DNA of 64,000 bases, taken from Acidobacteriota bacterium. Its GTDB lineage: Bacteria; Acidobacteriota; Terriglobia; Terriglobales; Acidobacteriaceae. The translations under genes were made by a program, and so were the position numbers. Location: the NCBI GenBank assembly GCA_021846275.1, contig JAJZBZ010000007.1:1-64000 (forward strand), in the 5' to 3' direction. Below the pieces are notes generated by a model, which had not been told where the DNA came from, ran no database searches, and worked only from the letters and a program-made list of their open reading frames with translations. Shown piece after piece: positions 1 to 64,000 of the stretch (positions are counted from its first letter, which is position 1; each line of letters begins with the position of its first letter).

Positions 1-39
1 CAACGCGTCCGACACCGTCCACGACTTGATCTGTGCCAT
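1..39 (-). mobile_element. Transposase N-terminus, IS5-like (runs off left edge)
   Basis: An ATG at 39 on the minus strand opens a frame of 13 codons that leaves the window; it reads MAQIKSWTVSDAL. This resembles the opening of IS5-family transposases, which commonly begin with a basic residue, then KSWxVSDxLW and a VEPLIP segment. Only these residues are visible, so the family call is an inference from a very short match. It gains weight from the context: the acyl carrier protein gene just upstream stops abruptly about 75 bp away, as expected if an insertion sequence landed there. The catalytic DDE residues would lie outside the window. Confidence 0.45.
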
Positions 40-114
40 CCTGAGAAACATCTTCGCCCAGATTCGGTCCGCCCGCGCAGTTGAATCGTCCAAGAGAATC
101 AAGATGGATAGTAT

Positions 115-264
115 TTATGGATAAGTTGTTAGACGAATGTGCGCCAGGCTGTCCCAGCCATCCACATCCTTCGCCGTCAGCTCCGGCGTCACCACAATCG
201 AGTCATCGTCAAAGAGATCGTGAAATATATCGGTCAGTTTGGCATAGATGGCTGTCTGTTCCAA
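115..264 (-). pseudogene. Acyl carrier protein, truncated at 3' end
   Basis: The frame encodes an acyl carrier protein start: about 35 residues of the first helix and loop, then the 4'-phosphopantetheine attachment motif GWDSLAHIRL, whose Ser would carry the prosthetic group. A complete protein should run some 35 more residues; here the frame turns into TTYP and stops immediately after the motif. A TTG at 264 preceded by AAGGAG at 7-base spacing is the best start; a GTG further up (303) is also in frame. The gene follows the glycosyltransferase and membrane-protein genes on the same strand, which suggests a role in supplying an acyl or other thioester-bound group for surface glycan synthesis. 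The likely cause of truncation is the insertion sequence at the left edge. Confidence 0.7.
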
Positions 265-461
265 CGCAAGACTCCTTGAAGGATGGGATGGATGGAAGTT
301 CACCGCGGGCTGTTGCTCGTCATGCGGGCAACCTCACGGCTGCACATTTCTTCGCCACAAGGCGACAAGGCTTTTCCAGTAGATTAGCAGAGGCGTTCCT
401 GGACAGCTTCACTCCAGCAAGAATTCCGCGTGCAGCGACGAAGTGTCTGTCCGGAATCCGG

Positions 462-1949
462 TCACAGCCCGGCGAGTTGGCAGACCGCGTATCCATCGCG
501 CTGATACGGGCAATCCATCCCCGTCGGCGCGCCGCCGTGAATCACCGTCCAGCTCACCTGTGGATACTCCGCGCGCAGCCGCGCGAAATCCGCGCGCTGG
601 AAGCGGTTCAGTCCCTCGGTCGCGTCGCTCATCTGCTTCCACTCCGTGGCCAATTCCGGAAACAGCGAGACCACGCCGCTGTCCTTGTAATAATCGGCAA
701 GCGAAGAGCGCTCGGAGATGGCTCGAAACCCATGCACATCCGTCGGCGGATCCTTGAAGTAACGTGCGTCCACGGCAAACACCGCGTCCTCCGGCGTGTT
801 CCGCCGAATCCATCGCAGCGTATTCAGCCACGGATTCGTCGTCGCCACCCCCGGCAGCTCGATATGCGGGCTGTTCGGATACGTCGCCTCCGCAATCACG
901 AACATCCCCACCGCCAGCGGTGCCACGATGGCTGCAATCAGCCACGGTCGCCGCTCCGCCAGGTACTCGCCGAGGACTCCGGCAAACAGCAGCACAAAGA
1001 CAATCGTGATCAGGTGAAACGAGCGCAGCGGCTGCAATCGCGCGAACATCTCAAACGACGGCGAGCTGGCCAGCACAACCGCGGCTGCAATCGAGATCAG
1101 CCCAAACGGCAACATCAGAAAACTCAGTTGCTCAAACGCCGGTCGTACGCCGCGTAGCTTTCCGCGCCAGAAAAACGCCAGTATCGCCAGCGGCGCCAGC
1201 AGGCCCAGCCAGTGATACCAGGTCCAGTTGTACAGAAAAAAATAATCCCGCGAGAAGAGCGCTTCGCGATACGGTCCCGAGGCCGGCTCGAAATGAAATC
1301 CAGTCGGCAATAGCGCCACGGCGGCCGCCATCGCCGGCACTGCGGGCTGCTGCACCGCGCGCTCGCTTCGCGCATGCATCCACTTGAGCAGTGTCAGAAA
1401 TATCAGGTACGCAGCCATCTGCGGATGCACCGAGGCGACCAGCGCCACAAACACGCCCGTCCTCACATATTGCCGCTCCAGCAGGCTCGCCAGCGCAAAC
1501 AGCGTCAGCGGCGTGGACAGCGAGCGCGCCGTCAGATACGGGTCCATCAGCAGCAGCCCGGTGTTCGTCGCCGGCATTGCCATCACCGCCGTCATCACCA
1601 GCATCGCCGTCCAGCGCGCGCGCGGCGACTCAAAACACGCCTTCACCAGCAGCCAGCAGGAAACCAGCATCGCGAACAGCGTCACCATGTACCAGGCGAA
1701 TATCGTCCAGTCCATCGACAGATGCGTCACGCGCGCCGTGATCGCCAGCAGGGGGCTGAACAGCGACAGATGCGCGTGCGAAAGGAAGAACTCGCGTCCG
1801 AACGGATAGAGCCTCGGATTCAGCAGGTTTTTCGCCGCCGGCAGATAAATCTCCGCGTCTTCCACGCCCAGGTGATAGCCCTGAATCAACAGTGCGGCAA
1901 CGGTCAATCCCACCAGGCGAAGCAGTGGCAGTCGCTCTTGTTTCCTCAC
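462..1949 (-). CDS. Polytopic membrane protein, GT-C-like, surface glycan cluster
   Basis: A protein of about 495 residues with roughly ten hydrophobic helices and a soluble C-terminal part of about 130 residues. The start is taken as GTG at 1949, which overlaps the stop of the upstream glycosyltransferase gene (GTGA), a sign of translational coupling. Near the N-terminus it has GYHLGVEDAEIYLPA and later RVTHLSMDW; the C-terminal domain contains RRNTPEDAVFAVD. The same blocks occur in the protein at 2978-4549, so the two are paralogs. An early acidic patch after the first helix and a periplasmic C-terminal domain are common in GT-C lipid-linked-sugar transferases, but I do not recognise a named family, and the enzymatic role is inference. 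Confidence 0.75.
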   Translation of the reverse strand: MRKQERLPLLRLVGLTVAALLIQGYHLGVEDAEIYLPAAKNLLNPRLYPFGREFFLSHAHLSLFSPLLAITARVTHLSMDWTIFAWYMVTLFAMLVSCWLLVKACFESPRARWTAMLVMTAVMAMPATNTGLLLMDPYLTARSLSTPLTLFALASLLERQYVRTGVFVALVASVHPQMAAYLIFLTLLKWMHARSERAVQQPAVPAMAAAVALLPTGFHFEPASGPYREALFSRDYFFLYNWTWYHWLGLLAPLAILAFFWRGKLRGVRPAFEQLSFLMLPFGLISIAAAVVLASSPSFEMFARLQPLRSFHLITIVFVLLFAGVLGEYLAERRPWLIAAIVAPLAVGMFVIAEATYPNSPHIELPGVATTNPWLNTLRWIRRNTPEDAVFAVDARYFKDPPTDVHGFRAISERSSLADYYKDSGVVSLFPELATEWKQMSDATEGLNRFQRADFARLRAEYPQVSWTVIHGGAPTGMDCPYQRDGYAVCQLAGL

Positions 1950-2743
1950 TGCGCCTCCTCCAGCACTTGCGCAATCGACTTTGTCTGCTGCCGGAGCTGG
2001 AGTGGGGGAAAGTCGAAATAGGATTTGCGATACACGCCTGTCCGCGCAGCCATGCAATCCGCCGTCGTCTTCAGCACGCCCAGACCATACACAATGCTGC
2101 GCCGCAGGTTGATCGACGAGGCCTCCGGAAAATAGCGCGTCGGGCAGGAGACTTCCCCGATCCGCGCCCCCAGATAAATGCACTGCGCCAGCAGTTGATT
2201 ATCGAAGACGAAATCGTCGGAATTTGCCTCAATCGGCAGGGACAACAGCAACTCGCGGCTGTATGCGCGATAGCCCGTGTGGTACTCCGATAGCTTGGCA
2301 CCAAGCGCGAGATTCTGTATCAGCGTCAGCATGCGGTTGGACACATACTTATGCAGCGGCATGCCACCCTTCAGCGCGCCACCGCCCAGAATCCGCGACG
2401 CCAGCACAATGTCATACAGCCCGCTGGCGATCATCGTCGCCATCGGCTCCACCAGAAGCGGTGAATACTGATAATCCGGATGCACCATCACCACAATATC
2501 CGCACCCGCCGCAAGCGCCGCGCGATAACAGGTCTTCTGGTTGCCGCCGTAGCCACGATTCTGTTTGTGGCAATGCACCTTCAATCCAAGATCGGCGGCC
2601 AGCCGCGGCGTCGCGTCGGTGCTGCAATCGTCCACAAGGATGCAGTCATCCACACAGGATGGAATCTCCTGAATCGTCCGCTTCAATGTCTTTTCCGCGT
2701 TATACGCGGGCAGGACGACGACAACTTTTTTCTCGTTAATCAT
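1946..2743 (-). CDS. Glycosyltransferase family 2 (dolichyl-phosphate-sugar-synthase-like)
   Basis: A 265-residue GT-A fold glycosyltransferase. Visible motifs are LPAYNAE (11-17), the nucleotide-binding DDCSTD (38-43), the asparagine-rich loop around NRGYGG (62-67) and MVHPDYQY (86-93), where HPD takes the place of the usual metal-binding DxD/DGD. There is no C-terminal membrane pair, so it resembles the soluble polyprenyl-phosphate mannosyl/glucosyltransferase type acting at the inner membrane face. It is the first gene of a minus-strand operon and overlaps the membrane protein downstream by four bases. Together they plausibly make and use a polyprenyl-phosphate-linked sugar. The sugar and acceptor cannot be read from sequence. 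Confidence 0.88.
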   Translation of the reverse strand: MINEKKVVVVLPAYNAEKTLKRTIQEIPSCVDDCILVDDCSTDATPRLAADLGLKVHCHKQNRGYGGNQKTCYRAALAAGADIVVMVHPDYQYSPLLVEPMATMIASGLYDIVLASRILGGGALKGGMPLHKYVSNRMLTLIQNLALGAKLSEYHTGYRAYSRELLLSLPIEANSDDFVFDNQLLAQCIYLGARIGEVSCPTRYFPEASSINLRRSIVYGLGVLKTTADCMAARTGVYRKSYFDFPPLQLRQQTKSIAQVLEEAQ

Positions 2744-2977
2744 TCGCTACGGCAAAACCCTTCGCTTCTGGACTACTTCAATCCCACTCTTCATGATACC
2801 GGCTCATCGCTCGCTCAGGAGCAAATGCATGACGAAACTCTGCTTTTTTTGAGTTTGCTTGCATGAGGCGAAAACCACTCCGTGTGCTGAAAAAGCCCAG
2901 TAAATGAACTCAAAATGAATCTGCCCGTTGCACACAACACATGCTTCGGATAACTCCGTTACGCACCGTTCGTTGGA

Positions 2978-4549
2978 CTACGGTATGCGACAAACCGTAA
3001 GCACGCGATTGTGCCAGCGGCAGTCCAGGCCTGCCCGCGCCGGATACCGCAGCAGCGCCCAGTCTGCGCCTGTCGTCGCCTTCAACCGCTCCATCTGCGC
3101 CAGCGAAAACTGATCCAGCCCCGTCTGCGCATCGCGCTCCCGCAGCCACTCGTCGGCCAGTTCCGGCACCTGCGTGCACACCGCCGCATCCTTCACTGCA
3201 TCGGCCAGCACGCTCCGCTCGGTCAGCGCGCGAAAGTTGTGAAAGTCCTCGCCTGGCGCTTCCAGATACCACGGATCGACCGCAAAATACGCGTCCTCCG
3301 GCGTGTGTGCGCGAATCCACGCAAAAGCCTGCACCCATTCATTGCCGCTCGCCACGCCGGGCCACTCGATATGCGCCGTCGCGGCAAAAATCGTCCGCTG
3401 CGAAGCGTACATGCCGCCGTAGATCAGCGCCAGATACACCACCCATCGCCAACTCTTCGCACTCAGCAAAAATTCGCCCGCCAACGCGCCCGCCATCATC
3501 GTCAACAGCACATAGACCAGGTGCAGATAGCGCATCGGTTGCAGCGGCGTCAGCCGAATCAACTCCCGCGGCGCAGCCATCGCAATCGCCACCGACTGCT
3601 GCGCCACAGCGTAGGCCACCACAGCCACAGACAGCCGCGCCAACGGAAGATTCTCTCGCCGTCGCGCCCATCGCCCCAGCAGCCAGAAAAGCAGAATCGG
3701 AGCCAGCGCACCCAGCCACTCATACCACTTCCACTGAAAGAGAAAATAGTACGTCCGCGTTCCCAGCGCCGCGCGCCACGCCCGCGTCGGCGGCTCGAAG
3801 ACCCATCCCAGCGGCACAGCCACAGCAGCCGCGCGCGCCGAAATCCTCCGCTCGGTGCCTACGCGCGCGCCGATCATCCAGTCCAGCCTTCCGCTCCGCG
3901 CCAGCAGCAGAAAAAAACAAAAACTCACACCCAGCGCGCCCATGATCGGATGAAAGAGAAACGCGCCCGTCAGGCATGCCGCCGCGCGCCATCGCCTGCC
4001 GTCCATCACGCACACAACGGCCAGAAGAATCAGCGCCGTCGCCAGCGCGCGCGGATGCAGATGCTGATCGAGGATGTAGAGCGCCGTCCCGGATACCGGC
4101 AGCGCAAACATCCCGCCCAGCATGGCGACCCCGGCCCACTGCGCCCGGCTGCTCGCGAAGCAGCGCCGCAGAATCGCGCGCGCCGCAGCCAGAATCGTCA
4201 CCATCGCCACGCACTGCCACAGCAGCTCCGACCACGCCACAGACAGATGCGTCAGCCTCACCCACGCCGCCAGAAACCGATCAAAGATGGTCGCCTGCAA
4301 CTGAAGCGAAAAAAAACGCGCATCGCGCGGAAACAGCTCCCGATGCACACGCCACTCGACCGCCGCCAGATACACGCCGTCGTCCTCAAATCCTGGATGA
4401 TAGCCCAGCGTCAGAAACGCCAGCGCAAAGAAGCCAAGCAGCAGCGCCGCGTCTCGCGCACGCTCGCGCAAACCAGCTTGCGGCCTTGCTTTTTCAGTAG
4501 CGTCCTCGGACGCGCGCAGCGGAATCAACGGCATGATCGATGGAATCAC
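2978..4549 (-). CDS. Polytopic membrane protein, paralog of the 462-1949 product
   Basis: About 523 residues from a GTG at 4549 (an ATG at 4534 is an alternative; neither has a strong ribosome-binding site). It has a short basic N-terminus, about ten hydrophobic helices and a soluble C-terminal domain. Shared blocks with the protein at 462-1949 include GYHPGFEDDGVYLAA, VRLTHLSVAW, IEWPGVASGNEW and HTPEDAYFAVDPWYL. About 230 non-coding bases separate it from the glycosyltransferase gene downstream on the same strand. The 5' end lies divergently against the GT9 gene with about 85 bp between starts, so promoters must overlap. A GT-C-like role in surface polysaccharide assembly is inferred from topology and neighbours. 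Confidence 0.75.
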   Translation of the reverse strand: MIPSIMPLIPLRASEDATEKARPQAGLRERARDAALLLGFFALAFLTLGYHPGFEDDGVYLAAVEWRVHRELFPRDARFFSLQLQATIFDRFLAAWVRLTHLSVAWSELLWQCVAMVTILAAARAILRRCFASSRAQWAGVAMLGGMFALPVSGTALYILDQHLHPRALATALILLAVVCVMDGRRWRAAACLTGAFLFHPIMGALGVSFCFFLLLARSGRLDWMIGARVGTERRISARAAAVAVPLGWVFEPPTRAWRAALGTRTYYFLFQWKWYEWLGALAPILLFWLLGRWARRRENLPLARLSVAVVAYAVAQQSVAIAMAAPRELIRLTPLQPMRYLHLVYVLLTMMAGALAGEFLLSAKSWRWVVYLALIYGGMYASQRTIFAATAHIEWPGVASGNEWVQAFAWIRAHTPEDAYFAVDPWYLEAPGEDFHNFRALTERSVLADAVKDAAVCTQVPELADEWLRERDAQTGLDQFSLAQMERLKATTGADWALLRYPARAGLDCRWHNRVLTVCRIP

Positions 4550-4634
4550 GCGGCAACTCTTCGCGCGATCTCTGCGTCATTATAAGCTGAAAGCGGCAGC
4601 TCCCATCGGGCTGCGCAACACTCGGACACCGCTC

Positions 4635-5942
4635 ATGCGACTGCAAACAATGCGTCGACTCGACCGTTGGCTCGGCATCCCGCTCTGCTTCGCGGCCACC
4701 TGCCTGCTGCGCGCGGCTCACCGCCTCACGCGCCTCGATTCCATGCGCCGCCATTCGCGCAATCATTCGGACACTCCTCCGAGCCGTGTGCTTTTTCTCG
4801 AACTCTCCGAGATGGGCAGCACCGTGATCGCCGAGCCGGCCATGCGCCGCGTTGCGCGGGAACTCCGCGCCGAACTGTTCTTCGTCATCTTCGCCCGCAA
4901 CGCCGAGAGCCTGCGCCTGCTTCAGCTTATTCCCGAAGAAAACCTCTTCCTCATCCGCGACGACAATCTGCTCGTCCTCGCGCTCGACTCGCTTCGTTTT
5001 CTGTGCTGGACGCGCCGCCGCCGGATCGACGCCGTTCTCGATCTCGAGCTTTTTTCGCGATACTCGGCCCTGCTCACCGGACTCAGCGGCGCGCGCACAC
5101 GCATCGGCTTCCATCGCTTCCGCGCGGAAGGCCTCTATCGCGGCTCCATGCTCACTCATCCGGTCGTCTACAACAGCCACGCGCACATGGCCAAAAACTT
5201 CCTGGCCATGGCGCACGCGCTCCTCGCGCCGGATGCGGAGCGCCCTTACGCGAAGACCATCATCCCGGAACGCGCGCTCCGCGTCACGCCCGCCGTCATC
5301 TCCGATCAGGAAATCAGCGCGGCTCACGCGCTCCTCGCGCAGATTTTTCCGGATTGCGATCCCGACTCCCATCGCATCGTTCTGCTGAACCCAAACAGCT
5401 CCGAGATGCTGCCCCAGCGCCGCTGGCCGCGCGCGCATTTTCAGCGGCTCGCGCGTCTGATCGTCCGCGAATGGCCCGACGCGCTCGTCGTCCTCACCGG
5501 CTCCGAGGCCGAGCGCGCCGAATCGCTCGCAATGGAGCGCAGCATCGACCACTCCCGCGTCCGAACGCTGGCCGGCACTCACTCGCTGCGGATGCTGCTC
5601 GCGCTCTACTCCATCAGCCACGCGCTTGTCACCAACGATAGCGGCCCGGCGCATTTCTCCGCGCTCACTCCCATCCGCTCCATCGTGCTCTTCGGCCCGG
5701 AGACGCCCACGCTCTACGGCAGCCTCGGCAACACCGAATCACTCACCCTCAGCCTCGCCTGCTCGCCATGCGTCACGGCGGCCAACCAGAAAAACTCCGC
5801 CTGCACAGACGCCGTTTGCATGCGCTGGCTCTCGCCGGAGCATGTTCTCGAAGCCGTTCGCCGCGCGCTCAATGACTCCACCGCACAGCGGCGGGAATTC
5901 ACCCGGCAACGCTCGGAATCGCTCGTCTCGCTCACGCGCTGA
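4635..5942 (+). CDS. Glycosyltransferase family 9 (heptosyltransferase-like)
   Basis: A protein of 435 residues from ATG 4635 (ATG 4650 also possible). After a hydrophobic N-terminal helix it has the GT9/GT-B pattern: VLFLELSEMGSTVIAEPA with a nucleotide-sugar-type first strand, then in the second half LLNPNSSEMLPQRRWP and the signature TNDSGPAHFSA followed by VLFGPETPTLYG. GT9 enzymes transfer ADP-heptose or related sugars to lipopolysaccharide core acceptors on the cytoplasmic face. The N-terminal helix, a non-canonical first loop (SEMGS where many members have GIGD) and the C-terminal Cys cluster (SPCVTAANQKNSACTDAVC) are unusual details. It is transcribed away from the membrane-protein genes. 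Confidence 0.85.
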   Translation: MRLQTMRRLDRWLGIPLCFAATCLLRAAHRLTRLDSMRRHSRNHSDTPPSRVLFLELSEMGSTVIAEPAMRRVARELRAELFFVIFARNAESLRLLQLIPEENLFLIRDDNLLVLALDSLRFLCWTRRRRIDAVLDLELFSRYSALLTGLSGARTRIGFHRFRAEGLYRGSMLTHPVVYNSHAHMAKNFLAMAHALLAPDAERPYAKTIIPERALRVTPAVISDQEISAAHALLAQIFPDCDPDSHRIVLLNPNSSEMLPQRRWPRAHFQRLARLIVREWPDALVVLTGSEAERAESLAMERSIDHSRVRTLAGTHSLRMLLALYSISHALVTNDSGPAHFSALTPIRSIVLFGPETPTLYGSLGNTESLTLSLACSPCVTAANQKNSACTDAVCMRWLSPEHVLEAVRRALNDSTAQRREFTRQRSESLVSLTR

Positions 5943-5990
5943 CCGCTTCCGCAACCGTGTCTCGCGCACCCGTCGCACCCACGCCGCCAC

Positions 5991-6017
5991 TTGACAGATT
6001 TGAGCGGCGGGTATCTC
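5991..6017 (+). promoter_or_regulatory. Possible promoter for the 6140 gene
   Basis: A perfect TTGACA at 5991-5996 is followed after 15 bases by TATCTC at 6012-6017. The -35 match is exact but the spacer is short and the -10 weak. It lies about 120 bp upstream of a gene with a clear ribosome-binding site. Confidence 0.3.
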
Positions 6018-6139
6018 CTGATTCCAGAAATCCTTTTCTGCTTTTTTGCCTTGGAATCGACTCCCACGCCGCAAATTCTGTCGGCGTTTTGTCTGTTTTT
6101 TCGTCTATTCCAGTAGCTCCGCTGAAAGGAGACCGTACC

Positions 6140-6568
6140 ATGAAATCGATCCTGTGGTTTCGCATCACTTCCGTCCTGCTTTTTCTCTACGCGCTCGGCC
6201 ACGTCTTCCGCTTTTTCATCCGCGATCCGGAGACGCCCGAGGGTCGTTCTGTCTGGTCTTCGATGAGCCGCACGCGGCTCTCAAGCGACCAGTCCTCGGC
6301 CACATTCGCCGATCTCTACCGCTCCTCCGGCATTCTCGTCGCCGCGCTGCTGTTTCTGGAGGCATTTCTCGCCTGGCACTGCAGCCATCTGGTCGGCGAA
6401 TACATCGCCGACGCCATCATCCTTGGCTGGTGCATCCTCCTGCTCCAGATTCTCGACCTGGTGCTCTCCTGGCGCTATTTCGGCATCGTGCAGGTCATCC
6501 TGTCGCTCGTCACCGGCACCTGCGCCGGCATCGCGCTCGCGCTCGTCACTCCGGCCAGCTCGTTTTAG
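6140..6568 (+). CDS. Small four-helix inner-membrane protein, unknown function
   Basis: ATG at 6140 follows AAAGGAG at good spacing. The 142-residue product has four hydrophobic segments: residues about 4-22 (including LLFLYALGHVFRFF), then a loop with DPETPEGRSVWSSM, then three helices in the second half ending LALVTPASSF. The His and charged residues in the first helix (GHVFRFF) are conserved-looking for small acidobacterial membrane proteins of this layout, but I cannot assign a function. The gene stands alone between the GT9 gene and the convergent XdhC gene. Its termination codon is 48 bp from the end of that gene. Confidence 0.75.
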   Translation: MKSILWFRITSVLLFLYALGHVFRFFIRDPETPEGRSVWSSMSRTRLSSDQSSATFADLYRSSGILVAALLFLEAFLAWHCSHLVGEYIADAIILGWCILLLQILDLVLSWRYFGIVQVILSLVTGTCAGIALALVTPASSF

Positions 6569-6616
6569 AACTGGCCGCCCTCGACCCACTGCGCCATTCC
6601 GCGACGCGCTATTTCT

Positions 6617-7699
6617 TCAAACGCCAGCCGCTGCAAACGCAGCCACGCCGCCGCGAATCTGCCGCAGCGGCTGCGCGCTGCCGCCGTTCAGCGTCTTCTG
6701 CATCTCCGCCAGCACCGACAGCGCCACAGCCTCCGCGCCGTCCCCGCCAAGCTCCAGTCCCATCGGCGCATGCAGTCGCGCCATCCACTCCGCCGCCAGC
6801 CGTCCTGCCCCGGCAGTGCCGCGCTCGGCTTCTTCGGCCAGTTCCATCGCCATCTCCTGCGTCCGCGCCCGCGGCCCCAGCACGCCCAGGTAAGCCAGAT
6901 CACGGCCAAGTAATTCCCGCAGCGCCATCCTGTCCTGCTCCAGGCTATGACTCATCAGCGCGGCCACGTCCGTCGCTCGCAGCCGCAGCCCGCTCAGCGT
7001 CTCCGCGTTCATCGTCATCACCGCATCCGCCTCCGGAAAGCGCTCCTGCGTCGCCAGATGGCTCCGTCCATCCATCACCGTCACTTCCCATCCCATCTCA
7101 TGCGCCACGCGCGCCAGCGGCCTCGTGTCGTTGCCAGCACCCACGATCAGCAGTCCCGTCCGCGCTGCCATCCACTCCGCGTAGACCCCATCGGCATTCG
7201 TCGATTTTCGATGTGCCAGCGCCTGCTCCGCGCGCGCGCGCAGCGCGCCGACCTCACCGCCCGCGCTCGCAACCTGCCAGCTTCGCTCGCCCACTCGCTC
7301 GCCCGCAACGCGCGTCGCCACGGCCATCTCCAGCCGTTGCGCATACGCCTGCTCCATCGCCTCCAGCAGCGGCCCGGCCGTCGCGCGTCGCTCCAGCAAC
7401 ACATGCACCACGCCGCCGCAGCCCATCCCAAACGGCACATCTCCATCCTCGGCCAGCGTCGAGTAGCGACGCACCACCGGCCCATCCTCCGTGTGCCAGA
7501 ATGCCTTCTTCGCCACCTCGGCTTCCAGACACCCGCCGCTGATCGTTCCCGCGCGTCGCCCGTCCCGCGCCACCAGCATCCGCGCGCCCGCCTTGCGATA
7601 GCCCGAACCCTCCACGGCCACCACCGTCGCCAGCACAAACTCTTCGTCGGTCGTCTTCAGATCGCGCCACAGCGGGCGCAGCGCATGCATCTCATTCAT
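6617..7699 (-). CDS. xdhC: XdhC/CoxI-family molybdenum cofactor insertion chaperone
   Basis: A 360-residue protein with both halves of the XdhC family. The N-terminal domain carries ISGGCLEAEV and GMGCGGVVHV, the cysteine motifs that bind molybdenum cofactor. The C-terminal Rossmann domain has LLIVGAGNDTRPLA, YLGVLGPRART and LHAPMGLELG. XdhC-type chaperones (PaoD in Escherichia coli) bind and sulfurate the cofactor, then insert it into the large subunit of a xanthine-oxidase-family enzyme. The gene lies 30 bp downstream of the gene for that subunit, as the last member of a four-gene minus-strand operon. Confidence 0.92.
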   Translation of the reverse strand: MNEMHALRPLWRDLKTTDEEFVLATVVAVEGSGYRKAGARMLVARDGRRAGTISGGCLEAEVAKKAFWHTEDGPVVRRYSTLAEDGDVPFGMGCGGVVHVLLERRATAGPLLEAMEQAYAQRLEMAVATRVAGERVGERSWQVASAGGEVGALRARAEQALAHRKSTNADGVYAEWMAARTGLLIVGAGNDTRPLARVAHEMGWEVTVMDGRSHLATQERFPEADAVMTMNAETLSGLRLRATDVAALMSHSLEQDRMALRELLGRDLAYLGVLGPRARTQEMAMELAEEAERGTAGAGRLAAEWMARLHAPMGLELGGDGAEAVALSVLAEMQKTLNGGSAQPLRQIRGGVAAFAAAGV

Positions 7700-7729
7700 C
7701 GCTTCCTCATCCCGCCGTGCTGTGCCCGT

Positions 7730-10024
7730 CTACGCCTGCATCAGGTCTTCGATCCGAATCGGCAGCTTCCTCACCCGCACGCCCGTCGCGTGATACACCG
7801 CCGAGGCAATCGCCGGTGCCACGCCCGCCAGTCCAATCTCCCCGATTCCGCGCGCGCCATAGCTGTTCAGCGCAAAATCCGGATAATCCAGAAACGTCAC
7901 ATCGATCTCCGGCGCGTCCGCGCTCGTCGCCATCAAGTAATCCGCCAGATTCCCGTTGATCGGCTGCCCGTTGCGCCGGTCATAGACCGTCTCTTCCAGC
8001 AGCGCCATCCCCACGCCCATCACCACCGCGCCCCGTATCTGGTTCGCCCCCGCGCGAGGATTGATGATCCGTCCCGCGTCAATCACCGTCACCACGCGGC
8101 TCACGCGCAGCCGCGCAATCTCCGGCTCCCACTCCACCTCGGCAAACTGCGCGCCAAAGCTATGCATCGAGAGATCCCTCGCCTTCGGGTCCTCAAACAC
8201 CGACCCCGACCGTCCATCCGCGCTCACGCCATTCAGCCGCGCCGCCTGCAACACCGCCTCAAACGGCACTCCCGCTGATGGCAATCCCGCCGACTCCGTC
8301 GCCCGATGCACGCGCCCCTCGGTCATCCGCAGCGTCTTTGCGTCCGCACCGGCCAGCGGCGTTCCCGGCGTTGAGGCCGCAATCGAGAGCAGGGAAGCGA
8401 TCGCCCCATCGGCAGCCTCTGCCACCGCTGGCAACACCGTCGCCGTCGACCACGAACCGCCCGAAAGCGGTCCCTCCGGCATCGAGCTATCGCCCAGCAG
8501 CACCTCGATCCGCTCAAACGGTAATCCCGTTTTCTCCGCCAGCACCTGCGCAAAGATCGTATACAGCCCGGTGCCCACATCCTGCGTCGCGCAGCGCACG
8601 CGCGCCTTGCCGTCCGCGTTCAGATCCACGGTCGTCGCGCACGCAAACCGATACGCGCCCCAGCTTGCCGCAGCCATTCCCCAGCCCAGCACCTTCCCGT
8701 CGCGCCGCATCGATCCCACCTGCGGCGTCCGCTGTTTCCAGCCAAACTTCGCGCTGCCCGTCTCCAGACACTCGCGCAAGTGCCGCGACGAAAATTTCCT
8801 CCCATTGCTCTCGTCCACCGTCGCGTCGTTCTTCAGCCGCAGCTCCACCGGGTCCATCTTCAGCGCGACGGCAAGCTCGTCCATCGCTGACTCCATGGCA
8901 AACAATCCCGGCACCGCTCCCGGCCCGCGCATCGCCATCGGAGAACCCACATTCCGCCCCACCAGCGCCGAAGCCACCGTCAGATTTGGCACGCTGTACA
9001 GATACCCCGTAGCCTCGCCGCAGCCCTCGTCAAAGCTGTCCACCAGCGACGTATGATTCAGCGCATCCTGCCGCAGCGCTACCAGTTTTCCGTCCGCGCT
9101 CGCGCCAATCCGGAATCGCTGCTCCGTCACCGGCCGATGCCCCACATTCGAGAACATCATCGTCCGCGTCACCACCAGCTTCACCGGCCTTTGCAGCTTC
9201 CGGCTCGCCACCGCCGCCAGCGCGCAGTGCGGCCACGGAAACAGCTTCCCGCCAAATCCCGATCCCAGAAACTTCGTCACCACCGTCACGTTCTCGCGCG
9301 GCACGCCCAGTATCTGCGCCATCGCATTGCGATGATTCACCACCCCCTGCGTGCTCTCGTAAAACGTCACCCTGTCGCCGTCCCACACGGCCACCGTCGC
9401 GTGCAGCTCAATCGGATTGTGCGTCTCAGCCGGCGTCCCATACGTCTGGTCCACCTTCACCGCCGCCGCCGCAAACGCCGCATCCACCGTCCCTCGCGTC
9501 GAAACCGTATTCCACTTGCCCGCAAACGGCTCCAGCTCGCGGCTCACCTCCGGCGTCTCCGCGGCATACTCCGCCTTCACCACTGCCGCCGCCGCCGTCG
9601 CCTGCTCCAGCGACTCAGCCACTACCAGCGCCACATACTGACCCCAGTAATAAATCCGATCATCCTCAAATGCCGGTCGCGTCTCGCTCACCGTCGCATT
9701 CGGATCATTTGGCACCGCACGATACAGCCGCTCCATATTGCCCCGATGCAACACCGCCAGCACGCCCGGCACCGCCTCCGCCGCCGTCACGTCCAGACTG
9801 CGAATCGTCCCCTTGCCCACCGTCGCCTGCACCGGCACCGCAAACGCCATCCACGGCAGATGGAAATCTCCCGCATACTCCGCAGTCCCCGTCGTCTTCA
9901 GCGGCCCGTCAATCCGCGCCACCGGCCGTCCAATGATCCCGTGCTGACTGGCCGCCGCGCCTGCCGCCTCTGCTGTCGCGCCTGTCATCGTCTCTGGTGC
10001 CGTGCCCGTCGTGCTGACCGTCAT
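7730..10024 (-). CDS. paoC: Aldehyde oxidoreductase, molybdenum-binding subunit (PaoC-like)
   Basis: A 764-residue large subunit of the xanthine oxidase family. The start is ATG 10024, preceded by AAAGGA at eight bases; a TTG further upstream is less likely. Key features are the family opening GRPVARIDGPLKTTGTAEYAGD, the molybdopterin-loop GSGFGGK, the RGPGAVPG segment contacting the cofactor, QDVGTGLYT, and near the C-terminus ARGIGEIGLAG with the Glu expected to act as base. E. coli PaoC (YagR) is the closest named relative by length and motif. The enzyme oxidises aldehydes, often aromatic ones, to acids. Substrate specificity cannot be read here. It follows the FAD subunit by 124 bp. Confidence 0.9.
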   Translation of the reverse strand: MTVSTTGTAPETMTGATAEAAGAAASQHGIIGRPVARIDGPLKTTGTAEYAGDFHLPWMAFAVPVQATVGKGTIRSLDVTAAEAVPGVLAVLHRGNMERLYRAVPNDPNATVSETRPAFEDDRIYYWGQYVALVVAESLEQATAAAAVVKAEYAAETPEVSRELEPFAGKWNTVSTRGTVDAAFAAAAVKVDQTYGTPAETHNPIELHATVAVWDGDRVTFYESTQGVVNHRNAMAQILGVPRENVTVVTKFLGSGFGGKLFPWPHCALAAVASRKLQRPVKLVVTRTMMFSNVGHRPVTEQRFRIGASADGKLVALRQDALNHTSLVDSFDEGCGEATGYLYSVPNLTVASALVGRNVGSPMAMRGPGAVPGLFAMESAMDELAVALKMDPVELRLKNDATVDESNGRKFSSRHLRECLETGSAKFGWKQRTPQVGSMRRDGKVLGWGMAAASWGAYRFACATTVDLNADGKARVRCATQDVGTGLYTIFAQVLAEKTGLPFERIEVLLGDSSMPEGPLSGGSWSTATVLPAVAEAADGAIASLLSIAASTPGTPLAGADAKTLRMTEGRVHRATESAGLPSAGVPFEAVLQAARLNGVSADGRSGSVFEDPKARDLSMHSFGAQFAEVEWEPEIARLRVSRVVTVIDAGRIINPRAGANQIRGAVVMGVGMALLEETVYDRRNGQPINGNLADYLMATSADAPEIDVTFLDYPDFALNSYGARGIGEIGLAGVAPAIASAVYHATGVRVRKLPIRIEDLMQA

Positions 10025-10148
10025 GCCGCTCGTCCTTTCGCCGCGCCCGTTCTTCCGCCGATGCAGCAACGTCTGGCTGGTTCCCTCCCACGCCAGACGC
10101 TGCCTCCATCCGCTCTCAAAATTCCTGCCGTTTACGCCGTGGCCCCGT

Positions 10149-11120
10149 TCACGCTGTTGCCATGGTCAGCGCCCGCGTCATGCAGCGCTTCGCCAGCTCC
10201 ACCTTGAATCCATTCTCCGTCTGCGGCTTCGCGCCCTTCAGCGCCGCCTCAGCCGCTGCGCGGAAGTGCTCCGCCGTCGCCGGTTTGCCCACCAGCGCGG
10301 CCTCCGCCTCGTGCGCGCGCCACGGGCGCGTGCCCACTCCGCCCAGCGCCACGCGAACATACCGCACATGCCCGCCGCTCGTCTCCGCCACCACCGCCGC
10401 CGAGGCCAGCGCAAACTCATACGATGCCCGGTCGCGCAGCTTCAGATACACCTGCTTCGACCCCCTGCGCGGCGTCGGCAGCGTCACATGCGTAATCAGC
10501 TCGCCCGGCTCCAGCGCATTCTCCACATTCGGCGTCGTTCCCGGCAGCTTATAAAACTCGCCAATCGCAATCTCGCGCTTGCCCTTCGCGCCCTGCACAT
10601 GCACCGTCGCCTCCAGCGCCGTCATCGCCACGGCCATATCCGACGGATGCGTCGCAATGCAATCCTCGCTCGTTCCCAGGATCGCCATCATCCGGTTGTG
10701 GCCGTCCATCGCCGCGCAGCCCGACCCCGGATTCCGCTTGTTGCAGTTCGTGTAGCTCGTATCGCGAAAATACGGACACCGCGTCCGCTGCAACAGATTT
10801 CCGCCCGTCGTCGCCATATTCCGCAACTGCGCCGACGCGCCCGACAACAGCGCCTCGGAGAGCACCGCATACTCCGCCTTCACCGTCGGATCAAAAGCCA
10901 GATCGGAGTTCCGCACCAGCGCGCCAATCCGCAGTCCGCCATCCGGCAGCTTTTCCACCGCCGCCAGCGGCAGCCCTGTCACGTCCACCAGCGTCTTTGG
11001 CGTCTCCACGTCCAGCTTCATCAGGTCCACCAGCGTCGTTCCGCCGCCAATGTACCGTCCGCCCAGCCCCGTCGCCTCGTCCACCGTCTGCGCCTTGCTA
11101 AAGCTGAAACTCTGCATCAT
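10149..11120 (-). CDS. paoB: Aldehyde oxidoreductase, FAD-binding subunit (PaoB-like)
   Basis: A 323-residue subunit of the CO-dehydrogenase flavoprotein type. It starts at the ATG-ATG pair at 11120/11117 just after GAGGGG. The FAD-binding loops are visible as [15 protein letters not shown] and [13 protein letters not shown]. Next comes a Cys-rich insertion with Cys residues in [20 protein letters not shown] and GCAAMDG. In E. coli PaoB the equivalent insertion binds an extra [4Fe-4S] cluster, so this subunit probably does too. It passes electrons between the [2Fe-2S] subunit and FAD. The gene lies 50 bp downstream of the iron-sulfur subunit gene. Confidence 0.9.
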
Positions 11121-11170
11121 CCCCTCGCTTCCGGCCTGCCGCCGTCCTGGTTCGCTCTTGCATCTGCTGC

Positions 11171-11851
11171 TTAACTGTTTTTCATCTGGCCGCGCACCTG
11201 TTTCACCGCCGCCAGAATGTTCGGATACGCTCCACAGCGGCAGATATTGCCCGCCATCGCTTCCTTGATCTCGCCGTCGCTCTCGCCAATCGGCTCCTTC
11301 ATCAGCGCCACCGCGCTCATGATCTGCCCGCTCGTGCAATAGCCGCACTGGTACGCATCATGCTCCACAAACGCAGCCTGCATCGGGTGCATCCGCGTCG
11401 GAATCCCCAGCCCCTCAATCGTCGTCACGTCCTTGCCCGCCGCCATCGCCGCCAGCGTCAGGCAGGAGTTCACCCGCCGCCCATCCACATGCACCGTGCA
11501 TGCGCCGCACTGCCCGTGGTCGCAGCCCTTTTTCGTGCCCGTCAGATACAGCCGCTCGCGCAGCGTATCGAGCAGCGTCGCCCGCGAGTCCAGCATCCCC
11601 AGGTCATGCTCCTCGCCATTCACCTTCAGCACCACATGCGTCTTGCCCGCGGTCGCCGCCGCTGCTCCGTTCGCCGTGGTCGCCGACGCAGACGCAGCCA
11701 GCGGTGCCGTCACCATCAGCCCCGTCGCGCCCAGCCCGGAGAGAAACGTGCGCCGCGTCACCCGCACGCTCTGCCCTTCGGCTTTCACCGCGCCCACCGG
11801 CTCCAACTCAATCTCCTGCTGGTCCTCGCGCAACACAGTCTCCTCCGTCAT
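11171..11851 (-). CDS. paoA: Aldehyde oxidoreductase, [2Fe-2S] subunit with Tat signal (PaoA-like)
   Basis: A 226-residue protein with a strong GAGGAGG ribosome-binding site. Residues about 33-60 form a twin-arginine signal ([20 protein letters not shown]), so the assembled enzyme is exported folded to the periplasm. The plant-type ferredoxin cluster ligands lie in [13 protein letters not shown] and NSCL; the second cluster uses CGYC and CRCG near the C-terminus. The long N-terminal extension matches periplasmic PaoA/YagT rather than cytoplasmic xanthine dehydrogenases. It is the first gene of the operon that continues with the FAD subunit, the molybdenum subunit and the XdhC chaperone. Confidence 0.92.
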
Positions 11852-12073
11852 CGCTGCCTCCTCATCGGTGCTCTCGCCATTACTTTACCGGAATTCTTTG
11901 TCCATTGGATAGCCATAAAATCAAGCCCACTCGGAAATCCCCGCCGCCGCGCGTCATTCCGCGTTCATGCGATGAAAATCCCTCGCCAGTCGCGCGGCAA
12001 ATCCCGATAAATCCCCGCTGAAATCCCAGCCAGGATTCCGCGCAGCCCGCAATGCTGACCAGACCCGCCGCGC

Positions 12074-12619
12074 TCAGAAGCTGTCCAGAATATCCGTCAC
12101 CAGTGCCCGCGCAAAATCCTGCGAAAGCCGCGTCATCGCCGCCGGATCCTCCTGCAGATACGTCGTCAGATCCGTCGTCGACTGGTACTGCTGCCGGAAA
12201 ACGTAGTTGTCATTGGCATAGAGCACGCGCCCGTCGCGCCCCACCAGCTTCACCGCCACCACCATCGTAATCAGAAAGCTCGATGACTCCTGCGTCACCG
12301 AGTTATACGTCAGCGGAGCCACCATCTGGCTCACAATCGTCCCATGCAGCACGGCGTCGGCATCCGCATCGTCCGACGGCACCACCCGCAGCCGCGTCCG
12401 CGTCAGCAACTCCCGCACCACCGCCTGCGTCAGCGCAATCTCCGTGTGATTGTTCGTCGTCTTCGTCACAAACACCGGCACGGCAATCGTCCGCGCGCCC
12501 TGCGGCAGATGCGCCGCGCCGCCCATCGTGTGATACCCGCAGCCGCTCGCGCCCAGCAGCGCCACGCCCATCACAGCCACGCTCGCCATCCAGCGCATCA
12601 CCCGCCAGCCTCGCCTCAT
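12074..12619 (-). CDS. lptE: LPS-assembly lipoprotein LptE
   Basis: A 181-residue lipoprotein: a basic N-terminus, a hydrophobic helix and a lipobox ending in Cys27 (GASGCGYH). The mature part follows the LptE pattern with CGYHTMGG, LPQGARTIAVPVF and TEIALTQAVVREL; the C-terminal portion has the alternating strands of the family. LptE plugs the LptD barrel at the outer membrane and helps insert lipopolysaccharide, which fits the glycosyltransferases at 2-6 kb. In many bacteria lptE is followed by holA; here holA is about 4 kb away and divergent. The gene is the same strand as the paoABC operon but separated from it by 222 bp. Confidence 0.88.
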   Translation of the reverse strand: MRRGWRVMRWMASVAVMGVALLGASGCGYHTMGGAAHLPQGARTIAVPVFVTKTTNNHTEIALTQAVVRELLTRTRLRVVPSDDADADAVLHGTIVSQMVAPLTYNSVTQESSSFLITMVVAVKLVGRDGRVLYANDNYVFRQQYQSTTDLTTYLQEDPAAMTRLSQDFARALVTDILDSF

Positions 12620-12698
12620 ACTTCCTGATTGTATGAGTCCGCGCTGCCGTCAGTCCCGCCGCTGCCATTCCCTGGGCCCCGCGCGATACGATCTCAGC

Positions 12699-13118
12699 AT
12701 GAGCTGGATCCTCTGGGCCTTGCTATCCGCACTCTTCGCCGCCGCCACCGCCATCCTCGCCAAGATCGGCGTCGCGCATGTCGATTCCAACCTCGCCACC
12801 GCCGTCCGCACCACGGTCGTCGTCGTCTTCGCCTGGATCATCGCCGTCGCGCTCGGCAAGCACAACGAATTTCGCGACCTCGACGGACGCACGCTGCTCT
12901 TTCTCACTCTCTCCGGGCTGGCCACGGGCCTGTCCTGGCTCTGTTATTTCCGCGCGCTCCAGCTTGGTCCGGCCTCGCGCGTCGCGCCGCTGGACAAGCT
13001 CAGCGTCGTCCTCGTGCTCGTTTTTGCGGCCATCTTCCTCGGTGAAAAACTCTCCCCGCTGGCCATCCTCGGCGGCCTGCTCATCACCGCCGGAGCCATC
13101 GTCATGACCCTCGCCTGA
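12699..13118 (+). CDS. Single-domain EamA-type membrane protein
   Basis: A 139-residue protein consisting of one EamA repeat of five helices, starting MSWILWALLSALFAAATAIL. The end has LDKLSVVLVLVFAAIFLGEK, typical of the last two helices of an EamA unit. Standard drug/metabolite transporters have two such units (about 300 residues); short members work as dimers. The substrate is unknown. The start codon lies 80 bp from the divergent lptE start. An alternative start further upstream would overlap the promoter region, so ATG 12699 is preferred. Confidence 0.85.
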   Translation: MSWILWALLSALFAAATAILAKIGVAHVDSNLATAVRTTVVVVFAWIIAVALGKHNEFRDLDGRTLLFLTLSGLATGLSWLCYFRALQLGPASRVAPLDKLSVVLVLVFAAIFLGEKLSPLAILGGLLITAGAIVMTLA

Positions 13119-13189
13119 CAACCGCTCCGCTCGCAGCCTCCGCCGACAAAACCACCGCGGTCGCAGAGAAATTCGGGCAATTTCCCACA

Positions 13190-13219
13190 CAAAAAAAACC
13201 GGCTGCCGCAGCAGCCGGT
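13190..13219 (-). terminator. Rho-independent terminator for the minus-strand chimeric gene
   Basis: A perfect nine-base stem (ACCGGCTGC at 13198-13206, GCAGCCGGT at 13211-13219) with loop CGCA lies next to a run of eight A on the plus strand, which is the U tract on the minus strand. It starts 27 bp past the stop of the gene at 13246-13827 and probably belonged to the original ftsH gene. Confidence 0.85.
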
Positions 13220-13245
13220 CTCGCATTTCGCCAGCAACCGCGCGT

Positions 13246-13827
13246 CTACGCCGGTGCCGGTGAGCCTTCCGAGAATCCAGGTCCGCGACCCGTCTCCGGC
13301 TTCAGCACCGCCGGCGCGCTCGGGCTGCCCGGATCGCTCGGCGTGGCCAGCGTCGAGCGCATCGGTGGCAGTTCCTTGCCCTCGATCAGCATCTTCACTT
13401 CCTCGGCGTCAATCGTCTCCCGCTCCAGCAGCGCCGCCGCAATCCGGTGCATCGCATCCCGATGCGCGTCCAGAATCGAATACGCCGACTGGTACGCCTC
13501 GTCGATCAACCGCCTCACCTCCTGGTCGATCTGTCGCGCCGTCTCCTCGGAGAAATCCCGGTGCTGCGCAATCTCCCGTCCCAGGAATATCTGCTCTTCC
13601 TTCTTGCCAAAGGTCAGCGGTCCCAGTCGGCTCATCCCGTACTCGCAGACCATCCGCCGCGCCGCCATCGGCTCGATACTCTTCCGTTTGATCGGCAACA
13701 TCAGTCCCTTCGTGTAGTTCTCCAAAGGAACACGGCGGTCAGCGTGGCCTGCGGCATCGGCAACACCATCCAGATACGCCAGGAGGCGATCCGCCTGACG
13801 GGACAAATCCTCTTGGCGAAGACTCAT
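13246..13827 (-). pseudogene. Chimera: transposase N-terminus fused to FtsH C-terminus
   Basis: One open frame of 193 codons joins two unrelated proteins. Residues 1 to about 57 (LAYLDGVADAAGHADRRVPL, then YTKGLMLPIKRKSIEPMAAR) look like the start of an IS701-type DDE transposase. From about residue 56, ARRMVCEYGMSRLGPLTFG through FLGREIAQHRDFSEETA to MLIEGKELPP matches the C-terminal part of the M41 protease FtsH. The last 35 residues are a Pro/Gly/Ser-rich tail of the kind FtsH proteins often have. The AAA+ ATPase and the zinc HEXXH centre are absent, so no FtsH activity is possible. The junction falls at an Ala-Arg-Arg shared by both parents. A complete ftsH presumably exists elsewhere. 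Whether the chimera is expressed is unknown. Confidence 0.8.
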
Positions 13828-13981
13828 CCCATCAACGTACTACCGCACAATATTTACGGACGGGAATTCAACTCAAAAGGCATCTCGTCTATAACACAGT
13901 AGTAGTAGGGAGCCACTGAACAAGTCCCCGATGTGCGTGCGATGCGTCTAATCGAGTAGAGGATCGGGAACCGCGAAGCGC

Positions 13982-14275
13982 CAACTTACCTTTGCCACTC
14001 AGCCGAGTTTTAAGAAGTACGCACGCAAGTGCCGCCGGGAACAGTTTCTCTGCACCATTCAGGCCGTCGTTCCGTGGTCCGAGCTTGAGGTGCGCATTGC
14101 GCAGCACTATCCCACGGTCGGCAGGGGCTGTCGGCCAGTCAAGCGCAGTGTGATGCTGCGCATTTTTACTTTTGAAAATGGAGTTGGATGCTCAACTTCA
14201 GCGAAGGATTCCCTGTCGATACAGCATCCGCGTACCGCAGCTCTCCACGCCCAAGCTGACTCTGTTTTCGGTTGA
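13982..14275 (+). pseudogene. Decayed IS5-type transposase fragment
   Basis: From 13982 the plus strand reads QLTFATQPSFKKYARKCRRE, then LCTIQAVVPWSELE and HYPTVGRGCRPVKRSVMLRI, matching the N-terminal region of IS5 transposases (a basic segment, then VPWxxL, then a GRPP-x-x-x-x-MLR motif). After FTF the frame is lost; a different frame carries FSEGFPVDTAS, like the downstream SDxxVEDALYDS segment, so a frameshift is likely. No start codon is obvious and the DDE catalytic region is missing. The remaining bases from 13828 to 13981 hold no recognisable gene. The fragment sits back to back with the FtsH-transposase chimera. Confidence 0.6.
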
Positions 14276-14281
14276 GCGTGC

Positions 14282-16435
14282 TCACGATGCCGATTCCAGC
14301 GCATCCAGCAGCGCGTCGGGATCGGTGATCGGTGGCAGGCAGGTTTTTCCGCGACAGACCAGCGCCCACGCCGCGCCCGCCGCTGGCAGAGGCACCTGCG
14401 GCAGCGTGGCCGCGAGCGACTCCGGGAGCGTGTCGGCCAGCAACTGCCGCGCCTGCAACCGAATCACCGTCTTATTTACCGCGAAGCGTGCCGTGGCGAG
14501 GGCTTCCAGTCGACTGGCCGCCTCGTCAGAGCCGACGACGACGACCTGTACGGGATCGAGTAGAAAGCGATTGAGCGCGAGGGCGTAAGAGCCGACGTAG
14601 AGGCCGAAGTGCTCGACGATGCCGGCGAAGGCTTCGAGGACATCCTCGGCGATCAGGCGATAATCGCAGCGGCCGCTGAGAGCCTCCAGCCGCAGGAGTG
14701 CTGAGGCGGCGACGGGATTGCCTGCGGGTGTGGGCGCGTCCTGGAGCGGACGGCGTCGCGCGGCGAGAGCGCCAATCTGTTCGCTTTCGGCGCGCTCGAC
14801 GGGCAGATCGAGAAACACGTCAGCCGCGCGATCCAGAAACCGGGCAATCATCGCGTCCGCCAGCTTGCACGCCGCGCGGTGATACTCGATCAATCCTGTC
14901 GCCAGCCACGCGTCGATGCAGGCATGCACCGTGAACGCATAGTCGTCCAGATTGCCCGCGACCGCGACTGTCTGCCGTCCGGCAGCCTGCTCTGTTCCAG
15001 CGCTCTCGCCGTACGCAATCACATGGCCCAGTTCCAGCCCGCCATCCCAGGTCTGCGCCAGCAGCCTATCCAGCGTCAGCAGCGCAAAATCCCTCACCGA
15101 CGACAGCCGCAGCACGCGCGCCGCCTCCAGATACGCAGTGACCGCCATCGCGTTCCAGCCCGTATACAGCGTGCGGTCGATGAATGGGGTTGGCCGTTGA
15201 GCGCGCGCCGCCAGCAGCTTCTGCCGCGCGGTCGCGAGCAGGCTTCGGGCTTCGTCGCCAGAGACGCCGACCTCGCGCGCCACATCGTCCAGCGTGAACC
15301 GCACATGCAGCACGTTCTTCTTCGGATTGTGGTGCATGTCGCCGAGTTCGCCAATATCCCAGTACCGCCCCGCAACGGCGAACTCCGCCTCCGTCAGCAC
15401 CGCGCGAGCCTCCTCGCGCGTCCAGGTGAAGTAGTCGCCATCGTCGTCGAGATTGATGTCGGCGTCCTGCGAAGCATAAAAACCGCCCAGCGCGCGATCG
15501 GTCATCGTCGCGTCCATCCATGCGATGATCTCCTGCGCCGTGTCCGCAAACTCCGGCTCCACGAAGCTCTGGTAGGCGTGGACGTAACAGCGCAGCAGCT
15601 CGGTGTTGTCGTAGAGCATTTTCTCGAAATGTGGCACCACCCATCGCTCGTCCACCGAATAGCGATGAAACCCGCCCGCAAGCTGGTCATAGACGCCGCC
15701 GCGCCGCATCCGCCGCAGCGTCTCCAACACGGCGTCGTGGGCTTCGGGATTGCCTGCGCGCGCGGCTACGTCGAGCAGCAGGTCGAGCGCGGCCGGGTGA
15801 GGAAATTTGGGCTGGGAGCCGAATCCGCCATTGCGGGGGTCGTACTGTTTGAGGATCGAAGCCACAATCTTTTCCGTGAGCGCGAAGCTCAGCGATTGGC
15901 CGTGACCGGAAAAGTTTTCATTCTGCTCGACGGCGGCCATGACGCTCGTTGCCGACTCCAGAACCTCCTCGCGCCGCGTCCGCCACGCATCCGCCATCGT
16001 CAGCAGCACGCGCCGCATTCCTGGCCGACCATACCGCTCCTCGGCGGGGAAATATGTCCCGCCAAAGTACGGTCGGCCATCCGGCGTCAGAAACGCCGTC
16101 AGCGGCCATCCTCCCTGCCCGCTGATCGCCGACACCGCCGCCTGATACCGCGCATCCACATCCGGCCGCTCGTCGCGATCCACCTTCACGGCGATGTAAT
16201 GCTCGTTGAGGATGGCGGCGATCTCGGCGTTCTCGTAGGATTCGCGATCCATCACATGGCACCAGTGGCACCATACCGCTCCGATGTCGAGCAGGATGGG
16301 CTTGTCCTCGGCCCGCGCCCGCGCAAACGCCTCCTCACCCCACGCAAACCAGCGCACCGGCTGGTGGCGCGCCGAGCGGAGATAGGACGAGGCGGCAAAT
16401 TCCAGCGAGTTGGCGGTTTCCGGCTGTGCCTGCAT
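14282..16435 (-). CDS. DUF255 thioredoxin-fold protein (YyaL/SSP411-like)
   Basis: A 717-residue protein; ATG 16435 follows AGAAGGG at a good distance. The N-terminal 170 residues form a thioredoxin-like domain with a CHWC motif (Cys56 and Cys59) and the family hallmarks HQPVRWFAWG and GGWPLTAFLTPDGRPY. The rest is an alpha/alpha-barrel of the six-hairpin type, with GGVYDQLAGGFHRYSVDERW and YASQDADINL. Family members are widespread but their biochemical role is unproven; a redox or N-acyl-sugar-related role has been suggested from the fold. No signal peptide is seen, so it is probably cytoplasmic. It lies between mobile-element debris and the divergent holA gene. Confidence 0.9.
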   Translation of the reverse strand: MQAQPETANSLEFAASSYLRSARHQPVRWFAWGEEAFARARAEDKPILLDIGAVWCHWCHVMDRESYENAEIAAILNEHYIAVKVDRDERPDVDARYQAAVSAISGQGGWPLTAFLTPDGRPYFGGTYFPAEERYGRPGMRRVLLTMADAWRTRREEVLESATSVMAAVEQNENFSGHGQSLSFALTEKIVASILKQYDPRNGGFGSQPKFPHPAALDLLLDVAARAGNPEAHDAVLETLRRMRRGGVYDQLAGGFHRYSVDERWVVPHFEKMLYDNTELLRCYVHAYQSFVEPEFADTAQEIIAWMDATMTDRALGGFYASQDADINLDDDGDYFTWTREEARAVLTEAEFAVAGRYWDIGELGDMHHNPKKNVLHVRFTLDDVAREVGVSGDEARSLLATARQKLLAARAQRPTPFIDRTLYTGWNAMAVTAYLEAARVLRLSSVRDFALLTLDRLLAQTWDGGLELGHVIAYGESAGTEQAAGRQTVAVAGNLDDYAFTVHACIDAWLATGLIEYHRAACKLADAMIARFLDRAADVFLDLPVERAESEQIGALAARRRPLQDAPTPAGNPVAASALLRLEALSGRCDYRLIAEDVLEAFAGIVEHFGLYVGSYALALNRFLLDPVQVVVVGSDEAASRLEALATARFAVNKTVIRLQARQLLADTLPESLAATLPQVPLPAAGAAWALVCRGKTCLPPITDPDALLDALESAS

Positions 16436-16714
16436 GAAGTACCCTTCTGCATTCAGCATCGCACAGAGGCGAGAGTTCACGCGGCGCGGCTCGCGTGGAT
16501 CCTGCCGCCAGGCGGCCACGAACGCGAGGCGCGAAGCTGGCGCGAACGCCGTGCGAAGAGTTCGCGAAACCGTGCGCAGCCGGATGCTCCACCGCCGGGA
16601 GCGTGCCAATTTCCTCGGCCACGCACCGCAAAGGCCGATTACTCTGGATATGAACTTTGGGGATAGGAACTGCGGGCCGCTTGCCGAAAGAAACGGCGCG
16701 GAAAGGACGACGCA

Positions 16715-17905
16715 ATGGCACAGGGCAGACAGGGGATCGGTTTCGCCGCCGCCGAGCGTTTTGTGCGCGAGATGGACTCGGCAGCCGAGGCCATCGAGGC
16801 TGGCAAGCCGCTCAATCTGCGCGCAGGCTACGTCCTGGCCGGCGATGATATTTTTCTTCAGGACCGCTGCCGTCGCGCCGTCCTCCGCGCGCTCGTACCC
16901 AGCGAAATGCGTGAGTTCTGCTTCACCGAAATCGACCTCGGCTCGCAAACCATCTTTGAAGCGCTCGACCTGCTGCGCACGCCATCGCTCATGGCTCCGT
17001 TTCAGGTCGTCCTGGTCCGCAGCCTGCGTCAGCTCTACTCGCGCGGTGCAAAAAAAGAGGAGTTCGCCGAACTGGAGCGTTACGCCCGCTCGCCCAATCC
17101 CCAGGCGCTGCTCATTCTCGTCGCCGACCACTTCACCATCCCCGGCGATCCGCGCCGCATGGACATGGACGACAAAAACAAATTCGACCGCCTGCGCGAA
17201 ACCCTCGGCGACCACTACGCGATAGTGGAGCTGGCGCGTGTGGAGGAGATGGACGCCATGCGCTGGGTGACGGCGACTGCCGAGCGCGAGGGCGCGCGCA
17301 TGGAGCCGGATGCCGCCCGCGAACTGGTGGACGCGCTGGGCAACGACATGATGCTCGTCTCCACCGAACTGGAAAAGCTTCTCCTCTACACCTCAGGTCG
17401 CGGACGCATCACCCTCGGCGATGTGGAAACCATGGTCCTCAGCGCCCGCCAGCGATCCCTCTACGAGCTGACCGACGCCATCAGCGTCCATGACCGCGCC
17501 CGCGCGATTGGCGTGCTGCACGGGCTGCTGAACAGCACCGACGCCGGCGAAGACGCCGCCATCGGCCATCTGTACATGCTGGCGCGGACGTATCGCCAGA
17601 TGATGGTCATCCTCGAAAAAAACGTCCGCGACTCACGCGCCATCTGGCAGGCGCTCTGGCAGGGCTTCCGCATGCCGCCATTCGCCGCCGACGACCTCAT
17701 CCGCCAGGCGCGTCGTTTCCGCAGCCGCCGTGAACTCACGCGCGGCCTGCGGCTGATTGCCCAGGCCGATCTGGAACTGAGAAGCTCGCCGCCGGACAAG
17801 CGCCTGGTGCTGGAGCGGCTGGTTCACTCGCTGGCGACGGAGCCGCGCCACCCAGCCGCGCATCCGCTCTCGGCGCAGTTGGGCTTTGCCGCATTCGCGG
17901 AGTGA
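16715..17905 (+). CDS. holA: DNA polymerase III subunit delta (HolA)
   Basis: A 396-residue clamp-loader delta subunit. The N-terminal AAA+-like domain begins with LRAGYVLAGDDIFLQDRCRR and contains FEALDLLRTPSLMAPFQVVL; the central lid has ELVDALGNDMMLVSTELEKL; the C-terminal collar domain includes RSLYELTDAI and LARTYRQMMVI. As in other delta subunits there is no Walker A. HolA opens the sliding clamp in the replicative polymerase. It stands alone on the plus strand, divergent from the DUF255 gene across about 280 bp, with no lptE or leuS beside it. An N-terminal extension of about 25 residues precedes the conserved part. Confidence 0.9.
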   Translation: MAQGRQGIGFAAAERFVREMDSAAEAIEAGKPLNLRAGYVLAGDDIFLQDRCRRAVLRALVPSEMREFCFTEIDLGSQTIFEALDLLRTPSLMAPFQVVLVRSLRQLYSRGAKKEEFAELERYARSPNPQALLILVADHFTIPGDPRRMDMDDKNKFDRLRETLGDHYAIVELARVEEMDAMRWVTATAEREGARMEPDAARELVDALGNDMMLVSTELEKLLLYTSGRGRITLGDVETMVLSARQRSLYELTDAISVHDRARAIGVLHGLLNSTDAGEDAAIGHLYMLARTYRQMMVILEKNVRDSRAIWQALWQGFRMPPFAADDLIRQARRFRSRRELTRGLRLIAQADLELRSSPPDKRLVLERLVHSLATEPRHPAAHPLSAQLGFAAFAE

Positions 17906-17938
17906 TTTCTGAATGAAAACCAGCAGTGTCAGCCGCGC

Positions 17939-18337
17939 TCAGCGCACGCCGCGCCCGTGCAGCCACGGTCCATACTCACGATCCGCGCCCTCGGTATGGT
18001 TGTGGAACCACCCGCGCAGATTTTCCAGCCAGCTTGTCAGATACCCCGCCGCAGGACGCCGACCCTGCCACTCGTAGAGGCGCTCCAGGAGCGCGCGATG
18101 CTCCATCCGGTGCCCGGCCAGTTCGGGATAGCCGTGCTGCTCCATCAGCCGCTCTTCGCTGGCGAAATGCTGCTCGGCCAGGGTGACGAGCCGCCGCATG
18201 CAGGTGGTGATGGTTTGCTGCTCGGCTCCGTGGGCCAGCGCGGCCAGGACTTCGTTCAGCGCGTCCATGAGCGCGGCATGCTGGTCATCCATCGCTTCGA
18301 TGCCGACCGAACAGGTGTAACTCCACATCAGGGACAC
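17939..18337 (-). CDS. Bacteriohemerythrin
   Basis: A 132-residue four-helix hemerythrin. GTG at 18337 with GGAGG eight bases upstream is the best start; an ATG nine bases further in is possible. The iron-ligand pattern is visible: His in DDQHAALMDAL, His and Glu in HFASEERLMEQHGYPE, His residues in HRMEHRALL and the C-terminal FHNHTEGADREYGPWL with His and Asp. These bind a diiron centre that reversibly takes up O2. Single-domain bacterial members are soluble and may carry, store or sense oxygen. It is convergent with holA, with 33 bp between their ends. Confidence 0.9.
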   Translation of the reverse strand: MSLMWSYTCSVGIEAMDDQHAALMDALNEVLAALAHGAEQQTITTCMRRLVTLAEQHFASEERLMEQHGYPELAGHRMEHRALLERLYEWQGRRPAAGYLTSWLENLRGWFHNHTEGADREYGPWLHGRGVR

Positions 18338-18650
18338 GCAACCAACCTCCGGGGCACGCGGCGCAAACCGCTGGAATCCGCAACAAGCCTCTGGCACAGC
18401 GTCGCCCAGGGGGTGGACGGACGGTGCTTGCAAGCCTTATCGGCAAAAGGATTTTCTTCCGCAAGTTTTTATATCAAACCGAGCGTGGGTGAGTTTCCCA
18501 CAGGGAGAATTGCGCGGCGAGTTGCGGCACAAGTCAGTCTGATGAGATTCCACGTTCCGGATGCTCTCCAGAGTCCGCGTGCAGAAACGCTTGACTTAAC
18601 TTGCACTTCGTTCCTTACTTGTACCGAAATTGATCCGAAGGAGTAAGAGT

Positions 18651-18962
18651 ATGACTGAATTTTCCGTCACGTACAGTCTGGATGGCGGCAGTTTCACCGT
18701 CACCGCGATCCGCTCCGAACAGTGGATTGACCTCGAGATCGAGATTCCAAGCGGGGAGAGGATTCCTGCGCGGTATTATCTCGCGACCGGGAAGTTGGAG
18801 TCGCGTTTTGTGCGCGGTGACATAAATGCGGGCTTGATTGCCGGCGACATACGGATGGTCCAAAGCATTCCGGAACAGCTCGACGAAAATGTCCAGGAGG
18901 TCGCCCTGCGCGCGATACATGAGTTCAACGGAGAAATGGGGGAGATGGAGCAAAAGCTTTGA
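18651..18962 (+). CDS. Hypothetical protein, 103 residues
   Basis: ATG 18651 follows GAAGGAG by seven bases. The product is acidic, without signal peptide or membrane helix. It begins with short alternating strands (FSVTYSLDGGSFTVTAIRSE) and ends with a helix rich in Glu and Met (FNGEMGEMEQKL). I do not recognise it. About 210 bp of non-coding DNA precede it, with a TTGACT that may be a -35 element some 60 bp upstream. The gene is lower in GC and different in codon use from its neighbours, which may indicate recent acquisition. Confidence 0.6.
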   Translation: MTEFSVTYSLDGGSFTVTAIRSEQWIDLEIEIPSGERIPARYYLATGKLESRFVRGDINAGLIAGDIRMVQSIPEQLDENVQEVALRAIHEFNGEMGEMEQKL

Positions 18963-19042
18963 CCTGATGTTGAATGTCCAGGACATCGTATGCGCTTTGA
19001 AGACGTGCAAGTGAACGCGATAGTTTGATTGGCTAATGCGGC

Positions 19043-20005
19043 CTACTCCAGCACAACCTCTGGCGTTGGCGTGTGCCCCAGCGTCGTCAGCGTGATTGCG
19101 GCAGCCAGAATGAGCGCGCCGCCCAGCCAGGCGAGCGGTCCCAGCCTGTCACCCAGCAGGCGCACACCCAGATACGACCCCAGCGCGGGTTCGATATTCA
19201 GAAACACTCCGGCGCGCGAGGCGGGAACGTGGTGAATCCCCCAGTTCCACAGAAACGTCGTCGTCGCCGTGCACAGCAGTCCGCTCGCCGCCAGCGCCAG
19301 CCACGCCGTCAGGCTTACGTCCCTCACCGGCGGCGGTCCGTCCACGGCGAACACCCACGCCGCCAGCATTGCCGTGCCCGCCAGAATGCTCCACGCGCTC
19401 ACGGCCAGCGGGCTATGCACGTCCATCAGGCGCTTGTTCATGAGCACCCACCCGAGGGCGATGGCCAGCGACAGCACCACGAGCAGATCGCCGGTGAGCG
19501 TCGGTCGCGTGCCGGAGGCTGAGGCCGGATGTCCGCCCAGCACGATGCAGCCGACGCCGACTGTCGAGGCGACGAGCGCGACCCATCCCAGCCCATCCAG
19601 CCGTTCGCCGAGGAAGATGGCGGCGGCGACGGCAAGAAGCACTGGCATCGTGCCCACCATCAGCGCCGCATGGCTCACCGTTGTCCGCGCCAGGCCGTGA
19701 AACTGAAGCAGAAACTGAATCGGAATCCCCAGCATCGCCGAGACCAGCAGAATGCGCATCTCTGCCCGCTGCCAGCGTCTTCCGCCGCCGCGCTGCAACA
19801 GCACCGCGGGCAGCATGCCCACGCAGGCAAACAGGAAGCGGTAGAGCACCATGTGGGCCACGCTCATCTCGCGCAGCGCAATTTTGCCAAAATAAAATCC
19901 CGTCCCCCACAGGCATCCCGCTGCGGCGCAGGCTCCGTAGCCGAGCCAGCGCACACGCGCAGCCGAATCATCTCTGCCCGCGTTTTGATTCTGCGCCTCC
20001 GGCAT
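19043..20005 (-). CDS. EamA-family drug/metabolite transporter
   Basis: A 320-residue inner-membrane protein with ten predicted helices in two EamA repeats. The first repeat holds AAGCLWGTGFYFGKIALREM and MLYRFLF-like text; each repeat ends with the typical PxxxxxxxxxxLGExL pattern (TMPVLLAVAAAIFLGERLDG; IEPALGSYLGVRLLGDRLG). Such transporters export amino acids, nucleobases or toxic metabolites; the substrate is not deducible. ATG 20005 (MPEAQNQ) is chosen; an upstream in-frame extension would be long and unlike a membrane protein. The gene is divergent from the exported hypothetical at 20179. Confidence 0.85.
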   Translation of the reverse strand: MPEAQNQNAGRDDSAARVRWLGYGACAAAGCLWGTGFYFGKIALREMSVAHMVLYRFLFACVGMLPAVLLQRGGGRRWQRAEMRILLVSAMLGIPIQFLLQFHGLARTTVSHAALMVGTMPVLLAVAAAIFLGERLDGLGWVALVASTVGVGCIVLGGHPASASGTRPTLTGDLLVVLSLAIALGWVLMNKRLMDVHSPLAVSAWSILAGTAMLAAWVFAVDGPPPVRDVSLTAWLALAASGLLCTATTTFLWNWGIHHVPASRAGVFLNIEPALGSYLGVRLLGDRLGPLAWLGGALILAAAITLTTLGHTPTPEVVLE

Positions 20006-20178
20006 CGTCCCTGCGTCTTTCTCTGGATCGTCTCTCACAGTTCTATCATCGCCTCCCGACTCCGGCGCGCCGCGTGGCCGACGCGCGTGATTTCTGTTCG
20101 CGGAAACGGAAATCGCGCGGCGCAAGGACGAAACCGTCTCCGCAAAAGTCAGCGGAATCGGAGACAATACAAACGAGT

Positions 20179-21654
20179 ATGCGGGACATCCGGCGCATCC
20201 TGGCCTCTTCGCTGCTGGCGCTCGCCATTTCCGGCGTTCCGGCCCTCAGCGCGCCTGCGCTCGTTCCGTCCCTGTCCGCACCCGGCTCCGGCGTGCCTGA
20301 ATCTGGCGCGTCCGCCCAGCAGACCGACCCACTCACCCCGCAACAGAATCCACTCGATCCGCAGCCGGATCAGGCGCCCGGCCAGTCGCAGCCGATCACC
20401 AGCCAATCCAGCAAACACAAAAAAAAGCGCGACAAAAAGAAAAAACAGCAGGCACAGGATCGCGGCCTTCTGCTCGCAGGTCACAGCATTCCCGTCGCGC
20501 CGCTCGGCTTCGCCGCGCCCGCCGCCCACTATCTCACGCAACAGATCACCGAAGCCTCGCTCGACTTCCTCGACTCCGACCACCTGCTCTTCACCTTTCG
20601 CGTTCCCGGCCTCATCGCGCGCCCGGTCTCCGGTGACGCGCCGCCGCCCTACGTGCGCCAGATCCGCGCCGTCGTTCTGCAAATCTCGACTGGGCAGACC
20701 GTGGCCGAAGACCTGTGGACGCTGCACGACACCGACCGCTACGTCTGGGCGCTCAACGATGGCCGCTTCCTGCTGCGTGATGGCAACCTCCTGCGCATCG
20801 GCGACGCCTCGCTGCGCATGCGGCCCTACCTGCGATTTCCCGGACCTGTGGAGATGATCGAAACCGACCCGCTCGATCACTACCTCGTCGCCGACACCGA
20901 GGAGCCATCCTCGCAGCAGGCCGTGAAGCGTCCCAGCCTGCTCAGCTCGACGGGATCGGTCAGCGAGCCGCCGCCACTCGATCACCTGATCCGCATCCTC
21001 AACATCGCCACTCGCCGCGTCATGCTCATCAGCCACACCAACGGGCCGATCCACCTGCCCATCAGCGAAAACGGCTTCTACCAGTTGCAGCGCGGCGACG
21101 GCCTGAACTGGATCGTCAGCTACGACGACCTTGCCGGTCACAGCGACATCTACTGGCGCATCGACTCGGTCTGCCTGCCGCCGCTCGATCCCGTCGCGCC
21201 CGGCTTCCTGCTCGCCACGCCCTGCGGCGACGACGGCTCGCGCGCCATCGTCATGCTCTCCCGCGACACCAAATCCGTGCTCTGGCACAAGCTGGAGCCA
21301 GCCACCAGTGTCTGGCCCGTGCTCTCGTTCGCCTCTGACGGCCTGCGCTTTGCCCGTACGACGCTCGAACTCAGCGAGCCAATTGCCGCCGGAAACCCCA
21401 TCGACCCCTCCGAGATTCGCAGCCAGAAAGTTGAGGTCTACAACACCGCCGACGGAGTGCTGGAGTTTGTCGTCGATGCCGACCCCATCCTCGACGCCGG
21501 CGGCAACGTCGCGCTTTCGCCCGGCGGTCGCCGCATCGCCGTGCTGCGCCAGGGCGCGATTCAGATCTTCGACCTGCCGCCCGCCACGCCGCTGCCGTCC
21601 CAGCCGCAGAAGCCAGCCCAGCAGCCCCAAACCGGAACCGCGACCACCCACTGA
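20179..21654 (+). CDS. Exported hypothetical protein, possible beta-propeller
   Basis: A 491-residue protein with a signal peptide (MRDIRRILASSLLALAISG, cleavage near Ala-Leu-Ser-Ala). A low-complexity Pro/Gln region and a Lys-rich stretch (KHKKKRDKKKKQ) at about 75-90 precede a long all-beta region. Repeating strand patterns such as LDFLDSDHLLFTF, WALNDGRFLLRDGN, SDIYWRID and VALSPGGRRIAVLRQGAIQI resemble blades of a WD40/PD40-like propeller. No catalytic motif is visible. The tail is Pro/Gln-rich. It precedes the phosphatase gene by 85 bp on the same strand. Function unknown. Confidence 0.75.
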   Translation: MRDIRRILASSLLALAISGVPALSAPALVPSLSAPGSGVPESGASAQQTDPLTPQQNPLDPQPDQAPGQSQPITSQSSKHKKKRDKKKKQQAQDRGLLLAGHSIPVAPLGFAAPAAHYLTQQITEASLDFLDSDHLLFTFRVPGLIARPVSGDAPPPYVRQIRAVVLQISTGQTVAEDLWTLHDTDRYVWALNDGRFLLRDGNLLRIGDASLRMRPYLRFPGPVEMIETDPLDHYLVADTEEPSSQQAVKRPSLLSSTGSVSEPPPLDHLIRILNIATRRVMLISHTNGPIHLPISENGFYQLQRGDGLNWIVSYDDLAGHSDIYWRIDSVCLPPLDPVAPGFLLATPCGDDGSRAIVMLSRDTKSVLWHKLEPATSVWPVLSFASDGLRFARTTLELSEPIAAGNPIDPSEIRSQKVEVYNTADGVLEFVVDADPILDAGGNVALSPGGRRIAVLRQGAIQIFDLPPATPLPSQPQKPAQQPQTGTATTH

Positions 21655-21739
21655 TCGCTTCCGACTTCTGTTTTTCTCCCCGTCCCGCCTCAGCGCGCGT
21701 CCACGCGGATGTACACTGCTGAGTGGGTTATTTCGCACC

Positions 21740-22498
21740 GTGTCCAGCCTCACCCTCCAATACTCCGCCGCAGCACTGACGCACCGTGGCCGTCGCCGCG
21801 CCTCGAACGAGGACGCCTTCGGCTACTCGGTCGAGGACGGCATCTACGTCGTCTGCGACGGCATGGGCGGCGCTGCCGGCGGCGAGGTGGCCAGCACGCT
21901 CGCCGTCGAACAGGTGCTGCGCCAACTGGCCGAGTTCCGCGAATCGCAGACTCGGCCTCAGCCCGGCTCAGTCCCCAACCTCGTCGCCGAAGCCATCGCC
22001 GAGGCCAACACCGCCATCCACAGCCGCGCCCAGCGCAGCCTGCGCCTCAGCGGCATGGGCACCACGCTTGTCGCCCTCGTCGCCGACGGCCCGCGCCTGC
22101 TCGTCGTCAACATTGGCGACAGCCGCTGCTATCGGCTGCGCCATCGCGCCCTGCGCGTCTGCACCGAGGACCACTCCCTCATCGAAGAGCAGGTCCGCAT
22201 GGGCCGCATGACCCGCGACGAGGCCGCGCGCTCGCCGCTGCGACACATCATCACCCGCGCTCTCGGCACCCAGAGCCACGTCACGCCGGATGTCTTTGCG
22301 CTCGACCCGGAGCCGGGCGATGTCTACCTGCTCTGCTCCGACGGTCTCACGCGCGAACTCAGCGACGCCCGCATCGAGGAGATTCTCTGCTCCTCCGGCT
22401 CGCTCGATGATCGCTGCGCCGCGCTCGTCGAAGCCGCCAACCGCGCCGGCGGCCAGGACAATATCACTTGCCTGCTGCTCGCAGTCGCCGAAGCCTGA
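21740..22498 (+). CDS. PP2C-type serine/threonine protein phosphatase
   Basis: A 252-residue PPM phosphatase beginning at GTG 21740. All metal-site motifs are present: RRRASNEDAFGY, CDGMGGAAGGE, GMGTTLVAL, NIGDSRCYRL, EDHSLIEEQVRMG, LLCSDGLTREL and GGQDNITCLLL. These bind two Mn/Mg ions for dephosphorylation of phospho-Ser/Thr proteins. In many bacteria the cognate Hanks-type kinase is adjacent, but no kinase gene is visible nearby. The protein is soluble and presumably cytoplasmic. It could counteract kinases encoded elsewhere. Confidence 0.92.
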   Translation: MSSLTLQYSAAALTHRGRRRASNEDAFGYSVEDGIYVVCDGMGGAAGGEVASTLAVEQVLRQLAEFRESQTRPQPGSVPNLVAEAIAEANTAIHSRAQRSLRLSGMGTTLVALVADGPRLLVVNIGDSRCYRLRHRALRVCTEDHSLIEEQVRMGRMTRDEAARSPLRHIITRALGTQSHVTPDVFALDPEPGDVYLLCSDGLTRELSDARIEEILCSSGSLDDRCAALVEAANRAGGQDNITCLLLAVAEA

Positions 22499-22616
22499 CC
22501 ACATCCGGCCTCCTGCCGCTGCTCCTGACAGCCCCGCTGGCCGATTGATACGATGAGTGTCTGATCGCCCAGGCGAGCGGTCAGCCAATCCTCATCCAGT
22601 TTCGGAGCAAGCCAAA

Positions 22617-23510
22617 ATGGACGCAGCCCACCAGCCAGCAATCAACCCCAGCCCTGCCCATCCCATCGGCGTTCTCGGCTCCGGCACCATGGGCAGCGGC
22701 ATCGCCCACGTCTTCGCCCGCTCCGGCTTCTCGGTGCTGCTCTGCGACCTCGCCGAGGCGCAACTGGACCGCGCGCGCCAGTCCATCACGGCGAATCTGG
22801 CCCGCGAGGTGAAGAAGGCGAAGCTCACCGAAGCAGAAGCCGCGGCTGCGCTTGCCAGAATCACCTTCTCCACCGACCGCTCACCGCTCCAGGCGTCGCC
22901 ACTGGCCGTCGAAGCGGCCACGGAGCGCTTCGAACTGAAGCGCGAAATCTTCGCGGCGCTGGACGATCTGCTTCCCGCCGAGGCCATTCTGGCCACGAAT
23001 ACTTCGTCGATTTCGATTACGCGCCTGGCCGCCGTCACCCGTCGCCCGGACCGCGTGATCGGCATGCACTTTTTCAACCCCGTTCCGGTGATGGCGCTGG
23101 TCGAGATTATTCGCGGCCTGCAAACCTCTGCGTCCACCTTTGCCGCCATCGAACAGCTTTCCCGCGCTCTCGGCAAGCAGCCCATCGCCGTCAACGACGC
23201 GCCCGGCTTCGTCTCCAACCGCGTCCTCATGCCGCTGATCAACGAGGCCGCCTACGCGGTCATGGAAGGCGTGGCCACCGCCGAGGCCGTCGATCAGGTC
23301 TTCCAGCTTGGCATGGCCCACCCGATGGGTCCGCTCACTCTCGCCGACTTCATCGGCCTCGATGTCTGCGTCGATATTCTGCGCGTGCTCCACGAGGGCC
23401 ACGGCGACCCGAAATTTCGTCCCTGTCCGCTGATGGTCCGCATGGTCCAGGCAGGATGGCTTGGCCGCAAATCCGGTCGCGGCTTCTACGAGTATCCGGC
23501 GCAAAAATGA
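22617..23510 (+). CDS. 3-hydroxyacyl-CoA dehydrogenase (3-hydroxybutyryl-CoA type)
   Basis: A 297-residue NAD-dependent dehydrogenase. The Rossmann start is GVLGSGTMGSGIAHVFARSG; later NTSSISITRLA and IGMHFFNPVPVMALVEII supply the catalytic Ser-His-Glu set; NDAPGFVSNRVLMPLINEAA opens the C-terminal dimerisation domain, and GRKSGRGFYEY ends it. This is the single-function Hbd/PaaH size (about 290 residues), not the fused FadB. It oxidises or forms 3-hydroxyacyl-CoA in fatty acid or aromatic-acid degradation. No thiolase or enoyl-CoA hydratase is adjacent, so the pathway is not fixed by context. Confidence 0.92.
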   Translation: MDAAHQPAINPSPAHPIGVLGSGTMGSGIAHVFARSGFSVLLCDLAEAQLDRARQSITANLAREVKKAKLTEAEAAAALARITFSTDRSPLQASPLAVEAATERFELKREIFAALDDLLPAEAILATNTSSISITRLAAVTRRPDRVIGMHFFNPVPVMALVEIIRGLQTSASTFAAIEQLSRALGKQPIAVNDAPGFVSNRVLMPLINEAAYAVMEGVATAEAVDQVFQLGMAHPMGPLTLADFIGLDVCVDILRVLHEGHGDPKFRPCPLMVRMVQAGWLGRKSGRGFYEYPAQK

Positions 23511-23588
23511 CCACCGGATTGACGATTCCCGCTCAATATCTGGTCTTCCACAGCCTTGCCTGACTCGACGCGGGCTATGCTTGAAAGC

Positions 23589-24620
23589 ATGGTGCAGTTC
23601 ACCGTTCTCGCGTCGGGATCCAAAGGCAACAGCGCCGTCCTGGCCGCCGGTTCCACGCGCCTGCTGCTGGACGCCGGACTCAGCGCACGGGAACTCTGCC
23701 GCCGCATGTTGACAGAGGGGATCGACCCCGCCACGCTCGACGCCATTCTCGTCACCCACGAACACTCCGACCACGTTCGCGGCCTCGGCGCGCTCGCTCG
23801 TCGACTCGGGATTCCCGTCTACCTGACCGAAGGCACTCATCGCGAGTGGCAGCGCATCGTGAACCCGCCGCCGCGCCAGACCTACTCGCAGTGGATCGAG
23901 GCGATGCGCGCCCGACGCGCCGCCGCCAGCACCGAAGAGAGCACCCACGAAGCGGGCTGCGCGGAGGCCAACAGCGTGGCCACCCTCGCCGCCAGCGAAG
24001 CGATCGCCGAGGCCAACGCTGATGGCGGCGCCGAAGAAGCCGAATCCAACGAATCCGAACTCGGTTGCATCACCTCGGATTCCGACGCAGCCAGCGCAAC
24101 CGTCGACCCCGCGCGCCTGCCCGAGGTCCATTACCTTCGACCCGGCGAGCCGATCACCCTCGGCGACTTCGAGGTTCATCCCTTCACCATCCCTCACGAC
24201 GCCGTCGACCCGGTCGCCTACGTCTTCCGCGCCGAGGGCCTCCGCATCGCCGTCGCCACGGACCTTGGCTACATCCCGCCCAACGTCGCCGCGCAGCTTC
24301 AGAACTGCGACGCGCTGATGCTGGAGTCCAATCACGACCTCGACATGCTCCGCGACGGCCCCTATCCGTGGTCCGTCAAGCAGCGCGTACTCTCCCGCGT
24401 CGGCCATCTCTCGAACGACACCGCCTCGGAGTTTCTGGAGCAGTCCTGGGACGGTCGCGCCGCCTGCGTCGTCCTTGCTCACCTGTCGGAGAGCAACAAC
24501 CTGCCCGAACTCGCCCGCGTCGCCGCCGAGCGCGCACTGGCCAGCCACACTGCCAATCTCTTCGCGCGAAAACTGCTCCTCGCCAGCCAGCACGAGCCAC
24601 TGGAAACCCTCCGCTTCTAA
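23589..24620 (+). CDS. Metallo-beta-lactamase-fold hydrolase (YycJ/WalJ-like) with insertion
   Basis: A 343-residue MBL-fold protein. It opens FTVLASGSKGNSAVLAAGST and contains the zinc motif THEHSDH (56-62); further metal ligands follow in IPHDAVDPVAY, VATDLGYIP and the C-terminal VLAHLSESNN. This matches the YycJ group, proposed 5'-3' exonucleases linked to cell-wall and DNA repair processes. Family members are about 260 residues; the extra length is an Ala/Glu/Ser-rich low-complexity stretch at about 105-170 between the core strands. Start is ATG 23589; an ATG 12 bases earlier is also in frame. The repeat arm begins about 80 bp after the stop. Confidence 0.88.
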   Translation: MVQFTVLASGSKGNSAVLAAGSTRLLLDAGLSARELCRRMLTEGIDPATLDAILVTHEHSDHVRGLGALARRLGIPVYLTEGTHREWQRIVNPPPRQTYSQWIEAMRARRAAASTEESTHEAGCAEANSVATLAASEAIAEANADGGAEEAESNESELGCITSDSDAASATVDPARLPEVHYLRPGEPITLGDFEVHPFTIPHDAVDPVAYVFRAEGLRIAVATDLGYIPPNVAAQLQNCDALMLESNHDLDMLRDGPYPWSVKQRVLSRVGHLSNDTASEFLEQSWDGRAACVVLAHLSESNNLPELARVAAERALASHTANLFARKLLLASQHEPLETLRF

Positions 24621-24699
24621 CCCTCGAAACCTCCAAATCCCCATCACTCGCCGCCATTCCTGCCGGTTTTGCATGTTGGCCGCTTCGTTTTCTTGCCGT

Positions 24700-25640
24700 C
24701 ATTCCCGCAGGGAATCAGCTTCTCAGCCGTCAGTCGTCAGCCGTCAGTCGTCAGCAAAGCCTTTGCCGTTGCTTTTGCCGTTGCCCTTGCCTTTGCTTTT
24801 CTTGTTGTCATTCCCGAAGGGAATCTGCTTCTGAGTCGTCAGTCGTCAGTCGTCAGCCGTCAGTCGTCAGCAAAGCCCCTGCCGTTGCTTTTGCTGTTGC
24901 CGTTGCTCTTGCTTTTGCCGTTGCTCTTGCTGTTGTATTTTTGTTGTCATTCCCGAAGGGAATCTGCTTCTGTTTTTGTTCTTGCTTTCCCGTCACCCTC
25001 CACCGCCCACCCCTGACGACTGACCCCTGACCCCTGACCACTCATCCCGTGGCATGCAATTATTCCCATCTGTGCCATACTGTCCTTCACTCACCCGGCG
25101 CAGTGCTCAGGGTGGACGCAAAGGATTACCAATCAGTAATCATTTCGCCAAAACTTCGTTGGCAAGAAAATAAATACCACCCCCCCTGGGGGGTAACCGG
25201 GTTAATAGTAAACCAGTAACCCGTCAAAAACCCTCTCAAACAATTGAATAATAGGCTGTTAACTCAAAACCATCGACCCCGTCGCTTCACAAAAACCCAA
25301 ACGCCAGCCCGCAACCATCGGGAGCGGCAAGGCGCGTCCGCGCGTCCGCTGCATGCAATGCTCATTCCCAAAGGGAATCTGCTTCAGAGTCGTCAGTGGT
25401 CAGTCGTCAGTGGTCAGTCGTCAGTGGTCAGTAAAAACTTCGCTCTTGCCTTTGCTCCTGCTGTTGTTTTTGCCTTTGCTGTTGTTTTTGCTTTTTTGTT
25501 GTCATTCCCGAAGGGAATCTGCTTTTGCTTTTTGCTTCAGCCTCAGCAAGCGCCAGCCCGCGACCAACGGGAGCGGCCACAAATGGTGGTGGCGCGCAAA
25601 GCGCGCGTCCGCTGCATGCAATGCGCATGCAATGCTGGAA
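24700..25640. repeat. Mosaic intergenic repeat, arm A of a long inverted repeat
   Basis: Non-coding DNA built from modules: the hairpin motif ATTCCCGAAGGGAAT or a close variant at 24701, 24810, 24949, 25364 and 25504; tandem seven-base GTCAGYC arrays (about 24727-24755, 24835-24872, 25389-25435); six-base GCYNTT runs between them; a unique-looking palindrome-rich core at about 25060-25250; and GCATTGCATGC-like plus GCGCGCAAAGCGCGC elements near 25600-25640. From about 24770 it matches the reverse complement of about 34930-35890 module by module, with scattered differences and small indels. The arm ends 30 bp before pheS and may supply its promoter. Open frames inside it are by-products of the hexamer and heptamer repeats. 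Confidence 0.92.
25124..25204. other. Palindrome cluster in the core of repeat arm A
   Basis: Four short inverted repeats follow each other: GATTAC-6-GTAATC (25124-25141), GCCAA-7-TTGGC (25147-25163), a C7-T-G6 block inside TACCA...GGTA (25175-25195) and TAACCGGGTTA (25194-25204). The stretch is clearly less GC-rich than the surroundings apart from the C/G tract. All four recur in arm B near 35400-35480, where the homopolymer lengths differ by one. They could be protein-binding sites or RNA hairpins; neither is shown. Confidence 0.6.
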
Positions 25641-25670
25641 CGCCAGTGCGTTATTCTGAGACGTACACCG

Positions 25671-26758
<1,088 letters not shown>

Positions 26759-26762
<4 letters not shown>

Positions 26763-28936
26763 ACATCCTCACCACATGGCTGCGCGCCCTGCTTCCGGAA
26801 CTCACCGTCACCGACGCCCAGCTTGGCGAAGACCTCACCCTGCGCGGCATCGCCGTCGAAGGCATTCACGATCTCGGATCGGGCAACGGCTCGCTCTTCG
26901 AGATGGACATCACCACCAACCGCGTCGACGCGATGAACCACTACGGCGTCGCGCGCGAAGCGGCAACCATCTACGGACTCACGCTCGCGCCCGGTGCGGC
27001 GCCGCTGCCCGCCGCACATCCGGCTGCCGCGCCGTTCCCCGTGCGCATCGAAGCCGAAGACGCCTGCGGACGATTCACCGCGCGCGTGCTGCGCCAGATA
27101 AAGATCGCGCCCACATCTTCGGTCAACGGTCCCATCAGCAGCTTCGCCTCGCGCATGTTCACGCTGCTCGAGCAGAAACAGATTTCCAACGCCGTCGATG
27201 CCTCCAACTTCGCCTGGCTCGCCATGGGCCAGCCCACGCACGCCTTCGACCTCGACAAAATCCACGGCGGCATCGTCGTCCGCCGCGCGCGCAAAGGCGA
27301 AACGCTCAAAACTCTCGACGGCGTCGAGCGCGCGCTCGACCCGGAAGACCTCATCGTCGCCGATCACGCCAAACCCCTCGCGCTGGCCGGCGTCATGGGC
27401 GGCTGGGAGACGATGATCACCCCGGCGACGACCAACGTTCTCGTCGAAGCCGCCTGGTTCGATCCCGTCGCCGTCCGCCGCACCGCGCGCCGCCACGGCC
27501 TCCACACCGACGCTTCCCATCGCTTTGAGCGCGGAGCCGACTTTGCCGCCGCCCCGCTCGCCTCGGCCATCGTCTCCGCGCTGCTGCTCGAAAACGGCGG
27601 CCACTGCGAGGGCGACCTCGTCGATCTCCAGATTCCCGCCATCGCCGCGCGCACCGCTAATCGCCCACCCGTCGCGCTCGCGCTCGCACAGGTCCACCGC
27701 CTGCTCGGGCAGACGCATGACTCCGAAGGGATCGCCACCGCCACCGTCGAATCCATCCTCAGCGGCCTCGGCTGCGGCCTCGTGCCGCAAACCGAAAGCG
27801 GCACCGGCGAAGCCTGGCTCGTCACCCTGCCCAGTTGGCGGCTCGACCTCGAACGCGAGATCGACCTCATCGAGGAGATCGCCCGCGTCCACGGGTACAA
27901 CCGCTTCGCCAACACCCTGCCTGCCTTCAGCGGAGCCGTCGCCGCGCGGCCCGGTGCCGCCGCCGAATCGCTGCTGCGCTTCACGCTCCGCGCGGCTGGC
28001 GTTCATGAGGCCATCGGCAGCACCTTCTGCTCGGCAGACGATGCCGCGCTCACCGAGCCGCAGCCCCGCGCGGCCGTGCCGCTCGAAAACCCGCTCAGCG
28101 CCGAGGCCGGACTGCTGCGCCCGTCGCTCATCCCGTCCATGCTCGCCATGCTCGGCGGCAATCTCCACCGCGACATCGCCGACGTGCGCCTCTTCGAGCT
28201 GGGCACGGTCTTCGCCGACGCCTCGCCGCGCTCAGCCAGCGCCGGCCGCGCCGCGGAACAGCTCATCGAGCGCGTCGAAGAGAGCCTCTCGCTCGCCATC
28301 GGCCTCGCCGGCTCGGTCGCCGAAGATGGCCTCGTCGCCGCGCTCGAGTTGGATTTCTTTCACCTCAAGGGCATCGTCGAGCAGCTCGTCGCCTGCTTCG
28401 CCGCGCAAAGCGTGCTCTTCGATACTTTCCCGTCCGACTGCGCGCTCACTCCCGCCTGGCTCCATCCCTTCCGCTCGGCGCGGCTCTCCGTCAACGGACT
28501 CACCCTCGGCTGGCTCGGCGAGTTGCACCCGCGCGAGGCCGCCGCGCGCAAATTTCGCAGCCGCGTCCTCGTCGCCGAACTGGCCGTCGATCGTCTGCTC
28601 ACCCTTCCGTTGCGCCGACCCGCTCTGCGCGAGCTGTCTCACTTCCAGCCCGTCCGCCGCGATTTCTCGCTGCTTGTGCCAGGCCGCCTCTGCTGGGCCG
28701 ATCTCGACCGCGCCATCGCGGCGCTTGGCATTCCAGAGATTCTCGACTGGCGTCTGCGCGAAATCCTCGCCACCGGCCCCGGCATTCCCGCCGACCACCA
28801 GGCGCTGCTCGTCAGCATCACCTTCCAGGCCGCAGACCGTACCCTCCGCGACGACGAGTTGCAAGCCTTCACCGCAGCCATCCTCGCCGCCACGGAACGC
28901 CTCGGCATTCGCCTGCGAGCGTCGGGTACTCAGTAG
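26759..28936 (+). CDS. pheT: Phenylalanyl-tRNA synthetase beta subunit, lacking the N-terminal tRNA-binding domain
   Basis: A 725-residue beta subunit. After about 35 residues (WLRALLPELTVTDAQL) it passes from IAVEGIHDLGSG directly to LFEMDITTNRVDAMNHYGVA. In E. coli PheT about 110 residues of EMAP-type (OB-fold) tRNA-binding domain separate these blocks, so that domain is absent. The B3/B4 editing domain (VDASNFAWLAMGQPTHAFDLDK and GVMGGWETMITPATT), the catalytic-like core (HRFERGADF; DIADVRLFELGTVF) and the C-terminal ferredoxin-fold anticodon-binding domain (FQPVRRDFSLLVP) are all present. The stop codon is embedded in a short GTCAG repeat remnant at about 28930-28957. Confidence 0.95.
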
Positions 28937-29034
28937 TCAGCAGTCAGCCGTCAGGGATTATGCGTCAGAGATCAGGAATTGACAACGGATGATTTACCTC
29001 TCACAACTGTCCCAGCCAGAACGCCAATCGGAGT

Positions 29035-29433
29035 ATGCTGCTGAAGATGGATTCTTTTGAAGCAAAGTTTTCCGTGAACCCCGCCTTCGCTGCGCTTGAA
29101 GAGCGTGTCCTGCGCGCCGTCGAGGCCGTCACCGCCGAGCGGGACCATCGCCGCGAAGCGGAGGCCCGCGCTGCGACAGCCGAAGCCCGCGTCGCCGCAG
29201 CCGAAACCCGCTGCGCCGCGCTCGAAGTCGATCTCGCCGCCGCCGCTCCCGAGCGCGAACAGCAGCAGCGCGAACTCGCCGCCCTGCGCAGCGAAATCGC
29301 CCTCCAGCGCGCCGAGCGCGAGCGCATTCTGGAGCGCGTCGACCGCATGCTGCGCCAGTTGGACGCACTCGAAGCCCGCTCGTCCGCCGACTCCACCACC
29401 GAAGGATCACCCGATGCCCACACCAATGGATGA
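29035..29433 (+). CDS. Small coiled-coil protein upstream of zapA
   Basis: A 132-residue protein that is almost entirely coiled coil: heptads rich in Ala, Glu and Arg from about residue 18 to 115 (for example RREAEARAATAEARVAAAE), followed by a Ser/Thr-rich tail. No catalytic motif or membrane segment. A second in-frame ATG at 29047 (MDSFEAKF) is an alternative start. Its 3' end overlaps zapA by 20 bp, so the two are probably co-translated. By position and shape it may be a partner of ZapA in Z-ring assembly, similar in logic to ZapB, but there is no sequence evidence of homology beyond coiled-coil character. Confidence 0.75.
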   Translation: MLLKMDSFEAKFSVNPAFAALEERVLRAVEAVTAERDHRREAEARAATAEARVAAAETRCAALEVDLAAAAPEREQQQRELAALRSEIALQRAERERILERVDRMLRQLDALEARSSADSTTEGSPDAHTNG

Positions 29434-29770
29434 GTCCAGTTTCGTCACCGTGGAAATCTATGGCCAGACCTACCATCTGGCAGGCGACAATCTGGATCGC
29501 GTCCGCCAGCTCGCCGCCCGCGTCGATGAGCAGATGCGCGCCGTGGCCCAGCAGGGTCGCACCGTCGATTCGCTGCGCGTGGCCGTACTGGCCGCTCTAA
29601 ATCTGGCCGACACGCTCGCCCGCGCCGAAGATCGCCTGGCCGCCCTGCAATCGAGCGCCACGCAGTCTGGCGACCCGGCCCATACGGCCATCAGCTTCGA
29701 AGCGCGTGAACTGGAAGCCCGCGCCCGCCGTCTGGCCGATGCTCTGGACCGTGTGCTGGCCGCAAGCTGA
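29414..29770 (+). CDS. zapA: Cell division protein ZapA
   Basis: A 118-residue ZapA. GAAGGA seven bases before ATG 29414 supports the start, inside the previous gene. The N-terminal domain has FVTVEIYGQTYHLAGDNLDR, then RQLAARVDEQMRAVAQQG; a helix with VAVLAALNLADTLARAEDRL leads to a C-terminal coiled coil. ZapA binds and bundles FtsZ polymers at mid-cell. A pheS-pheT-zapA arrangement is known from other bacteria. The roughly 275 bp after the stop contain no protein gene; a short GCCT-TCGGG-AGGC hairpin followed by TTTT near 29865-29893 may end a transcript. Confidence 0.9.
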   Translation: MPTPMDESSFVTVEIYGQTYHLAGDNLDRVRQLAARVDEQMRAVAQQGRTVDSLRVAVLAALNLADTLARAEDRLAALQSSATQSGDPAHTAISFEARELEARARRLADALDRVLAAS

Positions 29771-30045
29771 GCTTCAGTTGCCAGCAGTCTGATACCTGTT
29801 GATACCTGAGATCGAGATCAGCGATCCGAGCTACGTAGGCGGCGGTGGAACATTCAGGGAGTGAAGCCTTCGGGAGGCCGGTTACCTTTTATATACCAAT
29901 CAGTAACTCACGTCCGTCATTCAGCAAGATTGAGTAGTTGGTAAACGGAATAAAAATCATAGACTTAGTGTTTGCTCCCGCCTATTCTGACCGTGCGATA
30001 GAAATTCGTTTCTGTCAATACCAATTTTGTGGGAGTGACTACTTT

Positions 30046-30186
30046 ATGAACAAGATCGTCCGCATCGCCGCCCTCGCCGCCGTCGTCGGCACTGCCCTCC
30101 TCAGCTACTCCCTCCCGCAGTCGAAGTCGGCGAAGTTTATTCTACCGACGCCGTGCCCTATTCCAGGCATGACCACCGGCAAGTAA
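30046..30186 (+). CDS. 46-residue exported peptide, unknown
   Basis: ATG 30046 follows GGGAG at about 10 bases. The product starts MNKIVRIAALAAVVGTALLS, a short basic N-terminus and hydrophobic helix typical of a signal peptide, and leaves a small tail SLPQSKSAKFILPTPCPIP then GMTTGK, with a single Cys between prolines. A UUCG-loop hairpin (AGAAA/TTTCT, 30000-30013) lies in the leader. The region is clearly more AT-rich than its surroundings. It is followed 105 bp later by a seven-helix membrane protein gene on the same strand. A secreted signal or small periplasmic peptide is possible. I do not recognise it. Confidence 0.55.
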   Translation: MNKIVRIAALAAVVGTALLSYSLPQSKSAKFILPTPCPIPGMTTGK

Positions 30187-30203
30187 AGCAACTGCAGCTT
30201 CTA

Positions 30204-30219
30204 CATACAAAGTTGTATG
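30204..30219. promoter_or_regulatory. Palindrome and possible -10 element before the seven-helix gene
   Basis: CATACAAAGTTGTATG is a perfect seven-base inverted repeat around AG, in an AT-rich gap, about 70 bp before the gene at 30292. A TATTAT at 30261-30266 could be its -10 hexamer; no good -35 is present, which would suit activator dependence. The two-base centre is better explained as a dimeric operator than as an RNA hairpin. Confidence 0.4.
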
Positions 30220-30291
30220 AGCAAATTTTAAATTCCCCGTCGTCAGTCCGGTTTTGGCGGTATTATATGGCTATCCGTTAAGAGGGTAGCC

Positions 30292-31167
30292 ATGCTTCAT
30301 TTATTAGTTCAATACGCAGCTATAGAAGTGGACATTGCGATAATGGCAGCGGTTTCCGTCGTTTTTCGCTCGGGGACGCTTCGCTTCTTGTGGAGATCTG
30401 TTTCGGATTTTGCTGTCGTAAAGTCGGTCGGCGAAACGATAATGCTTCTGTTGTTGATGACTTCAGCGCAGATGCTGCCTCAGACGTTCAAGGTCAGTTA
30501 TTTCATTGCCTTTTATGGGATGTTTATCGCCCTTACATTGCTTACGCTCCGTATCTATTACCAGATTTACATAAGGGCAACAGTGCCTTTTCAGGGTTTT
30601 GCAAAGTGGGGCAAGTCGATTTTTGCACTTGTAATCCTCACGATGGCCATCATGACTCTCATGACGTTCGGCCAGATCAATGCGGGAGCAGACGTCTTGA
30701 CGCGAGCAGGAATTAACTTTTTGCGTGCTGTCAATACGGTCGATTTTTGCTTTGTCGCATTTCTTTGCTACCTGATCCGCGCGATGGGTATGCCTTTGCG
30801 TGGCAAAGTCTTTGGCGTCATGTTCGGTTTTGCAATTGGAAATTTCGCCAGCTTCCTACAGATGTTGTTCATGCAATTCAATATCAATCCCGGCTTCGTG
30901 GTAACCTTCCTCATCGAGTATTCAAGCGTGGTCTCCGCCCTGATTTGGATCGGCTATGCCTTCCTTCCTGAACCGCTGCCTCGTCCCGTTGCAGTTCCCG
31001 CCGAGTCTCCGGTCTATCGCTGGAGCCAGATTGCGAACGCCCTCGGAGCGAAGACCAGCGTGGCCATGCCGGAGCCGCAGCACAGCTTCTTCCTGGCCGA
31101 TGTGGAGCAGGTGGTGGACAAGGTCTTCACGCGCCACATGCAGGAGTCGCCGGAGTCGAACGGCTGA
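30292..31167 (+). CDS. Seven-helix membrane protein, unknown
   Basis: A 291-residue protein with seven hydrophobic helices at about 4-25, 46-62, 68-92, 108-125, 146-165, 171-193 and 199-225, then a cytoplasmic tail of about 65 residues. The tail contains a Pro-rich linker (EPLPRPVAVPAESP) and a short helical end (FFLADVEQVVDKVFTRHMQE). There is no retinal lysine in helix seven, no transporter signature and no kinase or GGDEF domain. The layout resembles 7TM sensor proteins. The preceding tiny exported peptide and the intervening palindrome suggest they form a unit. A strong terminator follows the gene. GC content is lower than that of its neighbours, compatible with horizontal acquisition. 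Confidence 0.7.
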   Translation: MLHLLVQYAAIEVDIAIMAAVSVVFRSGTLRFLWRSVSDFAVVKSVGETIMLLLLMTSAQMLPQTFKVSYFIAFYGMFIALTLLTLRIYYQIYIRATVPFQGFAKWGKSIFALVILTMAIMTLMTFGQINAGADVLTRAGINFLRAVNTVDFCFVAFLCYLIRAMGMPLRGKVFGVMFGFAIGNFASFLQMLFMQFNINPGFVVTFLIEYSSVVSALIWIGYAFLPEPLPRPVAVPAESPVYRWSQIANALGAKTSVAMPEPQHSFFLADVEQVVDKVFTRHMQESPESNG

Positions 31168-31200
31168 ATCATCTTTCGCAGGACAGTGAATCTTCCGCCC

Positions 31201-31240
31201 GCGGCTGAGTGATGTTCCCGGAGGAACATCACTCAGCCGC
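31201..31240 (+). terminator. Terminator-like hairpin, 18-bp perfect stem
   Basis: GCGGCTGAGTGATGTTCC at 31201-31218 pairs perfectly with 31223-31240 around the loop CGGA and is followed by AAGTGTTTTAG. It lies 33 bp after the stop of the seven-helix gene and faces the convergent transporter gene, so it may serve both strands. Confidence 0.75.
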
Positions 31241-31304
31241 AAGTGTTTTAGCCGCAATCCCCGCTGCGCTCCTGACGACTGACTCCTGACCCTCTACTAC
31301 TGGC

Positions 31305-32216
31305 TCACGCTCCCTCGGTCAGCGCTGTTGCGGCTCCGTGTGTGCGCATGGCGATGTATAACCCCGAGGCCAGGATCACGAAGCCGCCCGCGAGCACGTA
31401 TCCGCCGGGCAGGATGCGCCAGACGAGCCAGGTGACGAGGGTTCCCGTAATCAGTTGGGTGTAGTGGTACTGCGAAACTGTCGCAGCCGACGTGTGCTTG
31501 ACCGCGACGTAAAAGCAGAGCGTGCCGAGCGCACAGAAAAATCCCATCGCAGCCAGACCCACGGCCAGCTTCGTCGTCAGCGGCTGCCAGCCCCACACGC
31601 CCATCCACACGAGGCCCACGGCGCAGGTGACCAGGCCAGAGAAAAACGCCAGGCTCTCCGGCTGCTCGGTGCGCGTGAGCACGCGCGACCAGACCATGTT
31701 GGTGGAAAAGCAAAGGACGCAGACGGCGCAGGCCGCAACGCCGGTCCAGTCCCAGTCGCCGGTGCTCGTGGCGCTCCACGGGTGTACGGCGAGCACGACG
31801 CCGCTGAATCCTGCCGCGATGGCCGTCGCCTTGCGCCAGGGCAATCCCTCGCCGAGGACCGTGGCCGAGAGCAGCGAGATGAGCATCGGCGCGGTGAAGA
31901 TGAGGATGTAAAAGAGCGTCAGCGTGAGGTGGCGCAGCGCGATGACGACGCAGACGTTGTTGGCCATGTCCAGGCATGCGCGCAGAAGTTGCAGTTTCAG
32001 GCGATGGGGCCGCAGCCGCCCTGACTCGCCGCGCAAAGCCATCCAGCCTCCAAGAAAAATAGCCATGCCGAGGCCGAGGAAGGCGACCATCTCGTAGGCG
32101 GGCATCCCGGACTGGCCGACCAGCTTGATCGAACTGTCGGCCAGCACCCAGAAGGTGAATCCGGCAAGAGCGTAGCCGATCGCGCCCAGTTCCGAGACCG
32201 TCGTGCGCTTGTTCAT
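31305..32216 (-). CDS. EamA-family drug/metabolite transporter
   Basis: A 303-residue membrane protein with ten helices in two EamA repeats: FTFWVLADSSIKLVGQSGMP near the start, and IFTAPMLISLLSATVLGEGL ending the first repeat; SQYHYTQLITGTLVTWLV belongs to the last helices. The order of charged residues (an Asp in helix one, RACLDMANNVCVVIALRHL at helix four) is that of the RhaT/S-adenosylmethionine-like branch of EamA proteins, but substrate is not known. The gene starts 25 bp after the gyrB stop on the same strand and could be read from the gyrB promoter. Confidence 0.85.
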   Translation of the reverse strand: MNKRTTVSELGAIGYALAGFTFWVLADSSIKLVGQSGMPAYEMVAFLGLGMAIFLGGWMALRGESGRLRPHRLKLQLLRACLDMANNVCVVIALRHLTLTLFYILIFTAPMLISLLSATVLGEGLPWRKATAIAAGFSGVVLAVHPWSATSTGDWDWTGVAACAVCVLCFSTNMVWSRVLTRTEQPESLAFFSGLVTCAVGLVWMGVWGWQPLTTKLAVGLAAMGFFCALGTLCFYVAVKHTSAATVSQYHYTQLITGTLVTWLVWRILPGGYVLAGGFVILASGLYIAMRTHGAATALTEGA

Positions 32217-32241
32217 GCTGGCTTCGCGATCTGCTCGGCGC

Positions 32242-34857
<2,616 letters not shown>

Positions 34858-34925
34858 CTACGGAAATCCGCCGCGAAAACGCGCTCCAACGCAGAGAAAA
34901 CTTTGCCATTTACACCTCAATTTTA

Positions 34926-35990
34926 CCACGGCATTGCATGCAGGCATTGCATGCAGCGGACGCGCGCTTTGCGCGCCACCACCATTTGTGGCCGCTCCCG
35001 CTGGTCGGCATTGCATGCAGCAGCCGCGCGCTTTGCGCGCCACGGACAGTTGTTACCGCTTCCGATGGTCGCGGACTGGCGCTTGCTGAAGCTGAAGCAA
35101 AAAGCGAAAGCAGATTCCCTTCGGGAATGACAACAAAAAAGCAAAAACAACAGCAAAGGCAAAAACAACAGCAGGAGCAAAGGCAAGAGCGAGGTTTTTA
35201 CTGACCACTGACGACTGACCACTGACGGCTCTGAAGCAGATTCCCTTTGGGAATGAGCATTGCATGCAGCAGACGCGCGGACGCGCCTTGCCGCTCCCGC
35301 TGGTTGCGGGCTGGCGTTTAGATTTCTGTGAAGGGACGGGAGCGATAGTTTTGAGCTAATAGTCTATTATTCAATTGTTTGGGCGGGTTTTTGACGGGTT
35401 ACTGGTTTACTATTAACCCGGTTACCCCCCCAGGGGGGTGGTATTTATTTTCTTGCCAACGAACTTTTGGCGAAACGATTACTGGTTGGTAATCCTTTGC
35501 GCCTACCCTGAACACTGCGCCGGAACGCTGTGCCGGGTGAGTGAAGGACAGTATGGCACAGATGGGAATAATTGCATGCCACGGGATGAGTGGTCAGGGG
35601 TCAGTCGTCAGGGATGGGCGGTGGAGGGTGACGGGAAAGCAAGAACAAAAGCAAAAGCAGATTCCCTTCGGGAATGACAACAAAAATACAACAGCAAGAG
35701 CAACGGCAACAGCAAGAGCAAGGGCAACAGCAAAAGCAACGGCAGGGGCTTTGCTGACGACTGACGGCTGACGACTGACGACTGACGACTGACGACTCAG
35801 AAGCAGATTCCCTGCGGGAATGACAACAAGAAAAGCAAAGGCAAGGGCAACGGCAACAGCAAAGGCAAGAGCAACGGCAAAAGCAACGGCAAGGGCAGCG
35901 GCAAAAGCAAGGACGGCGCTGGCATCTGCTTTTCCCACCCACGCGAAGCCTGGATGGGGCAGCCGGGCTGGTGGAGGGTGATGGATTGAT
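34926..35990. repeat. Mosaic intergenic repeat, arm B of the long inverted repeat
   Basis: The reverse complement matches arm A in the same module order: hairpins ATTCCC...GGGAAT at 35114, 35240, 35661 and 35807; GTCAG-type heptamers (seen here as GACGACT) at about 35204-35228, 35590-35615 and 35755-35800; GCYNTT hexamers (as AAYRGC-like text) at 35130-35190 and 35680-35930; the palindrome core at about 35340-35580; and two GCGCGCTTTGCGCGC blocks at 34960-35045. The left end has one more GCATTGCATGC unit than arm A. The outer end, about 35910-35990, contains CCCACCCACGCGAAGCCTGG, also present in the short copy at 53.2 kb. No gene is supported between 34792 and 36066. Confidence 0.92.
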
Positions 35991-36003
35991 GGAGGGTGAA
36001 GGG

Positions 36004-36042
36004 AAAAGGAAAACCCGGCGCGGGAGTGGTCCCGCGCCGGGT
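36004..36042 (-). terminator. Rho-independent terminator after rplT
   Basis: A perfect 13-bp stem (ACCCGGCGCGGGA at 36013-36025 with 36030-36042) and loop GTGG. The A-rich AAAAGGAAA at its left is the U tract on the minus strand. It begins 24 bp after the rplT stop. Confidence 0.85.
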
Positions 36043-36066
36043 CTGGTTTTCGCCGAGGACGGCGTG

Positions 36067-36441
36067 TTAGCTGGCGGTGGTGGCGGTGGCCAGGGCGGCG
36101 CGGGCCTGCTGAACAAGGCTGGTGAAGCCGGCGGCGTCCTGGACGGCGATGTCGGCCAGCATCTTGCGGTCCAGCTCGATGCCGGCCTTGCGCAGGCCGT
36201 TGATGAGCTGGGAGTAGCTGAAGTTGTTCAGCTTGGCGGCGGCCGAGATGCGGACGATCCAGAGGGAGCGGAACTGGCGCTTCTTCTGGCGGCGACCGAT
36301 GTAGGCGAACTTGAGTCCGCGCTCGACGGCTTCCTGAGCGGCCTGGTAGAGCTTGGATTTGGTGAGGAAGTAGCCGCTGGCCCGTTTCAGGATTTTCTTG
36401 CGGCGATCATGTCGTTTGGTTCCACGTTTGACGCGAGGCAT
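36067..36441 (-). CDS. rplT: 50S ribosomal protein L20
   Basis: A 124-residue L20 beginning [20 protein letters not shown], with the conserved [20 protein letters not shown] and [20 protein letters not shown] segments and the C-terminal [20 protein letters not shown]-like region. L20 binds 23S rRNA early in 50S assembly and in some bacteria represses its own operon through the mRNA leader. It follows rpmI by 190 bp, a longer gap than usual. Upstream in-frame sequence beyond ATG 36441 is not L20-like. Confidence 0.97.
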
Positions 36442-36632
36442 TTGAGTTGCTCCTTTTTTGCGTTTGGTTCTGCGGCTGGAGGCAGGAGGCGCAGGGGAAA
36501 ATCCTGCGCTGACCTCTTCACACGCTTGTCTTGCCTGGGATCGCCCGGCTGGGATTTTCGTCCCGGACCGTGGGGGCCGTGCAACGCATTGGCTGGCCCT
36601 TGCCCGGCGGCTGGTGAGAGCCGCGGACTGTT

Positions 36633-36830
36633 TCAGGCGTAGGGGATCATGCGGGCCACTTTGTCGTGGTCGGCATCGGAGACCAGAAGGGTTTTGCTGA
36701 GCTTGGCCTTGGTCTTGGGCAGCTTCGACGTGAGGATGTGGCGCATCTTGGACTGTCGGCGGGTGATTTTGCCGCTGCCGGTCTTTGCGAAGCGCTTGGC
36801 CGCGCCGGAGTGAGTTTTGAGTTTCGGCAT
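36633..36830 (-). CDS. rpmI: 50S ribosomal protein L35
   Basis: A 65-residue L35: [20 protein letters not shown], then [16 protein letters not shown] and the C-terminal VARMIPYA. The length and motifs are standard. In most bacteria infC lies immediately upstream on the same transcript. Here the nearest upstream gene is a secreted esterase whose stop is 234 bp away, and infC is about 4.5 kb away, so rpmI-rplT must have a promoter in this gap or be read through from the hydrolase genes. Confidence 0.96.
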
Positions 36831-37064
36831 GTTTTTCTCGTGTCTCGGCTGGATTCGGAGGCCGCGCCAGACCGTGGGGTCGGGCGAAGGCTGGAGCAGC
36901 CGGGGTGATTCCGCTTGCGGGGCGACAAAGAAAGCCTGCGCGCCGGGCGGACTCAATTAGTATACCGCAGGTGGAATTTCCGCGCCACGGGGTTGTTTGT
37001 CGCCGCACAGGCGAGCGGCAGGAGCGATTTCGAGCTGTCGGGACGGCTGACCACTGTGCGCGTC

Positions 37065-38873
37065 TCAGGGTTGGGCGGGCAGGTCTGGGAGTCGGTGGCG
37101 GAGTTCGGAGTAAAAGAGCGCGAGGTCGCGGACGCGCGGGAGTGGCTCCGGGCTGAAGCGCGTGCCGAGTTGCTGGCAGTTGTTGCGGTCGGTCGTGAAG
37201 GCGGACCAGGCGGGCAGGCCGAAAGCGCGATGGGAAGCGGGATTGCGTCCGTTGGGGTCGCCGGTCTGGATGAATCGGCTCCAGTAGGCGATGAGGGTGC
37301 GCGAGAGTGCGGCGTCGGCGGGCTGACGGACCCAGCTTTTCCAGTAACGGCGGCTGAGGAACATGAGTTCCTCGCTGTGGAAGGCTCCGAGCGGGGCGAA
37401 CGGGCCGGTGCCGACGTAGTTGAAGCGGTAGAGCCAGGCGGGCTGGCCGGCGCGCACGGTGTCTCGCGCGAGGAGCCAGGCGCTGAAGGCGAAGTCGTAG
37501 TCGCTGTACATCTGGTTGAAGACGCGGAGCACGTCAGCGGAGGATGCCCTGGTTGGAACCGGGTAGGCGGCGAAGAGTTGGGCGGCGAGCGCGGAGCCGA
37601 ATTTGCGTTCGAGCCAGGCGCGGTAATCGGCCTGGGTTTTGGGTCGGCTGGAGGTGCCGCCGACGAGTGGGCTGGCGAAGATGGAGACCTCGTTTTCGTT
37701 GGTGCCGAGGAGGACCGGGATGGGCGACTGCTGGCCGCGGGCGAAGGTGAGCGCGGGCTGCTGGGTGAGGACGCGCTGGTCGATCATGGGTTCGAGGTCG
37801 AGGCGGTCGTCGCTGGCGGCGGCGGAGAGGATGCGCGAGGCGGGGATGGCGCGGAGGGTTGCAAGCGCGTGGGTGCTGGCCTGGGAGTCGGTCTTGGAGT
37901 TGGCCTGGGAGTCGGGTGGGACGCCGAGATCGTGCGCCAGGCGCGCGCCGTTGGCCCTGGCTTCCGGGAGTGTGGGGTAGACGGAATCGACGCAGGTGCC
38001 GCTCTGGAGGATTGCGCCCTGGAAAAGGCCGCGAGCGGCGGGCGAGGCCATGAGGATGCAGACGTCTTCCGAGCCGGAGGATTGGCCGGCGATGGTGACG
38101 CGGCGGGGATCGCCACCGAAGGCGGCGATGTTGCGGCGAACCCAGCGCAGGGCGGCGATCTGGTCGAGGTTGCCGAAGTTGCCGCTGGCTTCGCTTGCGG
38201 CGGGCGCGGCGGGTGGATTGCCGGTGGGTGGTGTGGCTGTCGGCGGGTAGGCGAAGAAGCCGAGCGCGCCGAGGCGGTAGTTGAGGCTGACGATGACGAT
38301 GCCGGTCTCGGCCAGAGGGGATCCGCGCGGCGAGCCGAGAGGAGGCCACTGGCCGGAGCCTTCGACGTTGCCGCCGCCGTGAATCCAGACGAGAACGGGG
38401 AGAGGTTGGGCTGGGTGGAGGTCAGGTGTCCAGACGTTGAGGAAGAGACAGGCTTCGCTGGTGGGCATGGCGCGGATGCCGAGCATCTGAGGCAGCCAGC
38501 CGCTGGGTTTCTGGGGGCAGGCGTGCGACCAGTGGAGCGCCGGGCGCGTGCCGGTCCAGGGTGGGGCGGGCTGGGGCGCGCGCCAGCGGAGGCGACCGAC
38601 GGGCTGGGCGGCGTAGGGGATGCCGAGGAACTGGCCTCCGCGGGGCAGGGTGGCGATGGTGTGGCCGAGCAGGAGGCCGGTGTCGATGCGGACTTCAGGA
38701 TGGGTTTTGGGGTGGGTGGATTCTGACCGGGCTGATGCTGGTGCGCCGATCGCCAGCGAGAGGGCGAAGAGCGCGAGCCAGAGCCGAGCCGCGTGCCGAC
38801 GGGTGGGTGCAATCGTGGCTGCGTTCGTCGTTACGAATCGGCTGGCGAAACGGCTCTGGATTTCGGCTCGCAT
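37065..38873 (-). CDS. Exported type B carboxylesterase
   Basis: A 602-residue alpha/beta-hydrolase of the carboxylesterase/cholinesterase family with an N-terminal signal helix at about 28-48. Motifs: the family opening [16 protein letters not shown], the oxyanion-hole HGGG (155-158), [22 protein letters not shown]-like text, and the nucleophile elbow GQSSG with Ser255, where most family members have GESAG. The acid is probably the Glu in GTNENEVS, and the His lies in AFHSEELMF at about 498. It hydrolyses carboxylic esters; the natural substrate is unknown. The start is 18 bp after the stop of the S9 peptidase gene, so they form a two-gene operon. Confidence 0.88.
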
Positions 38874-38891
38874 TGCGGTCGGTGCGCTGGG

Positions 38892-41159
38892 CTACTTCGG
38901 CTGGTCCTTTTCGGCGGCGATGGCGTCGCCGGAGGTGGGCGGGTGAGCGCCGATGTAGGTGTTGAGGAACTGGACGACACGCTGGCGGCCCTGCCATCCG
39001 TGCCAGGGTTCGGGCGAGGGGTAGCCGAAGATGCCGCGGGCGAGCGGGCCGTGGTTTTCCCGCGGGAAGAGCATCATCTGGACGGGCGTGTTCATCTGGC
39101 GCAGGGCGCGGTACATCTCCTGGCTCTGGCCGACGGGGTCGGTGGTGTCAGCCTGGCCCTGAAGGAGCAGGAATGGGGTGCGACCGGCGGCGACGCGGGA
39201 GATGGGACTCTGACGCCAGGCGTCGGTGAAGTGTTCCCAGGGCAGGCCGTAGTACCAGCGGTCGTACCAGGAGCCGCCTTCGGTGCCGTATTCGCTGAAC
39301 TGGTCGATGACGGGCGCGCCGGAGACGATGGCGCGGAAGCGTGTGGTTTTGCCTTCCATGAAGCCGGCCATCTCGCCGCCGTAGCTGTATCCCATGAGGG
39401 CGAGGCGGGTAGAGTCGAGTTCGGGATGGGATTTGAGGGTGGCGTCGAGGCCGGTGAGGATGTCGAGCAGGTCTCCGCCGCCGAGGTCATTTTTGTTGGC
39501 GGCGGCGAACTTCCAGCCGTAGCCGCTGGAGCCGCGCGGGTTGGCGCGGAAGACGGCCCAGCCGTGGCCGAGGAGGAAGCTGACCCAGGGATCGTAACGA
39601 TCGGACCAGGCACCGAGCGGTCCGCCGTGGACTTCGACGATGAGCGGGACCGGCGCGTGGTCGCTGGCCGAGGGCGGAACGCTGAGCGTGCCGTCGAGGG
39701 GAAAGCCGTCGTTGGTCCAGTGGATGGCGACGGAGCGGACGGCGAGCAGGGGGTGGTCGCTGAGCGATGGGGTGGGCAGCACGCGGCAGGCTGCGCCGAG
39801 CGTGGGGGCGAAGCAGAGCCGGGTGGGCTGGTCACTGGCGCTTTCCAGCCACGTCCAGCCGGAGCGGGCGTGGTTGGTGGAGAGGCCGGAGATGGCGGGC
39901 GCGGTTTGCGGGATGGGCTGCGGCGAGCCGGGCTGGGCTGAGATGGTGACGGCTCCGGACTGGAAGCCGCGCTCGACGGCGACGACGATACGACCGTCGG
40001 CGAGCGGAATGGGCTTGCCGTAGCCGAGTGAGCCGGCGAAGTCGGGCATGAGGCGGGTGGGCTGGGCGGTTGACTCGGAGCCGGGCTGGGCGGCCAGCGA
40101 GTAAAGCTCTTCGACGCCGGGTGGGGCGTCTTCGGGGGTCTGCGCGGCGAAGTAGAGGCTGTGGCCGTCGGCGCTCCAGGCGATGGGTCCGCGCAGAGTG
40201 GGCGGCGCGTGGGTGAGGCGGACGGGCTGGCCGCCGCCGACTGGAACGATCCATGCCTGACCGGCGGGGCCGAGGTCGTTGAGGCCGTTGGGCGGCTGGA
40301 GGGTGACGAGCAGGCGGTCGGATTGAGGCGACCAGGCGGCGCTGGCGACGTTTGCGTCTGTGCCGGGAATGGTGACGGCGGTAAGTGTGACGGCGGAGCT
40401 GGCGGCAGAGGTTGTTGTGGACGCGGGGCCGGTGGAGGTGAGTGCGCCGTCCGGGCTGAGGTGAGCGAGGTAGAGCCGGGTGCGGTGGGTCTGGTGGTCG
40501 GCCCAGGTGGCGTCGGCCTTGGCGTCGTGAGCGGCTTTTTCGCCGGGCGTCTGGGGGTCGCGCGCCCAGAGAGCAATCGAGCGACCGTCGGGCGAGATGG
40601 CGTAGCCGCTGAGGCTGAGCGGGAGCGGTTTGGCGGCGGCTGCGGCGGCCTTGCGCGCTGGAGGAATGGCGTCGGGAGATTTGGCGTCATCGACGAGCGG
40701 CAGGGTCTCGAGCGTGTAGGGCAGGGCTTCGCCGCCCTGAAGCGAGAGCAGGAAGAGCTGGGTCTGGTCGCCGCGATGGGCGAGGAAGAAGATGGCTTTG
40801 CCGTCGGGCGACCACTGGGCGGAAGACTCGCCGGATTTTTCCTTGCCGGGCGTGAAGGTGAGCTGGCGCGCGGGTTGGCTGGCGTCGGTGGGGACGAGCC
40901 AGAAGTGGCTGCGACCACCGTCGGCGGTGGTGTCGGCGACGGAGAAAAGCACGAGGCGGCCGTCGGGGCTGAGCAGGGGCGCGCCGAGCGCGCGCAGGTG
41001 GCGCAGGTCTTCACTGTTGGGGAAACGGGCGGTGGACGCCGGTCGCGCAGGCAGGGCAAGGGCGAGCGCCGCAACGAGGGCAGCAAGGGGCATTGCCAGA
41101 GGCATCGCGAGAGACATCGCAACAGATAGGGCCGCAGGTTTTCTCATGAGGCTCAGCAT
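38892..41159 (-). CDS. Exported S9-family prolyl oligopeptidase-like peptidase
   Basis: A 755-residue secreted peptidase. The signal peptide occupies about 1-40 (ATG 41147, MRKPAAL, is an alternative start). The beta-propeller follows with PD40-type blades: PLLSPDGRLVLFSVAD, AQWSPDGKAIFFLAHRG, YAISPDGRSIALWARD and IAWSADGHSLYFAAQ. The C-terminal hydrolase domain has EVHGGPLGAW, the nucleophile in MGYSYGGEMAGF (about residue 590), the Asp in QGQADTTDP and the His in RENHGPL. It cleaves short peptides outside the cytoplasm. It is the first of two genes placed between infC and rpmI. Confidence 0.92.
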   Translation of the reverse strand: MLSLMRKPAALSVAMSLAMPLAMPLAALVAALALALPARPASTARFPNSEDLRHLRALGAPLLSPDGRLVLFSVADTTADGGRSHFWLVPTDASQPARQLTFTPGKEKSGESSAQWSPDGKAIFFLAHRGDQTQLFLLSLQGGEALPYTLETLPLVDDAKSPDAIPPARKAAAAAAKPLPLSLSGYAISPDGRSIALWARDPQTPGEKAAHDAKADATWADHQTHRTRLYLAHLSPDGALTSTGPASTTTSAASSAVTLTAVTIPGTDANVASAAWSPQSDRLLVTLQPPNGLNDLGPAGQAWIVPVGGGQPVRLTHAPPTLRGPIAWSADGHSLYFAAQTPEDAPPGVEELYSLAAQPGSESTAQPTRLMPDFAGSLGYGKPIPLADGRIVVAVERGFQSGAVTISAQPGSPQPIPQTAPAISGLSTNHARSGWTWLESASDQPTRLCFAPTLGAACRVLPTPSLSDHPLLAVRSVAIHWTNDGFPLDGTLSVPPSASDHAPVPLIVEVHGGPLGAWSDRYDPWVSFLLGHGWAVFRANPRGSSGYGWKFAAANKNDLGGGDLLDILTGLDATLKSHPELDSTRLALMGYSYGGEMAGFMEGKTTRFRAIVSGAPVIDQFSEYGTEGGSWYDRWYYGLPWEHFTDAWRQSPISRVAAGRTPFLLLQGQADTTDPVGQSQEMYRALRQMNTPVQMMLFPRENHGPLARGIFGYPSPEPWHGWQGRQRVVQFLNTYIGAHPPTSGDAIAAEKDQPK

Positions 41160-41279
41160 ACACGCGCAGAGCGGAATCCGAGCCGATGTTTCGACCGGGA
41201 AGGCGGAGAAATTGGTTGGGATGATCGGCGCGGGCTGCGATGGGAAGAGGAATCGAGTGCGGCACCCCGTCGCGGAGAC

Positions 41280-41315
41280 GGAAACGCCGGGCCGGATGCT
41301 GAATCCGGCCCGGCG
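41280..41315 (-). terminator. Terminator-like hairpin after infC
   Basis: A 13-bp perfect stem (41285-41297 with 41303-41315) around GCTGA, directly after the infC stop. On the minus strand it is followed by TTTCCG, a weak U tract. If active, it separates infC from the downstream hydrolase and ribosomal protein genes. Confidence 0.65.
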
Positions 41316-41327
41316 CGAGAAGCGGGA

Positions 41328-41909
41328 TCAGACGCTTGCGGGCTGTGCTGCTTCGGCCTTTGGCTTGGCAGCTTCGCTCTTTTTCGATGGCGCGAGGATG
41401 GCGTGAAGTGTGGTGCCTTCCATGCGCGGCATGAACTCGACGATGCCGGCCTCGCCAATGTCGGTGATGAGGCGGTTGATGATGGCGTAGCCAAGCTCGC
41501 GATGGGACATCTGGCGGCCACGGAAGCGCAGGCTGGCCTTGACCTTGTCGCCTTCGTTCAGGAAGCGCACGCACTGGTTCTTCTTGGTCTGGTAGTCGTG
41601 CTCATCGACGGTGACGGAGAACTTGACCTCCTTGACGACGATGACCTTCTGCTTTTTGCGCGCGGCGCTTTCGCTTTTGCCTTTTTCGTAGAGGAAACGG
41701 CCGTAATCCTGAATGCGGCAGACGGGCGGGACGGCGTTGGGGGAAACCTCGACGAGATCGAGACCGCGGTCGCGGGCCATCTTGAGCGCTTCAAAGGGCG
41801 CGAGGATGCCGAGCTGTTCTCCATTCTCGTCGATGACGCGGATTTCGCGGGCGCGAATGCGCTCGTTGGTGCGGATCATCTGCTTGGCGGAACGTTTGTC
41901 GAATGCGAT
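41328..41909 (-). CDS. infC: Translation initiation factor IF-3, AUC start
   Basis: IF-3 with its N-domain (MIRTNERIRAREIRVIDENG; LGILAPFEALKMARDRGLDL; LVEVSPNAVPPVCRIQDYG), basic linker (YEKGKSESAARKKQK) and C-domain (IKFSV-like VKFSVTVDEHDYQTKK; SLRFRGRQMSHRELG). A C-terminal Lys/Ala-rich tail is longer than usual. An ATG start is possible at 41879, but ten codons upstream (IAFDKRSAKQ) is an ATC at 41909 preceded by AGGAGGAG with four-base spacing and no comparable site for the ATG. Non-AUG starts (AUU, AUC, AUA) are the norm for infC and allow IF-3 to repress its own translation. The resulting protein has 193 residues. Confidence 0.95.
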   Translation of the reverse strand: MAFDKRSAKQMIRTNERIRAREIRVIDENGEQLGILAPFEALKMARDRGLDLVEVSPNAVPPVCRIQDYGRFLYEKGKSESAARKKQKVIVVKEVKFSVTVDEHDYQTKKNQCVRFLNEGDKVKASLRFRGRQMSHRELGYAIINRLITDIGEAGIVEFMPRMEGTTLHAILAPSKKSEAAKPKAEAAQPASV

Positions 41910-42089
41910 GGTACTCCTCCTGAAGTGGCCTGCCGCTAAAGATCAATTTCGCAGAGGCTTGCGCTTCAAGTATAGCATCGGAGCAAAAAATGGACTCGCC
42001 GCGCGAAGGTTCTCTGGCGCGGCGAGGGATGCAGGCGGATTGTGGGGCGAAGCTAGTCCTGCGACGAAGCGAGTCTGCCCGGAATGCGG

Positions 42090-42938
42090 TTACATGGTGG
42101 CGAGATGACGGAGCAGCCGCGCCCAGGCTTTGTCGCGTGCCTCGCGATTGGCAGCCGTCGCGTCGGGGGCTTCGCCGGCGCGCATGAAGCCATGACCGGC
42201 ACCGGGATAGACGACCGGGAAGTAGGCTTTGCCGTCGGCCTTCATGTCGGCGGTGGTGCCGGCGACGGTGGAGGTGACGCGGTTGTCGTCTCCGGCGTAG
42301 AAGCCATAGACGGGAGCGGTGATTGCGGGCATGGCTTCCTTCACCGGCGGGGTGCCGTAGAAGACGTAAGCGGCGCTGAGGTGCTTGTGGAGCGTGGCGT
42401 ATTCAAAGGCCTTGCCACCGCCCCAGCAGAAGCCGACGACGGCGAGTTTGCCGTTGGCCGAGGGCTGGCTGAGCGCGTAGTGAGCGGCTGCGTTGAGGTC
42501 CGACATGACCTGGCGCGGATCAAGCTGGAAGACAGCCTTGACGGTGGAATCCATGTCGGGAAAGTCGCTGCTGCCGCCGCCGTGAGGACCGGCGCCGGAG
42601 AGCAGGTCGGGAACGATGGCGATGTAACCCTGCGCGGCGAGATCGTCGGCCATGCTGCGCGCCCAGTCCGAGAGGCCGAAGATTTCATGAACGACGAGCA
42701 CGACGGGAGCCTTGTGGCTGACCTCCGGGTAGACGACGAAGGCCTGGAGCTTGCGTCCGTTGTAGGGGATGGTGACCCATTCGCGGTGACGCATGCTTTT
42801 GTCGAGTTTGGCCTTGGCCCAGTCCTGGGCGCGCGCGGCGGGCGCAAGGCAAGTGAGCAGGAGAGCGACGAGCGTTAAAACAACGGATCGGCGCGTGGGA
42901 CCGAGTTTGGGACGCGCGGCGGGAACGGTTGCGGGCAT
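42090..42938 (-). CDS. Exported dienelactone hydrolase-family protein
   Basis: A 282-residue alpha/beta-hydrolase with a signal peptide (about 1-37, ending APAARAQ). The nucleophile is Cys171 in GFCWGGG, with Asp217/218 in YAGDDNR and His249 in GAGHGF, the Cys-Asp-His triad of dienelactone hydrolases. HEIFGLSDWARS and ARDLAAQGYIAIVPDL-like text also fit. Exported members of this family are common in acidobacteria, with unknown substrates. It is transcribed alone, convergent with nothing, 180 bp upstream of infC on the same strand. Confidence 0.9.
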   Translation of the reverse strand: MPATVPAARPKLGPTRRSVVLTLVALLLTCLAPAARAQDWAKAKLDKSMRHREWVTIPYNGRKLQAFVVYPEVSHKAPVVLVVHEIFGLSDWARSMADDLAAQGYIAIVPDLLSGAGPHGGGSSDFPDMDSTVKAVFQLDPRQVMSDLNAAAHYALSQPSANGKLAVVGFCWGGGKAFEYATLHKHLSAAYVFYGTPPVKEAMPAITAPVYGFYAGDDNRVTSTVAGTTADMKADGKAYFPVVYPGAGHGFMRAGEAPDATAANREARDKAWARLLRHLATM

Positions 42939-43044
42939 CGGAAATCTCCTCTGGAATGGGCGAACTCCGCTGGCAGCGGATTTCGGCCTGAGTGCGACAT
43001 GGGCGCATTCTACGCGGTACGTGGGCGCGGCGGCAAAGTGCTGC

Positions 43045-43857
43045 TCAGGCGATGAGCGAGGTGAAGGCGGCGAAGTCCGCTGGCGGGATCAGGCCGGCGT
43101 TGGGCAGGTCGAGGAAGCAGGGCAGGTTTGCGGCGTCGGCTGCGCTGGCCGAAGCGCGAAGCTGGGGCCAGTCGAGCGAGCCTTTGCCGGGCCAGAGGTG
43201 CTCATCCCGGAAGCCGTGATTGTCGTGCGCGCGCAGGCTGGCGAGATGGCCGCGCGTGGCCGCGAAGGCGGCGGCGATGCCGCAGGTGGCGTGGGCGTGG
43301 CCGAGGTCGAGCGCGATGCCCACGCGCGTGAGATGGCCGATGGCGAGAATCTCGACCAGGCGCTCGGGCTGCGAGGGTTCGTTCATGCCGTTTTTGGCGA
43401 GCAGGCGGACGCCGAGCGGACGGGCGAAGGCGTCGAGATGCTCCAGAGCGGTGAGCGCGTTTTCCAGCGTGCGCGGCGACCATGAGTCTCCGCGCTCGCC
43501 CAACTCCACGACGAGATGAGCAAAGTGAAGCTGGTCGGCTGACTCAAGCGCGCGCTTGACTTCGTCCATGGCGTCGATGCGGCGGGATTTTTCCGGGTGG
43601 AGGAGATTGACTGCGGGCGCACCGGCGCGGCCCATCTCGCGGTCGGGAAACTGCGGCGCGTGCAGCGCCCACGGCGTGAGGTTGTGAGCGGCGAACCAGG
43701 CGGCGATTTCGGCGATGTGTTCGCGGTCGGTGTAGTCGAAGTGCTGGCGGGCGGCAAAGATTTCAATGGCGGCCGGACGCAGGGCGAGAATGGAGTCGAG
43801 CAGCGAGGGCTGGAGCCGTTCGCGAAGCACGATGCGCGTGGAGATGGCTGACTGCAT
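43045..43857 (-). CDS. Sugar phosphate isomerase/epimerase-like TIM barrel
   Basis: A 270-residue protein of the AP-endonuclease-2/xylose-isomerase-like TIM barrel family. Visible parts are ALRPAAIEIFAARQHFDYTD, LTPWALHAPQFPD with a likely metal-binding His, LVVELGERGDSW, GIALDLGHAHATCG with Asp/His ligands and LRAHDNHGFRDEHLWPGKGSLDW, a typical metal and substrate motif (HxNxGxxDxHxxPGxG pattern). An unusual point is the strand-six text RLLAKNGMNEPS, with Lys-Asn where many members have a catalytic Glu-Asn. The substrate is unknown. It is divergent from the VWA gene. Confidence 0.85.
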   Translation of the reverse strand: MQSAISTRIVLRERLQPSLLDSILALRPAAIEIFAARQHFDYTDREHIAEIAAWFAAHNLTPWALHAPQFPDREMGRAGAPAVNLLHPEKSRRIDAMDEVKRALESADQLHFAHLVVELGERGDSWSPRTLENALTALEHLDAFARPLGVRLLAKNGMNEPSQPERLVEILAIGHLTRVGIALDLGHAHATCGIAAAFAATRGHLASLRAHDNHGFRDEHLWPGKGSLDWPQLRASASAADAANLPCFLDLPNAGLIPPADFAAFTSLIA

Positions 43858-44060
43858 GCGGATTACCCGTTTGGAGGTTTTGTTGCCGTTGCCCGATTGC
43901 AACGAAAGTCGGCTTCCTGATGTGAGTGTGGCATGACCGATGCGCGGGACGGAAGTAGTTGCGCTGGTTCCGGTCCGTCTCCGGTCCCCGCTCGCGGCAC
44001 GGAATGGCGGCGGCATCCAAAACGGCACTCGGTGAGAGGATTGTTAAAATCAAGGTCAAG

Positions 44061-45149
44061 ATGCAGACCTCGTTTCGCACCGTATTTCGCGCGCCTTTTT
44101 TTCTGGCTTCGTTGGCAACACTTCTTTGCACTGCTCCGCGAATGGCCGCGGCGCAGACACCGGCGGCAACACCGACACAGCAGTCGCAGCCTGCTCCGTC
44201 GGGTGCGCAGCCGCTGACGCTGACGCCGCAGACGCCTGCGCAGCCGGTTCCCGTGGAGCCGGGTCAGGCACAGCCGGGTCAGGCTCCGTCGAGTCAGGAC
44301 CAGACATCGAGCTTCAAGATTGTGCGCAACGTGAACGAGGTGAATCTGATCTTCACGGTGACGGATCGGCATGGAAATTTCATTCCGCATCTGAAGCTGG
44401 GCGACTTTGCGCTGCTGGACGACCAGAAGGCACCGGAGCGCGTGACGAGCTTTACGCAGCAGACGAATCTGCCGCTGCGCGTGGGCCTTGTGGTGGACAC
44501 GAGCACATCGATTCGGCAGCGGTTTGATTTTGAGAAGCAGTCGGCGACGCAGTTTCTGTTGCAGGTGCTGCACTCGCGCGCGGACCGGGCGTTTGTGATG
44601 GGATTTGACGCGACGCCGACGCTGACCCAGGACTGGACGAACGACATTGACGGGCTGGAAACGGGCGTGACAAAGCTGCATGCGGGCGGCAGCACGGCGC
44701 TGTTTGACGCGGTGTATTCGGCCTGCCGGGACAAGCAGCTTTCGCAGACGCGCGGACAGGAGCCGGTGCGGCGCGCGATTGTGCTGATTTCGGATGGCAA
44801 CGACAACCAGAGCCGCGTGTACATTGAAGAGGCGATCAAGATGTGCGAGCGCGCGGAGACGATCATCTACGCGATCAGCACGAACTGGACGCCGAGCCGC
44901 GGGCGTGGCGACGACAACCTGAAGAAGCTGGCCGAAGCGACGGGCGGACGCGCGTTTTTCCCGCCGTCGATGGAGGACATGGTGAGCGGCTTCAACAGCA
45001 TTCAGGAAGAGCTGAGGAGCCAGTATCTGCTGACGTATACGCCGGCGGATTTCAAGTCCGACGGCGCCTTCCGCACCATCTATCTCTATTGCCTGGATCG
45101 GCGGTATCAGGTGCGCGCGAAAAAGGGCTACTTCGCGCCGCGCGAATAG
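44061..45149 (+). CDS. Exported VWFA-related protein (acidobacterial type)
   Basis: A 362-residue secreted protein. A signal peptide (1-31, ending MAAAQ) is followed by a Pro/Gln-rich spacer to about 82. Then come an N-terminal segment FTVTDRHGNFIPHLKLGDFA and a von Willebrand A domain with the metal-ion site DTSTS at 146-150, GSTALFDAVY and VLISDGNDNQS. This matches the VWFA-related domain family first defined in acidobacteria (TIGR03436). Likely roles are protein-protein binding at the cell surface. It is the first of a plus-strand series with the Cys/His-rich protein and TonB receptor. Confidence 0.88.
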   Translation: MQTSFRTVFRAPFFLASLATLLCTAPRMAAAQTPAATPTQQSQPAPSGAQPLTLTPQTPAQPVPVEPGQAQPGQAPSSQDQTSSFKIVRNVNEVNLIFTVTDRHGNFIPHLKLGDFALLDDQKAPERVTSFTQQTNLPLRVGLVVDTSTSIRQRFDFEKQSATQFLLQVLHSRADRAFVMGFDATPTLTQDWTNDIDGLETGVTKLHAGGSTALFDAVYSACRDKQLSQTRGQEPVRRAIVLISDGNDNQSRVYIEEAIKMCERAETIIYAISTNWTPSRGRGDDNLKKLAEATGGRAFFPPSMEDMVSGFNSIQEELRSQYLLTYTPADFKSDGAFRTIYLYCLDRRYQVRAKKGYFAPRE

Positions 45150-45212
45150 ATGCGGAGCGCAGCCCGTCTCAGGGTTGCGCGGTGGGCCTGTGTGGGGCGA
45201 GACTGAGCACAG

Positions 45213-45629
45213 ATGAATTGTTTGCGACAGGTGAGAGCGGGGCTGGCGCTGGCCTTGGTGCTGGTGACGGGAGTTCCGATTCCTGCCCTGGCTGCCGCCT
45301 GGAATAACAGTTCGGCTTCGGCGGATGCCAGTCTGCCGGCGTGTTGCAGGCGGCATGGCAGCCATCACTGCCCGATGATGGACAGCGGCGCGATGGCGAA
45401 GATGGCTGCGATGGCGGACCACTCGCATGCGCGAGTGCATGCGGTCTGCACCTGCGGCGACGAAGATGCGGCGCAGGCCGCGACGGGCGCGATGGCGTGG
45501 GTTGCGGATCAGACGCTGCAACACATTCTTCTTTTGAGCGAAAGGGTGCGAATCTCCGGATCGCGGCGTGTGGCGCGGGATGGGGAGCGCAGGCTGTGGC
45601 GCGAGCGTGGGCCTCCGCGCTGCGCGTGA
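45213..45629 (+). CDS. Exported Cys/His/Met-rich small protein, possible metal binding
   Basis: A 138-residue protein with a signal peptide (about 1-28, LALALVLVTGVPIPALAAA). The mature part has PACCRRHGSHHCPMMDSG at about 42-59, then MAKMAAMADHSHARVHAVC and CTCGDED. Clusters of Cys, His and Met of this kind bind copper or zinc. The C-terminal third is basic with a hydrophobic stretch (TLQHILLLSERV). Similar CCxxxGxHHC proteins are known to me from acidobacteria next to TonB receptors, but I cannot name a family. It lies between the VWA gene and the TonB receptor gene. Confidence 0.65.
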   Translation: MNCLRQVRAGLALALVLVTGVPIPALAAAWNNSSASADASLPACCRRHGSHHCPMMDSGAMAKMAAMADHSHARVHAVCTCGDEDAAQAATGAMAWVADQTLQHILLLSERVRISGSRRVARDGERRLWRERGPPRCA

Positions 45630-45818
45630 AGTTGCCGCGATGAGCTGAGTCGGCAGAGCCGCGCTGGCAGGCGTGGCGGAATTTTCCAGATAAACAGGCA
45701 ACGGCTGAGGCACTGCCGTGAGCGACGCGCGACTGCGGAGTGGCAGCGCGAGCGCGCATGCGGGTGCCAGGCGAATGCGTTGCGTGCGAGTTCGCGCGCG
45801 GCGTGAAGGAGTGAGCGT

Positions 45819-48107
45819 ATGCGCGGGATTTGCCTGTTGGCGGCGGTGTTTGCGTGGCTGGTGCTGCCGGGGACTGCGGCGTGGGCGACGGACCTGGCGG
45901 CGGTGCATGGGGTGGTGCATGACGCCGAGCATTTTCCGGTGGCCGGAGCGCGGGTGGAGCTGCGCGCGGTGAGTTCGGAGCTGGTGCGGCGCGCGGTGAC
46001 GGACAAGCGCGGCGAGTTTGACCTGACGGGTGTGCCGATTGGAGCGTATCGCGTGACGGCCGAGGCGCAGGGGTTTGCCGTGCTGCGGACGACGGTGACG
46101 GTGGAGGCGGGTGTGCGCGCGGTGCTGCATCTGCCGCTGAGCGTGGCGGCGACGGAGCAGACGGTGACGGTGACGCCGACGACGAGCGACTCCGTGACGC
46201 CGACGACGACGGTGAATCGCGAACAGATCGCCGAGACGCCGGGCGCGGATCGCACGCTGGGCACGGCGATGATTACCGACTACGTGCCGGGGGCGCTGAT
46301 GGCGCACGACATGCTGCACGTGCGCGGCGGGCACCAGACGACGTGGATGCTGGATGGGGTGGCGATTCCGAATACGAAGATTGCGTCGAACGTGGGGCCG
46401 CAGATCGATCCGGGCGATATTGAGCAACTGGAGGTGGATCGCGGGAGCTATTCGGCGGAGCTGGGCGACAGGACGTATGGAGTCTTCGACGTGCTGCCGC
46501 GCAATGGTTTTGAGCGCGACCGCGAGGGGAATCTGCGGGTGATTGGCGGCAACCTGGGCGAGGGCGAGGCGCAGCTATCCCTGGGCGATCACACGCAGCG
46601 GACGGCGTGGTACACGAGCCTGACGGGGTCGCGCGCGAACTATGGATTGCAGACTCCGGTGGCGACGATTTATCACGACAGCACGAACTCGCAGAGCGTG
46701 TTTGCGTCGGTGATCCGGAACCAGACGGCGAAGGATCAACTGCGGCTGGACAGCCAGTATCGGCAGGATTATTTTGATATTCCCTACGATCCGAGCACGA
46801 CGGATTATGAGGCGACTTCGGGCTACTACGCATCGTATGGGCTGCGCGATGCGCAGCGGGAGCGCGATGCGTTTGCGATTGCGAACTGGGTGCATACGGC
46901 GAATGCGAAGCTGGAATATCAGGTGGCGCCGTTCTATCACCTGAATGAGGCGAACTACGATTCGCTGCCGACGGACGTGCCGGTGGCGACGACGTGGCAT
47001 CAGCGGTCGAACTATGCCGGCGCGCAGGTGGATGTGCATGCGGAGCTGCCGCGGAACAGCGCGTCGGGTGGAATGTACAGTTTTTTTCAGGCCGAGCGCG
47101 ACCTGTTTGGCTTGCAGGTGAATGAAGGCGCGGGCACGAGCGTGCCGAACCAGATGGCGGCGACGGACGCGGGGCTGGTGGAGTTTTACATTGAGGACCA
47201 CTGGCGGGTGAATCAGTGGATCACGCTGCTGGGCGGGATGCGTTTCTCGATTTTTCGCAGCCTGCTGAATGAGGAGGCGAACTATCCGCGCATTGGCGCG
47301 ACGGTGCGTGTGCCGCGGCTGAACTGGGTGTTGCGGGGATTCTATGGACACTACTTTCAGCCCGCGCCGGTGGAGACGGTTTCGACCGGGCTGCTGGACT
47401 ACGTGACGGCGCAGAAGGGCGAGAATACGTTTGTTCCGCTGCCGTCGGAGCGCGATGAGGAGCATCAGTTCGGCGTCGAGATTCCGGAGCGCGGATGGCT
47501 GCTGGACATCGACAACTTTGAGACGCGGGTGAACAATTTTCTGGATCACTCGAATGTGGGCGAGTCGAATATCTACTTTCCGATTGCGGTGGATGGCGCG
47601 CTGATTCGCGGCTGGGAGCTGACGCTGCATTCGCCGCAGGTGGCGCGGCGGGGACAGTTTTACGTGACCTATTCGAACCAGATTGCCGAGGAGCGCGGCA
47701 CGATTGTGGGCGGCTACGCCTGCTCGATTCCGACGGACCCGTCGTGCGACATCGGCGCGGCTTATGTGCCGGTGGACCACGACCAGCGCGATACGCTGAA
47801 TACCGGATTCACGCTGCAACTGCCGCAACGGACGTGGTTCTCATCCAATGTCTACTACGGCTCGGGGCTGCATAACGGACTGGCGGGCGCGAACATCGGG
47901 CCGTATGACGCGAACTATCTTCCGGCGCATACGACCTTTGATGTTTCCGGCGGCAGGAGCTTCGGTGAGCGGTGGCGCGCGGCGGTGAACGTGATCAACG
48001 TGACCAACCATCGCGTGCTGCTGGATAACTCGGTGACGATTGGCGGGTTTCACTTCGACGATCCGCGCATGGTTTACGGCGAGATCCGCTATCGTTTCCA
48101 GTTTTAG
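45819..48107 (+). CDS. TonB-dependent outer-membrane receptor with carboxypeptidase-regulatory-like domain
   Basis: A 762-residue outer-membrane protein. After a signal peptide (ending TAAWA) comes a beta-sandwich domain at about 27-110 (VHGVVHDAEHFPVAGARVEL, GVPIGAYRVTAEAQGF), typical of Oar/SusC-like receptors. The plug domain follows, with LHVRGGHQTTWMLDGVAIPN and IEQLEVDRGSYSAELGD. The barrel ends in the C-terminal Phe (IRYRFQF) needed for outer-membrane insertion. No clear TonB box was identified. The receptor is smaller than Oar-type proteins (about 1,000). The ligand may be a metal chelate or a glycan, given the metal-binding-like protein upstream and the glycosidase downstream. Confidence 0.9.
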   Translation: MRGICLLAAVFAWLVLPGTAAWATDLAAVHGVVHDAEHFPVAGARVELRAVSSELVRRAVTDKRGEFDLTGVPIGAYRVTAEAQGFAVLRTTVTVEAGVRAVLHLPLSVAATEQTVTVTPTTSDSVTPTTTVNREQIAETPGADRTLGTAMITDYVPGALMAHDMLHVRGGHQTTWMLDGVAIPNTKIASNVGPQIDPGDIEQLEVDRGSYSAELGDRTYGVFDVLPRNGFERDREGNLRVIGGNLGEGEAQLSLGDHTQRTAWYTSLTGSRANYGLQTPVATIYHDSTNSQSVFASVIRNQTAKDQLRLDSQYRQDYFDIPYDPSTTDYEATSGYYASYGLRDAQRERDAFAIANWVHTANAKLEYQVAPFYHLNEANYDSLPTDVPVATTWHQRSNYAGAQVDVHAELPRNSASGGMYSFFQAERDLFGLQVNEGAGTSVPNQMAATDAGLVEFYIEDHWRVNQWITLLGGMRFSIFRSLLNEEANYPRIGATVRVPRLNWVLRGFYGHYFQPAPVETVSTGLLDYVTAQKGENTFVPLPSERDEEHQFGVEIPERGWLLDIDNFETRVNNFLDHSNVGESNIYFPIAVDGALIRGWELTLHSPQVARRGQFYVTYSNQIAEERGTIVGGYACSIPTDPSCDIGAAYVPVDHDQRDTLNTGFTLQLPQRTWFSSNVYYGSGLHNGLAGANIGPYDANYLPAHTTFDVSGGRSFGERWRAAVNVINVTNHRVLLDNSVTIGGFHFDDPRMVYGEIRYRFQF

Positions 48108-48190
48108 CTTTGTGTGCGGCGGAGGCGCATTCGCGCCTCCGCCCGCGCGCTGGCCTGGGCTGAGGCGCGGTTCTGTTATTGTGTTCGCGT

Positions 48191-50353
48191 ATGAAATACA
48201 TGAGGTTTTTCCGTTCCGTAGTGTCGCGTTGCCGGATGCGTGGAGCATGGGTGCGCCGGATTTCCGTTTGGATGTTTGCGGTGGGGTGCGCCGGACTGCC
48301 GGTTTTGCTGGCCGCGCAGAGTTGCACGGGCGCGGCGGTTGAGGCTGGTTTCACATCGGACGGCGCGTACACGGTTCGCGTGACGGCAACGAAATCGGTG
48401 TTGCGCGGGCAGACGCGGGAGGCGGGCAGGGTGGTGAGACGCGAGGCGGCGGATGCTCTCGGGCGGTATTGCGCGCTGGAGCTGCATCGGCCCGGCGAAC
48501 AGGACACGATTCGCGTGTACGGGAATGCGCCGGTGGTCACCTTCACCGTGAGCGCGGTGCGGGCGATGCAAGCGCCGCTGGATTTTCCCGTGCTGAGCGG
48601 GTTTTCCTCCGGCTTGTACCGGATGGGCCATCGGGTGCAGCCGTTTGCCGGTTATCAGTTTGGTTTTCTGGGCGAACAGGGTCCGTGGGTGCTGTTTGAC
48701 GCGCAGCGGCACGCGCTGGTGCTGTCGCCGACGGATCACTTTTTCATCACGCGGATGGAGATGCGGGAGGAGACGCTGGATTCCGGACTGGTGGCGTCGA
48801 TCGGCACGCTGCCGACAGGGTTTCGTCATACGACGGTGCTGGTTGCGGGCACGGGCATTCACGCGACGCTGCGCGCGTGGGGCGAGGCGATGCAGGCCTG
48901 GTCGGCGCGACCGCGCGTTGCCAACGATGGCGACCCGCTGCTGCGCAGCCTGAGCTACTGGACGGACAACGGGGCGACGTATTACTACAAGTACGACGCG
49001 AAGCTCGGATACACGGGAACGCTGCTGGCGATGGCGGCGAAATATCGCGCGGATGGAGTGGCGCCGGGGCTGATGCAACTGGATAGCTGGTTTTATCCGA
49101 AGGGTCCGCAGAAGGACTGGCGGATCTTCAACTGGAAGAATGGCGCGGGCGGGGCGTATTTGTACGAGCCGGACAAGCGGCTGTTTCCGGATGGGATGGG
49201 CGCTTTCGCCGAGCAGGTGAAACTGCCGCTGGCCGTGCATGGGCGCTGGATTGATGCGAGCAGTCCGTATCGCAGCGAGTACAAAATGTCGGGCAATGTG
49301 ATCATCGATCCGCGCTACTGGGAGGCAACGGCGAAGTGGATGGTGGCGGCGCACGTTGTGGTGTATGAGCAGGACTGGCTCGGCTCGTTTGCGCAGGCGG
49401 AGCAGAACCTGACGGACCCGGAGAAGTTTCACGATGAGATGGCGCGGGCGATGAGCGCGCGCGGAATCACGATGCAGTATTGCATGGGCGCGCCGGCGGA
49501 CTACATGCAGGGCGCGCGCTACGCGAACCTGACGACGATCCGCACGAGCGATGATCGCTTTGAGCGGAAGAAGTGGGACTCGTTTCTGTACGATTCGCAG
49601 ATGGCGTATGCGCTGGGCATCTGGCCGTGGACGGATGTTTTCATGAGCGCGGAGACGCCGAATCTGGTGTTGTCCACGCTCTCGTCGGGGCCGGTGGGAG
49701 TGGGTGACGCGCTGGATGCGATTGACGCGGAGAACCTGAAGCGCGCGGCGCGCAGCGATGGCGTTCTGGTGAAGCCGGATGGTGGGATTCGTCCGCTGGA
49801 CCGGGTCTATCTTTCGGATGCGCGCAACGAAGCGGCACCGATGATCGCGGTGGCTGAATCCGGGCAGCAGGCCGGGCGTGTCAGCTATGTTTTTGCCTAT
49901 CCGCGCGGCGCGCAGACCGAGGCGACGTTCACTCCAGCCGAGCTTGGCTATGCGGGCGAGGTGTATCTCTACGACTGGCGCAGCGGCGCAGGGACGGCTG
50001 TGGCGTCCGATGGACGGGCCGAACTGGCGCTGCGCGATGGCTGGGGCTATGCGGTGGTTGCGCCGGTGCTGCGCGGCGGGCTGGCGCTGATTGGCGATCC
50101 GCAGATGATTGCCACGGCGGGCAAACGGCGGCTCTCCGCGCGCGTGGAAGCGGGCGGAACACTCGCAGTTCAACTACTGTTTACTCGCGGCGAAACAAAA
50201 CAGGAACTGCTTGTGTACGCGGCTACAAATCCGAAGGCAACGGCAACGGCTGGGCGCGTGGTTGATTCCCACTACGACGCCACGCAGCACCTTCTGCACC
50301 TGACGCTGGCCGCGGGAGCAGGCGGCGTGGCCGGAGTTCGCATCCAGCCCTGA
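48191..50353 (+). CDS. Exported TIM-barrel glycosidase-like protein
   Basis: A 720-residue protein with a long basic signal region (MKYMRFFRSVVSRCRMRGAW, then a hydrophobic helix ending VLLAAQSC). The N-terminal 250 residues are beta-rich. The middle looks like a GH36/GH31-type barrel: LSYWTDNGATYYYKYDAK, MQLDSWFYPKGP, VHGRWIDASSPYR, VIIDPRYWEATAKWM and VVYEQDWLGSFAQAE. A small beta domain completes it. Candidate catalytic acids are in QLDSW and YEQDW but are not proven. I do not recognise the exact family; an alpha-glycosidase acting outside the cytoplasm is inferred. It follows the TonB receptor by 83 bp and may be co-transcribed. Confidence 0.7.
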   Translation: MKYMRFFRSVVSRCRMRGAWVRRISVWMFAVGCAGLPVLLAAQSCTGAAVEAGFTSDGAYTVRVTATKSVLRGQTREAGRVVRREAADALGRYCALELHRPGEQDTIRVYGNAPVVTFTVSAVRAMQAPLDFPVLSGFSSGLYRMGHRVQPFAGYQFGFLGEQGPWVLFDAQRHALVLSPTDHFFITRMEMREETLDSGLVASIGTLPTGFRHTTVLVAGTGIHATLRAWGEAMQAWSARPRVANDGDPLLRSLSYWTDNGATYYYKYDAKLGYTGTLLAMAAKYRADGVAPGLMQLDSWFYPKGPQKDWRIFNWKNGAGGAYLYEPDKRLFPDGMGAFAEQVKLPLAVHGRWIDASSPYRSEYKMSGNVIIDPRYWEATAKWMVAAHVVVYEQDWLGSFAQAEQNLTDPEKFHDEMARAMSARGITMQYCMGAPADYMQGARYANLTTIRTSDDRFERKKWDSFLYDSQMAYALGIWPWTDVFMSAETPNLVLSTLSSGPVGVGDALDAIDAENLKRAARSDGVLVKPDGGIRPLDRVYLSDARNEAAPMIAVAESGQQAGRVSYVFAYPRGAQTEATFTPAELGYAGEVYLYDWRSGAGTAVASDGRAELALRDGWGYAVVAPVLRGGLALIGDPQMIATAGKRRLSARVEAGGTLAVQLLFTRGETKQELLVYAATNPKATATAGRVVDSHYDATQHLLHLTLAAGAGGVAGVRIQP

Positions 50354-50480
50354 GAGCGGCGAGAAGCAGCCGGGGATGGAAGATGGCGGAGGCATGGCTC
50401 GAACGGCCTGAGAACCGGGTTGGCTGCCCGCTCCCGACGACGGGCGGCTGACGGCTACAATAGGGGCGGGAGTAGAGCTG

Positions 50481-53033
50481 GTGGCGAAGCGATTCATCTG
50501 TATTCACGGGCATTTTTATCAGCCTCCGCGGGAGAATCCGTGGCTGGAGACGGTGGAGACGCAGGAGTCGGCGGCGCCGTATCACGACTGGAACGAACGG
50601 ATCACGGCGGAGTGTTATGCGACGAATGGCGCGTCGCGGATTGTGGACAAGCGCAACCGCATTGTGCGGATTGTGAACAACTATGCGCGGATGAGTTTCA
50701 ACTTTGGTCCGACGCTGCTGAGCTGGCTGGCGGAGAAGGCTCCGCGCGCGTATCGGGCGGTGCTGGATGGGGAGCGGCGCAGCCGGGAGACGTTCAAGGG
50801 ACACAGTTCGGCGCTGGCGCAGGTGTATAACCATGTGATTCTGCCGCTGGCGAGCGAGCGCGACCGGCGGACGCAGATTCGCTGGGGGATTGCGGATTAT
50901 CGCGCGCGTTTTGGGCGGATGCCGGAGGGGATGTGGCTGGCGGAGACGGCGGCGGATGAGCGATCGCTGGAGATGCTGGCTGAGGAAGGGATTCGCTTCA
51001 CGGTGCTGGCGCCGCATCAGTGCGGGCGTGTGCGCGCGATTGAGTGGGAGCGCGGGGAAAAAACCGCGCGGCGCGGGGATGTGGCAGCGGACGAGCAGAA
51101 GCAGGCGGCAGCGCGCGCAGTGGGCGAGTGGGTGGAGACGCCGGGAGACGCGACGCGGGCGACGGTGGATACGACGCGGCCGTATCTGGTGCGGTTTGCA
51201 TCGGGCCGTTCGCTGGCGGTGTTTTTTTACAACGGGCCGATCTCTCGCGCGGTGGCGTTCGAGGGGTTGCTGAACTCGGGCGAGGCGTTTGCGTCACGGC
51301 TGAAGACGGGCTTTCGCGAGGGGGCGCAGACGGCGCAGCTGGTGCATATTGCCACGGATGGGGAGAGCTATGGGCACCACCACAAGCATGGCGAGATGGC
51401 GCTGAGCTACGCGCTGAAGCTGATGGAAGAGGACGCGACGGTGGGGCTGGCGAATTATGGGAGTTTTCTGGCCGAGTATCCGCCGACGATGGAGGCGGAG
51501 ATTGTCGAGAATACTTCGTGGAGCTGCTCGCATGGGGTGGAGCGATGGAGGTCGGATTGCGGCTGCAACGGGGGACGCGCGGGCTGGAACCAGAAGTGGC
51601 GCGGGCCGCTGCGCGAGGCGCTGGACATGGTGCGCGATGGCGTGGTGGCGCTGACGGAGGAGTTGGGTGGGCGACTGTTTCAGGATGTTTGGGCGGCGCG
51701 GGACGGGTATATTCGCGTGCTGCTGGATCGCTCGGCGGAGAGTGAGTTTCTGAACGAATTTGCGGCGCGGGAGCTGAGCCACGCGGAGCGGGTGCAGGCG
51801 CTGGGGCTGATGGAGATGCAGCGGCATGCGCAGTTGATGTACACGAGCTGCGGATGGTTTTTTGACGATATTTCCGGCATTGAGACGGTGCAGGTGATTG
51901 CGTATGCGGCGCGGGTGCTGCAACTGGCGCGGGCGGTGAGCGGGGAGCTGACGCTTGATCTGGAAGATCGTTTTCTGGCGAAGCTGGCGGAGGCGAAATC
52001 GAATGTGGCGTCGGAGGGCGATGGCGAGCGGATTTATCGCGAGCGCGTGCTGCCGATGCAGACGACGCTGGAGCAGGTGGCGGCGCATTACGCGATCAGC
52101 GCGGTGTACTCGTCGTTTGCCGACGAGACGGAGCTTTTCTGCTATCGGATTCGGCGGCTGAGCGAGGAGACGCTCAGCTCGGGGAATGGACGGCTGGCGC
52201 TGGGGCATGTGCGGCTGGAATCGACGATCACGGACCACGCGGAGGAGTTTACGTACGCGGTTATGCACTTTGGAGACCAGAATATTTCGGCTGGCGTGAA
52301 GGCGCTGGGCCAGGGCGATGATGCGGCGCTGCGCGCCCTGACGGCGGAGCTGCGCGAGGTTGTGGGTCGAGCGGATTTTGCCGAGGTGATACGGCTGCTG
52401 GACAGGAATTACGAGCTGAAGTATTCGCTGCGCTCGCTGTTTCGCGACGAGCAGCAGAGGATTGTGCATCTAATTTTGCGCTCGGCGCTGCGCGATATTG
52501 AGGCGTCGTTGACGGGGATTTATGAGAACCACGCGAGCCTGCTGCACTATCTTTCACGAGCCGAGCTGCCGAAGCCGCAGGGGCTGACGCTGGCGGCCGG
52601 GTACGCGATCAACGTGGGTCTGAAGCGCGCGCTGGACGAGGAGACGGTGGACGCGGCGCGGGTGAGGGAACTGCTGCGGATGGCCGATGAGGACGACATT
52701 ACGCTGGACGCGACGGCGCTGAGCTATCAGGCGGACCAGAAGATGAAACGGATGATGGTGGAGCTGCAGATGACTTCGGGCGGGCTGGAGACGCTGGAGC
52801 GCGCGCTGACGCTGGCGCGGCTGCTGCGCGAGATGCCGTTCGAGTTGAATCTGTGGCAGGCGCAGAATCTGTGGTACGAGATATTCCGCAGCGCGGAGCA
52901 CTCGCTGACCGGGCACGCGCCGGAACAACGACCGGAGTGGAAGCGGAAGTTCGACGAACTGGGCGAGTGCCTGGGGATTGCCTGCGACGAAATCACGACG
53001 GATGCACCGATGACCACCGTTCCCGGCGACTAG
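50481..53033 (+). CDS. Glycoside hydrolase family 57 protein with DUF3536 region
   Basis: An 850-residue protein starting at GTG 50481 after GGGAG. The GH57 motifs are clear: IHGHFYQPPRENP (8-20), RRTQIRWGIADYRARFG and MPEGMWLAETAADERSLEML with the predicted nucleophile Glu155, then HQCG, and THE-like text HIATDGESYGHHHKHGE carrying the second acid. The C-terminal half (after about 400) is a helical region matching the domain often fused to this GH57 subgroup. No signal peptide is seen, so the enzyme is cytoplasmic and may act on glycogen-type alpha-glucans. Its stop codon abuts the short repeat copy. Confidence 0.88.
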   Translation: MAKRFICIHGHFYQPPRENPWLETVETQESAAPYHDWNERITAECYATNGASRIVDKRNRIVRIVNNYARMSFNFGPTLLSWLAEKAPRAYRAVLDGERRSRETFKGHSSALAQVYNHVILPLASERDRRTQIRWGIADYRARFGRMPEGMWLAETAADERSLEMLAEEGIRFTVLAPHQCGRVRAIEWERGEKTARRGDVAADEQKQAAARAVGEWVETPGDATRATVDTTRPYLVRFASGRSLAVFFYNGPISRAVAFEGLLNSGEAFASRLKTGFREGAQTAQLVHIATDGESYGHHHKHGEMALSYALKLMEEDATVGLANYGSFLAEYPPTMEAEIVENTSWSCSHGVERWRSDCGCNGGRAGWNQKWRGPLREALDMVRDGVVALTEELGGRLFQDVWAARDGYIRVLLDRSAESEFLNEFAARELSHAERVQALGLMEMQRHAQLMYTSCGWFFDDISGIETVQVIAYAARVLQLARAVSGELTLDLEDRFLAKLAEAKSNVASEGDGERIYRERVLPMQTTLEQVAAHYAISAVYSSFADETELFCYRIRRLSEETLSSGNGRLALGHVRLESTITDHAEEFTYAVMHFGDQNISAGVKALGQGDDAALRALTAELREVVGRADFAEVIRLLDRNYELKYSLRSLFRDEQQRIVHLILRSALRDIEASLTGIYENHASLLHYLSRAELPKPQGLTLAAGYAINVGLKRALDEETVDAARVRELLRMADEDDITLDATALSYQADQKMKRMMVELQMTSGGLETLERALTLARLLREMPFELNLWQAQNLWYEIFRSAEHSLTGHAPEQRPEWKRKFDELGECLGIACDEITTDAPMTTVPGD

Positions 53034-53230
53034 CATTGCATGCAGGCATTGCATGCAGCGGACGCGCGCTTTGCGCGCCACGGACGGTTGTTACCGCTCC
53101 CGTTGGTCGCGGGTGGGCGCTTGCTGAGGACGACGGGAAAGCAAAACATCAGCAAAGGCAGCGATGGCGCTGGCATCTATTTTTCCCACCCAAGCGAAGC
53201 CTGGATGGGGCACCCGGTTTTGTTGAGAGT
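53034..53230. repeat. Short copy of the mosaic repeat
   Basis: Starts right at the GH57 stop with two GCATTGCATGCAG units, then GCGCGCTTTGCGCGC, and a TTGTTACCGCTCCCGTTGG-like stretch, as in arm B (34928-35090). It then jumps to a GCGCTGGCATCT segment and the outer-end text CCCACCCAAGCGAAGCCTGG, as in arm B near 35915-35960. The middle modules (hairpins, heptamers, palindrome core) are missing. It separates GH57 from the convergent membrane protein gene. Confidence 0.8.
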
Positions 53231-53246
53231 GACGGGAAAATCAGAA

Positions 53247-53654
53247 TTAGCGCAGTGCGGCGCGGACTTCGGGGCGGACGAGGTAGAGAAAGAGCAGGAG
53301 ATTGAGCAGGATCTGGACGAAGCCGACCTCGTAGGGCATGGCGTGGCGGAGCATGAGCCAGAGGCAGTAGCTCATGGGCAGGAAGACGGCGGCGAGCGTG
53401 AGCGACCATGCCCAGCGGAAGAGCAGGACAAGGCCGAAGCCGGCGATGAGGAACAGCACGGCGAGCACGAGATAGAGCGGGTGCGCGTGATGGGTGGCGA
53501 CGCGCGAGGTGACCATGGCGGAGAGGCCGAGCATGTAGAGGCCGATGAAGAAGAGTCCGGGCAGGCGCAGGAGCGGATTGGATTTGGCGCTGGTGAGTGG
53601 CTGGAGCGGAACTTTCCGGGTGAGTTCGTCGGGTGGTTCGGGGTTGGCGCTCAT
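53247..53654 (-). CDS. Small integral membrane protein, unknown
   Basis: A 135-residue protein, ATG 53654 after GGAGC. Four hydrophobic helices: about 32-50 (RLPGLFFIGLYMLGLSAMV), 60-82, 84-103 and 112-128. The N-terminal 28 residues are hydrophilic and Pro-rich. There is no recognised motif. It follows the cytochrome gene on the same strand by 40 bp. The gap contains two copies of a GCGCTCCTT-type 14-base direct repeat that includes the ribosome-binding site. A link to electron transport is only positional. Confidence 0.65.
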   Translation of the reverse strand: MSANPEPPDELTRKVPLQPLTSAKSNPLLRLPGLFFIGLYMLGLSAMVTSRVATHHAHPLYLVLAVLFLIAGFGLVLLFRWAWSLTLAAVFLPMSYCLWLMLRHAMPYEVGFVQILLNLLLFLYLVRPEVRAALR

Positions 53655-53694
53655 GGTTGCTCCTTGAATGCGCTCCTTCGGGGAATGCGCTCCT

Positions 53695-54060
53695 TCACAG
53701 TGTATGCAGGTAGGCGAGCAGGTCTTCGAGGTCGGCATCGCTGATGGGGACGGGCTGCATCATGCCGTGTCCGTAGAGGATGGTCTGGGTGATGCGTGCG
53801 CCGGTGGGCGGCGCGCCGGAGGGCATGGATTTGAGTTTGGTGAGCGCCTGAAGGCCGGGCCCGTGGAGACTGTGGGTGGTTGTTGGATAGTGGCAGCGGG
53901 CGCAGTGGGACTGGAAGACGGCAGCGCCGCGCGCCTCCTGTGGCGTGAACTGGGAAGCGGGTTTGGATGGAGGAAGTGGTCGGCAGCCGGACAACAGGAA
54001 CGCGCTTGTGAGAGCCAGGCTGAGAAGCGCCTGGATGCGGATCTGTTTTTGTCGTTGCAC
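53695..54060 (-). CDS. c-type cytochrome lipoprotein
   Basis: A 121-residue protein with a signal helix and lipobox ending in Cys26 (FLLSGC). The mature domain has one haem-attachment motif CARCH (53-57) in FQSHCARCHYPT, a GPGLQAL segment and a likely Met ligand in YGHGMMQPVPISD. The C-terminal helix DADLEDLLAYLHTL is typical of class I cytochromes. It is anchored in a membrane and acts in the periplasm as an electron carrier. It lies 42 bp downstream of the D-Ala-D-Ala carboxypeptidase gene. Confidence 0.9.
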   Translation of the reverse strand: MQRQKQIRIQALLSLALTSAFLLSGCRPLPPSKPASQFTPQEARGAAVFQSHCARCHYPTTTHSLHGPGLQALTKLKSMPSGAPPTGARITQTILYGHGMMQPVPISDADLEDLLAYLHTL

Positions 54061-54102
54061 AGCCTGATTGTATCGCGCGGCGACCTTTGGCCGGAGCCGG
54101 TT

Positions 54103-55704
54103 TCACTCGGCTGCGGCGACGGCGAGGCAGAGTTTGTCGATGGCCTGGACGGTTGCGTGTTCGGCGGCGTCGTTGGGCAGATGGCCGTTGACGAGGATGG
54201 AGAAGACGAGAGTTTTTCCGCTGGCGGCGGTGAGGTATCCGCTGAGGGTGCTGACTTCGCTGAGCGAGCCGGTTTTGGCCTGAATGCGACCGTTGAGCGG
54301 GGTGTTGCCGAAGCGTGCGGCGAGTGTGCCGTCCTCGCCGCCGACGGGAAGGCTCCGGCGCCACTCGGCACCCCAGGGCTGGCGAGCGGCGTAGGCGAGC
54401 AGAGTGGTGTAGGCGCGCGGGGTGATGAGGTCGCTCATGCTCATGCCGGAGCCGTCGTGGAAGAAGAAATCCTGGGGCGCGACGCCGGCCTGAAGGAGGA
54501 ACTGACGGACGACGCGCACACCCTGAGCGTAACTGCCGTCGGCGCCGAAGGTGCTTCCGAGCATGCGCAGGAGCAGCTCGGCGTGGAGGTTCTGGCTGAC
54601 TTTGTTGGTGACGACGATGTCTTCGGCGACGGGCGGCGACTGGTGCGAGGCGAGGATATGACGGCCATCAACGGGTGCGGCGAAGGTGTCGAGTTGCACG
54701 GGATGGAGCGTGAGGGGTTCGGCCTGTTCGATGGCGTAGTCGGTGGTGACGGCGCTGAGGCGATGGCGGGCGCGGGCTGTGCCGGTGACGGAGATGCCGC
54801 GCTGGGTGAGGAGCATGCGCAGGGACGCGGCGGCGAATTCGGCGGGGTCTTCGATGGCCATGGGAGCGACGTAGCCGGTGGGCGGAATGGTTCCCCACAG
54901 GCGTACGAGACGCGAGCCGGGCATGCGGTCGAGGCCTGGTTCGGCATTGGCATCGCTGGGGGCGACGCGAGCGGAATTTTCCAGCGTGTAGAACGGAGTG
55001 GGCGGCATCCAGGTGTCGGTCGTGCCGCCAGCGGCGTCGCCGGTGACGTGAAGGTGGACAACATTGTCGTCAAGCGTGAGCGCGGAGACGGGCGCGCCGT
55101 AACTCCAGACGAGATCGTCCCAGCCCCAGCCGACGCCGTAGGGCTGCCAGGCGAAGAGCGTGTCGTCGCCGATGATGTTGCCGTCGATGGAGCGAATGCC
55201 CCGCGCGGACAACTGGTCACAGAGCGAGGCGAGGTCGGCGAGCGGGTCGCGTGGCGGGAGCGGATGGTCGGCGGCTTCGCGGCGATTGCGATAGGGGTAG
55301 TTGCGCGCGCTCATCGTCGGGTCACCGGAGCCGAGCAGGATGAGGTCGCCGTGGAGTGTGCCGTCGGCGTCGATGGAGCCGGTGGTGACGAGGCGCGTGG
55401 TCCAGGTGAGCGTGTTGACGGGCAGCAGGGCCGAGGCGGCGGCGGTGGTGAGCAGTTTGGTATTCGATGCCGGGGTGAAGCGCTCTTTGTCGTGCCAGGC
55501 GAAGAGGACGCGGCCGTCGAGCGTGGTGATGCGCACGCCGACGTGAGATTGAGCGAGCGCGGGCGAGGCGAGGATGGGCAGGAGGCTTTGGGCGAGTGTG
55601 GAATCGGGCTGCGGCTCGGGCTGAGGCGCGGCGGCGCGAGCGGTGAGGGAGCAGGCGAGCAGGCAGACGGCGAGCAGGATGCGGCGCGAAAAAAGGGACG
55701 GCAT
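54103..55704 (-). CDS. dacB: D-alanyl-D-alanine carboxypeptidase/endopeptidase (PBP4 type)
   Basis: A 533-residue S13-family protein with a signal peptide (1-25). The active-site triad is visible: SNTK with Ser80 and Lys83 in RFTPASNTKLLTTAAA, SQN in NKVSQNLHAELLLR, and KTG in IQAKTGSLSEVSTLSGYL. The insert between SxxK and SxN (about 90-360) is the large extra domain typical of PBP4. It trims or cleaves peptidoglycan cross-links in the periplasm. ATG 55704 starts MPSLFSRR; upstream in-frame codons lack protein-like character. The stop is 42 bp from the cytochrome start. Confidence 0.92.
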   Translation of the reverse strand: MPSLFSRRILLAVCLLACSLTARAAAPQPEPQPDSTLAQSLLPILASPALAQSHVGVRITTLDGRVLFAWHDKERFTPASNTKLLTTAAASALLPVNTLTWTTRLVTTGSIDADGTLHGDLILLGSGDPTMSARNYPYRNRREAADHPLPPRDPLADLASLCDQLSARGIRSIDGNIIGDDTLFAWQPYGVGWGWDDLVWSYGAPVSALTLDDNVVHLHVTGDAAGGTTDTWMPPTPFYTLENSARVAPSDANAEPGLDRMPGSRLVRLWGTIPPTGYVAPMAIEDPAEFAAASLRMLLTQRGISVTGTARARHRLSAVTTDYAIEQAEPLTLHPVQLDTFAAPVDGRHILASHQSPPVAEDIVVTNKVSQNLHAELLLRMLGSTFGADGSYAQGVRVVRQFLLQAGVAPQDFFFHDGSGMSMSDLITPRAYTTLLAYAARQPWGAEWRRSLPVGGEDGTLAARFGNTPLNGRIQAKTGSLSEVSTLSGYLTAASGKTLVFSILVNGHLPNDAAEHATVQAIDKLCLAVAAAE

Positions 55705-55751
55705 AGGCGGAGTGTAGACGACCGCGCGTGGATGGGAGAACAGGAATTTTG

Positions 55752-56048
55752 CTATTTCATGTGGATTTTGGCGCGAATCCAGAGGCTGCCGAAGACGAAG
55801 AAGGCGATGGTCCAGACGACGACGGCGGCGGGGAATCCGCAGTAGCGATAAGTGTCGGCGTAGTCCACGCTGTGATGGCCGAGCTGGTTCCAGAAGAGCA
55901 GCGCGAAGATGGAGAGCGCGGTGACGAGGAAGAATGTGAAGAATCCGGAGGCGGCGGCGAGCAGGACGCTGGTGAAGAATCCGAAGCCTTCGAGCGGGAA
56001 TCCGAGGAACGTTCCGCTGCGGCGAGTGGTTGAGGCTTGCTCGGTCAT
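55752..56048 (-). CDS. Small membrane protein, three helices
   Basis: ATG 56048 follows GGAGACCACC. The 98-residue product begins MTEQASTTRRSGTFLGFPLE and has hydrophobic helices at about 23-50 (FFTSVLLAAASGFFTFFLVT, then SIFALLF) and 74-93. The tail ends SLWIRAKIHMK. No known motif. It lies 47 bp upstream of the carboxypeptidase gene on the same strand and 74 bp from the divergent gene at 56123. Function unknown. Confidence 0.65.
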   Translation of the reverse strand: MTEQASTTRRSGTFLGFPLEGFGFFTSVLLAAASGFFTFFLVTALSIFALLFWNQLGHHSVDYADTYRYCGFPAAVVVWTIAFFVFGSLWIRAKIHMK

Positions 56049-56122
56049 GGTGGTCTCCGTGCGAGTGGGGCGATGCGGCGTGGCTGTGCATCGTTGCGCC
56101 CGCGTATTTAGTATAGGAAACA

Positions 56123-56878
56123 ATGATGACCTCTGCACAGCTTGAGTGGTGGCCCGCGGAAAAAGTGGCTGCGAATACGACGATTGCCACGGCGGCGAAT
56201 GGATTGCGATTTACCAGTTGGGCGGAGGCGCGGATTTCGCACGCGGAGATGGAGCATCTGGTGGGCGCGGTGCCGCGCGTGCTGGTGCCGGCGATTGCGG
56301 ACCACTGCTATTACTTTGTTCCGCTGGTGGTGAGCGAGGGCAATGAGGTGATGGTTGCGCCGGCGCAGACGGAGGACGCTGCGGAACGGGCGATCTGCCA
56401 TCGGGATGTTTCGCTGGGCGTTGTGCAGGCGGTGTTTCTGTCTTCGCGGTTGACGGATGACAGGTTCAGCCTGAACTTCGAGTTCTGCATCAATGTGGCG
56501 CACAATTTTGTGGATGCGGTGGGAGTGCCTGCTGAGTTTGGTGAGCTGGCCGGGTCGCAGGCGCAGGCGGGAGTGCGTGGCGAGACAAGCAGGGAGGCGT
56601 GGGATGCGCGGCGCAAGGCTTTTCATTCGGAGGCGGACGCGGCGGCGCGCGACGGCAACGAGCGCGCGCGGAAGGATTACGAAGAGGCTGCGTTCTGCGA
56701 TGCGCTGGCGGTGTATCTGCTTTCGCTGGTGACGGATTTTGATTACCACGACCTGAGGGAGCGCGAGTATCCGCTGCTGGCGGCGCCGGCGCTGGCGGAG
56801 CGGCTGAGGCTGATGGCGAAGCTGTTTCCGCCGAATGAGGGCTACGAGTTCCAGATTCGCTATCGAAGGCGTGGGTGA
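56123..56878 (+). CDS. Conserved-looking hypothetical protein, 251 residues
   Basis: A soluble protein without signal peptide. The first half has mixed strands and helices (LEWWPAEKVAANTTIATAAN; EMEHLVGAVPRVLVPAIADH; CYYFVPLVVSEGNEVMVAP). A central segment has FSLNFEFCINVAHNFVDAVG, and the second half is helical with DLREREYPLLAAPALAERL. Codon usage fits the genome and the frame is clean over the full length, so it is a real gene. I do not recognise the family. The ends are 29 bp from the der stop (convergent). Confidence 0.65.
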   Translation: MMTSAQLEWWPAEKVAANTTIATAANGLRFTSWAEARISHAEMEHLVGAVPRVLVPAIADHCYYFVPLVVSEGNEVMVAPAQTEDAAERAICHRDVSLGVVQAVFLSSRLTDDRFSLNFEFCINVAHNFVDAVGVPAEFGELAGSQAQAGVRGETSREAWDARRKAFHSEADAAARDGNERARKDYEEAAFCDALAVYLLSLVTDFDYHDLREREYPLLAAPALAERLRLMAKLFPPNEGYEFQIRYRRRG

Positions 56879-56907
56879 TCTGGCGCGGGTTTTTCGGAAC
56901 CGGAGGG

Positions 56908-58470
56908 CTATGCTTTGCGAGCGCGGACTTTGAACCAGATGGGCGTGCCTTCGAAGCCGAATGCCTCGCGAATCTGGTTTTCGAGGAATCGCTGGAAGGC
57001 GAAGTGAAGCTTGATCTGGCGATCGGTGAAGAGGATGAATGTGGGCGGCGCGATGGCTGCCTGGGTGATGTAAAAAATCCGCACACGCTTGGCCATGGGG
57101 ACGGTGGCGCGCTGGAAGTCGACGCGGTCGAGGAAGCGATTCATCTGTCCGGTGGAGATGCGCTTGCGGCGCTGGCGGCCGATGCGATCGATGGCGCGCA
57201 GGACGCGCTCCAGGTTCTCGTTTTCGGCGGCGGAGATGAATATCACGGGCGCGTAGTGGAGATATTTCAGCGCGTGGCGGACCTGCTCCTCGTAGATTTT
57301 TTTGTCGGCGGGCGGCTTGCCGTCGGTGCGGGCGGTGGTGACGAGATCCCACTTGTTGACGACGAGGATGACGCTGCGGCCGCTCTCGTGGGCGTAGCCG
57401 CCGATGTGGGCGTCGGTGGCGGTGACGCCTTCAGTGGCGTCGATCATGAGCAGGGCTACGTCACAGGCTTCGAGATGGCGTCGCGACATGATGACGGAAA
57501 GTTTTTCAGCCATCAGGTGCGTTTTGCCTTTGCGGCGGATGCCGGCGGTATCGACCAGGCGCAGGCGGCGGCCATTGCGCTCGATGACTTCATCGACGGC
57601 GTCGCGCGTGGTGCCGGCGATGGGGGAAACGATGGCGCGCTGGGTGCCGGTGAGGGCGTTGAGCAGCGTGCTTTTGCCGACGTTGGGACGACCGATGATG
57701 GCGACGGAGATTTCTTCGCAGGTGTCTTCATCGGATGCTTTTTCGCTGGCCGCATCGCTGGCGTCGGTATCGCTCGGTTCGTCGGCTTGCTGCGTGGCGA
57801 AATCAGATTCGGCCAGGTGCTGATCGATACGGGCTTCGCTGGCTTCGCCTGTGATGACCGCTGATTCGAGATCGTCGTCGGTCCAGTCGAGGGATTCTTC
57901 GTCGGCTTGCTGAGTGGCGGCGGTGACTGCGGGCAGACGGTCGAAGACGACTTCGAGCAGGTCTCCGATGCCGCGACCGTGTTCGGCGCTGACGGCGAAG
58001 AGTTCGTGGATGCCGAGCTGGCGGAAGTTTTCGGCGGCGGCTTCGAGCGCGGCGCTCTCGGTCTTGTTGACGACGAGAAATACAGGTTTGCCGCTGCGGA
58101 TGAGCATGCGCGCGAGGTCGTAGTCGGGCGAGGCAAGTTCGGTGCGCACATCGACGACGAAGAGCAGGAGGTCGGCGTCGGCGAGCGCGGTGCGAGCCTG
58201 GCGGAAGATTTCGCTGGGAATTAGGTCGGCGTCGTCGGGGACGATGCCGCCGGTGTCGACGAGGCGCAGGAGTTTGCCGTTCCACTCGACTTCGCCGTAG
58301 ATGCGGTCGCGGGTGATGCCGGGTTCGTCGCCGACGATGGAGCGGCGGGAGTGAGTGAGGCGGTTGAAGAGGGTGGATTTTCCGACGTTGGGACGGCCGA
58401 CGATGGCTACGAGCGGCGCGTCATTGCCGATCGAGGGCGAGGGGATGGCCGATTGGAAGGTTTTGGGCAC
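56908..58470 (-). CDS. der: Ribosome biogenesis GTPase Der (EngA)
   Basis: A 520-residue protein with tandem GTPase domains and a C-terminal KH-like domain. G1 motifs are GRPNVGKSTLFN (25-36) and GRPNVGKSTLLN; the G3 motifs are DTGG and DTAG; G4 is NKTE in the first domain and NKWD in the second. The linker between the domains is long and acidic (about 70 residues with two ATQQADE copies). NKTE in place of NKxD in the first domain is unusual and may alter guanine specificity. Der acts in 50S subunit assembly. The gene is divergent from the helicase gene across about 240 bp. Confidence 0.95.
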   Translation of the reverse strand: MPKTFQSAIPSPSIGNDAPLVAIVGRPNVGKSTLFNRLTHSRRSIVGDEPGITRDRIYGEVEWNGKLLRLVDTGGIVPDDADLIPSEIFRQARTALADADLLLFVVDVRTELASPDYDLARMLIRSGKPVFLVVNKTESAALEAAAENFRQLGIHELFAVSAEHGRGIGDLLEVVFDRLPAVTAATQQADEESLDWTDDDLESAVITGEASEARIDQHLAESDFATQQADEPSDTDASDAASEKASDEDTCEEISVAIIGRPNVGKSTLLNALTGTQRAIVSPIAGTTRDAVDEVIERNGRRLRLVDTAGIRRKGKTHLMAEKLSVIMSRRHLEACDVALLMIDATEGVTATDAHIGGYAHESGRSVILVVNKWDLVTTARTDGKPPADKKIYEEQVRHALKYLHYAPVIFISAAENENLERVLRAIDRIGRQRRKRISTGQMNRFLDRVDFQRATVPMAKRVRIFYITQAAIAPPTFILFTDRQIKLHFAFQRFLENQIREAFGFEGTPIWFKVRARKA

Positions 58471-58711
58471 GGAAACTCCAGTTCTGGTTGCGCAGTTGAG
58501 GCGGATTGCATTCTCGGACGGAGACGAGCCTTGTCTGCGGCTTGATCTTCCGCGGCTTGATTCTCTGCGGCCTGTTTGTTGCGCTTCTCTTTTATTGTCT
58601 ATCAGCGCGTGGACGGAGTCGAGCGAGGCGCAACGGAGCGCAGGCGCTGAGCCGTGGTTGTCGCTAGTATGAAGAAGCAGCCTATTTCAGAGCAGGCCGG
58701 GGAAGCGCGAA

Positions 58712-60724
58712 TTGTCTGACTCCAATTCATCGTTGCAACAGGTGGCGGCGGGCGCGGCGGTCGAGCGCGCGCTGCCGTCGCTGTATGCGTTTTTTGCGCC
58801 CGGCGGCGTGCTGGAGCAATCTTCGCTGCCGTTTGAATCGAGACCGGGGCAACTCGCGATGGCGCGCGCCGTGGAGCAGGCGCTGGACGAGCGGCGGCAT
58901 CTGATTGTGGAAGCGGGAACGGGCACGGGTAAGACGCTGGCGTATCTGTTGCCGGCGCTGCGGTCGGGTCGGCGGGTGACTGTTTCGACGGGCACGAAGG
59001 CGCTGCAGGACCAGTTGATCTCGCGCGATGTGCCGCTGCTGGAGTCGCTGCTGGGGCCGCTGAGGGTGTGCGTGATGAAGGGCCGGGCGAATTATCTGTG
59101 TCGGCACAAGCTGGTGACTCTGGGGCGGCAGCCGGTGCTGTCGGGGCTGGAGTTGAAGCGGGAGTTGACCCGGATTGTGGAGTGGGAACAGGAGACGGAG
59201 ACGGGCGACCGCGCGGAGCTGGCTGAGCTGCCGGAGGCAAGCGATCTGTGGTCGCGGATCGACGCGCGGAGCGAGGCTTGTCTGGGATCGACGTGTCCGG
59301 ATTATCAGCGATGCTTCATTACGGAGATGCGTCGGAGGGCGCTCGAAAGCGACCTGATTATTGTGAATCACCACTTGTTTTTCGCTGATCTGGCGGTGAG
59401 GCGCGAGGCGGCGGGCGCGCCGGATGCGGGCGTGTTGCCGGAGGCTGCGGCGGTGATCTTTGACGAGGCGCATGAACTGGAGTCGGTGGCGAGCAGCTAC
59501 TTCGGGATTGCGGTGAGCAATCAGCGATTTGAGAATCTGGCGCGCGATCTGGAGTCGGTGTATCGCGACCATCCGGAGACGGCGGCACAGGTTCACTTTA
59601 CGGCGCAGCAGATGCTGGATCGCGCGCGGCTGTTTTTTCATCTGCTGCCGATTGCCGAGGATGGTCGCGAGCCGTTCACCGAGCGCGAGGAGTTTCTGGA
59701 GACGAGCGGCGACCAGTATCTGGGGGTGCGCAGCACGCTGATGCGGCTGGAGGCGGAGCTGGATCAGTTGCGCGGCGTGGACGAGGCGGCGGGACTGCGT
59801 CGGCGGGTGGCGCAGTTGCGAACCGAGCTTGAGTTTGTGCTGGAGTCGAACTCCGGGAACATGGTGTATTGGCTGGAGCGTCGCGCGGCAGGCGGGCTGC
59901 GGCAGCAGGCGAGGACGACGCTGATTCAGGCGACGCCGATCGATGTTTCGTCGCTGCTGGAGGATCATCTCTTTGAAAGCATTCCGAGCGTGATTCTGAC
60001 CTCGGCGACGCTGACGGTGCAGGGAGGGTTTGAGCATATTCGCGCGCGGCTGGGACTGAGGGATGCGCGCGAGCTGGTGGTGCCGTCGCACTTTCGCTAT
60101 GAAGAGCAGGCGCTGCTGTATCTGCCGCCGCAGATGCCGGACCCGCGCGCGCCGAATTTTCAGAGCGAGGCGGTGGAGTGCATACGGCGCGTGCTGGAGA
60201 TCACGCGGGGGCGGGCGTTTTGTCTGTTTACGAGCTACAGCCAGATGAGGGAGATCAGCGAACGGTTGCAGGAGCGGATTGGTTTTCCGATTCTGCTGCA
60301 CGGGACGGCTCCGCGCAATGTTCTGCTGGAGCGGTTCCGCGAGACGCCGAATGCGGTCCTGTTTGGGACATCGAGTTTCTGGCAGGGCGTGGATGTGCAG
60401 GGCGAGGCGCTGAGCTGCGTGGTGATTGATCGGCTGCCGTTTGCGGTGCCGAATGATCCGGTGGTGGCGGCGCGGATGCGGGCGATTGAGGAGGCGGGTG
60501 GAAATCCCTTTTTCGATTATCAGATTCCGTCGGCGGTGATTACGCTGAAGCAGGGATTTGGTCGGCTGATTCGCTCACTGGATGACCGCGGCGTGCTGGT
60601 TCTGCTGGACCCGCGCGTGAGGCAGAAGCGGTATGGGCGGGTGTTTCTGGAGAGTTTGCCGCCGTACAGGCAGACGCGCGAGCTGAGCGATGTGGAAGAG
60701 TTCTTCGCGGCTGAGGCGCGCTGA
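58712..60724 (+). CDS. dinG: DinG/XPD-type ATP-dependent DNA helicase with Fe-S cluster
   Basis: A 670-residue superfamily 2 helicase starting at TTG 58712 (LSDSNSS) after GGGGAAG. Walker A is GTGTGKT (69-75), Walker B is DEAHEL, and the C-terminal helicase part has LTSATLTVQGGFEHI, FTSYSQMREI, GTSSFWQGVDVQGEAL and QGFGRLIRSLDDRG. Four cysteines (YLCRHK, EACLGSTCPDY, QRCF) fit the [4Fe-4S] cluster of XPD/DinG proteins. Such helicases unwind DNA 5' to 3', including R-loops and damaged forks. It is a single gene followed 84 bp later by the aldehyde dehydrogenase gene. Confidence 0.88.
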   Translation: MSDSNSSLQQVAAGAAVERALPSLYAFFAPGGVLEQSSLPFESRPGQLAMARAVEQALDERRHLIVEAGTGTGKTLAYLLPALRSGRRVTVSTGTKALQDQLISRDVPLLESLLGPLRVCVMKGRANYLCRHKLVTLGRQPVLSGLELKRELTRIVEWEQETETGDRAELAELPEASDLWSRIDARSEACLGSTCPDYQRCFITEMRRRALESDLIIVNHHLFFADLAVRREAAGAPDAGVLPEAAAVIFDEAHELESVASSYFGIAVSNQRFENLARDLESVYRDHPETAAQVHFTAQQMLDRARLFFHLLPIAEDGREPFTEREEFLETSGDQYLGVRSTLMRLEAELDQLRGVDEAAGLRRRVAQLRTELEFVLESNSGNMVYWLERRAAGGLRQQARTTLIQATPIDVSSLLEDHLFESIPSVILTSATLTVQGGFEHIRARLGLRDARELVVPSHFRYEEQALLYLPPQMPDPRAPNFQSEAVECIRRVLEITRGRAFCLFTSYSQMREISERLQERIGFPILLHGTAPRNVLLERFRETPNAVLFGTSSFWQGVDVQGEALSCVVIDRLPFAVPNDPVVAARMRAIEEAGGNPFFDYQIPSAVITLKQGFGRLIRSLDDRGVLVLLDPRVRQKRYGRVFLESLPPYRQTRELSDVEEFFAAEAR

Positions 60725-60808
60725 TTTTTTCGCTGGACGGAGGAACGGGAAATCTCGATTTGGATGGGGTGGTCACCTGCTCCGCCGGTCGGGTATGATC
60801 GTTCGGTG

Positions 60809-62380
60809 ATGGAAACGAAAACTGCTTTTCCGACCCCGTTTGTGAATGAACCGTTTACGAATTTTGCCGATCCGGCGCAGGCTGGCGCGATGCGCGAGGC
60901 GCTGCGGCTGGTGGGCGCGCAGCTTGGACGCGAGTACGCGCTGGTGATCGGCGGCCGGCGCGTGGAGACGGCGGGCAAGATTCGCTCGCTCGATCCGGCG
61001 CGGCCGGCGCGGGTGGTGGGCGTTCACCAGAAGGCGGAAGCCGAGCACGCTCCGCAGGCGATGGAAGCGGCGCTGGCGGCGTTTGAAAGCTGGAGCCGGA
61101 CGACGGCAGAGGTGCGCGCGGCGCTGCTGTTTCGCGCGGCAGAGATCATACGCAGGCGCAAGCATGAGTTTTCGGCGTGGCTGGTTTACGAGGTGGGCAA
61201 GAACTGGGCCGAGGCGGACGCGGATACGGCGGAGACGATTGATTTTCTGGAGTTCTATGGACGCGAGGCGCTGCGGCTGGACCAGGCGACGACGCCGATT
61301 CAACTGCCGGGCGAGCGGAATCTGCTGCGCTATATTCCGCTGGGCGTGGGCGCGGTGATTCCGCCGTGGAATTTTCCGTTTGCGATCATGGCGGGGATGA
61401 CGAGCGCGGCGATTGTGACGGGAAACACGGTGATCCTGAAGCCGTCGAGCGACTCGCCGACGATTGCCGCGCAGTTTGTGGCGGTGCTGGAAGAGGCTGG
61501 ACTGCCGCCGGGCGTGGTGAACTTCTGTCCTGGTTCGGGAGCGACGTTCGGGAATGCGATTGTGGAGCACCCACGGACGCGCTTCATTGCGTTTACCGGA
61601 TCGAAAGCCGTGGGTCTGGATATTCACGAGCGCGCGGCGCGGACGCAGCCGGGGCAGATCTGGATCAAGCGCACGGTGCTCGAGATGGGCGGCAAGGATT
61701 CGATTCTGGTGTGCGCGGATGCTGATCTGGACGCGGCGGCGGATGGGGTTGTGGCGTCGGCGTTTGGATTCAGCGGGCAGAAGTGCTCGGCGTGCTCGCG
61801 CGCGATTCTGGAGGCACCGATTTACGATGCGATGGTCGAAAAGATTCGCGAGCGCGTGGCGCGGCTGACGGTGGGCGACCCGGTGGAGAACCACAATCTT
61901 GGTCCGGTGGTGAACCGGGCGGCGATGGAGAGCATTCTCGGCTACATGGAAAAAGGCAAGGCTGAGGGACGGCTGATCGCGGGCGGGAAAGCGGTGGCGA
62001 ATGCTGAGGGCGGATTTTTTCTGGAGCCGACGGTGATTGCCGATATTGCGCCGGATGCGGTGATTGCGCAGGAGGAGATTTTCGGGCCGGTGCTGGCGCT
62101 GATTCGAGTGGCGGATTTTGAGCAGGGGATGGCGGTGGCGAACAACACCGAATATGGACTGACGGGCGCGATTTATACGCGGGATCGCGCGCGGCTGGAT
62201 CGGGCGACGCGCGACTTTCATGTGGGCAATCTGTATCTGAACCGCAAGTGCACGGGCGCGATGGTGGGCGCGCATCCCTTCGGCGGATTCAATATGAGCG
62301 GGACGGACTCGAAGGCCGGCGGGCCGGATTATCTGCTGCTGTTTACGCAGGCGAAGTCGATTGCGGAGCGGCTGGGCTGA
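60809..62380 (+). CDS. L-glutamate gamma-semialdehyde dehydrogenase (PruA/RocA-like)
   Basis: A 523-residue aldehyde dehydrogenase of the delta-1-pyrroline-5-carboxylate type. The N-terminal opening FVNEPFTNFADP and YALVIGGRRVET fit RocA/PruA proteins. Catalytic residues: Asn in IPPWNFPFAIMAG, Glu in VLEMGGKDSILV and Cys in GFSGQKCSACSRAIL. The C-terminal part AHPFGGFNMSGTDSKAGGPDYLLLF is diagnostic for this subgroup. It oxidises glutamate semialdehyde to glutamate with NAD+ in proline and arginine catabolism. A proline dehydrogenase gene, the usual partner, is not in the window. Confidence 0.9.
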   Translation: METKTAFPTPFVNEPFTNFADPAQAGAMREALRLVGAQLGREYALVIGGRRVETAGKIRSLDPARPARVVGVHQKAEAEHAPQAMEAALAAFESWSRTTAEVRAALLFRAAEIIRRRKHEFSAWLVYEVGKNWAEADADTAETIDFLEFYGREALRLDQATTPIQLPGERNLLRYIPLGVGAVIPPWNFPFAIMAGMTSAAIVTGNTVILKPSSDSPTIAAQFVAVLEEAGLPPGVVNFCPGSGATFGNAIVEHPRTRFIAFTGSKAVGLDIHERAARTQPGQIWIKRTVLEMGGKDSILVCADADLDAAADGVVASAFGFSGQKCSACSRAILEAPIYDAMVEKIRERVARLTVGDPVENHNLGPVVNRAAMESILGYMEKGKAEGRLIAGGKAVANAEGGFFLEPTVIADIAPDAVIAQEEIFGPVLALIRVADFEQGMAVANNTEYGLTGAIYTRDRARLDRATRDFHVGNLYLNRKCTGAMVGAHPFGGFNMSGTDSKAGGPDYLLLFTQAKSIAERLG

Positions 62381-62485
62381 GGCTTCAGGGCTGACGTTTT
62401 GGAGGGTTCCGACGCTGACGGGTGACAGCTTGTCGGCACTTGCCGTGCGGATTGCACGGCGTTGCATGACAGGGCTGAGATTGGC

Positions 62486-62851
62486 TCAGGCTTCGCCCAA
62501 GGCGGGGCGTTCGGCATCACTGGCGCGCGCGGCGGAACGCTTTTCGATGTAGACGACGCTGAAGACCAGGCCGACCAGAAAACAACCCAGAGCGCCGTAC
62601 TCGACGCCGGAGAGCGTTCGATCTTCCTGTTCGGTTTCAAAAACGGTGACGCCGTGGATCTGGCGCGGGGTCATGCGAAGTGTCTGCGGGTCGGGGACGC
62701 GCGGCAGATTGGCCAGATAGCTGGTGGAGAGAATGGTGCTGACGACGAGACCGAAGATGCCGGGAACGAGGAAGAGCATCGAGAAGAACTGAAGCAGCGG
62801 AAGCGGATTCTGTTTGTCGGATTTCATGCTGATTCCATTTTCTGGCGGCAT
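62486..62851 (-). CDS. Small two-helix membrane protein, unknown
   Basis: A 121-residue product from ATG 62851 (ATG 62827, MKSDKQN, is equally possible). Hydrophobic helices lie at about 20-43 (FFSMLFLVPGIFGLVVSTIL) and 85-105 (LGCFLVGLVFSVVYIEKRS), with a polar loop between them containing MTPRQIHGVTVFETEQEDRT. The C-terminus is Ala/Glu-rich. No recognised domain. It is convergent with the aldehyde dehydrogenase gene, 105 bp apart. Confidence 0.6.
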   Translation of the reverse strand: MPPENGISMKSDKQNPLPLLQFFSMLFLVPGIFGLVVSTILSTSYLANLPRVPDPQTLRMTPRQIHGVTVFETEQEDRTLSGVEYGALGCFLVGLVFSVVYIEKRSAARASDAERPALGEA

Positions 62852-63155
62852 CGACCTTGTTCCTGGATAGGAAGCTGCGTCATCGAGAAACTTTGCCCTG
62901 ATCGAGACACGCAAGTAAGATCAGGTTTGTTTTTGGGAACGAGTTTCGTGATTTCCGCTGGAAGCTGTTTTGCTGTTCAGCGGGTATCCGTGTCCTGTGT
63001 CCACCGAATTCAGCGCGGTTTCCGGTGATCAGTCGCGCGTGACAGCATTCCATCCCCGGACTGATGCGGCGCGACTGCCAGACTTAAGGGTGGCGTTCCA
63101 GCATCTTATTCGTCAAGACTAACTTGGGTAATTTCCGGAAGAACATGAAGTAACT
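62852..63155. other. Non-coding gap
   Basis: No protein gene is supported. One inverted repeat, CCTGATC at 62897-62903 and GATCAGG at 62919-62925, is followed by TTTGTTTTTGG on the plus strand and resembles a weak terminator or operator. The rest shows no recognisable feature. Confidence 0.5.
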
Positions 63156-63707
63156 CTAATTTGCACTTTTAATAGCTAAAGGTAATCGGGCGTGGTTACT
63201 TCTTGCGGTCACCGGACTGGCTTCAAAGCTGGCGATGGTCCAGCGTCCGCTTGTGTCGCGGACGTAGACGTGGGTGTAGCGGTAGCGGCCGTCGAGCGAG
63301 GTCTGACCGTCGGAGCCGTGAAGCTCGGCGACGGAGGTGACGACGGCGGTCTGGGGAAAGAGTCTGATCTTCTGGTCAGAGAGTGTCAACTGGGTGATGC
63401 GAAACGCGCCGGATTGGATCTCGGCGAGCGTGTCGCTGCGGCTTTTGATGGTGCCGTTGGCGCTGATGCCGATGTAATCGGAATTGAGCAGATTTGCCAG
63501 GCTTTGCGTGTCCTGTCGCAGGAGCGCGACGCGCCATTGCTGTTCGATGAGCCGGATCTGGTGGCGAAATTCGTGGCGCTGGCTGCGCGGCGCGGGAGCC
63601 GCTGCCGACAAGCCGACGGCGCTGAAGGCGAGGGACGGGCAGAGAAGAATCGCGGCAAGCGCGAGAGGGAATCGACGAACGGACGAGCGTGAGCGGTGGC
63701 TTCGCAT
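63156..63707 (-). CDS. Exported NTF2/SnoaL-like domain protein
   Basis: A 183-residue protein from ATG 63707 with a signal helix (about 10-35, ending SAVGLSAAA). The mature part has the cone-shaped alpha+beta pattern of DUF4440/SnoaL-like proteins: RLIEQQWRVALLRQDTQSLANLLNSDYIGI, then KSRSDTLAEI and strands with YRYTHVYVRDTSGRWTIASFEAS. Such domains often bind small ligands or hydrolyse them; no catalytic residue can be assigned. It is transcribed alone. Spacing to the monooxygenase gene at the right edge is 117 bp on the same strand. Confidence 0.75.
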   Translation of the reverse strand: MRSHRSRSSVRRFPLALAAILLCPSLAFSAVGLSAAAPAPRSQRHEFRHQIRLIEQQWRVALLRQDTQSLANLLNSDYIGISANGTIKSRSDTLAEIQSGAFRITQLTLSDQKIRLFPQTAVVTSVAELHGSDGQTSLDGRYRYTHVYVRDTSGRWTIASFEASPVTARSNHARLPLAIKSAN

Positions 63708-63824
63708 CGTATCGCCATCGTAGCCCCGGAGCGCTGGGGTCGTAAAGGAAATTCCCATGAATTTCCCGTCAGGGTGCGGGAGCGGGAACGGTGGCGCGGT
63801 AGGGGTGCGAGGAGGAAATTGGCG

Positions 63825-64000
63825 CTACTCGATGGAGCGCAGGTTTTCGACGGAGCGATCTTTCATGCGCTGGTAGAGGCCGCCGATGGCGTGGCGCTCA
63901 AAGTGTGCTGAGGCGCGATGCGCGTCGAGCGCCGAGGGATCGACGTACTGCTCGAAGATGAGCAGGGTGTCGGGATCTTCTTCGAGCGTGAGCGGGATGT
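63825..64000 (-). CDS. Antibiotic biosynthesis monooxygenase (ABM) domain protein, partial
   Basis: The last 58 codons of a gene that enters from the right edge. The visible text LEEDPDTLLIFEQYVDPSALDAHRASAHFERH followed by LYQRMKDRSVENL is the second half of a quinol monooxygenase/ABM domain (a ferredoxin-like fold of about 95-100 residues); the conserved Glu-Gln-Tyr and AHRAS-HF pattern supports it. These proteins act as dimers on quinols or haem-like compounds. Start and upstream context are outside the window. Confidence 0.75.
   Translation of the reverse strand, partial: IPLTLEEDPDTLLIFEQYVDPSALDAHRASAHFERHAIGGLYQRMKDRSVENLRSIE

Follow-up and report, generated by a model that had tools for sequence, protein, structure and literature searches.

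The gene pair and its control elements

The window analysed here is a stretch of 64,000 nucleotides from a genome of the family Acidobacteriaceae; its forward strand carries a tiny gene for a putatively exported peptide followed by a gene for a predicted seven-helix membrane (7TM) protein. The peptide gene (30046..30186, from an ATG at 30046 to a stop codon ending at 30186) has 46 codons, and its homologues adjoin the 7TM gene in relatives; inspection places a ribosome-binding site, GGGAG, graded good, at 30031..30035. The product has Lys/Arg and hydrophobic residues at its N-terminus and, at its other end, a short Pro-rich tail containing a single Cys; the signal-peptide-like start described in the first-pass annotation is confirmed. 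Cleavage after S-K-S-A, the site suggested by inspection, would leave residues 30-46 (30133..30183) as the putative mature tail. The 7TM gene (30292..31167, with its ATG at 30292 and a stop codon ending at 31167) encodes 291 residues, which an AlphaFold2 (AF2) model folds in a GPCR-like arrangement. The unit had also been described as lower in GC than its surroundings, which is true of the 7TM gene (51.0% against 63.9% for the whole window) but hardly of the peptide gene (61.7%).

Upstream of the pair in the window lie zapA and, by reading of the list of open reading frames, pheT; downstream, on the other strand, lie a gene for an EamA transporter and gyrB. In the window gyrB is thus two genes downstream, while in 55 of 125 long loci of relatives a gene read as gyrB stands divergently upstream of the pair. 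Genes named by reading as gyrB and ribosomal-protein genes recur as neighbours. No widely shared third gene that might serve as an output was present among the neighbours of the 125 loci, one unnamed family lies directly downstream of the pair in 7 of them, and no recurrent exporter or modification gene was recognised among the common neighbour clusters inspected, which were not matched to families. An inverted repeat pair of about 880 bp (24763-25624 and 35008-35868, 90% identical), with a partial copy at 53032-53217, encloses zapA, the peptide-7TM pair, the EamA gene and gyrB.

The clearest of the control elements follows the 7TM gene: the terminator hairpin, with its 18-bp stem (arms 31201-31218 and 31223-31240, forward strand) and 4-nt loop, is exactly as first annotated and folds far better than expected (z = -8.1). 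Between the two genes, what had been called a perfect 16-bp palindrome is indeed an inverted repeat, CATACAA-AG-TTGTATG (30204..30219), and relatives have a conserved one there as well; it is built, more precisely, of two 7-bp arms (30204-30210 and 30213-30219) around a 2-nt centre. By eye it probably corresponds to the CACNAAAGTG inverted repeat that relatives carry, a core present in the spacers of 62 of 182 loci, mostly within an inverted repeat, against 6 matches elsewhere in 930 kb of loci; the core is missing from loci of the downstream type and from several other groups. The spacers of relatives also hold a promoter of the form TTGAN-N17/18-CTATNCT (52 of 159, shuffle mean 0.06), and the -10 element proposed for the window, TATTAT (30261..30266), sits by eye where relatives have the conserved -10 of a promoter belonging to the 7TM gene itself, but a consensus promoter scan of the window found none. 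Since the spacers of relatives share both CACNAAAGTG and TTGAN-N17/18-CTATNCT, and the window's elements, by eye, occupy the same places, the 7TM gene probably has its own promoter. In the window the two genes are predicted to be transcribed from separate promoters and to end at a common terminator. The intergenic repeat looks locus-specific: a search with GCACNAAAGTGC gave 17 matches in 12 genomes, of which 7 fall at this locus by coordinate comparison and 10 elsewhere; a backwards-pattern control gave 21, and the notion of a regulon was rejected.

Two RNA structures were considered. An 11-bp hairpin (30266..30294) is predicted by folding to span the ribosome-binding site and start codon of the 7TM gene, the whole spacer having a z of -2.45; over 182 loci the mean z across the 7TM start is -1.7 against mononucleotide shuffles, and such a hairpin was rejected as a general feature, the start codon being mostly paired in only 70 of the 182. 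The UUCG-loop hairpin earlier placed in the leader of the peptide gene was not upheld: this region folds no better than its shuffles (z = 0.29), and an Rfam search of 24000-37000 returned four matches (E 0.48-0.84), all under the gathering scores and none in the leader. The leader itself (29880-29990) is 70-72% conserved in two relatives, one of which has it in two places (G008:C157 and G008:C231).

Conservation of the pair

The pairing, which the first-pass annotation had drawn from proximity, is strongly supported by comparison across relatives. Among 202 distinct homologues of the 7TM gene, picked by the 7TM sequence alone and blind to the peptide gene, 182 are adjoined by a small gene for an exported peptide, which lies upstream in 165 and downstream in 17, whereas the same criteria applied to the opposite strand yielded 3 of 202. 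With nothing but a strict profile cut-off (E <= 1e-3), 179 of the 182 are recovered. Homologues of the 7TM gene therefore do not regularly lack the small gene. The 20 misses comprise 9 whose flank is too short to judge and 11 with adequate flank, one of the latter being a second 7TM gene in the genome from which the window comes. This second gene (G000:C11:345163-345807) is distant from the first and has no detectable peptide gene in the 8.6 kb around it; a peptide search of the same genome gave a single match, the window's peptide gene itself.

An early scan, with a peptide profile built from 24 sequences, had found a match at E <= 0.01 upstream in 94 of 140 loci, not all of them distinct, against 3 of 1643 control ORFs, and the three control matches proved to be peptide genes as well, all of them downstream of a single 7TM gene; among 80 regions fetched after that scan, 58 had a peptide match. 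In the 76 named loci, which come from Acidobacteriaceae or unplaced Acidobacteria (Terracidiphilus/Occallatibacter, Acidicapsa and many MAGs), the peptide gene is present in 68, six of the eight misses having no more than 160 bases of upstream sequence. The 72 peptide ORFs detected there (E <= 0.01, both strands, loci of up to about 8.9 kb) all lie upstream of the 7TM gene on its strand. The reverse test leads to the same partnership: the peptide profile, run genome-wide in 120 genomes of the family, gave 87 matches at E <= 0.01, of which 76 adjoin a 7TM gene on the same strand (52 known earlier, 24 in fetched DNA), 3 lie at contig ends and 8 are spurious, falling in long or interrupted frames or in an unrelated protein rich in Cys; about 800 bases separate one of these 8 from a 7TM gene. 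None of the 120 genomes showed a clear orphan peptide gene. Two families without a convincing Pfam or NCBIfam match thus form one conserved unit.

The order of the two genes is not fixed. It is reversed in one group, where the peptide gene lies downstream (17 genes) and the partnership is kept. This bears directly on the idea that the small frame is a leader peptide controlling the gene that follows, its product being irrelevant. The frame does lie within 200 bp of the 7TM gene in 157 of 164 upstream cases, and the window has a hairpin at the 7TM start; control from upstream is nevertheless contradicted by the frame's downstream position in 17 of 182, for which this reading was dropped. The conserved promoter that the 7TM gene has to itself in the spacer in 52 of 159, and constraint at the protein level (pN/pS, below), also speak against it, and a leader or attenuator is scarcely credible.

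Peptide and 7TM distances correlate strongly when 110 sampled pairs are compared (r 0.62, 0 of 1000 permutations as high), a co-divergence that may be merely shared descent; in 15 pairs from one paralogue-rich genus r is 0.10, with 985 of 5000 permutations as high, which is not significant.

The 7TM family is nearly universal in one bacterial family. Its profile matches 283 of 300 genomes of the Acidobacteriaceae, in 76 of 79 genera, with at most eight candidates scored per genome, and between species the distribution is not patchy, the sample holding one genome per species. In a phylum-wide sample 25 of 247 genomes match, all 25 in the Acidobacteriaceae, so that across these 247 genomes the 7TM family was seen only there. 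The window's peptide and 7TM protein have no Pfam match; searches of Pfam and NCBIfam with 18 and 24 family members gave weak matches only, to one member each, and lipo_YqiH (E 0.00045), spoVE (0.002) and hit_Bd0108 (0.01) were taken as chance and rejected as family names. In the part of the literature covered, outside which lie bioRxiv and most subscription journals, no account of this pair was recognised.

This distribution also weighs on a bacteriocin-immunity system, in which the exported peptide would inhibit neighbouring cells and the 7TM protein would protect the producer. A small exported peptide adjoining a membrane protein, paralogues whose tails differ and tandem copies would all suit such a system. 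Bacteriocin loci typically have a patchy, strain-level distribution, whereas across species, at one genome each, the 7TM family is found in 283 of 300 genomes; the setting of the pair is often a conserved housekeeping one (the gene read as gyrB, divergently upstream in 55 of 125), the tails are near neutral and no recurrent exporter or modification gene was recognised in the common neighbour clusters inspected, all of which makes this explanation quite unlikely.

The predicted seven-helix protein

The 7TM gene had been annotated as an orphan 7TM protein with a cytoplasmic tail; the gene is confirmed, and its AF2 model (54 sequences, mean pLDDT 83.4, pTM 0.78) shows seven long helices and then a short one, with a final helix at the C-terminus. 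The last two make up the predicted cytoplasmic tail (30964..31164), seen in both the model and the alignment: a helix-8-like helix (residues 240-252), in which Trp 244 is conserved in 208 of 220 sequences, and a C-terminal helix (residues 266-285), which carries the motif FFLxDVExVV in the close group. Across the 220 aligned sequences the predicted inner loops hold 2.1-3.5 Lys and Arg against 0.6-1.0 in the outer loops, the tail being of mixed charge; as the inner loops are the richer in these residues, the predicted topology is N-terminus out and C-terminus in. Strongly conserved positions in the alignment include, among others, Y70, G175, G179, W219, Y222 and W244. At its inner end, helix 3 carries E-x-[FY]-R in many relatives (E91 in 169 and R94 in 111 of 220), and the window's protein has Q and I at these two positions; such sites may resemble the DRY and NPxxY sites of GPCRs.

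Re-alignment with VIA-align, which works on Foldseek candidates only and warns that a Z below about 13 in helical bundles may reflect a mere common arrangement, gave for the window's model Z scores of 12.0-13.9 (rmsd 3.4-5.2, 180-226 residues aligned) among the matches listed, and all 50 listed are GPCR-type folds, among them LYCHOS and designed GPCR-like folds. For a second AF2 model, that of the T. gabretensis homologue (pLDDT 82), the matches listed are likewise of GPCR type (Z 11.0-12.6), one title leaving its receptor unnamed. Foldseek by itself was weak: its best E is 0.05, to a zinc transporter in the first row, and structures of Ste2 are found among the weak rows. The two models have alignment rows in common, GPCRs are abundant in the PDB, the candidates are bound to those of Foldseek and the Foldseek E values are weak, and for these reasons we describe the modelled arrangement as GPCR-like and claim no membership of the GPCRs. 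In sequence, 18 family members gave no match to the Pfam 7tm models, and a profile search of PDB sequences returned nothing but two chance-level rows for TMEM262. No kinase domain was found in the window's 7TM protein or in 17 homologues.

The peptide family and a candidate peptide-receptor system

The 182 homologous precursors are 40-106 residues long (median 56.5). All 182 have Lys/Arg near the start, which is partly a selection rule; A-x-A falls between residues 15 and 36 in 133, a count for which no control was run, and a lipobox-like site occurs in 3. The last 20 residues are rich in Pro, Gly and Cys, with 22% Pro and a near-neutral mean charge of +0.31. The single Cys between prolines of the earlier description is correct for the window's peptide but is not the norm of the family, in which 159 of 182 tails have two Cys, 16 have none, one has one and 6 have three or four; P-x-P-x(0,1)-C is found in 148 of 182, and the two Cys are usually spaced by 4-7 residues. 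In the window's closest relatives the Cys pair is gone and the tail is highly variable, while the hydrophobic start is kept. The genome G176 (loci L077, L082, L087 and L071) has Cys-less peptides with other tails beside 7TM paralogues: APxPxPxGxxRG in seven tandem genes and, in three others, TGTDPxPTxP and then a hydrophobic end.

These Cys counts are pertinent to an envelope sensor, in which a Cys-pair peptide would stay in the cell's own periplasm and report its redox or envelope state to the 7TM protein, with no message between cells. Two Cys in 159 of 182 tails, mostly 4-7 residues apart, would fit this role, as would the host, which we take to be diderm, so that release of the peptide through the outer membrane is not given. 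The 16 tails without Cys, those of the window's close relatives included, nevertheless keep the pairing, and such a sensor appears very unlikely.

The peptides are multiplied at two levels, within genes and between them. One precursor (L272) holds four tandem copies of AMPIPTCSPGAKC(H/K), another (L273) three tandem copies of G(F/L)HGPLPVPMP and a third (L269) two copies of EDGGPIPVRPPK; at a further locus (L270), three neighbouring genes have different signal peptides and an identical tail. At 17 loci 2-7 tandem peptide genes accompany a single 7TM gene, a count that leaves out one locus with masked bases (L159) and includes two that are near-identical (L281 and L282). Occallatibacter/Terracidiphilus gabretensis has four tandem peptide genes at locus L186. 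Tandem copies in 14 arrays give a pN/pS of 0.24 for the signal region and of 0.14 for the tail, the pairs not being independent of one another; one array (L077) shows the opposite, its tail varying more than the signal region. A pN/pS well below 1, the conserved tail motif and the position of the gene on either side of its partner all support translation of the small frame.

The same data can be set against a small membrane subunit, in which the small protein would remain in the membrane by its N-terminal helix and stabilise or regulate the 7TM protein. Small membrane subunits are common in bacteria, and the window's clade conserves the hydrophobic segment more closely than the tail; yet 2-7 tandem peptide genes stand beside one 7TM gene, the mature unit is repeated within precursors, the tail is more constrained than the signal region in the summed arrays and a signal-peptidase-like A-x-A is present in 133 of 182. 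A subunit of this kind is unlikely and, because both the peptide genes and their mature units are multiplied, a released peptide needed in quantity is favoured over a one-to-one membrane subunit.

We regard a peptide ligand with its cognate 7TM receptor as the best reading of the pair, and a probable one on the present sequences and models. The small gene would yield a precursor exported by the Sec system, from which signal peptidase would remove the start to leave a short Pro/Gly-rich peptide, closed by a disulfide in most relatives; these steps follow features of the sequence. The peptide might then bind to the outer side of the 7TM protein encoded next to it, whether on its own cell or on one close by, and this protein would relay a conformational change to its cytoplasmic helices and on to a further partner. 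Binding and signalling are suggested by the partnership, the multiplication and the architecture, and a ligand and receptor of this kind may carry a message between cells or within one cell's periplasm. A wider proposal, which we advance tentatively and with somewhat more doubt than conviction, is that the Acidobacteriaceae have a bacterial version of signalling by peptides and GPCRs. In it, Pro-rich peptides exported by Sec and closed by a disulfide, encoded in tandem genes or as several copies per precursor, would act on dedicated, stand-alone GPCR-like 7TM receptors whose signal passes through a helix-8-like tail, and some genomes would have several private channels. Among monoderm bacteria, peptide signalling through kinases or cytosolic receptors has been described in detail; little is known of it in diderm ones, and we know of no stand-alone 7TM peptide receptor in any bacterium. 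Should the ligand-receptor reading of the pair hold, it would provide a communication system for abundant and little understood soil bacteria, about 180 ligand-receptor pairs ready to be tested, and a bacterial GPCR-like receptor to compare with the eukaryotic ones.

Known systems that invite comparison are the Agr, Fsr and Com quorum-sensing systems, the Phr and AimP peptides, class II bacteriocins with their immunity proteins, and the yeast alpha-factor precursor with its class D GPCR, Ste2. As in Agr, Fsr and Com, a peptide precursor with predicted export and a membrane protein are encoded side by side (182/202); in those systems the receptor is a membrane histidine kinase, whereas the window's 7TM protein and 17 homologues matched no kinase domain, and the present pair by itself includes no response regulator, processing protease or exporter and occurs in diderm hosts. 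With Phr and AimP (RRNPP) the pair shares a small exported precursor, the PhrK and AimP models giving one weak, chance-level match each (E 0.14 and 0.28), but its partner is a predicted 7TM membrane protein instead of a cytosolic TPR receptor. Class II bacteriocin-immunity pairs also join a small exported peptide to an adjoining membrane-protein gene; unlike them, the present pair has a GPCR-like 7TM partner, is nearly universal in its family and has near-neutral, Pro-rich tails. The 7TM protein resembles GPCRs in its predicted seven transmembrane helices and N-terminus-out, C-terminus-in topology, although no sequence relationship to any GPCR family was found (Pfam with 18 members; PDB profile search). 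By comparison with alpha-factor and Ste2, the pair described here is bacterial, its genes are adjacent, its peptide has a Sec-type signal and usually a Cys pair, no sequence match was found and no G protein is known for it; like the yeast system, it combines a secreted peptide, as predicted here, with tandem mature units in the precursor and a 7TM partner.
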